Shown: one piece after another, positions 1-36,706 of the stretch
Layout of the letters: each line of letters begins with the position of its first letter
Position numbering within the stretch: the first letter of the stretch is position 1
Source: Candidatus Epulonipiscium sp.
GTDB taxonomy: Bacteria; Bacillota; Clostridia; Lachnospirales; Defluviitaleaceae
Direction of reading: 5' to 3'
DNA length: 36,706 nt
NCBI GenBank assembly: GCA_012519205.1
Contig: JAAYQR010000009.1
Coordinates: forward strand, 1-36,706
Translations under genes and position numbers: made by a program
Notes under the pieces: generated by a model
What the model was told of the DNA's origin: nothing
The model's database searches: none
The model's input: the letters and a program-made list of their open reading frames with translations, nothing else

Positions 1-27
1 GGGGCATTTGCCCCATAATATTTTTTT
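1..27 (+). terminator. Rho-independent terminator of an upstream gene outside the window
   Basis: A GGGGCA/TGCCCC stem with a TT loop lies at 1-14 and is followed after a short AT stretch by a run of seven T at 21-27. This fits the end of a plus-strand gene left of the window. The stem may begin before position 1. Confidence 0.55.
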
Positions 28-265
28 GAGGATTTTGGGTAGACATATATGGAGAGGATGTAGGAAAGGGCTGCTGAAAATACATATTATGTACCTCCTA
101 TCTTTTTTATCTTGTTTGTTCTTATTTATATATTTATTCCCAAGCTAGTTTTTTATGATGAATTTTTAACTTTATAAAATTTAATCATTTTTTAGCATAA
201 AATGATTATAAACTACAAATAATGTATATAAGTGATTACTTTATTGAATAAAAGGATGTGACTTC
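28..265. other. AT-rich leader region with one inverted repeat, no gene seen
   Basis: No convincing coding frame is present. A 9-bp inverted repeat (AATCATTTT at 183-191, AAAATGATT at 199-207) lies about 60 bases before the CAP-domain gene. It could be an operator or an mRNA hairpin. I could not pick a convincing -35/-10 pair. Confidence 0.35.
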
Positions 266-1024
266 ATGAGAAAACGGTTTAGGCTCTTATTTCCTATTTT
301 AGTTTTAGTTAGCTTTTGTGTAACGGCAATCTCCTCCATGCCCGTTAGTGCCAATAAATACAGCACTTTTAAATGGGCCTCTGTTAAACAGGTAGAAATT
401 ACAGCCTACAGTCTTAATGTAAGAACTGGTCCTGGGATTTCTTATCCTGTGGTATCTCGTCTGAAAAAAGGGCAAATTGTAAATGTCTTGGGCTCTTTAA
501 ATGATTGGTATATTGTTCACCTACCCAATGATTCTATTGGGGTGATCACCAATAAGTTTACAAAGGCATACACCTACAATTCTGCAAAAGAAGACTCTGT
601 GGAAACAAATACTATACCCACTTTAGCTACTTCTAATGACGATATGGCTCAAAAGGAAGAAATCATGTTGGATTATATTAATATAGAAAGAAATCAGCTT
701 GGACTTCCATCCTATGTAATGGATATGGAGCTTTCTAATATTGCTTCTATAAAAGCAAAGGATATGGCTGAAAACAATTACTTTAGTCATATTTCTCCAA
801 CCCATGGCACACCTTTTGAAATGATGAAGCAATTTGGCATATCTTATAAGATTGCTGGGGAAAACATTGCTGCTCATAGCTCAGTTAAAAATGCCCATGA
901 TTCTTTTATGGGGAGTCCCGGACATAAAGCTAATGTACTCAATAAAAATTATGATAAAATCGGTATAGGAATCGCTCCAGATAAGAAATATGGTTATATC
1001 TATGTTCAATTATTTAAAAAGTAG
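266..1024 (+). CDS. Secreted SH3b-CAP (SCP/PR-1, YkwD-like) protein
   Basis: A secreted protein predicted to act in or outside the cell wall. Residues 1-29 form a signal peptide (basic start, hydrophobic core, VSA at the likely cleavage site). Residues 44-101 look like a bacterial SH3 domain (LNVRTGPG motif), a module that usually binds wall peptide. Residues 130-250 are a CAP domain with the usual His/Glu features: HISPTHG near 175-181, GENIA at 198-202 and SPGHKAN at 217-223. The family resembles Bacillus YkwD; its biochemical role is not settled. AAAGGATGTGAC precedes the ATG. The gene stands alone, with a bidirectional terminator at its end. The length of 252 residues is normal for this architecture. 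Confidence 0.85.
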   Translation: MRKRFRLLFPILVLVSFCVTAISSMPVSANKYSTFKWASVKQVEITAYSLNVRTGPGISYPVVSRLKKGQIVNVLGSLNDWYIVHLPNDSIGVITNKFTKAYTYNSAKEDSVETNTIPTLATSNDDMAQKEEIMLDYINIERNQLGLPSYVMDMELSNIASIKAKDMAENNYFSHISPTHGTPFEMMKQFGISYKIAGENIAAHSSVKNAHDSFMGSPGHKANVLNKNYDKIGIGIAPDKKYGYIYVQLFKK

Positions 1025-1047
1025 GGCTATATGCCCTACATTTTTTT
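1021..1047. terminator. Bidirectional terminator between convergent genes
   Basis: The stem GTAGGGC (1021-1027) / GCCCTAC (1033-1039) has a five-base loop. Seven T follow on the plus strand and five T on the minus strand. It overlaps the stop codons of both convergent genes. Confidence 0.85.
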
Positions 1048-2169
1048 AAATAATTGATCTAGTTTATTTAATAACATGAAGTTTCCTCTAACCTTTAATT
1101 GCCCCGTCATAAATCCTTTTTGGGCTGATAATTTACCCTTTAGGATATCTATCCATATATCCTCATTCATTATCATGACTATATCGGCATTCTCATTAAC
1201 TCCCTCAAAATAGGTACATTCTCCATTTTCAATACGAATATAGGATTCAAAACCTTCTGCTCCTTTAATATTAAACTGAAAAACTCCTTTAAATTCTGCT
1301 GCAAGATGGGGTTGAAAGTAATGACAAAGATTTTTTGTCATTTGTTTACATGTTTTTTTATTTTCAACTACAGCTTTTGTTGATGGTTTTTGATATATTC
1401 CATAGGAGTTTATATCTTTATTATTACCACCTAATTGTTCTTTAAAAAAGTCGGCAAGTTCTTCTATATCTTTTGCCTGTTCCTCGGTAAATTGTTCAAA
1501 ATTAACCGATTTAATTTCAACTTTTTCCTCTGGATTATCGGTTTTTACGACTATTGGGGGTGCCCAAGGGGTTATCTTACTTTCATTAGATTCTGATATT
1601 CCCTTTTTGTTGATAGACTCAATGTAACTTCTGTTATTATCACTGCTAGGAAGTCTAAGTCTTTGCTGTCTAGATATTCGATAGAAATCTTCTATTCTTT
1701 TTTCGATAGTTTCCTTTATATCTTCTATTTCTTTTGAATCCTTTGTATATAAAGGGATTCTGCCTCCCTCTACCCCTCCTAGCATCTCCCATGCCCTTAG
1801 AATGTATTCTGCTGCTTCTCTCTCACCAATAGAATCCGATATAGCAATGGCAAAGCCCTGCTTATTCTTAAGTGATTCTTTATAGTTTGGATTGACTAAA
1901 TTATCTAAGAACACTTTTATTATTCCCGTTGGTGCCATCAAAATTACCTTCGTGGCAAAAATAACTGCATCGGCTTCTTTTATTTTTTGGGTAATTTGTT
2001 TTATGTCTTTTTTATTTCCTTTGTTGTAGTAATCTATATTATAGTGGTCTAAAATTATCTCTTCCACTTCTACATTAAGTTCCTTTAAGGTATCTGAAAC
2101 AACCTTTATAACAAGATTAAGTATGTTTTCTTTTTTATTGACTCCCCCATAAATTATCACTGCTTTCAT
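1036..2169 (-). CDS. NADPH-dependent FMN reductase-like flavodoxin fused to an SCP2 domain
   Basis: Residues 1 to about 155 have a flavodoxin-like NAD(P)H:FMN reductase fold. It opens with a beta strand (MKAVIIYGG), continues with DAVIFATKVILMAPTGIIK, which fits the flavin-binding loop of this family, and is followed by a KVFLDNLV helix. Residues 160-265 are a charged linker. Residues 270-377 resemble an SCP2 sterol/lipid-binding domain (ADIVMIMNEDIWIDILKGK and the FMTGQLKVRGN segment). The fusion suggests a soluble redox enzyme acting on a hydrophobic substrate, but that is inference. AGGGGTGG precedes the ATG at 2169. It lies 21 bases after the M1-type lipoprotein gene on the same strand, so the two may be co-transcribed. 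Confidence 0.75.
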   Translation of the reverse strand: MKAVIIYGGVNKKENILNLVIKVVSDTLKELNVEVEEIILDHYNIDYYNKGNKKDIKQITQKIKEADAVIFATKVILMAPTGIIKVFLDNLVNPNYKESLKNKQGFAIAISDSIGEREAAEYILRAWEMLGGVEGGRIPLYTKDSKEIEDIKETIEKRIEDFYRISRQQRLRLPSSDNNRSYIESINKKGISESNESKITPWAPPIVVKTDNPEEKVEIKSVNFEQFTEEQAKDIEELADFFKEQLGGNNKDINSYGIYQKPSTKAVVENKKTCKQMTKNLCHYFQPHLAAEFKGVFQFNIKGAEGFESYIRIENGECTYFEGVNENADIVMIMNEDIWIDILKGKLSAQKGFMTGQLKVRGNFMLLNKLDQLFKKM

Positions 2170-2190
2170 ATTTCCACCCCTTTTATGAAA

Positions 2191-3726
2191 TTAAAATTCA
2201 GGAAGTTCTTCTGACCTCATCCATTTATAGAAGAATATTTTCAAAGAGGTACCATGTACTTCTTCTGCCGTATCGCAAAATCCACCTATATCTACATTTC
2301 TAAATGCATATTTTTCGTAATATGTTTTTAGGAACTCGTTAAATTTTTTGTCCCCCATTTTTTTCTTAAGGGCATGTATCATCAGTTTTCCCCTAGTATA
2401 GTGAATATTATAATAGGATTCCCAGTTAGAAAATGCACTTAAATTGCTATATAGACTGGTTTCCCTCATAGGTTCCATCAAAATTGTAAGTTCTTGTCTT
2501 TTTTTATCCATTGTCTTATCTATATCCTTTTCCGAAAGATATATATATTGTTCAAGATAGGTAACTAGTGCCTCGTCTAGCCAAGGCTCCTTTGCCTGAT
2601 TATTGCCAATTATATTATAAAACCATTGATGACCTATTGCATGGGTAATGCTTGTAGGATTTTCTATCCCCCTTATTATCCTAGAATCTATTAAGATAAA
2701 GGTTGGGTATTCAATGCTAGTAGGGGAAAAAAGTTCTCCTTCTACAATATCTAGTTCAGAATAGGGATACGAACCTATAGTCTTGCTAAAATATCCTAAA
2801 GACATTTCTGCCGTCTTAAGTATCCTTTTCGTATCTATATTTTTGCTGGTATGATATAAATTAATATTAATACCCTCTTCAGTTTCTATAGATGCCTTAT
2901 TAAATTCTTCACTTATACCTAGAGCAAAATCCCTTACCATTTTAGCTTCCACCGTTGTTTTTTTATCGTTTTCCATTATTATTTCTTCTTCTTCCCCTGT
3001 CGCAACAACTAGATAATCCTTTGGGGTTGTGATGGTTACTTTGTAATTTGCTATATCGGTATAAAAAGAATCCCCTACCGGATAGTACACTCCCTTATTC
3101 CAGCCATTTTCATCATATACTGCTATTGTAGGAAGAAAGTTTCCCATCCATAAGGTTTTATCATTAGCTCCAATTCTATAGGCAATTTGAGGAATCTTCC
3201 CTTTAAATTGTATGATAATTTCCGTAGCCTCTTTAACCTCCACAGGTTCTCTTGGTGTAATCTCTAAAAGGGTTTCGCTTTCATTAAAGATAACCTCTTC
3301 GTTGTTAATAAGCACTGACTCGATTTTTATGAATCCTTCATCAAAACCTCTTTTGTGTATTTCATCTTCATACTCTAAAAGATATGGCTTTATTTTGCTA
3401 TTTTTTTTAAATGCATTAAGATATAAATTAAAGTATAGTATTCCTAATGGCTTCTCGGTTTGATTTGTATATTGTATTTTTTGAATCCCTTCAAAAGTTC
3501 TTTCCTTAGGATTTATTTTTAAATCCACAATATACTTATTATAAACGGCTAAGTCCCTACCCTTATTTTCTACTTTCAAAGCCTTTTCATTACTATTTGG
3601 TAGTTCCTCATTTAAAATAACAACTACAGGCTCTTTATCTTTATCTATTTCCTTATAGCACCCTATTTGAACTAGTGCTATACATATAATCATGATAAAA
3701 GCCTTCATTCTCTCTATAGCTGACAT
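2191..3726 (-). CDS. M1-family (gluzincin) metallopeptidase-like lipoprotein, catalytic Glu replaced
   Basis: A lipoprotein: residues 1-22 form a signal peptide with lipobox VQIGC (Cys23), so the protein should be anchored outside the membrane. The rest matches the M1 aminopeptidase fold: an N-terminal beta domain, a SIEYP segment in place of the GAMEN exopeptidase motif, and the zinc region around residues 362-385. That region reads HAIGH, 18 residues, then E in WLDE. The metal ligands His362, His366 and Glu385 are kept, but residue 363, normally the general base Glu of HEXXH, is Ala (codon GCA, one base from GAA). The protein should bind zinc but is predicted to be catalytically weak or dead. 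GGGGGAAAC precedes the ATG. Confidence 0.8.
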   Translation of the reverse strand: MSAIERMKAFIMIICIALVQIGCYKEIDKDKEPVVVILNEELPNSNEKALKVENKGRDLAVYNKYIVDLKINPKERTFEGIQKIQYTNQTEKPLGILYFNLYLNAFKKNSKIKPYLLEYEDEIHKRGFDEGFIKIESVLINNEEVIFNESETLLEITPREPVEVKEATEIIIQFKGKIPQIAYRIGANDKTLWMGNFLPTIAVYDENGWNKGVYYPVGDSFYTDIANYKVTITTPKDYLVVATGEEEEIIMENDKKTTVEAKMVRDFALGISEEFNKASIETEEGININLYHTSKNIDTKRILKTAEMSLGYFSKTIGSYPYSELDIVEGELFSPTSIEYPTFILIDSRIIRGIENPTSITHAIGHQWFYNIIGNNQAKEPWLDEALVTYLEQYIYLSEKDIDKTMDKKRQELTILMEPMRETSLYSNLSAFSNWESYYNIHYTRGKLMIHALKKKMGDKKFNEFLKTYYEKYAFRNVDIGGFCDTAEEVHGTSLKIFFYKWMRSEELPEF

Positions 3727-3801
3727 AATTGTTTCCCCCTAAACAACTATTGCGTTTCAAGCTTATTATCATATATTTTTTCTAAATTGTAAAGTAATTC
3801 A

Positions 3802-4497
3802 TTAGCCAAGGTATTTTTGGGCTTCTTTTAAGTAACAGGTTTTTATATCTTCAATTTCCCAGTAAGTAAAAAATAATCTTCTTGTCATTTTAAGGTGAAG
3901 GATGTCACCTTTTCGAAGGTATGGTACTAAACTTTCGTCTAAGAGTACTTTTGCGTATCTGCCTGTGGGCTTTTTCTTTATGGTTATGGAGCAGTCCGGA
4001 AAAATATCTATTACTTCAAAATATCCCTGTTCAAAAACTCCGTTTTTTTCTTTCATACTCTTTTTGTATTTGTTTTGTCTATAACATCTTAAATCAATAA
4101 TTAGAGGGTCGATACTAAGTACAGGGTTTCCTACAAACTTTGAAAATGCCTTTGATAAATGAATAATACGAATAAATTCATCCATAAATTTATCTACGGG
4201 GATAAATGTATTTAGTTCCTCTAGCTTATATTTTGACTTTAAGTATGTAAAATATTTTTGGATAGAAGGGAAAAGAAAATAGAGCTTTTCTTCGGATAGC
4301 ATTTTATTTTTCTTTGGAAGCCAGTATAAGAAAAATTCATCAAAAAATCTCCTATCTAAATCTTCAATTTCTAATCCAGGCTCCATCTCCCTACAATATT
4401 CCCTTAGTAAATTAATACATTTAATGTCTTTAGGTTTCTCTGTAGGCGAAGGATTTACATAAGAAATGTAATCTTCAATAGTTTGTAATACTGTCAT
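3802..4497 (-). CDS. Conserved-looking protein of unknown function, 231 residues
   Basis: I do not recognise this protein. It has no signal peptide or membrane helix. The first about 135 residues look helical and rich in aromatic and charged residues (FFDEFFLYWLPKK). The last about 75 look like a beta barrel (GYFEVIDIFPDCSITIKKK, later LRKGDILHLKM). A start at 4509 would leave AGG directly against the ATG with no spacing. The ATG at 4497 has GGTGG five bases upstream, so it is preferred. The gene lies downstream of a leader that carries three DnaA boxes and a terminator, so its expression may depend on readthrough of that terminator. Confidence 0.6.
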   Translation of the reverse strand: MTVLQTIEDYISYVNPSPTEKPKDIKCINLLREYCREMEPGLEIEDLDRRFFDEFFLYWLPKKNKMLSEEKLYFLFPSIQKYFTYLKSKYKLEELNTFIPVDKFMDEFIRIIHLSKAFSKFVGNPVLSIDPLIIDLRCYRQNKYKKSMKEKNGVFEQGYFEVIDIFPDCSITIKKKPTGRYAKVLLDESLVPYLRKGDILHLKMTRRLFFTYWEIEDIKTCYLKEAQKYLG

Positions 4498-4580
4498 ATA
4501 TTCCACCATCCTATTTGTTCTATCTACTGTTTATTCTTAACTTTATCCGGTGAAATATACATTACTAAAAATCAAAACAT

Positions 4581-4706
4581 AAAAAAACACCGAATGGGGA
4601 CATTCGGCGTTTGGAGATAAGAAACGGGGTTTTCTTATCTAAAAGATATAAATGACATATGTGAATAATAAAATGTTATCAACATGTTATCCACATAGTT
4701 ATCCAC
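4581..4706 (-). ncRNA. Candidate small RNA or attenuated leader with two C-rich hairpin loops
   Basis: The start is inferred about 7 bases after the minus-strand -10 box, and the end is the T run of the terminator. Read on the minus strand, hairpin 1 (4640-4615) has a perfect 10-bp stem AGATAAGAAA/TTTCTTATCT with loop ACCCCG. Hairpin 2 (4612-4585) has a 12-bp stem with one G-U pair and loop TCCC, and is followed by seven T. The linker contains TCTCC. Unpaired C-rich loops that can pair with GGAGG ribosome binding sites are typical of several Firmicutes trans-acting small RNAs such as RsaE. The alternative is a terminated leader of the downstream 231-residue gene, whose start codon is 84 bases away. 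No Rfam family is claimed. Confidence 0.45.
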
Positions 4707-4707
4707 A
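4676..4707 (+). promoter_or_regulatory. Cluster of three DnaA boxes
   Basis: TTATCAACA (4676-4684), TTATCCACA (4687-4695) and TTATCCACA (4699-4707) are all in the same orientation, with starts 11 and 12 bases apart, about one helical turn. The last two are perfect matches to the DnaA consensus and the first differs at one position. They cover about +1 to +31 of the minus-strand transcript, so bound DnaA should block it. No dnaA or dnaN is in the window, so this is read as a regulatory or titration site rather than the origin. Confidence 0.7.
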
Positions 4708-4712
4708 GCAAT

Positions 4713-4741
4713 ACTATACCATGTCTTTTAAACTTAGTCAA
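4713..4741 (-). promoter_or_regulatory. Sigma-A type promoter for the candidate small RNA/leader
   Basis: On the minus strand, TTGACT (4741-4736), a 17-base spacer, and TATAGT (4718-4713). Each hexamer is one mismatch from consensus. Transcription would start near 4706, inside the DnaA-box cluster. Confidence 0.65.
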
Positions 4742-4749
4742 CTATTTTT

Positions 4750-4778
4750 ATACTTATGCATAAAAATCAGGGTATAAT
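4750..4778 (+). promoter_or_regulatory. Probable pepF promoter
   Basis: A perfect TATAAT lies at 4773-4778, with only a weak -35 match around 4750-4755. A second TATAAT is at 4803-4808. Either places the transcript start upstream of the chosen pepF ATG at 4831, which argues against a coding start further upstream. Confidence 0.45.
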
Positions 4779-4830
4779 ACATATGAAACTAAATAAATAT
4801 ATTATAATATACTATGAAAGGAGTTTTATT

Positions 4831-6636
4831 ATGGTTAAAACTAAATTAAAGTCTCTTCCTTCGAGGAATGAGCTGGATAAAAACTTCATATGGAAAATTG
4901 AAGATCTCTACCCCTCCGATAAGGACTGTAAAAACGATATGCTTCAGCTAGAAAGTTCTTTTGATAAACTATCCAAATTTCAAAACAAATTGGGTGACTC
5001 TTCCGATAATCTTTTATCTTGTTTAATTCTAAATGATGAATTATCCCAGATTATTGAAAAAATCTATGTATATTCCCATATGAAATTACATGAAGATACC
5101 TCTAGTAGCATTTACCAAGCTTTATCCGATGGAGCCAAATCTCTATCTATTAAGTTTTCTGCTATAGCTTCTTTTATTATTCCCGAAATATTACTGATTC
5201 CTGAGGATACTTTATATAGGTATATCAACGAAAATGAAAGTCTTAAACTTTACACCCATTTTCTCCATGATTTATTAAGACAAAAAGAGCATATTCTTTC
5301 TAAGAAAGAGGAAGAACTTTTAGCTAGAGTATCTGAAATAGGGGGAACCCCTCAAAGTATTTTCACCATGCTTAATGATGCGGATATGAATTTCCCTCCT
5401 ATTAAAGGCGAAGATGGAAGTGATATTGAAGTAACTAAGGGGAGATTTGTTAATCTAATGGAAAACCTCAATAGGGATATTAGAAAGGCAGCCTTTAACT
5501 CTCTATATTCCAGTTATATTAATCAAAAAAATACCTTAGCAGCCATATATAATGGAAGTGTCAAAAAAGATGCCTTTTTTGCCACTACACGAGGGTACCC
5601 TTCTTCCCTAGAGGCATCTCTTTTTGCCGATAATATCCCCCTTGAGGTATATACCAATTTAATAGACACTGTTCATTCTAATATACATCTCATGCATAGA
5701 TATGTATCCCTTAGAAAAAAACTTTTAAATCTTGATGAACTTCATATGTATGATTTATATACCCCCATTGTTCCTGATATAGATATGAAGATACCTTATG
5801 AAGAAGCCATCAAAATAGTTAAAGAAGGGTTGGCTCCCCTAGGAGATGACTACATTAAAATACTCCATAAGGGACTTTTTGGAGGCTGGATTGATGTATA
5901 TGAAAATAAAGGTAAAAGAAGCGGGGCCTATTCCTGGGGAGCATATGGGACCCACCCTTATGTTCTTTTAAATTACCAAGATAATATTAATAATTTATTT
6001 ACCTTGGCCCATGAAATGGGACATGCGCTTCACTCCTATTATTCAGATGAAGCTCAGCCCTATATTTATGCCCAGTATCCCATTTTTCTTGCTGAAGTAG
6101 CTTCTACCGTAAATGAATCCCTACTTATGCAGCATCTGTTAAATAATACCACGGATAAAAATAAAAAGGCTTATCTTATCAATCACTTCATGGAGCAATT
6201 TAGGGGAACTTTATTTCGCCAAACTATGTTTGCAGAATTTGAAAAGATTACCCATGAGATGTGGGAAAGGGGGGAAGCCTTAACCGTGGATAGCCTTTGC
6301 GAAGTATATAAAAATCTAAATATAAAATACTACGGACCTGATATTATTATAGATTCTGAGATTAGCTTTGAATGGGCAAGAATCCCCCATTTTTATAATG
6401 CTTTTTATGTATACAAGTATGCTACAGGGTATTCTGCAGCCATTGCCCTATCTGATGGAATCCTAAATAATAAAGCAGGATCCCTAGATAGTTATCTTAC
6501 CTTCCTAAAAAGCGGTGGTTCCGATTATCCCATCAATATTTTAGAAAGGGCAGGAGTTGACATGAAAAGCCCCGAACCCATAAAAAAAGCTTTAAAAGTC
6601 TTTGAAGGATTGCTGGTTGAAATGGAAAAAATGTAG
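4831..6636 (+). CDS. pepF: Oligoendopeptidase F (M3B metallopeptidase)
   Basis: A cytoplasmic zinc endopeptidase that cleaves short peptides. The zinc motif HEMGH is at residues 394-398 (LAHEMGHALHSYYS), with the downstream metal-ligand Glu in the FLAEVASTVNES segment. The N-terminal part is the helical PepF lid, and the C-terminal part carries the conserved YKYATGYSAAIALSDGIL region. The ATG at 4831 is preferred because GAAAGGAG lies 7 bases before it. An in-frame ATG at 4756 would place the TATAAT box inside the gene. The resulting 601 residues match the usual PepF length. The gene is monocistronic and ends in a terminator shared with the convergent gene. Confidence 0.93.
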   Translation: MVKTKLKSLPSRNELDKNFIWKIEDLYPSDKDCKNDMLQLESSFDKLSKFQNKLGDSSDNLLSCLILNDELSQIIEKIYVYSHMKLHEDTSSSIYQALSDGAKSLSIKFSAIASFIIPEILLIPEDTLYRYINENESLKLYTHFLHDLLRQKEHILSKKEEELLARVSEIGGTPQSIFTMLNDADMNFPPIKGEDGSDIEVTKGRFVNLMENLNRDIRKAAFNSLYSSYINQKNTLAAIYNGSVKKDAFFATTRGYPSSLEASLFADNIPLEVYTNLIDTVHSNIHLMHRYVSLRKKLLNLDELHMYDLYTPIVPDIDMKIPYEEAIKIVKEGLAPLGDDYIKILHKGLFGGWIDVYENKGKRSGAYSWGAYGTHPYVLLNYQDNINNLFTLAHEMGHALHSYYSDEAQPYIYAQYPIFLAEVASTVNESLLMQHLLNNTTDKNKKAYLINHFMEQFRGTLFRQTMFAEFEKITHEMWERGEALTVDSLCEVYKNLNIKYYGPDIIIDSEISFEWARIPHFYNAFYVYKYATGYSAAIALSDGILNNKAGSLDSYLTFLKSGGSDYPINILERAGVDMKSPEPIKKALKVFEGLLVEMEKM

Positions 6637-6655
6637 GAGATATCTCCTACATTTT
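6628..6655. terminator. Bidirectional terminator, perfect palindrome
   Basis: The palindrome ATGTAGGAGATATCTCCTAC, extending to the following AT, is flanked by A runs and T runs on both sides. It covers the pepF stop codon and ends three bases from the convergent gene's stop. Confidence 0.85.
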
Positions 6656-6657
6656 TA

Positions 6658-7851
6658 TCATAGAGGGGGAAGCTTTAAGACTTGTCCCTCATAGATTTTA
6701 TTTGGACTTTCTAATTCATTAAAGTCTACTATCTTATTTACTACCTCTGTGGTTTTGTAATGATTGTAACATATTCTATTTAAGTTATCCCCCCTTTGTA
6801 CCGTATAAGTATCAAAATCATTTTCTTTAACTGTTTCCTCAGTTTCTTGTATTATAGACTCTTCTTTTATTTCTTCTATAACCATCCTTTCTTCTGTGGA
6901 CATTGATTCTTCTGAAAGCTCTATGTCCTCTAGAACTTCTTTATGTGTATCCGCAGGGACTATTTCTTCTGTTTCAGCAAAGACTACTTGAACATTTTCA
7001 TGGCTTAGTTGGGTCAGAAGGCTTGTATAACTAGAATCTATACTGTCTAATTCATTTTCTAATTTGGCCAATCTATCCCTATGCTGAATCAATCCAACTG
7101 CCATAGTGACACACATTAAAAATAATACAATACTTAATGCCGTTACTAGGTTATAAATCTTTTTATTTTGTATTTCTTGTTTCCTCATTTTATCTTTCTT
7201 TCTAAAATGCATTACCACATCTTCTTTTTCATCATTTAACTCCTCGTTAGAAGCTCCTACTTTATGATTGACCATGTATTCTTGCATCCGTTCGTTCTTA
7301 TCATAATACATGTAATAGCCTTCTGCCGATTTTATTTCTTCTTCATCCCATATGAAAAATGCTTCTGCATTTTCTATAGGGTCGATAATCATAAAGGATT
7401 GATAGGATTCCCTAAAATAATCCTGATGAATACGGATATCCTGGGTTGTAAGAAAAATACCATATCCAGGTTGTGTATGCATCCATCCCATAAGTTCGCA
7501 ATCTGGAAAGTACCTATTTATCTTCTTTTGCATTTCCTTAATTTGAGGTTCTGTAACCAAAACCTCTCCTTCACAGAATAAATCCTCAAATTGTATAGCG
7601 CCGCTAATAATTGCAGCCTTTTTACCTAGCTCCTCGGTATAGTATCCTACCAAAGCCGCGCCCTTTTCTTCCCCGCGATTTGTTTTAGCATATTGGTATA
7701 AGTATGTGTACACATAGTCTTCTAGATAAATATTTAGACCTTTTGGCTCCTCCCCTATTAATTTTGCATTCTCTAGAAAGGTAAATGTATTATTTTGATT
7801 CTCTTTTAGTTCATCCCCACAATCTGGAGGTCCGTAAAAAAACTCACTCAT
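6658..7851 (-). CDS. JAMM/MPN-like domain - transmembrane helix - LysM protein
   Basis: Three parts are visible. Residues 45-175 look like a JAMM/MPN isopeptidase-type domain (GEEKGAALVGYY, then MGWMHTQPGYGIFLTTQD). Residues 232-255 are a single membrane helix. Residues 256-290 are a likely coiled coil, 295-345 a Glu-rich linker, and 347-396 a LysM domain (YTVQRGDNLNRICYNHY). The N-terminal part should be cytoplasmic and LysM outside on peptidoglycan. The JAMM signature HxHx7SxxD reads H125-T-Q127-x7-T135-x-x-D138, so one zinc ligand (His to Gln) and the Ser are changed. Activity is therefore doubtful, and a binding role is possible. The adjacent yyaC hints at a sporulation link, but that is weak evidence. 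Confidence 0.75.
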   Translation of the reverse strand: MSEFFYGPPDCGDELKENQNNTFTFLENAKLIGEEPKGLNIYLEDYVYTYLYQYAKTNRGEEKGAALVGYYTEELGKKAAIISGAIQFEDLFCEGEVLVTEPQIKEMQKKINRYFPDCELMGWMHTQPGYGIFLTTQDIRIHQDYFRESYQSFMIIDPIENAEAFFIWDEEEIKSAEGYYMYYDKNERMQEYMVNHKVGASNEELNDEKEDVVMHFRKKDKMRKQEIQNKKIYNLVTALSIVLFLMCVTMAVGLIQHRDRLAKLENELDSIDSSYTSLLTQLSHENVQVVFAETEEIVPADTHKEVLEDIELSEESMSTEERMVIEEIKEESIIQETEETVKENDFDTYTVQRGDNLNRICYNHYKTTEVVNKIVDFNELESPNKIYEGQVLKLPPL

Positions 7852-8066
7852 ATTTCATCCCCCTCGTACATATATTACCATTTCGAATATATATTACCAT
7901 ATACTTTTTATACTTTTTAGTAATTTATGTCGAAGGATTCCTTTTTTTTATCTTCTTTTTTCACCAAAAAACAGCATTCATCTTAGACTTGAAATATATT
8001 CCACCTATATATTTATTAAGATATGGAATACTAAAAATAACTATTCTCTCAAAAGGTGGTAATTTC

Positions 8067-8663
8067 GTGCAGCTTTCCCAAAAGAAAAAAATATCTCAAA
8101 CCTATATAAAGGTAAATAAAACCCAGTCACTTAGGGAATTTACAACTAGTTTTTATGACTATTTTTCAAAAAAAATACCCCTGCATGATGGTGTTGTTAT
8201 TTTATGTATCGGTACGGATAGGGCGACAGGGGATAGCTTAGGACCCCTCATAGGCTATAAATTAAAATATATGTCTTATCCCAATGTATTTGTTTATGGA
8301 ACCCTAGATGACCCTGTCCACGCTAAAAACTTACAAGAAACTCTTAAATTAATTGATAAAAATCACAGTAATCCTTTAATTATTGCTATCGATGCATGTC
8401 TTGGTAAAATGGAGCACATAGGGTATATCACCTTAGGCGAGGGCTCGATAAAACCCGGTGCTGGAGTCCAAAAGGAACTGCCTTCCGTAGGGGACTTATT
8501 TATAACCGGTATAGTTAATTTTAGCGGATTCATGGATATGCTTGTTTTGCAAAATACTAGGCTATCCATCGTCATGCAAATGGCAGATGTGATTTCCTCC
8601 GGCATTAAGCATGGCCTATGGAAACATTATAATAAACTAGATAATCAATTGACTTCTTATTAA
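8067..8663 (+). CDS. yyaC: YyaC-type spore protein (DUF1256, putative GPR-like peptidase)
   Basis: The core contains the family's signature segments: VVILCIGTDRATGDSLGP, then VYGTLDDPVHAKNL, AIDACLG, GEGSIKPGAGVQKELPSVGD and GIVNFSGF. The YyaC family is sporulation-associated and distantly related to the spore protease GPR; its substrate is unknown to me. The start is a GTG at 8067 with AAAGGTGG seven bases upstream. The open frame extends further left to 7785, but that stretch overlaps the divergent gene's start, encodes a low-complexity Phe/Ile-rich run and lacks a ribosome binding site. The result is 198 residues, close to the family norm. The stop overlaps the convergent aminomutase stop by four bases, and no terminator hairpin is visible there. 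Confidence 0.85.
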   Translation: MQLSQKKKISQTYIKVNKTQSLREFTTSFYDYFSKKIPLHDGVVILCIGTDRATGDSLGPLIGYKLKYMSYPNVFVYGTLDDPVHAKNLQETLKLIDKNHSNPLIIAIDACLGKMEHIGYITLGEGSIKPGAGVQKELPSVGDLFITGIVNFSGFMDMLVLQNTRLSIVMQMADVISSGIKHGLWKHYNKLDNQLTSY

Positions 8664-9883
8664 TTAGGGTAATCTACAACTTCTCCCTCCCAGGTACGGA
8701 GCTTGATGCTCTCTTCTCCCCATGAGAGAATATAATTAGGCAGTATTGGTGTTTTCCCTTTTCCTTTTGGGGCATTGATTATGTACGTAGGTACCGCCAA
8801 TCCTGAGGTATAACCCCTTAGTTTTTCCATAATTTCCATTCCTTTTTGGACCTTTACTTTAAAATGACCCGTACCTACAACTTCTTTCGGGTGAAAAATA
8901 TAATAGGGTTTTATCCTTATCTTCAAAAGTTCTTGATTTAACTTTTTCATTATATAGGCATCGTCATTAATTCCCTTTAGGAGAACTGCTTGATTCCCGA
9001 GTACTACCCCCGCCGAGCAAAGCTTATCTGTAGCCTCTTTAGCCTCCTTAGTCACTTCTATGGGATGATTAAAATGTGTATTAAAATAAATCGGTGGGAA
9101 TTTTTCAAGAAGACTACACAACTCGTCGGTTATTCTTTGGGGCATGGTGACTGGGGTTCTACTGCCTATCCTTATAATTTCTATATGGGGAATTTCATGA
9201 AGTTCCGATAATATCCAATGGAGTCTTTTGTCAGAAAGCAAAAGGGCATCCCCCCCTGTTATTAGGATATCCCGAAGTTCCTTTTGACTTTTTATATATT
9301 CTATACAGTTTTTTAAGTCCTCCTGGGGTAAATGTAAATCCTGTTGACCTATACATCGTCTTCTTTGGCAGTGCCTACAATACATGGCGCATTGATTGGT
9401 TACTTTTATTATAAGCCTATCGGGATATCTCCTTGTTATCCCTTCCACTGGGGAAGTATATTCTTCCCCCATGGGATCTTTTTCTCCTGCTTCTACCATC
9501 TCCTCAATAGAAGGAATAGCCTGTCTTCTTATTGGGCAGTTGGCATCATTGGAATCCATTAAACTAGCGTAATAAGGCGAAATAGCCCATCTATATTTTT
9601 TCCCTATTGATTTTATTTGGATACTTTCTTCCTCTGAAATATTTAATATTCGTTTAAGGATTTCTATATCTGATATACGATTATTAACCTGCCACTTCCA
9701 ATCATCCCACTCCTTATTTGTGGCTCCTAAAATACTCATAATTCGTTTTTTATTTTCTTGTATCTCATCTTCCCTATTAAAGCCAGTCCTTATTAACTCC
9801 TTTTTATCAGAATAATCTTTTATCCTACTTTTTAATATCTCTGCTCTTTCTAGAGATATATTTCTTATGCCTCTTTTATCCAT
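8660..9883 (-). CDS. eam: Glutamate 2,3-aminomutase (radical SAM, PLP; KamA family)
   Basis: A KamA-family enzyme predicted to convert L-glutamate to beta-glutamate using S-adenosylmethionine, a [4Fe-4S] cluster and PLP. The cluster motif CxxxCxxC is Cys165, Cys169, Cys172. The PLP lysine is Lys377 in the APKGKGKTP segment. Lysine 2,3-aminomutase holds its substrate's side-chain amine with two Asp (Asp293 and Asp330 in the clostridial enzyme). Here the aligned residues are Lys333 (IFHPKEV) and Asn370 (YIINAPKG), the same substitutions reported for glutamate 2,3-aminomutase. Residues 1-100 match the N-terminal extension of the family. GGGTGATGAT precedes the ATG. It is a single gene with its own promoter. 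Beta-glutamate is a known osmolyte in some anaerobes. Confidence 0.85.
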   Translation of the reverse strand: MDKRGIRNISLERAEILKSRIKDYSDKKELIRTGFNREDEIQENKKRIMSILGATNKEWDDWKWQVNNRISDIEILKRILNISEEESIQIKSIGKKYRWAISPYYASLMDSNDANCPIRRQAIPSIEEMVEAGEKDPMGEEYTSPVEGITRRYPDRLIIKVTNQCAMYCRHCQRRRCIGQQDLHLPQEDLKNCIEYIKSQKELRDILITGGDALLLSDKRLHWILSELHEIPHIEIIRIGSRTPVTMPQRITDELCSLLEKFPPIYFNTHFNHPIEVTKEAKEATDKLCSAGVVLGNQAVLLKGINDDAYIMKKLNQELLKIRIKPYYIFHPKEVVGTGHFKVKVQKGMEIMEKLRGYTSGLAVPTYIINAPKGKGKTPILPNYILSWGEESIKLRTWEGEVVDYPN

Positions 9884-9915
9884 ATCATCACCCTTGTAGT
9901 ATTATTTGTAAATTA

Positions 9916-9944
9916 ATTATAACACTATAAAAGTGACAACTCAA
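9916..9944 (-). promoter_or_regulatory. Promoter of the glutamate 2,3-aminomutase gene
   Basis: On the minus strand, TTGAGT (9944-9939), a 17-base spacer, and a perfect TATAAT (9921-9916), 33 bases before the start codon. Confidence 0.55.
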
Positions 9945-9984
9945 TTATAAAATAAGTTTGTCTGTATGTTTTTGGATAAATAAA

Positions 9985-10008
9985 ATAAAAAAGACGTTTT
10001 AACGTCTT
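9985..10008 (-). terminator. Terminator of niaR
   Basis: The stem AAGACGTT (9991-9998) / AACGTCTT (10001-10008) is followed on the minus strand by a T-rich run. It begins three bases after the niaR stop codon. Confidence 0.8.
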
Positions 10009-10011
10009 ATA

Positions 10012-10524
10012 TTATTCAACCAAATATCCCTTTTCTCTTAAATTACATTCTATTTCATCCAATATTTTTTCAGTCTTTGCCTCTATCGTATGCATATGTA
10101 TCCTATTAGTAAGCCTTAAAAGTGGCACTGTTTCATTTTTTTTCATTATTTCCATAAATTCCTTTAAGTCTCTTCTAGATTCTATCATCAAGTCAGCAGT
10201 TATTTCACCATAAATTGGATGCTCTATAATCACGTCTATAATGCTTCCTCCAAGGTCCACTATGGCAGTTAATTCATTTTCTATTTTTTCTTTCTCATGT
10301 TGTACTGTTACAACTCTTTTATGGGTACTACCTTTTTCTATATAATATATATATCCCCTAGCAGTAGACATAATATTTATATTTTCTGCTCTTAAAAGGG
10401 CAATATCTTGAACTATTATTTGCCTACTAACGTTTAACTTTTCTGCTAAGTAGCTACCGCTTAAGGGAATCTTAGACTCTTTCAATAGTTTTATTATCTC
10501 TTGTTTTCTTTGTTCTTTTGTCAT
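10012..10524 (-). CDS. niaR: NiaR-type niacin-responsive transcription repressor (HTH + 3H domain)
   Basis: A predicted repressor of NAD synthesis and niacin uptake genes that uses nicotinic acid as co-repressor. Residues 5-55 are a winged helix of the biotin-repressor type (LSGSYLAEKLNVSRQIIVQD). Residues 70-168 are the 3H domain. Metal-binding candidates His76, Glu84, His143 and His145 match in order and nearly in spacing the four ligands of the Thermotoga NiaR structure. At 170 residues it has the family's normal length. AAGGGGGT precedes the ATG. No NAD gene is in the window, so its targets lie elsewhere. A hairpin separates it from pgi upstream. Confidence 0.85.
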   Translation of the reverse strand: MTKEQRKQEIIKLLKESKIPLSGSYLAEKLNVSRQIIVQDIALLRAENINIMSTARGYIYYIEKGSTHKRVVTVQHEKEKIENELTAIVDLGGSIIDVIIEHPIYGEITADLMIESRRDLKEFMEIMKKNETVPLLRLTNRIHMHTIEAKTEKILDEIECNLREKGYLVE

Positions 10525-10544
10525 AAAATACCCCCTTTTTTATA

Positions 10545-10563
10545 GGGTGGCAAGTAGCCACCC
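10545..10563. other. Strong hairpin between pgi and niaR
   Basis: GGGTGGC (10545-10551) / GCCACCC (10557-10563) with a five-base loop. On the minus strand it is not followed by a T run, so it is a poor terminator. It may stabilise the pgi 3' end or shape the niaR leader. Confidence 0.4.
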
Positions 10564-10585
10564 ACATGTTTTATAGTATCTTAAA

Positions 10586-11929
10586 CTACTTTATCCTTTT
10601 TAATAATTCATTTCTTAATTCTTTATATCCTGGTTTCCCAAGTAATGCAAACATATTATTTTTATATGCCTCTACTCCTGGCTGGTCAAAAGGATTAACT
10701 CCTAAGATATAACCACTTATACCACAAGCTTTTTCAAAGAAGTATAAAAGTTTTCCGATATAGTATTCATTTATTTCAGGAATATTTATAACTAGATTAG
10801 GAACTCCCCCATCTACATGAGCAAGAAGGGTACCCTGGAAAGCCTTTTTATTTACAAAATCCATTGTCTCTCCAGCAAGATAATTTAGCCCATCTAAATC
10901 TTCCTTCTCTGATTCTAATGTGATATCCTCTCGGGGTGTTTCTACATTTAGTACGGTCTCAAAAAGACTCCTTCTTCCATCTTGAATATATTGTCCTAAG
11001 GAATGAAGATCTGTCGAAAAGTCAACTGCTGCAGGGAATATTCCTTTATTGTCTTTCCCTTCGCTCTCCCCATAAAGCTGTTTCCACCATTCGGATATAT
11101 AATGAAGGGCAGGCTCATAATTAACTAGTATTTCATTTTGTTTTCCTTTTCTATATAAAATATTACGGATTAAGGCATATTGGTAAGCTGAGTTGTTTTC
11201 AAATCCTTCTTTAGAATACTCCTCTCTTCCATCCTTTGCCCCTTCCATAAGTTTGTCGATATCTATACCTGAAGTAGCAATAGGCAAAAGTCCAACAGGC
11301 GTTAGTACTGTAAAACGACCTCCTACATCATCAGGAATGATAAAAGTTTCATATCCCTCTTCTTCTGCCAGTTTTCTAAGGGCTCCTTTTTCCTTATCGG
11401 TGGTAGCAAAAATTCTTTCTCTTGCTCCTTCTTTTCCATATCTTTCTTCTAGGTATTTCTTAAATATTCTAAAAGCAATCCCAGGTTCCGTTGTTGTCCC
11501 GGATTTGGAAATTACATTTACACTAATATCTTTTCCTTCTATGAGCTCTAATAGATGTTTTACATATGTACCACTTATATTATTTCCTACAAAATATATT
11601 TCTGGAGTTTGTCTTTTTTCTTTTGGAAGCATATTATAAAAAGAATGACTAAGTCCTTCTATCACAGCCCTAGCCCCTAAATAAGAGCCCCCGATACCTA
11701 TAACTATCAATACATCTGAATGTTTTTTGATTCTTTCTGCTGCCTGCTTTACCCTATCAAATTCCTCTTTATCATACTCTAAAGGAAGGTCAATCCATCC
11801 TAAAAAATCATTTCCTGCCCCTGATTTTTCATGAAGCATTTTGTGGGCACCCTCTAACTGCCATTTTGAATGCTGTATTTCTTCATTAGAAATACCTGCA
11901 TTAGTATAGTCAAATACTATGTTTTTCAT
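10586..11929 (-). CDS. pgi: Glucose-6-phosphate isomerase
   Basis: Interconverts glucose-6-phosphate and fructose-6-phosphate in glycolysis and gluconeogenesis, in the cytoplasm. Visible family segments are [12 protein letters not shown], the phosphate-binding [50 protein letters not shown] and the C-terminal [18 protein letters not shown] signature. The ATG at 11929 has AAGGAGGAACAAG directly upstream and gives 447 residues, normal for the Firmicutes form. A further in-frame ATG at 11998 lacks a binding site and would cover the likely promoter. It is a single-gene unit. Confidence 0.95.
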
Positions 11930-11977
11930 CTTGTTCCTCCTTATACTTCCTTGATTATTTTTAAATTTTACGTAAAA

Positions 11978-12006
11978 AGTATACCATTTCTTATTCAAGT
12001 TTTAAA
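11978..12006 (-). promoter_or_regulatory. Probable pgi promoter
   Basis: On the minus strand, TTTAAA (12006-12001), a 17-base spacer, and TATACT (11983-11978). The -35 is weak. The position fits the chosen pgi start. Confidence 0.4.
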
Positions 12007-12031
12007 CCCAAAACTTTATTGTATCTTAATT

Positions 12032-13027
12032 TTATAATTCATCTAAAGAAGCAAAGCTATACCCTTGTTCCCTTAAATATTCAATGATATCTCCTAATGC
12101 TTCAGTATTGGATGAAGATACCGCATGGAGAAGAATAATTGCGCCATTATGATGATTGAGTGCTACATGAGAAAAAGCTTCTTTTTTTCCCGGTTGATTA
12201 TTAACATCCCAATCCAAGTATGCCATGCTCCAAAAAATTGTTTTATATCCTAAATCTTTTGTAATATGCAAAGTTCTCTCGCTATATTCTCCGGCTGGGG
12301 GCCTAAAATATAAGGGCATATCGGTTTTTGTTATTTCTTTAAAATATCTAGCTGTTTCATTTATTTCGTACTCTATCTCTTCTTTGTTTTTATCAGGGAG
12401 TCTTGGGTGAGTTACACTGTGATTACCCACTATATGCCCCTCTTCAACCATTCTTTTTACTAGTTCTTGCTGGCTTTTTATGTAAGGTTTTGTAACGAAG
12501 AAAGCTGCTTTTACTTTATGTTCTTTTAGTATATCTAGTATTTTACCCGTGTATCCATTTTCATAACCTTCGTCAAAGGTTAAGTATATCCTTTTTTCCC
12601 TAGTGTTGCCCAAATAGTAAGTATCGTATTTTACAATATCTATTTCTCCTTGGGCTCCTGGGGGAAGATTCTGGGTGTTTCTTTTAAACCACCATGATTT
12701 TAAATCGTTAGAAAGGGTATTACTTTTTTCTATATCTGTAGTTTTATATACCTGTCTTTCTACTTCTTTTTGGGGTTCTTCTTTCACTTTTTCAGGTTTT
12801 TCTAGTTCCTTTTTAGGTTCTAAAGATCGTTTATCTTCCTTAGCTTCTAAAATCGTTTTCTCTTCTTCTTTAGACTTTTCTTCCTTTTTAGAGGACTGTT
12901 CTAACCTTTGTTCTATAGGGGTTTCTAATGGCTCTTTTATAGATTCCTCCATAGGTATATTTTTAGAATAACACCCTACTAAAACACTAGAGGTAAGTAT
13001 TACCGCCAAAAATATCTTGTTATTCAT
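12032..13027 (-). CDS. pdaA: PdaA-type polysaccharide deacetylase lipoprotein (spore cortex muramic delta-lactam synthesis)
   Basis: A predicted de-N-acetylase acting on muramic acid of spore cortex peptidoglycan, needed for delta-lactam formation and germination. Residues 1-18 are a lipoprotein signal with Cys19 in VLVGC. Residues 26-90 are a Glu/Lys-rich linker. The NodB domain follows: TFDEGYENG with Asp152-Glu153, the metal ligands His203 and His207 in GNHSVTHP, RPPAGEYSE, and the PdaA-specific FWSMAYLDWDVNNQPGKK and ILLHAVSSSN. The ATG at 13027 has AAAGGAGACG upstream. An earlier in-frame ATG at 13087 would place the promoter inside the gene. PdaA of Bacillus is not normally a lipoprotein with this long charged spacer, so the anchoring may be a clostridial variant. 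Confidence 0.88.
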   Translation of the reverse strand: MNNKIFLAVILTSSVLVGCYSKNIPMEESIKEPLETPIEQRLEQSSKKEEKSKEEEKTILEAKEDKRSLEPKKELEKPEKVKEEPQKEVERQVYKTTDIEKSNTLSNDLKSWWFKRNTQNLPPGAQGEIDIVKYDTYYLGNTREKRIYLTFDEGYENGYTGKILDILKEHKVKAAFFVTKPYIKSQQELVKRMVEEGHIVGNHSVTHPRLPDKNKEEIEYEINETARYFKEITKTDMPLYFRPPAGEYSERTLHITKDLGYKTIFWSMAYLDWDVNNQPGKKEAFSHVALNHHNGAIILLHAVSSSNTEALGDIIEYLREQGYSFASLDEL

Positions 13028-13069
13028 AGCATCGTCTCCTTTGTGTATACCCCTATCTATCACAAAGAT

Positions 13070-13100
13070 ATTATAGCATATAAACACAAAACTTTGTCAA
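13070..13100 (-). promoter_or_regulatory. Promoter of the pdaA-like gene
   Basis: On the minus strand, a perfect TTGACA (13100-13095), a 19-base spacer, and an extended -10 TGCTATAAT with a perfect TATAAT (13075-13070). It starts directly at the end of the preceding terminator's T run. It looks like a vegetative rather than a sporulation promoter. Confidence 0.6.
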
Positions 13101-13126
13101 AAAACCAACTCTTGCGAGTTGGTTTT
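13101..13126 (-). terminator. Terminator of the oxidoreductase operon
   Basis: The stem AAAACCAACTC (13101-13111) / GAGTTGGTTTT (13116-13126) with loop TTGC. The minus-strand T run follows. It lies two bases after the alpha-beta gene stop codon. Confidence 0.88.
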
Positions 13127-13128
13127 CT

Positions 13129-15374
13129 TTATAAAAGTGGGCTTTCGTGACAAGCTTTAAGCCTTTCCCATCTTCTATTTATTTCTTCTTGTATACTTTC
13201 TACTATATCAGAGTATTCGGGCTTTACCATATGTTTTGTTCTTCCCATCATCTTTAGCCAATCGATAACAGGTATTTTTTTATTTCGTGCTTCAGGATCA
13301 TAAGTTATAGTAGTTATACCCTCTTCTATCTCATATAATGGATGGTAACAGCTATTTACAGCTGCATCTATCACACTTCTTTCGTATCTTGGGTTGTCAT
13401 TCCAGTTAAGAGGACAAGCTGAAAGTGCTTTAACAAATGCCAGACCATATTCATTGGCATATTTTTGGGCCTTAGCTGCCTTTTTGATAAAATCTGTTGG
13501 ATGGCTTTCTGCTACGGTTGCTACATAGGGGATATTAGTGGCTGCTAAAATCTGGGCTGTATCTTTATGGAAGGTTGCTTTTCCCTTTTGGGATTTACCA
13601 ACATGGGAAGTTGAACTTTTTGCTCCTTTTGGAGTGGTATAGGATAGTTGATATCCCGTGTTCATATATCCACCATTATCATATTCCATTATTATCATTC
13701 TGTGGTTTCTAAGGGCCGCTCCTATGGCAGGTCCCATACCTATATCAAGACCTCCATCCCCACTCACCATTACAAAGGTAAAATTATCTCCCTTGGGTAT
13801 TTCGCCTCTTCTTTGCTTTTCATGGAACATTTCTACTAATCCAGATAGGGTGGCAGCTCCATTTTGGAATAAATTATGGACAAAGCTTACCCTAAAAGAA
13901 GTCTTAGGGTATGGTGAGGTAACAACATATCCACAACCTGTTTGGAATAAGAGAACAACTTCCCCTTCAATTCCCCTAAGAAGCATATTTACGTTAACAG
14001 GTATTCCACATCCCGGACAGGCTCCATGGCCTGATACCCATCTTTTTGGCATTGCTGTTGAGTCTTTTACGATTCCACCTTTAACCTTCATTCTTCCTGT
14101 TTCTTCATCTACAGTAACCGTTGTTAACCCTGGACGAGCTTTATCCCCTATAATAGGGTCGAAGTATTCTTGTACCTCATAACCGTCTTTTCCCTCATAA
14201 TGACCAAAGTAATCGAATCTTTTATCGACTTTACCTTTTTGGGCTATATCGTGGGCCTTACTTAACATCTCTGCTCCCTCTTCGATATAAAAATCCCTGC
14301 CACTTAAACCATATATAAAACTCGAAACCTCTATATTTGCTTTATAATCCTGTAGGGCTGCCTTTAGTTCAAGGGTCATATTCCCTCCCTGAGCACCATA
14401 GCTATCTTGCCTATCTGCCACTATAATGGATTTTACATTTTTACAGATATTATAAAGTTCCTCCTTAGGAAATGGTCTTAATACATTAGAAGTAAATACC
14501 CCTACCTTCTTTCCTTCTTCTCTTAATTTATCTACTGCCAATCTTGCAGTATCATAACTAGATCCGAGGATAAATAATGCAGCTTCGGCATCGTCCATCA
14601 TATAACCTTCTACCATATTGTATGTACGGCCGGTTAGTTCTTCATATTCTTTAAAAACTTGAGGTATTACGGTCCTTGCCTCTTCCATAGCCAGGTGAAG
14701 CTGATATTTATTATTGAGTACATCGGGTTCATTCATGTAGCTACCAATAGCCACAGGGTTTTCCTTATCAAGAGCAGTGTATTCCAATGTCAATTCTCCT
14801 AGGAAGTCTTGAACATCTTTATCTTTAGCAATAAGGTGGGTCTTTCTTTTTTGATGACTGGTAAAAAATCCGTCAAAGGCAACAATAATGGGGAGTTTAA
14901 CTTTTTCTGCAATCTTAGGGGCACAAATATTAAAATCGTATACTCTTTGGGGGTCCTTTGCAAATAATATAATCCACCCTGTATTAAGGGCATACATAAT
15001 ATCACTATGATCCCCTTTTATGGAAAGGGGGCCTGATATAGTTCTGCAGGCTACATTTAAGACCATGGGGAAACGAGTTCCTACTGAACGGGAAGCTGTT
15101 CTAATGAGAATAATAAACCATTGGCGGAGGTAGCATTAAATACCCTTCCTCCCCCTACTGAGGCTCCATAACAGATTCCTGCGGCCCCGTGTTCTCCATC
15201 TGCAGGAACCATAACAACATCATGTTCTCCCTCTGCCTTTAGAAGATCTAGGTGTTCTGCTATTTGGGTCGATGGGGTAATTGGGTAATAACCCATTACA
15301 TGATAATTTATTTGTTTAGCTGCATATGCAGCCAGTTCATTTCCACTTTCGAATACGACTTTCTGTTCTACCAT
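13129..15374 (-). pseudogene. 2-oxoacid (pyruvate-type):ferredoxin oxidoreductase, fused alpha-beta subunit, one-base frameshift
   Basis: This encodes the catalytic chain that oxidises a 2-oxoacid to acyl-CoA with TPP and passes electrons to ferredoxin. The first piece (15374-15081) covers the alpha N-terminus (GYYPITPSTQ) up to LEQLPVQ, then TAG. The second piece, in another frame, resumes with GTRFPMVLNVACRTISGP. It holds the rest of alpha and, from the MPKRWVSGHGACPGCG segment on, the beta subunit with its cluster cysteines (CPGC, QTGCGYV) and the TPP motif GDGGLDIG...NGGYMNTG. At 15079-15086 the reading is CAG-TA-GGA where CAG-TCA-GGA or similar is expected, so one base is missing. AGGAGG precedes the ATG at 15374. 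Everything else is intact, so this is a very recent lesion or a sequence error. Confidence 0.85.
15079..15086 (-). other. Frameshift site in the alpha subunit
   Basis: On the minus strand the bases read CAG TA GGA. The frame before it stops at TAG (15083-15081). The frame after it encodes the expected GTRFPMV continuation. No slippery heptamer is present, so programmed shifting is unlikely. Confidence 0.8.
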
Positions 15375-15386
15375 AGTGCTGCCTCC

Positions 15387-16469
15387 TTAATCTAATTCGT
15401 TAGTTGTATAGGATTCGGAACGCATCCAAGAGTTAGGACCTACATCTTCAAATTCCATTTTATCTAGTTTTAATTCTTGGTTGCGAACATGGGTCTTCCA
15501 AATGTCTACATCTTTTTCCATCCCTGCAGATAAGGCATCTGTCGGACATGCTTCAACACAACGAAGGCATCCTTTACAGTGATGATAATCAGGCCCTAGA
15601 TTAACCATGGAAGGTTTGCCCTTATACTCTCCTAATACAAATTGGTACACCATATCAGGACAGGTGGAATCACACATACCGCAATTGATACAATACTCCT
15701 TTTTAAATATGGGAATATAACCTTCCCGGCTTGCCGATAAATCATTACTTATGGTACTGCCATAAAGGGGATTAATGCCTCCGATAGGGGCATTGTCATA
15801 GCCCCATTCCCTTTTAACCTCTTTGTATTCTTGGTAAGGATATTTCCCATCGTCTTCGTATTTCTTAGTTGTTACATTATTATATCCTTTTTCAAGTCCT
15901 TCTAAATTCCCCTTAAGGGCTACAGGATATTTCTTACCTATAGTATCTTCTACTATCTCTTTTAGGGATTCTAAGGGGATAAATCCAGATGCCTTAGCAA
16001 TTGCACCAAGCATTATCATATTCACTCTAGTTTTAGCTTCCATTGCAAGATTAAGGGCATTCACACATACTAAGGTCCCTGCATGCATTTTAAGCCTGTC
16101 CCTTATGGCATCAGGAGCTTCATCGGTATTAACTACTACTGTTGTATCAGGACCTACCCCTGCCATAACAGGGATTTTGCCTGCTAACCTTTCATGGAAA
16201 AGTCCTAATAAATGAGGGGTTTCTATAGGACTATTTAATCTTATTTCTTGGTCGGAATTGCACCAGCGTATGTAGGATTTAACTGGGGTGCCCCTTTTTT
16301 CAGAACCATAACTTGCAAAAGTAGAGCTGTTAAGTCCTAAATAAATTGCCCCTAGCTCTCCCAATATCTTACCGCTTAAGTTTGCTCCTAATCCCCCTAT
16401 ACTTTCTAGACGGATTTCATAAAAGCCGTGTTCGTTGGTTACAGGTAATTTGACCTTTAAAGTTTCCAT
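15387..16469 (-). CDS. 2-oxoacid:ferredoxin oxidoreductase, fused gamma-delta subunit
   Basis: Residues 10-185 are the gamma (PorG/KorC-type) domain (LESIGGLGANLSGKILGE, MLGAIAKASGF). Residues 240-325 are the delta ferredoxin-like domain, with two full [4Fe-4S] motifs: CINCGMCDSTCP and, 24 residues later, CKGCLRCVEACP. The chain carries electrons from the TPP site of the alpha-beta chain to ferredoxin. It is followed by the alpha-beta gene after 12 bases, so the enzyme is built from two long chains rather than the usual one or four. TAGGAGGAATC precedes the ATG. Substrate preference (pyruvate, branched-chain or other 2-oxoacid) cannot be fixed from sequence alone. Confidence 0.88.
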   Translation of the reverse strand: METLKVKLPVTNEHGFYEIRLESIGGLGANLSGKILGELGAIYLGLNSSTFASYGSEKRGTPVKSYIRWCNSDQEIRLNSPIETPHLLGLFHERLAGKIPVMAGVGPDTTVVVNTDEAPDAIRDRLKMHAGTLVCVNALNLAMEAKTRVNMIMLGAIAKASGFIPLESLKEIVEDTIGKKYPVALKGNLEGLEKGYNNVTTKKYEDDGKYPYQEYKEVKREWGYDNAPIGGINPLYGSTISNDLSASREGYIPIFKKEYCINCGMCDSTCPDMVYQFVLGEYKGKPSMVNLGPDYHHCKGCLRCVEACPTDALSAGMEKDVDIWKTHVRNQELKLDKMEFEDVGPNSWMRSESYTTNELD

Positions 16470-16539
16470 AAGATTCCTCCTAGACTACTTTACTTTAGTA
16501 GTTTAATTCTTTACCTAGTATTATCCTTCATTTGTGAAT

Positions 16540-17225
16540 TTATACTCCTTTTTCTTCTCTATAAAACTGTTGTATGAGCCATTCTATTTCCTCATCTTTC
16601 ATATCTGTCTCGACATTATTTTTTTCTTTTTCTTCCCCATAAATACTGAACGATTTAGATTTTCCTTCTTTGAAAATATCATGTTCCATAGAAACCCTTT
16701 GCATACTTGGTAAATAGGAATTATCTAGATACTCTTCAATCTCAATAAATAAGAGATTTCTTTTTTCCGGTAGAGCCAGTATCATTTCCAGTCCTATTAA
16801 AAAAATGAAGGAAGCCGTCCCACCTATAAGGGGATAAAAAGGGCTATCAATCTTTTCAGATACCAATATGAATGTGGCAAGCAATCCCAAAAAAAGAGTA
16901 AGTATTTCAGTTTTTGATATGATTTGTTCCCAATAGTAAATAGGAATAAAAAAATTCTTTGCTTGTTGTAACTTGATTTAATAATTGCTTCCGTATTTGT
17001 TTTATTAAACCCCTTTTCCTTATAGAGCCTATATGTCTTAATAATTTTATCTAAGGTGGGGTCCTTTGATAACCTCTTGCTTTCCTTTATCCATTTTTTA
17101 AAAGATTTCTTGAAATACCTAATACGAATGGTTAAAAATAATAAGCTGATTAGTCCTAAAGCAAAGAATCCTATTATAGCCCCTTGTAATATCGGTACTA
17201 ATTGTATATACATTGATAAATCCAT
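16540..17225 (-). pseudogene. Small membrane protein of unknown function, broken by a T-run frameshift
   Basis: Read as one gene of about 228 residues. The N-terminal piece (17225 leftward) has a membrane helix at residues 9-33, then a basic, helical cytosolic stretch (KKSFKKWIKESKRL) ending near SSYNKQRIF. The frame then goes wrong. The other frame gives FFIPIYYWEQIISK followed by two membrane helices (LTLFLGLLATFILV and FIFLIGLEMIL) and an acidic tail. Adding one T to the seven-T run at 16954-16948 joins the frames as RIFFIPIYYWEQ. GGGAGGAG precedes the ATG and a consensus promoter lies upstream, so the gene looks meant to be expressed. I do not recognise the family. Two short overlapping genes is the less likely reading. 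Confidence 0.6.
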
Positions 17226-17261
17226 AAAAACACTCCTCCCATTATTTTACACATATTACTA

Positions 17262-17289
17262 ATTATACATAGTATTCTTAAAATGTCAA
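17262..17289 (-). promoter_or_regulatory. Consensus sigma-A promoter
   Basis: On the minus strand, perfect TTGACA (17289-17284), a 16-base spacer, and perfect TATAAT (17267-17262), 36 bases before the membrane-protein start. It may also serve the oxidoreductase genes, which begin 70 bases after the membrane gene with no clear terminator between. Confidence 0.7.
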
Positions 17290-17306
17290 TTACTTACATT
17301 TGAAAT

Positions 17307-17330
17307 AAAAAAGATGCCCTTAGGCATCTA
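17307..17330 (-). terminator. Terminator of the MTA/SAH nucleosidase gene
   Basis: The stem GATGCC (17313-17318) / GGCATC (17323-17328) with a four-base loop is followed on the minus strand by six T. Confidence 0.82.
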
Positions 17331-17363
17331 TATAAGTAGGATAAATCTATTATTCTTAATATC

Positions 17364-18062
17364 TTATAGGTTTTTTAACATTTCAAGGAGTATCTTATTG
17401 GAGTTTTCTGAGGCTTTATTTACAAATTCCTGAAAATTAATATCTGCACTGTTATCTGCCTTATCAGAAATTGAACGAATTATTACAAATGGGACTTTAT
17501 TAAGATAACAAGTATGGGCAATACTGGCTCCTTCCATCTCTGCGCAATAGGCCTTAAAATTATCCCATATTCTTTGTTTTTCTTCTAAACTAGAGATAAA
17601 CTGATCCCCGCTGGCAATCCTTCCTATAAATACATTAGGCCTTGGGTTAAGAAAATGAATACATGTTTTAGCTAAATCAATTAGCTTTTCATCAGCCTTA
17701 AAAAAGCTCTCCCCCATCCTCGGTATGACTCCTAAACCATCTCCAAAGGCTGTGGTATCGAAATCATGTTGAACCGCATCCTTTGATATTACAATGTCCC
17801 CTATATCTAGTTCTTCATAAACCCCCCCAGCAACCCCTGTATTGATTACATAATTAATATCAAAGTTATCTATCAGGGCTTGAGTACAAACTGCTGCATT
17901 TACCTTTCCTATGCCACATTGGACTATAACTATCTTTTTATTTTCTAGGGTCCCTTCGTGGAAGTAACTTCCTGCTATTTGTTTTACCTTTAAATCTGTT
18001 GATTTATCTTTTAATCCCGCCACTTCTTCTTCCATGGCTCCAATTATCCCTATTTTCATCAT
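17364..18062 (-). CDS. mtnN: 5'-methylthioadenosine/S-adenosylhomocysteine nucleosidase
   Basis: Hydrolyses MTA and SAH (and 5'-deoxyadenosine) to adenine plus the thioribose or ribose product. This matters in a cell with radical-SAM enzymes such as the aminomutase in this window. The fold signature starts MKIGIIGAMEEEVAGL, with the catalytic Glu of AMEEE. The substrate region is AYCAEMEGASIAHTCY, and the catalytic Asp is in IRSISDKAD. The 232 residues match the family. Two adjacent ATG codons follow AAGGGGAAGAA; the first is given, the second (18059) is equally possible. Terminators lie on both sides, so it is monocistronic. Confidence 0.94.
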   Translation of the reverse strand: MMKIGIIGAMEEEVAGLKDKSTDLKVKQIAGSYFHEGTLENKKIVIVQCGIGKVNAAVCTQALIDNFDINYVINTGVAGGVYEELDIGDIVISKDAVQHDFDTTAFGDGLGVIPRMGESFFKADEKLIDLAKTCIHFLNPRPNVFIGRIASGDQFISSLEEKQRIWDNFKAYCAEMEGASIAHTCYLNKVPFVIIRSISDKADNSADINFQEFVNKASENSNKILLEMLKNL

Positions 18063-18097
18063 TTCTTCCCCTTTTTCTTATTTGAACTTGTTTTACT

Positions 18098-18126
18098 ATT
18101 ATAAACATAGAAGAACCCCCAAGCAA
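18098..18126 (-). promoter_or_regulatory. Possible mtnN promoter
   Basis: On the minus strand, TTGCTT (18126-18121), a 17-base spacer, and a perfect TATAAT (18103-18098). The -35 lies inside the preceding terminator stem, which is unusual, so confidence is limited. Confidence 0.4.
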
Positions 18127-18137
18127 GGGCTTGGGGG
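18116..18137 (-). terminator. Terminator of the vWA surface-protein gene
   Basis: The stem CCCCCAAGC (18116-18124) / GCTTGGGGG (18129-18137) is followed on the minus strand by TTCTTCT. A T run also follows on the plus strand, so it can act in both directions. Confidence 0.8.
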
Positions 18138-18142
18138 ATTTT

Positions 18143-21100
18143 TTATTTAATATTAGGTATGGTGCCTATATTAATATTGTCATTAAAATCAGCAAAAGAT
18201 GAGCTACCACTAGTTGAATAAAATTTATTTGTTATATTGATGGAGGTACTATTATTTAACCATTCCTTATATTGTTCCATCGTTAATCCTGGCCTTGTTT
18301 TTAATTCTAAGAAGATGACTAATTTATACTCTCCTTCACCCTTTGTTCTAATGGTAATCGTCTTATCTGAATCTTTAAAGCTCAATGCTCCTGTAACATT
18401 TTTAATTTTGTAGCTACTAGCAATATCTGATATTTGTGGATTTATTTTGAGAATAATATCTTTTTCACTCTTTATATTCGTACTATTATCACCATCGGAC
18501 ACCACAAAATCAATATTAATAGTTGCATAATCCGGATATACATACCCCTTATTTGAAGATTTTTCAACTGTAAGAACATGAATTGTTACATTAGCTGTAG
18601 CAATTTCTATTTTTTCACCTAACTCTTCATCGTATATTGTCATAGTAGCAGTTAATACCCCTGCTCCTTTGTCATTGGCTTTAATATGGCCACCTGTTTT
18701 ATTATAGGTAATAACCCCTGATGTACTATATTCAATACTAGTTCCCGTTAAGTCTCCTGGCAAATTGCTGGTGAACAAGGAATCTGCAGCCATGGTATCT
18801 CCTTTTAGCATAATACCATCCTCACCTGAAGGCTCTAAATTAACAACATAGGCTATGGTTGATGCGCTCTTAGTAGAACCATCTATGGTAGCTGTTATTA
18901 CTTCTTTGCCTACTTTTTCTCCTTTTACAGCTACGGGGTTATTCATTGAGCTACCTAAGCTAATAATTCCTTTGTTTTCAGTACCCCAATTTACTTTTAA
19001 GGTACTAGGATTTAAACTAGCCTTTAAATCCTTTTGACTGCCCTTTTGTATATATAGCCTTGGGTAAGCTTATTCCTTCAGATACAATAACTTCTCTAGT
19101 TGCCATACCTACATTACCGAATTCATCCTCAGCAGTATAAGTTATAATATAGGTTCCTACCACATTGGTATCTAGTTTATCTACTATTTTACCATTTATT
19201 TTTATTTCTACTTTAATTTCTTCTTGGTCTATATCAACGAAGTCACCTAAATCATAATCGAAGTCTCTTGCACTATACCCTGGTTCTTCATAAGGGATAC
19301 CTCGAAATACCTCCATGGGATTATCACCTAATAAAGCAACCTCAGGGGGTGTATTATCTACGATAAAAGCTCCATATATAGCCTCTCTTGCATGGCCCTT
19401 CTTATTTTCTGATCTAGCAGCTACATAGTATTTTCCTGATTCTTTTGGAAAAGGAATACCTTTTTCTGCTTCAAAGGTTGCTTCTGCTTCTTCCCCAGGA
19501 GTATTATTTGAAGTTGCCCTAAACCAGCTATTTGGAACTCTATATTTATTCTGTTCACTTTCTTTTATAACCTTGTTTTGATACAATTCTTCCATAAAAC
19601 TTTCATTATCATTCCATGGGGTGTCCTTCATAAACATTTGGAATTCCCCTTCACCACCCCAGTTAAAATATTCCATATAAATCGGATAGGCTACACCTTT
19701 CTTAAGAGATACTTTATTATTGGTGTATATTAGCTTTGGTGCAGTATCTATAAAGTAGTCAGTAATTTCTATTTTTTCTCCCCCAACTATAATGTATGCA
19801 TAGTTTCCATCATCAGATTGTATAGCAAAGTAGAAGTCCCCTGTTCTATCAGGTACTATATAACCCCAAAACTTAGCGGCTTCTTTATAGTCAACTCCCT
19901 GTGCCCCAACGTATCCGAAAAATAGGTTTGACCCTATTCTATCATAACCTGTAGGATTTCTTTTAGATGTTTCTAAAAGCCCCGAACGAATTATAATTTC
20001 ATCCTTAGGATATTTGAATACTTCACTTCTATCAGACCACCTTGCGGTATCTTGCAGGGTCGGCATATGATTAACGTAATAATATCTTGATTTTAAGCCC
20101 TCTGTATCTAACATATCAGAAGGATTAACAAGCTCCATTGTTGCATCCAAAGGAAGCCAATTGATATTTTGTTCATTATGATCATTAATAAATGCATATT
20201 GTCCAGATACAACATCATTTCCGCTAATATTGATTATAGCAGTTGCACCTTCTTTTGCCTTTAATTTTTCCGATTCGCTTAAAATCTTTTTCTTTCTATC
20301 AGGTTTGGAATCATCTGTAACAAAAGGAGAAGAGCCTACTGTCCTATCACCATCTCTAACTTCAATAGATATTTGCGAATATAATTTACCTTTTACTATG
20401 ACCCTCATATCATTAACTTCTGCTTGCCCATTATTACCAAATGGGTCTGTATAGATTAATTTCCCATTATTAAATAGATATTCTCCTTCTTCCAAAAATT
20501 CATATGGAATCTTAAGAGGCTCACATATGAAGTCATATCTATTAGTCTGTGGATTCTTCCTCATGGACGCACTGAGAGTTCCTGTAATTTTCCTTGATTT
20601 TTCGTTGTAAGAAAATCCTTCCGGCAAATCCCCTACATTTACCCCCACCGGTATAATTTCTTCGTATTTAACATTTTTGAATTGATATTCATCTAGCATT
20701 TTAGCTTTAACTTCATTAAAAGCTTGATTTAGCTCCTCTTCGGATTTAGCATCATAATATATCCTGCTTGCTACTACTGCCTCTGCATTGGCAGAGACTG
20801 CTATTTTATTTAAGTAATCTAAATTAGCATCATCAGAAAATCCTATAAAGAAAGGCTTTATATTCTTGTTATCTTTAATCATAGTACCTATTTTTTTAGC
20901 ATATTCAAGGGAATATGGACGATTATTCTCTCCTGTTGTTTCTGCTAATACTGTTATATTATTTCTACCTTTATACATAAAATATTCTTCATAAGAAAGC
21001 CAACCCAGACTTCTCCTATAAGTTTCAAATGGAGTTTTCTGAGTTATTCCTGTATCTCCGCTATCAAGCTTATAGTCTGTAAGACTTTTATTATAAGTTG

Positions 21101-21671
21101 TAAATCCCTGGGGAACCCCATCGGTCATAACTAGCATAAATTTATTAGCATCTTTATTAGGAGAGTTAGCTAATTCATAATACCCCCTTCGCATCCCATC
21201 TCCTATATTGGTTGCCCCATTAGGATACATTGATGCAATCGTTTGCCTAATTTTTGAAACATCCGATGAATTATTCATACGATAAAAACCACTAACATTA
21301 TCAGCACTATTTGAATACTGAACTATATTAATTGCTACATTTTCCCCTTTGTATTGATCAACAAAATTATTAACTGCCTTTTTTAGTACCTCTATCCTAG
21401 TGCTTCTTCCCATTCTTTCTTCCATGCTTCCAGATACATCCAGCACTAGAACAATTTCTCTAAAAGTTGGAGTATAAAATTCACTGTTTCCATAAAGGGT
21501 GTATTCAATTTCTTCAGTTGACCCTGTTTCAGTTATAATAACTGATTCTCTCACAATTTGTGAAATGCTAGCATTATATCTATCTGCTCCTAAAGTAGTA
21601 AATGGTGTCAAAAATATCTGCAATACAAATACAAAAGCTAAATACAATCCAAACTTCTTACCTACTTTCAT
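18143..21671 (-). pseudogene. Large secreted vWA-PA14-Ig protein, frameshifted in a TA repeat
   Basis: One gene of about 1,170 residues. Residues 1-29 are a signal peptide. Residues 72-325 are a von Willebrand A domain with MIDAS motif Asp78-x-Ser80-x-Ser82, Thr154 and Asp184. Residues about 560-690 are PA14-like (FAIQSDDGNYAYIIVGG, YFNWGGEGEF) and 775-863 a DUF5011-like Ig domain. The first frame ends in GQSKGFKG and a stop at 19017. The other frame continues as QKGSQKDLKASLNPSTLKVNW, matching the intact paralogue (21935-24739), through Big2-like and further beta domains to GTIPNIK. The paralogue reads ATG-TAT-ATA-CAA where this gene reads ATA-TAT-A-CAA, so one TA unit is missing at 19050-19057. 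No LPXTG or S-layer anchor is seen. Role: surface or secreted adhesion, inferred. Confidence 0.8.
19050..19057 (-). repeat. TA dinucleotide repeat at the frameshift site
   Basis: TATATATA, four units. The protein frame would be restored by a fifth TA unit, judged by alignment with the intact paralogue. The tract is short for classical slipped-strand switching. Confidence 0.7.
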
Positions 21672-21751
21672 TAAAATCCCCCGTTTCTTAAAATATTTTA
21701 ATTAGTTCCCTATTAGATATTGAAATAGGAAAAATAATCTAATTCACTCTC

Positions 21752-21780
21752 ATTATATATCCTTTTTTTAAAACATTCAA
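21752..21780 (-). promoter_or_regulatory. Promoter of the vWA surface-protein gene
   Basis: On the minus strand, TTGAAT (21780-21775), a 17-base spacer ending GGATA, and perfect TATAAT (21757-21752). The AGGATATATAAT core is shared with the promoter of the paralogue, suggesting the promoter was duplicated with the gene. Confidence 0.65.
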
Positions 21781-21890
21781 TACCTTTAAAATAAAACAAT
21801 GTAAATTGTTTAAAAACCTGTGCATTTTTGGTAAATATTCTAAATCCCTATGGTTATTTCATAAATTAAAATAAATAGACCAAACAAAAA

Positions 21891-21922
21891 GATAGAGTGG
21901 ATTATCAAAAATCCACTCTATC
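21891..21922 (-). terminator. Terminator of the PA14 surface-protein gene
   Basis: A 12-bp stem GATAGAGTGGAT / ATCCACTCTATC with an eight-base loop, followed by five T on the minus strand. Confidence 0.88.
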
Positions 21923-21934
21923 ACTTTAAAATAA

Positions 21935-24739
21935 CTATTTTATATTAGGGATATTCCCCGGCTTAACACTGCTGATATGTTCAACAAAAGCTGAGCCTTC
22001 ATCGGCATCAATAGTTAAATAAAACTTATTGTTTACATTGACATTTGTATTATTTCCTACCCACTCTTTAAATTCTCCTATTTTTAATCCACCTTTTAAG
22101 GTTAAGTCTAAGAAAAGTGTTAATTTGTAATCCCCTTCTCCATTAATTTTAACTTTAACCCTTTTGTTCCCAGCTGGATTGCCCAATATTTCTAGATTTC
22201 CTTCATCTTTTATAGCTTTTGTGATTTTAAAATTATCTGCGATGCCTCCTATTGAAGGAGCTATTCCAAGAACCATTTCCTTACTACCTGTAATGGTTTC
22301 TGCATCTTCTCCGTCAGATAACTTAAAACTAACAGTAACAATTGCATAATCAGAAGATATATATCCTACATTAGTGGCAGCATCTACAGTAAGAATAGGA
22401 ATTGTTTGGCTAACGGTAGCAATTTCTATATTTTCATCCTTTTCTTCATCATATGCCGTCATAATAGCAGTTAAGATGCCCCTACCTTTGTCAGTAGCTT
22501 TAATAGAACCATCTCCACCATTATAACTAATATTTCCCGATGTAATGTATTTTATGTTGATTCCTTCTTCTGCTCCAAATAATGGAGTTAGTGCTGTGGG
22601 TAATTCATATTCGAATAATGTATTAGCTCCCATAGTTTCTGACTTTAACATATAATCATCAAAGTCCGAATTCTTCAAATCAACAACATAAACTATGGTA
22701 GTTGCCGTTTTAGATGTTCCTATTATACTAGCTGTTATTACTTCAACCCCTACTTCATTTCCTGTAACCTTTACAGAATTATCTGTTGCATTTGTTAGGG
22801 AAATTATGTTTTTACCTGCTTCATCACTCCAGTTAACCCTTAGAGTATCGGGATTTAGAATGGCTTCTAGGGTTTTTTGGCTACCTTTTTGTATATACAT
22901 AACCTTTGGTAAGATTATCCCTTCAGTTACTATAACTGTTCTGGTTTCTTTAGCTTTATTGCCAAATTCATCTTCCGCAGTATAGATAATAGTATAGGTT
23001 CCTAATTCATTGGTATCTATTTTCTCAACAACCTTATTATTAAATAGTATCTCTACATTAACCTCTACTTCAACGTATTCACCTAAATCATAATCGAAGT
23101 CTCTTGCACTATATCCCGGATCTTTAAAGGGCTCCCCATCAGCAACTATATTAAGGATTGTATCACCTTCTAAGATAATCTCCGGGGGATCATTATCCAC
23201 GATAAATGGTCCATATACAACCTCTCTTACATTATTTCTTTTATTTTCTGATCTTGCAGCTAGATAGTACTTTCCTGATTGTTCTGGGAACTTAACTACC
23301 TTAGAAGCTTCAAAAGTAGCCTCTGCATTTTCTCCAGGGTCATTATTAGAAGTTGCCTTAAACCAACTATTTGGAACTCTAAAGTTATTTGCTTTATCAT
23401 CTCTTATGATTGGATTTCCATACATCTCACCCATAAAACTGTCATAACCATTCCATGGGGTGTCCTTCATAAACATCTGGAATTCTCCTTCGCCACCCCA
23501 GTTAAAGTATTCTATATATATAGGATAAGCTATATCCTTCTTAAGAGATACTTTCTCATTCGTATATATTAGTCTTGGGGAAGTGTCCCTAAAGTAATCA
23601 GTTATTACAATTTTTTCCCCTCCGACGATAATATATGCATAGTTTCCATCGTCAGATTGTATAGCAAAATAAAAATCTCCTGTTCTATCGGGTACTATAT
23701 ACCCCCAGAATTTAGCTGCCTCTTTATAATCTACTCCTTGGGCTCCCACATGGCCGAAAAACAAATTGTCTTTGATCTGGTCATAGCCTGTACTGTTATC
23801 TCTAGCTGTTTCTAAAAGCCCTGAGCGAATAATTATTTCATCCTTCGGGTTTTTAAATACTTCTCCCCTATTGGACCATTTTTCAGTATCTGTTAAAAGT
23901 GGCATATGACTAACATCGTAATATCTTGATTTTAATCCTTCTTCATCTAGTAAATCTGGAGGATTCTTAATATTAATTGTAGATTCCAAGTCCAGCCAAT
24001 CTATATCTGTTGCATCGGGGTCATTAATGAAGGCATATTGCGTTGATAGTAAATCATGTCCAGTAATATTAATAGTACCTATTGCCCCTTCTTTTGCCTT
24101 TAATTTCTCGGAAGGAGAGATAATGAATTTTTGTCTAGTTGGAGGCAAGTCATTGGATTCAATCGGTGAAGAATCAACTATTCTTTCTCCATCATATACC
24201 TCCATAGAAATTTGGGGGTATTTCTCATAATCCCTTACATTAACTATTGTATTTGTAACTTCAGCTGTGCTTCTTCTATCAAAAGGATCCGTATAATGTA
24301 ATTTTGCATTACTAAAATAATACTCTCCCTCATTTGGGAATTCATATACAACTTCAAAAGGAGTACAAACCAGTTCATATTTTCCTGATTGCCCTCTTTT
24401 CATAGATGCATCCAAATTACCGTAGAGTTTTCTTGAATACTCTTCAAAGTAAAATCCAATGGGAAGGACTTTTACTTTAACCCCTTTTGGTATTATCTCC
24501 TCATAATATGCAGATTTGAATTTAAATTCGCCATTTGAGCTGTTATAATTCTCCTCTGTACCAAAAAGGGTGTATTTAATCTTTGTGTTGTCTCCCTTTG
24601 TTGTTGTAACTACTGCTTCTCTCACTACTTGGGTAATACTAGCACTTCTATACTCTGCAAAGGACTGAATAGGCATCAACACTAGCTGTAAAATTAATGT
24701 AAATAAAATACAAAACCCCAATTTACCCTTGATTTTCAT
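21935..24739 (-). CDS. Large secreted PA14-Ig protein, paralogue lacking the vWA domain
   Basis: Residues 1-28 form a signal peptide. The first 75 residues align with the vWA paralogue (REAVVTTTKGDNTKIKYTLFG), then the alignment jumps directly to YEEIIPKGVKVKVLP. The roughly 265-residue vWA module is thus exactly absent. Residues 302-432 are PA14-like, 519-605 DUF5011-like Ig, about 610-690 Big2-like (WSDEAGKNIISLTNATDNSV, then VTGNEVGVEVITASI), and the rest further beta domains ending GNIPNIK. No sortase, S-layer or membrane anchor is visible. The two are tandem duplicates by order, promoter and sequence. The protein is probably a cell-surface or secreted carbohydrate or protein binder, by family inference only. 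GGAGGGAGAATA precedes the ATG. Confidence 0.78.
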   Translation of the reverse strand: MKIKGKLGFCILFTLILQLVLMPIQSFAEYRSASITQVVREAVVTTTKGDNTKIKYTLFGTEENYNSSNGEFKFKSAYYEEIIPKGVKVKVLPIGFYFEEYSRKLYGNLDASMKRGQSGKYELVCTPFEVVYEFPNEGEYYFSNAKLHYTDPFDRRSTAEVTNTIVNVRDYEKYPQISMEVYDGERIVDSSPIESNDLPPTRQKFIISPSEKLKAKEGAIGTINITGHDLLSTQYAFINDPDATDIDWLDLESTINIKNPPDLLDEEGLKSRYYDVSHMPLLTDTEKWSNRGEVFKNPKDEIIIRSGLLETARDNSTGYDQIKDNLFFGHVGAQGVDYKEAAKFWGYIVPDRTGDFYFAIQSDDGNYAYIIVGGEKIVITDYFRDTSPRLIYTNEKVSLKKDIAYPIYIEYFNWGGEGEFQMFMKDTPWNGYDSFMGEMYGNPIIRDDKANNFRVPNSWFKATSNNDPGENAEATFEASKVVKFPEQSGKYYLAARSENKRNNVREVVYGPFIVDNDPPEIILEGDTILNIVADGEPFKDPGYSARDFDYDLGEYVEVEVNVEILFNNKVVEKIDTNELGTYTIIYTAEDEFGNKAKETRTVIVTEGIILPKVMYIQKGSQKTLEAILNPDTLRVNWSDEAGKNIISLTNATDNSVKVTGNEVGVEVITASIIGTSKTATTIVYVVDLKNSDFDDYMLKSETMGANTLFEYELPTALTPLFGAEEGINIKYITSGNISYNGGDGSIKATDKGRGILTAIMTAYDEEKDENIEIATVSQTIPILTVDAATNVGYISSDYAIVTVSFKLSDGEDAETITGSKEMVLGIAPSIGGIADNFKITKAIKDEGNLEILGNPAGNKRVKVKINGEGDYKLTLFLDLTLKGGLKIGEFKEWVGNNTNVNVNNKFYLTIDADEGSAFVEHISSVKPGNIPNIK

Positions 24740-24827
24740 TATTCTCCCTCCATGTTTTATTTATTAATATTATATTCCTTTGTACTAATTAAAAAGACAA
24801 ATATTACATTTTTTATGTAACAATTCA

Positions 24828-24856
24828 ATTATATATCCTCTTAAAAGTTTTTTCAA
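24828..24856 (-). promoter_or_regulatory. Promoter of the PA14 surface-protein gene
   Basis: On the minus strand, TTGAAA (24856-24851), a 17-base spacer, and perfect TATAAT (24833-24828). The core AGGATATATAAT matches that of the downstream paralogue. Confidence 0.65.
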
Positions 24857-24887
24857 TAGTTTTAACAATTTATTCTATTTTAATTTT

Positions 24888-24917
24888 AAAAAAGATGAAG
24901 ATATCTTCATCTTTTTT
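24888..24917 (-). terminator. Terminator of the fatty-acid synthesis operon
   Basis: The palindromic stem AAAAAAGATGAAG / CTTCATCTTTTTT with an ATAT loop is flanked by A and T runs. It overlaps the last codons of accA and can work in both directions. Confidence 0.87.
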
Positions 24918-25854
24918 CATATTCACCTATATTCCTAAATTTTCTATATCTGTCTTGCAATAAATCCTGTACAGATTTATTTTTCATCTCATCTAATCCC
25001 TTTTTAATAAACCCTTTAATCTCATTACTTATTTCACCAATATCCTTATGAGCCCCTTCTAGGGGTTCAGGTATAATCTCGTCAATAATTTTAAATTCCT
25101 TTAAATCTTTCGCCGTAATTTTCATAATATCTGCTGCTTCTTTTGCTTTTGAACTGTCTTTCCACAAAATGGCTGCAAAGCCTTCGGGGGATAATATAGA
25201 ATAAATAGAGTGTTCTAGCATATATATTTTATCTCCTACCCCTAGGGCTAAGGCTCCACCACTGCCTCCTTCCCCTATAACTATGGATATTATAGGAGTC
25301 TTTATCCTTGACATTTCCATTAAATTGAGGGCTATAGCTTCCCCCTGTCCCCTTTCCTCCGCACCAAGCCCACAGAAGGCTCCGGGAGTATCAATAAAAC
25401 ATATTATAGGGCGTTTGAATTTTTCTGCTTGTTTCATTAATCTTAGGGCTTTCCTGTACCCTTCGGGATGGGGCATTCCAAAATTCCTTTTTATATTTTC
25501 TTTAGTATTCCTCCCCTTTTGATGACCGATAATTGTCACAGGAATATCCTCTAAAAAGGCAATACCACCTACAATGGATGGATCATCACTAAAATTTCTA
25601 TCTCCATGAAACTCTATAAAATCCCCAAATATCTTATCTATATAATCAAAGGTTGTTGGTCTTTCCCCATGTCTTGCCAAGCCTACCTTATCCCAAGGGG
25701 TAAGATTACTATAGGCTTCCCTTTTTAGTCCCATAAGTTTTTGTTCGATTACCTTTATTTCCTTTGATAGGTCTACCTCATGGATATTTGAAAACTCCTT
25801 TAGGGCTTGAAGCTGGTTTTCCAATGTTTCTAAATCCTTGTTTAACTTTTCCAT
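24907..25854 (-). CDS. accA: Acetyl-CoA carboxylase carboxyltransferase subunit alpha
   Basis: With AccD it transfers carboxyl from carboxybiotin to acetyl-CoA, giving malonyl-CoA. The 315 residues match AccA: an N-terminal helical segment, then [49 protein letters not shown] (read in parts), [11 protein letters not shown], and the oxyanion segment [15 protein letters not shown]. It is the last gene of the operon. Its ATG overlaps the accD stop codon (TAATG), which implies translational coupling and equal subunit amounts. A GGAGGTGG binding site sits within the accD end. Confidence 0.96.
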
Positions 25855-26714
25855 TACTCCACCTCCTTATGAAGGTGTAAGATATTTCCTATGGTTTCTT
25901 TTAAAAAATCTCTCTTTACGACTTTATCAATGAATCCATGCTCCAATAAAAATTCTGCTCTTTGAAATCCTTCAGGGAGCTTTTGTTTTATGGTTTGCTC
26001 AATTACCCTAGGCCCTGCAAATCCTATTAAAGCCCCCACTTCCGCCAGTATTATATCCCCCAGCATCGCAAAACTTGCGGTCACTCCCCCAGTCGTAGGG
26101 TCAGTTAATACAGATATATATAGAAGTCCTTCATCATCATGCCTGGCAATGGCACTGCTGGTTTTTGCCATTTGCATAAGGGAAAATATCCCCTCTTGCA
26201 TCCTAGCTCCTCCCGATGAGCAAAAGATTACAATAGGAAATCTCCTTTTGGTTGCTTCTTCTACTGCCCTTGTAATTTTTTCCCCTACTACCGAGCCCAT
26301 ACTTCCCATCAAAAAGTTGCTATCCATTACACATATAACTGTCTCTTCACCACAAACTTTGCCTATCCCTGTTATTACTGCTTCCTTTATCCCCGCTTTC
26401 TCTTCCTGACTTCTAATCTTATCTTCATATTCGGGGTAATTTAAGGGGTTTAGGGTTAATAAATCCTCATCTAACTCTATAAAAGTATCCTTATCCACAA
26501 TCAATTCTATCCTATCTTTTGCTCCCATTCTAAAATGAAAGCCACAATAGGGACATAATTTGTTATTATCCTCTAAATCTTTTTTATACACAATTTTTTC
26601 ACAAGAGCTGCACTTTATCCACATGCCATTGGGGATATTGGGGATGGGGGGGTTCTCATAAGAAGGAGCGGATGTGGTAACGTATTTGGTTTTTTTAAAT
26701 AGGCCGTTTAACAA
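25854..26714 (-). CDS. accD: Acetyl-CoA carboxylase carboxyltransferase subunit beta
   Basis: Partner of AccA. A zinc ribbon lies at residues 35-57 (CSSC, 18 residues, CPYC), typical of AccD, followed by the carboxyltransferase crotonase fold ([44 protein letters not shown]). The start is a TTG at 26714 with GGTGG eight bases upstream; the nearest internal ATG would fall just before the zinc ribbon and would remove about 30 residues. The rare start may lower translation. Length 286 is normal. It lies 23 bases after accC and overlaps accA. Confidence 0.95.
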
Positions 26715-26737
26715 TTTCTACACCACCTTCTAATGAA

Positions 26738-28090
26738 TTACAAAGTATTGGATTTAAAATGCTTTTCTATAAAACCAGTATCTATACTGCCTTCTTCAAA
26801 ATCTTTAATATGCGCAATTTGAAATAAAAAATCTATATTAGTATCCATCCCTTGGATTATAAATTCCCCTAGGGCAGATTTCATTTTGGCTATAGCATCT
26901 TTTCTATCTATGCCATAGGCTATAAGTTTTGCAATCATGGAATCATAAGTAGGGGGAACCTTATAGCCCTCATATAGGGCGCTTTCCACCCTAATACCAA
27001 ATCCTCCTGGAAAATGCAGGTTTTTAACTGTCCCTGGAGAAGGCATGAAACCTCTTCTTGGGTTTTCTGCATTAATTCTACATTCGATAGCATGACCCTT
27101 TATTTTAATTTCCTCTTGTTTTAAAGACATGGGAAGGCCCGCCGCAATTTTTATCTGCTCCTTTATTAAGTCTATGCCCGTTACCATTTCTGTAACAGGA
27201 TGTTCCACCTGGATTCTCGTATTCATTTCTATGAAATAAAATTTGCCTTCTTTATCTAATAAAAATTCTATGGTTCCTGCATTTTTATAATTAATGGATT
27301 TTGCAGCAAGTACTGCTGCCTCCCCCATCTTCTTTCGAAGGTTTGGGCTAATCGCTGGGGATGGAGCCTCTTCTATTACCTTTTGATGTCTTCTTTGAAT
27401 GGAGCAATCCCTTTCCCCTAAGTGAATTATATTTCCGAAATCATCTCCTAGAATTTGAAATTCTATATGTCTTGGATTTTGTACAAATTTTTCTATATAC
27501 ATGGTATCATCCCCGAAGGATGCCTTGGCTTCCTGCTTTGCCGTGGTAAATGCCTTAAGAAACTCCTCTTTTGAGTAAGCAAGCCTCATGCCTCTGCCGC
27601 CGCCGCCTGCCGATGCTTTTATCATAACAGGATATCCTATTTCACTAGCTATATTTAAGGCTTCCTCAATATCCGAAACTGCTCCATCTGAGCCGGGAAC
27701 TACAGGAACTCCCGCCTTTACCATGGTTTCCCTCGCCTTTGATTTATTTCCCATAAAATCTATCATATCTGCGGTAGGACCTATAAAAGTAATCTTACAA
27801 TCCTGACACATCTGGGCAAAACGACTATTTTCAGATAAAAATCCAAACCCCGGATGGATTGCTTGAGCCCCTGTCAAAATCGTTGCACTTATTATATTTT
27901 CTATATTAAGATAACTATCACTGCCCTTAGGCGGTCCTACGCATATAGCTTCATCTGCCATCTGAACATGGAGGGCTTCTTTATCCATAGTAGAATAAAT
28001 CGCAACAGTCTCTATGCCCATTTCTCTACAGGCTCTTATTATTCGTACTGCTATTTCTCCTCTATTAGCGATTAAAATCTTATTAAACAT
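26738..28090 (-). CDS. accC: Acetyl-CoA carboxylase biotin carboxylase subunit
   Basis: Carboxylates the biotin on AccB using ATP and bicarbonate. The ATP-grasp features are KASAGGGGRGMR for the glycine-rich loop, the RDCSIQRRHQKV segment, and EMNTRIQVEHPVTEMVTG for metal and biotin binding. The N-terminal domain opens FNKILIANRGEIAVRIIRACREMG. The C-terminal lid has HAIECRINAENP. 450 residues is standard. GAAAGGGGGATTGT precedes the ATG. Confidence 0.97.
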   Translation of the reverse strand: MFNKILIANRGEIAVRIIRACREMGIETVAIYSTMDKEALHVQMADEAICVGPPKGSDSYLNIENIISATILTGAQAIHPGFGFLSENSRFAQMCQDCKITFIGPTADMIDFMGNKSKARETMVKAGVPVVPGSDGAVSDIEEALNIASEIGYPVMIKASAGGGGRGMRLAYSKEEFLKAFTTAKQEAKASFGDDTMYIEKFVQNPRHIEFQILGDDFGNIIHLGERDCSIQRRHQKVIEEAPSPAISPNLRKKMGEAAVLAAKSINYKNAGTIEFLLDKEGKFYFIEMNTRIQVEHPVTEMVTGIDLIKEQIKIAAGLPMSLKQEEIKIKGHAIECRINAENPRRGFMPSPGTVKNLHFPGGFGIRVESALYEGYKVPPTYDSMIAKLIAYGIDRKDAIAKMKSALGEFIIQGMDTNIDFLFQIAHIKDFEEGSIDTGFIEKHFKSNTL

Positions 28091-28108
28091 ACAATCCCCC
28101 TTTCGGGT

Positions 28109-28531
28109 TTATCCAATAGCAAATGTAAGCTCGGCTTCACAGACCTTTTTATCTTCTACAAAAGCACAAGCCTTACCAATACCTATTGGCCCTCTTCTTT
28201 TTATAATCTCAACTTCCAATCTTAAAGTATCACCGGGAATAACCTTTTCCCTAAAACGTGCCTTATTGATACCTCCAAAATAAGCAGTCTTGCCCTTTAA
28301 TTCTTCCAAAGATAGAAGACATACCGCTCCTACTTGGGCTAAGGCCTCTATAATCAATACCCCGGGCATTACAGGTTCCTTGGGAAAATGTCCCTGGAAA
28401 AAGTATTCGTTCATTGTTACATTTTTATATCCTATACCCTTTACCCCCGGTTCCAATTCATTTATTTTGTCTATTAATAAAAATGGATATCTATGGGGTA
28501 TTATCCCTTGTATTTCTTTTATGTTTAGCAT
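28109..28531 (-). CDS. fabZ: 3-hydroxyacyl-ACP dehydratase FabZ
   Basis: Removes water from 3-hydroxyacyl-ACP to give trans-2-enoyl-ACP. The hot-dog fold signature [12 protein letters not shown] is followed by the catalytic His48 ([12 protein letters not shown]) and Glu62 ([11 protein letters not shown]). The 140 residues match FabZ. It sits between accB and accC, the usual order in Firmicutes fab clusters. AGAGGTGAG precedes the ATG. No FabA or FabM is in the window, so the source of unsaturated fatty acids is not evident here. Confidence 0.96.
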
Positions 28532-28542
28532 ATTCTCACCTC

Positions 28543-28998
28543 TTATGACTTTATTCTAAATAGAGGCTCATTATATTCTACCAGTTCTTCATTTTTTACG
28601 AAGACTTCAACTACTTCCCCATCTGTATCAGCTTCTATTTCATTCATTAACTTCATAGCCTCTATAATGCATAAAGTATCACCTTTTTTAACTCTACTTC
28701 CTACTTCTACAAAAGGGTTTGCCTCTGGAGAAGGGGAATTATAAAAGGTCCCTACTATTGGAGATTTAACTATAGTGCCTTCTTTTATTTCTTCCTTGGG
28801 GGTCACTTCTACTAGTGTTTCTTCTTTTATGGGATTGATTTCTTTTATAGTTTGGATTTTAGGTTCTATAGAAGAGATAGATACCATTTCTTTTTCTTTT
28901 TTTATTTTTATTTTCAGACCATCTTTTTCTATTTCAAGGTGGGTTAAATTTGTCCCATCCATTGTTTTTATTAATTGTTCAATTGATTTATAATCCAT
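28543..28998 (-). CDS. accB: Biotin carboxyl carrier protein of acetyl-CoA carboxylase
   Basis: Carries the biotin that shuttles carboxyl between AccC and AccA/AccD. The biotinyl domain at about residues 75-151 holds EAMKLMNEI with biotinylated Lys116, preceded by the [22 protein letters not shown] thumb region (read in two parts). An N-terminal helical domain is joined by a Glu/Lys/Pro-rich hinge. At 151 residues it has normal length. AAGGAGGCCGGCT precedes the ATG. Confidence 0.96.
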
Positions 28999-29009
28999 AG
29001 CCGGCCTCC

Positions 29010-30248
29010 TTAGTTCATATATTTTTTAAATAGCAAGGAAGCATTATGTCCTCCAAAACCCAAAGAATTGGATAGAGCATAATTAACTTCACACTTTCTT
29101 CCTACATTAGGTACATAATCTAGGTCACATTCAGGGTCGGGGTTTTTATAACCTATAGTTGGAGGAATAAAATCTTCTCCTAAGGATTTTATGCATATTA
29201 TTGCTTCTATTGCTCCCGCTGCCCCAAGCAGATGCCCGGTCATAGATTTTGTTGAGCTAATTGCTACATTTTTAGCTTCCTCTTTAAATGCCAATTTAAT
29301 AGCTGCCGTTTCAAACTTATCATTAAGAGGAGTACTAGTTCCATGGGCATTTATATAGGATACCTCTTTTGGAGTAATTCCTCCCTCATCCATTGCTTCT
29401 AACATCGCCCTTGCTGCGCCATCCCCATCAGGATCTGGAGACGTAATATGATAAGCATCACAACTTGCCCCATATCCTACTACTTCGCCATATATCTTAG
29501 CCCCTCGTTTTATGGCATGTTCTAGGGATTCTAATATAACAATCCCTGACCCTTCGCCCATTACAAAACCACTTCTATCGGCATCAAAAGGAATAGATGC
29601 CCTATATTTATCAGTTGCCAAAGTAAGAGCTGTAAGGGAAGAAAAGCCCGCAACAGATATTGGGGTGATTCCCGCCTCTGCCCCCCCTGCTATAATAATA
29701 TCTGCCCTTCCTCTTTGGATAGTATTAAAAGCTTCACCTATGGCATGACTTCCTGTCGCACAGGCTGTAACTACGGTGGAGCAAATTCCCCTGGCTCCAA
29801 ATTGTATTGCAATGTTTCCCGCTGCCATATTGCTTATAATCATGGGTATCAAAAGGGGTGAGACTCTTCTTGGGCCCTTTTGCAGCATTTTTTCATGTTC
29901 CTTTTCAATTGTCCCAATACCACCAATGCCAGAGCCCACAATAACTCCAAACCTTTCCTTTACAATTGAATCAAGATTTAATTTGGAGTCATCTACCGCC
30001 ATTTTAGCAGCGGCTACGGCGTATTGACTATATAAATCCATTCGCCTTGCTTCCTTTTTATCCATATAAATGCTAGGATCAAAATCCCTTACTTCTCCTG
30101 CCAGTTTAACTTGAAAGTCCTCTGTATCAAAATGGGTTATTTTATCTATACCACATTTACCAGCCTTAGTGTTTTCCCAGAAACTTTCTACAGAGTTTCC
30201 TAGGGGAGTTACGCATCCCATTCCCGTAATAACAACTCTCTTTTTCAT
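29010..30248 (-). CDS. fabF: 3-oxoacyl-ACP synthase II
   Basis: The elongating condensing enzyme: joins malonyl-ACP to acyl-ACP. The catalytic triad is Cys163 ([13 protein letters not shown]), His near 303 ([12 protein letters not shown]) and His near 340 ([11 protein letters not shown]). The N-terminus [18 protein letters not shown] is typical, and 412 residues is standard. TGGAGGTAGGTT precedes the ATG, placed 14 bases after fabG. Confidence 0.97.
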
Positions 30249-30262
30249 AACCTACCTCCAGT

Positions 30263-31012
30263 CTAAAGGCTTCCCATTGCCATTCCACCATCTATAGCTA
30301 TAACCTGACCTGTAATATAATTTGCTTCATCAGAAGCCAAAAATCCTACTAAATTAGCAACTTCCCTAGCCTTGCCTATTCTTCCTAGGGGAATTGCCTT
30401 TACTATTGCTTCTTTATGTTTATCCGAAAGAGTATCTGTCATATCACTTTCAATGAATCCTGGTGCCACTGCATTAACGGTAATTCCCCTTAGGGCTAGT
30501 TCTTTAGCTGCTGATTTGGTAATTCCTAAAATCCCCGCTTTAGCTGCTGCATAATTTATTTGACCTATATTCCCCATAAGCCCTATAACAGAAGATATAT
30601 TTATAATCCTACCATGTTTTTGCTTTATCATTATCTTACTTACATGTTTTATGCAATTAAATGTACCTTTTAAATTAACCTTTATAACTTCGTCAAACTC
30701 CTCTTCTTTCATCCTAAGAATTAGGTTATCCCTTATTATTCCTGCATTATTTACTAGAACATCAATGGATCCTAATTTTTTAAAGGTTGTGTTTACTAAA
30801 TCCTCACAATCTTTATAGGAGCTGGCATCTGCCTTTATTCCTAAGGCTTTTACTCCCTTTGCTTCTATTTCTTTTATTGTCTTTTTGGCTGCCTCTTCAT
30901 TGCTTATATAGCTAAATGTTATATTCATACCCTTTTCAGCTAAATAAAGGGCAATTTCTTTTCCTATTCCTCTACTGCCCCCAGTTACAAGGGCATTTTT
31001 ATTGTTTTCCAT
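30263..31012 (-). CDS. fabG: 3-oxoacyl-ACP reductase
   Basis: NADPH-dependent reduction of 3-oxoacyl-ACP. It is a short-chain dehydrogenase with cofactor motif TGGSRGIG, the NNAG motif, and catalytic Ser141, Tyr154 and Lys158 (INYAAAKAG). 249 residues is normal. The start is two bases after the fabD stop, with TAGGAGGTAGCT in the fabD end, so the two are coupled. It should act as a tetramer in the cytoplasm. Confidence 0.96.
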   Translation of the reverse strand: MENNKNALVTGGSRGIGKEIALYLAEKGMNITFSYISNEEAAKKTIKEIEAKGVKALGIKADASSYKDCEDLVNTTFKKLGSIDVLVNNAGIIRDNLILRMKEEEFDEVIKVNLKGTFNCIKHVSKIMIKQKHGRIINISSVIGLMGNIGQINYAAAKAGILGITKSAAKELALRGITVNAVAPGFIESDMTDTLSDKHKEAIVKAIPLGRIGKAREVANLVGFLASDEANYITGQVIAIDGGMAMGSL

Positions 31013-31014
31013 AG

Positions 31015-31938
31015 CTACCTCCTAAGAATTTCTAAGGTTTTTTCCAAGGATGTCATGTCTTCTACATTACATACAGTAACAGAACGGTTTATTTTTCTAA
31101 TAAAACCAGTTAAAACTTTGCCCGGTCCTAATTCTATAAAAGTATCTACCCCTTCTTCTATCATTTTATTAATGCTTTGTTCCCATAAAACTGAACTCAT
31201 TATCTGCCTTTTAAGTAGGCTTTTTATTTCTTCTTTTTTCACATAATTGGCGTTCACATTGCTAATAACAGGGATAGATATATCTTTAAAATTAATGCCT
31301 TCTAATTCTTTTTCTAATTTTTGGGCCGCTCCCTTTAGCATTGAAGTATGAAAAGGCCCACTGACAGTAAGGGGTATTACCCTCTTTGCTCCCGCAAGCT
31401 TTAACTGTTCTTCTGCTATTTTTAGAGCTTTTAGCTCCCCTCCTATTACAATCTGTCCTGGGCAATTAAAATTAGAAGCTTCCACTATTCCCTCAGTGAT
31501 TGTATTTAGAGTATTTTCTAGTTCTTCCTTGGAAAGTCCTAAGACTGCACTCATTCCTCCAATATTGCTAGGAACAGCCTCCTCCATAAACTGCCCTCTT
31601 TTTCTAACCAAGGATACCCCTTCCTTAAAATCTAGGGCACCACTTGCTATCAAGGCCGAATATTCCCCTAGACTAAGGCCTGCTACCATATCCGGTTTTA
31701 TCTTTTTTTCTATTGCCCTTAGGGCTATCATATTCACAGTTAAAATAGCAGGTTGCGTATATCTTGTTTGATTTAATCTTCCTTGTTTATCTTCAAAGCA
31801 TAACTTCCTAATATCAAAGTCTAAGACCCCATTTGCCTCTTCAAAAACCTCGTTACATTCTTCTATATTCTCTGCCAAATCTCTTCCCATATTTATATAC
31901 TGGGAGCCTTGGCCTGCAAACAAAAATGCAGTTTTCAT
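31015..31938 (-). CDS. fabD: Malonyl-CoA:ACP transacylase
   Basis: Moves malonyl from CoA to ACP, linking AccABCD to chain elongation. The oxyanion segment is FAGQGSQ, the nucleophile Ser89 in GLSLGEYSAL, and the base His197 in SGPFHTSM. 307 residues is normal. CTAGGGGAG precedes the ATG; it follows fabK by 18 bases. Confidence 0.96.
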   Translation of the reverse strand: MKTAFLFAGQGSQYINMGRDLAENIEECNEVFEEANGVLDFDIRKLCFEDKQGRLNQTRYTQPAILTVNMIALRAIEKKIKPDMVAGLSLGEYSALIASGALDFKEGVSLVRKRGQFMEEAVPSNIGGMSAVLGLSKEELENTLNTITEGIVEASNFNCPGQIVIGGELKALKIAEEQLKLAGAKRVIPLTVSGPFHTSMLKGAAQKLEKELEGINFKDISIPVISNVNANYVKKEEIKSLLKRQIMSSVLWEQSINKMIEEGVDTFIELGPGKVLTGFIRKINRSVTVCNVEDMTSLEKTLEILRR

Positions 31939-31956
31939 GGTAATCTCCCCTAGAAT

Positions 31957-32895
31957 TTATAATAGATAATTAGCTTTATTTATTAGTATTTCATTTGCTT
32001 CCTTGAACATTTCTTCTATAATTTCAGTACAGGTTTGCTCTTTATTAATCATTCCTGCAATCTGTCCTGCCATAACCGAACCCCCATCAACATCCCCTTC
32101 TCTTGTTGCCCTTGGAAGAGCCCCTTGACCTAGTTCTTCATATTTGTCTAAGGATGCCGCTATTTTTTCAAGTTTTAAAAGCTCCCTTGATAGTCTATTC
32201 CTAAGAATCCTAACAGGATGCCCTGTTGGTCTTCCTGTTACTACGGTATCTATATCATTTGCCTTTAAGATTCTATCTTTGTAAGCTTGATGTATGGTAC
32301 ACTCTTTTGCGACTAAAAATCTTGTTCCCACTTGTACCCCTATTGCACCTAACATAAGGGTTGCTGCAATCCCTCTACCATCTCCTATACCCCCTGCGGC
32401 AATAACGGGAATTTTTATTCCATCCGCCACTTGAGGAAGAAGTGCCATGGTAGTTAGTTCCCCAACATGACCTCCAGCCTCGCAGCCCTCTGCAATCACA
32501 GCATCGGCACCACATCTTTCCATCCTTTTTGCCAAGGCCACAGATGGTATAACAGGTATTACTTTTATACCGTGTTCTTTCCACATATCCATATATTTTC
32601 CCGGATTCCCTGCCCCTGTTGTAATAACCTTTACCCCCTCTTCACATACGAGATGAGCTATCTCTTCAGCGTTATCACTAAGAAGCATTATATTAACCCC
32701 AAAGGGTTTATTGGTTAATCCTTTCGTTTTTCTTATTTCATCCCTTACATAAGGAGTCGGGGCATTACCGGAGGCAATAATCCCAAGGCCTCCTGCATTA
32801 GAAACGGCAGCAGCTAGACTATGATCTGCAATCCATGCCATACCCCCTTGAATAATGGGATATTTTACTCCTATTTCACTCCAAAAACCATGCAT
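31957..32895 (-). CDS. fabK: Enoyl-ACP reductase II (FMN-dependent, FabK)
   Basis: Completes each elongation cycle by reducing enoyl-ACP with FMN and NAD(P)H. A TIM-barrel flavoprotein of the nitronate monooxygenase superfamily: MHGFWSEIGVKYPIIQGGMA, the catalytic His143 in EAGGHVGELTT, and the phosphate-binding AAGGIGDGRGIAA. 312 residues matches FabK. As no FabI or FabL appears in this operon, FabK is probably the main enoyl reductase. CTAGGAGGTAAAAGGT precedes the ATG, just after the acpP hairpin. Confidence 0.95.
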   Translation of the reverse strand: MHGFWSEIGVKYPIIQGGMAWIADHSLAAAVSNAGGLGIIASGNAPTPYVRDEIRKTKGLTNKPFGVNIMLLSDNAEEIAHLVCEEGVKVITTGAGNPGKYMDMWKEHGIKVIPVIPSVALAKRMERCGADAVIAEGCEAGGHVGELTTMALLPQVADGIKIPVIAAGGIGDGRGIAATLMLGAIGVQVGTRFLVAKECTIHQAYKDRILKANDIDTVVTGRPTGHPVRILRNRLSRELLKLEKIAASLDKYEELGQGALPRATREGDVDGGSVMAGQIAGMINKEQTCTEIIEEMFKEANEILINKANYLL

Positions 32896-32917
32896 ACCTT
32901 TTACCTCCTAGAAGAAA

Positions 32918-32939
32918 AGTCAGATGCACTCATCTGACT
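32918..32939 (-). terminator. Intercistronic hairpin / partial terminator after acpP
   Basis: The stem AGTCAGATG (32918-32926) / CATCTGACT (32931-32939), loop four bases, followed on the minus strand by TTTCTTCT. It begins two bases after the acpP stop codon and ends 22 bases before the fabK start. The T tract is interrupted, which suits partial termination. Confidence 0.65.
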
Positions 32940-32941
32940 CT

Positions 32942-33172
32942 TTATTCCTGCTTGGACTCAATATACTTTACTGCATCTTCTACTGTCCTAATGCCTTCCA
33001 TATCTTCATTAGGAATTTCTAGTTCAAATTCTTCTTCTAATGCCATTACTATTTGGAATAAATCCAAAGAATCGGCATCTAAATCTTCTTGAAAATTAGA
33101 CTCTAGCTTGATTTCGCTTTCATCAACCCCTAGTTGTTCTACTATAATCTCTTGTATTTTCTTTAATATCAT
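32942..33172 (-). CDS. acpP: Acyl carrier protein
   Basis: Carries growing acyl chains on a phosphopantetheine arm. The attachment site is Ser35 in DADSLDLFQI. The protein has 76 residues, is strongly acidic and has four predicted helices. TAGGAGGAATTTAAA precedes the ATG. It is the third gene of the operon, followed by a hairpin that could raise its mRNA level above that of later genes. Confidence 0.97.
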   Translation of the reverse strand: MILKKIQEIIVEQLGVDESEIKLESNFQEDLDADSLDLFQIVMALEEEFELEIPNEDMEGIRTVEDAVKYIESKQE

Positions 33173-33197
33173 TTTAAATTCCTCCTAATATTTTAAT

Positions 33198-34172
33198 TTA
33201 TTTCCATTGGAGTAACACCGAACCCCAGGTTAGGCCTCCTCCAAATCCAACCAATACTAATAAATCATCTTTTTTTATTATCCTTTTTTGATTCATTTCA
33301 TTTAATGCTATGGGAATGGTTGCGGCAGTTGTGTTGCCGTAATCCTGAATATTTTTATAAAACTTATTAATATCTATGCCCATCTTTTTTGCTACTGCAT
33401 CCATTATCCTTGCATTGGCCTGGTGGAGCACATAGTATTTTATATCTTCATTTGTATAAGCCCCATTATTTAATACCATTTCTATACTCTGTGGAACTAT
33501 AGTGGTAGAAAAGCGGTATACTTCCTTTCCATTCATATGCATGATTGATTGTTCTTCCTTGGTGGCATCCATAAAAGGATGGTTCATATGAGCCCCAGGA
33601 CAAGATAATAATTCATCTCCCCTGCCATTAGAACCCGTATAAAAAGATATTAATCCTTTTTCAGTGCTTCTTTGTAAAACTACAGCCCCCGCCCCATCCC
33701 CAAACAGGACACAGGTACTTCTATCGGACCAATCCAGTATCTTTGAATTGGTATCTGCTCCGATTATTAAGATGGTTTTACTTTGTCCTGAACGGATAAA
33801 TTGGAAACCTGTGTTAAGAGCATATATAAACCCTGAACAGGCTGCTGAGATATCAAAACAAGTCGCATTATAAGCACCAATTTCTTTTTGTACCAAACAT
33901 GCAGTAGAGGGCATAAAAGAATCCGGGGTTATGGTGGCAACTATAATCAAATCCACTTTATCCGGTGTAATTTTCGCATCTTTAAGGGCCTCCTTAGCAG
34001 CCTTTGAGGCTATTTCTGATGTATTTTCCCCCGTTGATATCCTTCTTTTTCTTATTCCTGTTCGGCTGGCAATCCATTCATCAGTGGTTTCTACTATATT
34101 AGATAACATATCATTGGTTATAATTTGCTCCGGAACAAAGCTTCCTGTCCCAATAATCTTAGCTTCATACAT
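33198..34172 (-). CDS. fabH: 3-oxoacyl-ACP synthase III
   Basis: Starts fatty-acid chains by condensing an acyl-CoA with malonyl-ACP. The catalytic Cys112 is in DISAACSGFIYAL, His in VLHQANARI (near 250), and Asn in GNTTAATIP (near 280). 324 residues is standard. The start is one base after the fabT stop, with AGAGGAG inside fabT's end, so translation is coupled. Primer choice (straight or branched) cannot be read from the sequence. Confidence 0.97.
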   Translation of the reverse strand: MYEAKIIGTGSFVPEQIITNDMLSNIVETTDEWIASRTGIRKRRISTGENTSEIASKAAKEALKDAKITPDKVDLIIVATITPDSFMPSTACLVQKEIGAYNATCFDISAACSGFIYALNTGFQFIRSGQSKTILIIGADTNSKILDWSDRSTCVLFGDGAGAVVLQRSTEKGLISFYTGSNGRGDELLSCPGAHMNHPFMDATKEEQSIMHMNGKEVYRFSTTIVPQSIEMVLNNGAYTNEDIKYYVLHQANARIMDAVAKKMGIDINKFYKNIQDYGNTTAATIPIALNEMNQKRIIKKDDLLVLVGFGGGLTWGSVLLQWK

Positions 34173-34173
34173 A

Positions 34174-34638
34174 TTAAGACTCCTCTTTTTGGTTTAAATG
34201 ATAGCGACTTTTTAAATAACTACTTAACTGATTAAGTGATTTAACCAAAATTTCCTCATCTTCTAACTCCATTCCTTCTATCATGGCGGTAATCATATCC
34301 GTATGAAATTTTTCATGGATTCTATGAGCAAGCTTACCTTTCTTGGTAAGTTGTATTTGTACTATTCTCCTATCATCTTCAACCCTTTTTCTTTCTACAT
34401 AATCTTTTTTAACCAATCTGTTTATGGCTGTTGTCAAGGTTCCCACAGTGATTTTCAAATCTTGGGCTACTTCTGACATAGTCCTTGGATGATACATTCC
34501 TATAGCCTCGATGGTGTGCATTTCTGTAACGGATAAATCGCTAAATGCCCCTTTTTTCAAGGCAGTTTGTTCAATAGTTAAAATATCATTAAAGATATCT
34601 ACCATCAGATGATTTAAAACTTCTGTTAACTTTTTCAT
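34174..34638 (-). CDS. fabT: MarR-family repressor of fatty-acid synthesis (FabT type)
   Basis: A winged-helix repressor that in streptococci binds its operator with long-chain acyl-ACP as co-repressor. Residues 30-100 hold the HTH (TMSEVAQDLKITVGTLTTAI) and the wing (DDRRIVQIQLTKKG). The flanking helices form the dimer interface. It is the first gene of the operon, and two FabT-type palindromes sit at its own promoter, so it should be autoregulated and control all twelve genes. GAGGTGAT precedes the ATG. 154 residues is normal. The assignment rests on family, position and operator together. Confidence 0.9.
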   Translation of the reverse strand: MKKLTEVLNHLMVDIFNDILTIEQTALKKGAFSDLSVTEMHTIEAIGMYHPRTMSEVAQDLKITVGTLTTAINRLVKKDYVERKRVEDDRRIVQIQLTKKGKLAHRIHEKFHTDMITAMIEGMELEDEEILVKSLNQLSSYLKSRYHLNQKEES

Positions 34639-34659
34639 TCTGTATCACCTCAAGCATTT

Positions 34660-34688
34660 TTTGATACTCAAATATTTTGATAATCAAA
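34660..34688 (-). promoter_or_regulatory. Two FabT-type operators
   Basis: TTTGATAATCAAA at 34676-34688 matches the known FabT core (TTTGATTATCAAA on the minus strand). TTTGATACTCAAA at 34660-34672 is a near copy. Their centres are 16 bases apart. The upstream site overlaps the last base of the -10 box and covers the start point. Confidence 0.8.
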
Positions 34689-34716
34689 GTATATATAAAA
34701 AAATTATTTTTGTCAA
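34688..34716 (-). promoter_or_regulatory. Promoter of the fab operon
   Basis: On the minus strand, perfect TTGACA (34716-34711), a 17-base spacer, and TATACT (34693-34688). It runs directly into the FabT operator. Confidence 0.8.
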
Positions 34717-34795
34717 TAAATTTTTTCCTTTCCAATCTTTATTTGAATTTTAAATGGGAATATGAGAAAAATAATTAAAGAAAGGAGGTTTTTTT

Positions 34796-35200
34796 ATGTT
34801 TCATAGCAATCCTGAAGAAAATAAAAGATTAAAAAACAGAAGTGGAATGAATCAAACTTCTAACGAAGATAAAAGAAGACTTGAACAATTAGAAAATTTA
34901 GTTGAGGCCCATACAAGGACCGAAAGACATCTTGAACAATATTCTAACATTGCATCAGAGGAGCATCTAGAAAGAGCAGAGGAACTTCAAAATGTGAGGG
35001 AAGAAGAAATCGAACATCTTGAAGATATTATTGCATATGGAGAAAATGTAAAGAATAATCAGCTAGAAAATGTAAAGAAAAACTTTGAGTATACAAAAGG
35101 CTATATGAATAATAACTTAAATCACATGGATAAAAAAACTTTAGAAAAAACTAAGGAAAAACAAGAGCATAGAAAAGAACAAATGGACTTTTTACAGTAA
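34796..35200 (+). CDS. Small charged helical protein with an internal repeat, unknown function
   Basis: I do not recognise a function. The 134 residues are very hydrophilic (Glu, Lys, Asn, Gln, Arg), with no signal peptide or membrane helix, and predicted all-helical. Residues 42-75 and 100-133 are two copies of one unit about 58 residues apart. Aligned positions are Thr42/100, Leu46/Met104, Asn51/109, Leu58/116, Glu59/117, Glu63/121, Gln65/123, Arg68/126, Glu70/128 and Leu75/133. AAAGGAGG, seven bases before the ATG, is a very strong binding site, suggesting high expression. It is divergent from fabT and ends in its own terminator. The composition recalls small structural or spore-associated clostridial proteins, but this is a guess. 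Confidence 0.75.
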   Translation: MFHSNPEENKRLKNRSGMNQTSNEDKRRLEQLENLVEAHTRTERHLEQYSNIASEEHLERAEELQNVREEEIEHLEDIIAYGENVKNNQLENVKKNFEYTKGYMNNNLNHMDKKTLEKTKEKQEHRKEQMDFLQ

Positions 35201-35224
35201 AAAGGTCAGCATCTGCTGACCTTT
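35201..35224. terminator. Bidirectional terminator
   Basis: The stem AAAGGTCAGCA (35201-35211) / TGCTGACCTTT (35214-35224) has a two-base gap in the middle. A and T runs are on both sides. It covers the stop codon of the convergent gene. Confidence 0.85.
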
Positions 35225-36706
35225 AGCTATTTAAAAGCTGTTTTGCTTCTTCTATATATTCTTTTGTTTTTTCTGTCATTTCTATATTTACCAAAGCCTT
35301 GCTATTTGTGTCTTTCAAATCTTTTTCTAATTTGATGATTCTTTCAAGATAAGGTTTTGCAGACTCCTCATCCCCTTGTTCCATATAAAACTGAACTACA
35401 GCTAAATATGCCTGGGCAACTTCCTGATATCTTGGGGAATACATAGGATTAAGCTTTAGGGCTTTTTCTACAGCCAAGAGCCCTTCTTCAATATTTCCGC
35501 TGTGAAACATGCTTTGAGCCCGATTCATAGCTATAAATGGATTGTAAGGTTCTAATTTATATGCCCTTTTTACTAATGCAGCCTGTTTAGTTTCTAATAT
35601 AAGAATTTGATTAGAATCATTTTTTTCAAGAATCTTATAGAATTCATTGTAAAGCTCTGATAAATCATAAAGTAAATCGGAATCTACCGGTTCTCCTTCA
35701 CGGATCATATAATTAACATTCCAACCATTAAAGGCAATTGCCTTTTCCATAATATTTATCGAATCCAAAACATCTTGAGGCGTAACATTTTCGTGATTTA
35801 CCAGTTTAGTTGCCTTTACGGCATAACTTCTTCCAATCTGCCAAGAAACTGGGAAGATTACTATCACTAAACCCAGTAGCATCCCTACCCAAGGTTTAAT
35901 CGAAATTTCCATATCTTTTTTTACTTTTATACCATTGGCACATCCCATAAGGGCAAATCCCATAAGTGGGAGGGAAAAATAGGAGAAATTAAAATCTAAA
36001 GTACTATGGGCTAATAGCATTAGTATAGGCATAAGAACTAATGTTATTATTATCCCACTTTCACTCTTTCTGTTTTTAAAGTATAAGATAAATAGGGATA
36101 CCACAAGCAAGATTAAAACCAAAATCCCAAGTAAGCCTGTTTCTAGCCACATCTGGAGAGGAAGGCTATGGGCCTCTGATGAGCCGTAAAAATAAGACTG
36201 ATACTGCCTATACATGGAATTCCAAGCGTTACCCCCAGCTCCTAAGAGCCAATGTTCTTTTAATATATTCAATCCATCCCTATAGAAATTATTTCTCCCC
36301 GATGTAATACCTGTTATAGAACCTATTTGGGAGAAACGCTCAACTAAAAACTTTGGAAGAATTTTAAATAAAAATCCTGTCTTTAATGCTGTAATTCCTC
36401 CAATTAAACTTACTGCTCCCAAAAAAGCAGCTACTATTAGATATATTTTCGTTGAGATTTTAGATAGGAATGGTAGGGCATATATCAAAACAAAGCTTAT
36501 TACCAATGCAGCTATAAAAGATACTATAGTAATAATCCACCCCTTTTTTATTAAACCTTGCCCTTCATTTTTCATTATTAATGGAATCATTGCAGTTAAT
36601 AATCTTCCTGAAAATAAGGAAATTACCATAGAAGGTAAACTAGAAAGTATGACTTCCAACCGTTTTCCCTTTCCCGGAATAAGGATAATTAATAAAATAT
36701 AAATAA
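35223..36706 (-). CDS. O-antigen ligase/polymerase-like membrane protein with TPR tail, 5' end outside window
   Basis: Several membrane helices are followed by the Wzy_C/O-antigen ligase region: SGRNNFYRDGLNILKEHWLLGAGGNAW, then YQSYFYGSSEAHSLPLQMWLETGLLG (read in parts), with the GR and EAHS motifs of the family. Two further helices follow, then a soluble tail with TPR-like repeats (GNIEEGLLAVEKALKLNPMYSPRYQEVAQAYL). A TTG at 36659 could look like a start, but the same frame stays open to the window edge and encodes another hydrophobic segment (IYILLIILIPGKGKR). The real start is therefore beyond 36706. Such proteins polymerise or attach surface glycans at the outer membrane face. It is monocistronic in what is visible. 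Confidence 0.8.
   Translation of the reverse strand, partial: IYILLIILIPGKGKRLEVILSSLPSMVISLFSGRLLTAMIPLIMKNEGQGLIKKGWIITIVSFIAALVISFVLIYALPFLSKISTKIYLIVAAFLGAVSLIGGITALKTGFLFKILPKFLVERFSQIGSITGITSGRNNFYRDGLNILKEHWLLGAGGNAWNSMYRQYQSYFYGSSEAHSLPLQMWLETGLLGILVLILLVVSLFILYFKNRKSESGIIITLVLMPILMLLAHSTLDFNFSYFSLPLMGFALMGCANGIKVKKDMEISIKPWVGMLLGLVIVIFPVSWQIGRSYAVKATKLVNHENVTPQDVLDSINIMEKAIAFNGWNVNYMIREGEPVDSDLLYDLSELYNEFYKILEKNDSNQILILETKQAALVKRAYKLEPYNPFIAMNRAQSMFHSGNIEEGLLAVEKALKLNPMYSPRYQEVAQAYLAVVQFYMEQGDEESAKPYLERIIKLEKDLKDTNSKALVNIEMTEKTKEYIEEAKQLLNS

Follow-up and report, generated by a model that had tools for sequence, protein, structure and literature searches.

Small RNAs with loops or linkers complementary to Shine-Dalgarno (SD) sequences include the cuckoo RNAs of Alphaproteobacteria, which are defined by their CCUCC hairpin loops, and the C-rich RNAs RoxS and RsaE. 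We know of no DnaA boxes at either group. As far as we know, the coupling of replication to Spo0A in clostridial spore formers, which lack sda, is also open. Active DnaA acts by way of sda to inhibit sporulation in Bacillus (PMC12112137); the sda product is a DnaA-activated protein that inhibits kinases (PMC12112137, PMC3533761). Clostridial spore formers are reported to lack sda (PMC3533761). The ArrA RNA of B. subtilis has a sigma-A promoter overlapped by DnaA boxes, is repressed by DnaA and influences sporulation; it is located at dnaA, antisense to the dnaA leader (PMC12112137), and provides a precedent for repression of a small RNA by DnaA. In Clostridioides difficile, the small RNAs SpoY and SpoX act at sporulation initiation by base pairing with spo0A mRNA, and neither Spo0E nor DnaA is mentioned in that report (PMC10267692). 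Spo0E represses sporulation in the same species (PMC11115286).

The locus described here occupies positions 4581-4741 on the minus strand of a 36,706-nucleotide stretch of DNA from Candidatus Epulonipiscium sp. (the window; genome G000). Direct reading of the sequence gives a sigma-A-type promoter, DnaA boxes from +1 onwards, a CCCC-loop hairpin and a terminator. The parts and the two neighbouring genes are:

4736..4741, minus strand: -35 element TTGACT (direct reading; TTGAC with a -10 element in 60/60 family loci)
4713..4718, minus strand: -10 element TATAGT, 17-nt spacer (direct reading; family promoter count)
4699..4707, minus strand: DnaA box 1 (TGTGGATAA), over the predicted +1 (exact match)
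4687..4695, minus strand: DnaA box 2, with a 3-bp gap to box 1 (double DnaA box; exact match)
4676..4684, minus strand: degenerate DnaA box 3 (TGTTGATAA; one mismatch)
4660..4668, plus strand: inverted DnaA box (TGTGAATAA on the plus strand; exact, orientation opposite to boxes 1 and 2)
4581..4706, minus strand: predicted small RNA transcript, ~126 nt (promoter and terminator, fold z, family conservation)
4640..4656, minus strand: unpaired linker, anti-SD in relatives, degenerate here (comparison with 5-mers of the 16S 3' end)
4616..4639, minus strand: hairpin P1, GATAAGAAA-ACCCCG-TTTCTTATC, loop ACCCCG at 4630-4625 (near-invariant across the family)
4581..4609, minus strand: intrinsic terminator, CGCCGAATG-TCCC-CATTCGGTG plus seven T (direct reading; stem varies among relatives)
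3802..4497, minus strand: downstream gene of 231 aa without Pfam match (neighbour, outside the RNA unit)
4831..6636, plus strand: divergent pepF-like M3 peptidase gene (neighbour)

A first-pass annotation had proposed this compact unit, with a near-consensus promoter, three DnaA boxes across the start point, an ACCCCG hairpin and a TCCC-loop terminator followed by seven T, and direct reading bears it out. The promoter reads TTGACT-17-TATAGT, which puts the predicted start at about 4706 on the minus strand, and the three exact boxes (4699-4707, 4687-4695 and 4660-4668) are joined by one with a single mismatch (4676-4684). The predicted transcript folds at -38.8 kcal/mol (z = -6.2; equalled by none of 200 shuffles), and in this fold, which like all those reported here is a minimum-energy fold only, the inverted box pairs with box 2 in a 5' hairpin, P0. 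That the locus is a small RNA gene we regard as almost certain; transcription itself is inferred in the absence of expression data. The plus strand has GGGGA loops, a CsrA-binding motif, but its reading as a CsrA sponge was rejected because the promoter and the U tract sit on the minus strand.

In contrast to ArrA, the RNA of the window is sited away from dnaA, its predicted partner is a different gene, and it brings a conserved hairpin and a terminator of its own. It is not antisense to the dnaA leader: in G000 the RNA gene and dnaA lie on different contigs, and in the single-contig genome G003 about 150 kb separates them. It differs also from the cuckoo RNAs, whose hosts belong to another phylum than the window's host (Bacillota), and it has no Rfam match. 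The earlier proposal knew of no described RNA of such a layout; for repression by DnaA, ArrA is a precedent. Searches at Rfam 15 gathering cut-offs returned nothing for the window or for 20 relative loci; the best permissive match, Yfr10, is a look-alike below its cut-off (33 vs 43 bits).

By comparison with other genomes, the locus appears to belong to a new small RNA family, an independent promoter-RNA-terminator unit with a conserved CCCC-loop hairpin. When 40 related genomes were searched with blastn, clear partners emerged in the window's taxonomic family and weaker ones in three others. From the order, 392 genomes were sampled; a covariance model built from nine sequences (R1) matches 48 of these, and a second, built from 33 sequences (R2), matches 62 of them and nine of 391 sampled genomes of the class. 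Two of the 62 (G204 and G306) were discarded as chance, and we judge the RNA family to be real in 60 of the 392 genomes, distributed over six taxonomic families (f1, f7, f8, f9, f15 and f18). Among the class-level matches, two are order members already counted (G000 and G024) and the other seven are chance-like or doubtful. The 60 loci analysed below remain from 76 extracted places after removal of eight order-level chance places (six plus G204 and G306), seven class-level places and one duplicate. One class-level match beyond the order (G420, L099) resembles the family in that its linker, loop and terminator loop are rich in C, and it is a possible distant member. In G290, two copies of the locus (L143 and L144), identical over the printed stretch, lie ~154 kb apart on one contig, as a result of either recent duplication or an assembly artefact; the survey of dnaA distances gave the second identical copy as ~200 kb away.

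An exact-pattern scan of named genomes yielded 15 stretches, with matches in Defluviitalea phaphyphila, in metagenome-assembled genomes labelled Candidatus Epulonipiscium, in Tyzzerella sp. An114 and in Candidatus Fimicola; those in Saprospiraceae and Gracilibacillus may be chance. NCBI taxonomy places Defluviitalea within Defluviitaleaceae, Lachnospirales, and f1, the window's family, is taken to be Defluviitaleaceae. In the searchable open-licence literature, outside which most subscription papers and all bioRxiv preprints fall, we found among the matches listed no trans-acting small RNA with DnaA boxes, none acting on spo0E and none from Defluviitalea. The family could nonetheless stand unnamed in large published lists of candidate structured RNAs (PMC8040213, PMC2864571, PMC6429828).

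Loss of the stems in relatives had been named beforehand as an outcome that would refute the proposal. The stems are kept, in a free-standing unit that recurs in several gene neighbourhoods. Across 33 sequences, 98.5% of the cells of P1 are paired, and a shift of one arm by 1-3 columns brings this down to 44-74%; four of its eight pairs are invariant. The closing pair is G-C in 17, A-U in 13 and G-U in two sequences, an inner pair switches from A-U to C-G in two sequences, and double changes are seen at two P1 pairs in alignment A2 and at two in A3 (the f9/f15 alignment). None of 500 shuffles of A2 matches the real number of paired cells or the covariation score; doubly changed pairs and pair types are reached by 105 and 142 of the 500, respectively, so that neither of these beats shuffles. 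RNAalifold predicts P1 alone, with a covariation term of -0.53. P1 and its loop are kept, and covariation is limited because the stem is nearly invariant.

The C-rich loops had been taken for the elements that would pair with SD sites. The CCCC of the P1 loop occurs in 60/60 loci and, as shown below, a specific conserved candidate target exists; the terminator loop is C-rich in many loci and not reliably so, the g4 sequences being counterexamples. In relatives a further pairing element is of major importance, namely the unpaired linker between the variable hairpin P0 and P1. A 5-mer from the 3' end of 16S rRNA is present in this linker at 40 of 60 loci (9.8 expected from shuffles) and in 22 of 39 distinct linkers (5.4 expected), yet in the window's own genome it has none and looks like a decayed anti-SD. 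A ten-base linker, GCUCACCUCG, is invariant in 15 aligned f9 and f15 sequences (for example L053, L049 and L039); it is kept there although exact DnaA boxes are absent. The RNA is very probably a base-pairing anti-SD regulator.

For a candidate target, the complement of CCCCGUUU was sought before ATG, and a Spo0E-like gene (Pfam PF09388) carries this pattern in G000, G002 and G004. Orthologs of it are present in seven of eight f1 genomes and in G014, and G021 has one PF09388 gene; G005 has no ortholog at E 0.001. The leader keeps two G-rich sites in all seven f1 genomes that have the ortholog, an SD that differs between genera and a G-run that starts 24-29 nt before the start of the gene (36 in G021). 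Across 11 genomes there are 26 places with the pattern GGGGATN{4,26}GRGGTGA, among them the leader in these seven; the G014 and G021 leaders fall outside it. As a general target pattern, AAACGGGG before ATG was rejected, with 56 places in 11 genomes and no excess over a reversed-pattern control; in the 36 of these places inspected, only the Spo0E-like leader recurred at the start of an orthologous product in several genomes.

Duplexes with each genome's own RNA were ranked, out of 323, against a background of 322 genes, all predicted from a 400-kb portion of one genome (G003). The leader ranks 1 in G003, G006 and G007, 2 in G014 and G021, 3 in G001 and 4 in G002 and G004, that is, 1-4 in eight of nine genomes; in the window's genome it ranks 27. 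Of 300 shuffled RNAs, none is as good in G003, G006 and G007, one in G001, four in G002 and G021, five in G014, six in G004, and 110 in G000. Ranking by shuffle z-score, for which half of the background was used (ranks of 162), gives 1 for G001, G003, G006 and G007, 2 for G021, 3 for G002 and G014, 7 for G004 and 47 for G000. When self-folding of the RNA is charged by cofolding, a ranking that left out G014 and G021, the leader is first in G000, G003, G006 and G007, 14th in G004, 15th in G002 and 45th in G001. Only under this whole-RNA cofolding does G000 rank first of 323.

The longest predicted pairing is that of G007, where UUUCACCUUAUUUAAAA pairs with UUUUAAAUGAGGUGAAA over 17 nt with one G.U. 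In G003 (13 + 14 nt) and G006 (14 + 14 nt), with 1-2 G.U each, both the SD and the G-run are covered in antiparallel order. In G014, leader and RNA have changed together, with ACGGGGAU pairing with AUCCCCGU and GAGGUGG with CCACCUC. In the window's genome AAACGGGGU pairs with ACCCCGUUU, and by eye there is a further match between UCCCCAU, in the terminator loop, and AUGGGGA, in the leader. Comparison thus indicates a complementarity of linker and loop to the Spo0E-like ribosome-binding site that is conserved in Defluviitaleaceae, together with looser matches in two further families, each represented by a single genome. A conserved unpaired element matching conserved mRNA sites is found in f1, f8 and f15 only, and is weak in the window's genome. 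We consider it likely, without genetic data, that the Spo0E-like mRNA is a target of the RNA in Defluviitaleaceae.

Other Spo0E-like genes are mostly poor partners: three in G013 (f7) rank 140-304 over the starts tried, the best of four in G005 ranks 28, and two each in G001 and G014 rank 26 and 207, and 5 and 253. The spo0A gene is present in 26 of 30 genomes, and its leaders were rejected as targets, nine of 15 fetched leaders having been scored and found to rank 66-284 of 323. Also rejected were targets of the f9 linker (CGAGGTGAGC near ATG; four matches in three of 17 genomes and four control matches) and AAACGGGGCAATTTTATG, which recurs in five f1 genomes yet opens frames of only 1 to 35 codons. 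Separately, AAACGGGG is the SD region of a von-Willebrand-type surface protein gene of the window (by eye; gene 19017-21671, leader 21669-21686); this 8-nt match to P1 is confined to a single genome and is possibly chance.

The RNA may instead be a general anti-SD RNA with many targets, the Spo0E-like mRNA being just one of them or a fortuitous match, and DnaA would then couple translation more broadly to replication. The CCCC loop (60/60 loci) and the anti-SD linker (40/60) suit such a role. In addition, f9 RNAs pair well with f1 leaders (G076, -29 to -36 kcal/mol), which makes some of the affinity a generic anti-SD effect. The RNA also persists where no Spo0E-like gene was found, namely in 13/13 f18 and 4/4 f9 genomes tested, and in these 17 it must act on other mRNAs. 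We nevertheless think this reading unlikely: in three g4 genomes a gap of ~7-10 kcal/mol separates the Spo0E-like leader from the best of the 322 background genes, and the upstream G-run of the leader, which lies outside the SD, is conserved.

With regard to the promoter, TTGAC and a -10 element of at least 4/6 at 16-18 nt are present in 60/60 loci; a first rule had picked a non-TTGAC -35 in eight loci, and the second rule gave TTGAC with a -10 in all. Exact DnaA boxes (TGTGNATAA/TTATNCACA), counted between promoter and P1, are less general. At least one is present in 31 of 60 loci and none in 29; by family, at least one is found in 8/8 f1, 1/1 f7, 1/1 f8 and 21/33 f18 loci, and in 0/16 f9 and 0/1 f15. 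An exact box lies 1-8 nt past the -10 in 26 of the 60, and the first exact forward box lies 3-5 nt past it in 24 of 30. Start-to-start spacings of successive exact forward boxes are 11 nt in 16, 12 nt in 28 and 21 nt in 13 of 59 gaps, so that 44 of the 59 are 11-12 nt. E. coli DnaA favours box pairs 2 or 3 bp apart (PMC11317965), which corresponds to 11-12 nt from start to start, the usual spacing in the family.

What stands out is that the boxes are clustered and that the cluster is conserved, not the frequency of boxes in the window, where near-matches to TTATNCACA with at most one mismatch are at chance level (46 vs 47 expected). Over the 60 loci, exact boxes number 86 in 7,800 nt before the hairpin and 97 in 152,840 nt of flank, a 17-fold difference against a background that is itself raised because f18 loci have further boxes 1.1-1.5 kb downstream. 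The box positions, which are conserved in four families, support the proposal of DnaA control; roughly half of the RNA family has no exact boxes. Closely spaced, conserved boxes at a promoter, as expected of a member of the DnaA regulon, are found, with at least one exact box in the 31 loci and throughout the window's family; boxes and a Spo0E-like leader match coincide only in f1 and one f8 genome. DnaA probably binds at the promoter, for which there are no binding data, and we lean towards repression, inferred from the position of the box at +1.

The 1.5 kb before the dnaA match, which was found in 30 of 31 genomes searched, contains 5-10 exact boxes in six readable f1 genomes (nine in the window's genome), 3-11 in twelve f18 genomes and 0-6 in four f9 genomes; their scarcity in part of the f9 genomes is a possible reason for the loss of boxes at the f9 RNA. 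Alternatively, the boxes may form a titration or datA-like cluster near the origin, with an unrelated small RNA merely sharing the intergenic space. The loci are origin-proximal where this is measurable, 22-150 kb from dnaA in the nine of 31 genomes that have both on one contig (in single-contig genomes, ~29 kb across the contig ends in G231, ~125 kb in G255 and ~150 kb in G003), and many f18 loci have the further downstream boxes; draft assemblies, however, bias these distances toward nearness. We hold this alternative to be improbable, since the boxes are locked to the start site while the neighbourhood varies by family, and since they are absent in f9, where the promoter is kept.

Some further boxes were seen elsewhere. 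In L002, L004 and L008 (genus g4), an extra exact box abuts the T tract of the terminator, and three exact boxes and one near match at 26491-26623 of the window, inside an accD-like frame (by eye), may be chance.

The gene neighbourhood differs between families. In f1 the RNA lies between a divergent pepF and the 231-aa gene without Pfam match; by eye, a gene start similar to that of the window's 3802-4497 gene follows the RNA in L002, L004, L006, L007 and L008. A gene like the 2-oxoacid ferredoxin oxidoreductase beta subunit (by eye) is found in f7 and f8 together with a haem-NO-binding/MCP gene (HNOB-MCP; Pfam in f7), and in f15 with a rhomboid-like gene (by eye). The order in f18, assigned by Pfam in G024 and similar by eye in others, is DUF2508, BofA, the RNA, a rhomboid gene and a uracil-DNA-glycosylase (UDG)-family gene; f9 loci have M18-peptidase-like, AraC-like and other genes (by eye). 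With its own promoter and terminator in such varied contexts, the RNA has the layout of a trans-encoded one. That it acts in cis, as a leader or attenuator for the gene that follows, is very improbable on the minimum-energy folds, even with a same-strand frame following in 9/11 f18 and 4/5 f9 loci inspected and in one locus each of f1, f7, f8 and f15, because the downstream genes (no-Pfam 231 aa, HNOB-MCP, rhomboid, AraC-like by eye) are unrelated between families and the next gene in G015 is on the opposite strand.

Wherever a UDG-family gene was recognised in f18, the further boxes lie in front of it. In L182, several lie between the rhomboid gene, which ends at 4569, and the UDG-family frame (4815-5432), and boxes 1.1-1.5 kb downstream of P1 are present also where the f18 RNA has no exact boxes (for example G060, G239 and G255). 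The UDG-family gene, assigned by Pfam in G024 only, is a second candidate for control by DnaA.

Of these readings we prefer a circuit of two successive repressions, of the RNA by DnaA and of Spo0E-like translation by the RNA, tying replication to Spo0A~P; on balance we favour this model as a whole. DnaA bound to the double box over the start site would block transcription of the RNA in the manner of a repressor, and synthesis of the RNA would begin when initiation had left DnaA consumed or inactive. Its linker and the arm and loop of P1 would then pair with the Spo0E-like leader, cover the SD and stop translation; in the window's genome, P1 and the terminator loop would do the pairing instead of the linker. 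Less Spo0E-like phosphatase would mean more Spo0A~P, so that active DnaA would keep a brake on sporulation that completed initiation would free. Whether the circuit alters sporulation is an even call, as there are no expression, binding or genetic data.

The sign of this circuit agrees with the logic of DnaA-Sda in Bacillus, where active DnaA likewise holds back Spo0A~P, and would be reached by other parts, every arrow in the present organism being inferred. Sda is a protein that DnaA activates and that inhibits kinases, whereas here an RNA with DnaA boxes would act on a phosphatase mRNA (PMC12112137, PMC3533761). SpoY and SpoX are likewise clostridial small RNAs that act by base pairing at sporulation initiation; they pair with spo0A mRNA (PMC10267692), whereas none of the nine spo0A leaders scored here pairs well with the present RNA. 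A more far-reaching reading, to which we give a probability of about 0.45, is that the RNA serves in Defluviitaleaceae and near relatives as a riboregulatory checkpoint, a non-orthologous replacement of the Sda checkpoint missing from clostridia, and that the DnaA-box RNA of neighbouring families has been redirected to other mRNAs.

If true, the circuit links DNA replication to spore formation in these bacteria, and it is a concrete one, with named bases on both the RNA and the mRNA side. The family also offers a system for studying DnaA-dependent control of a trans-acting RNA.
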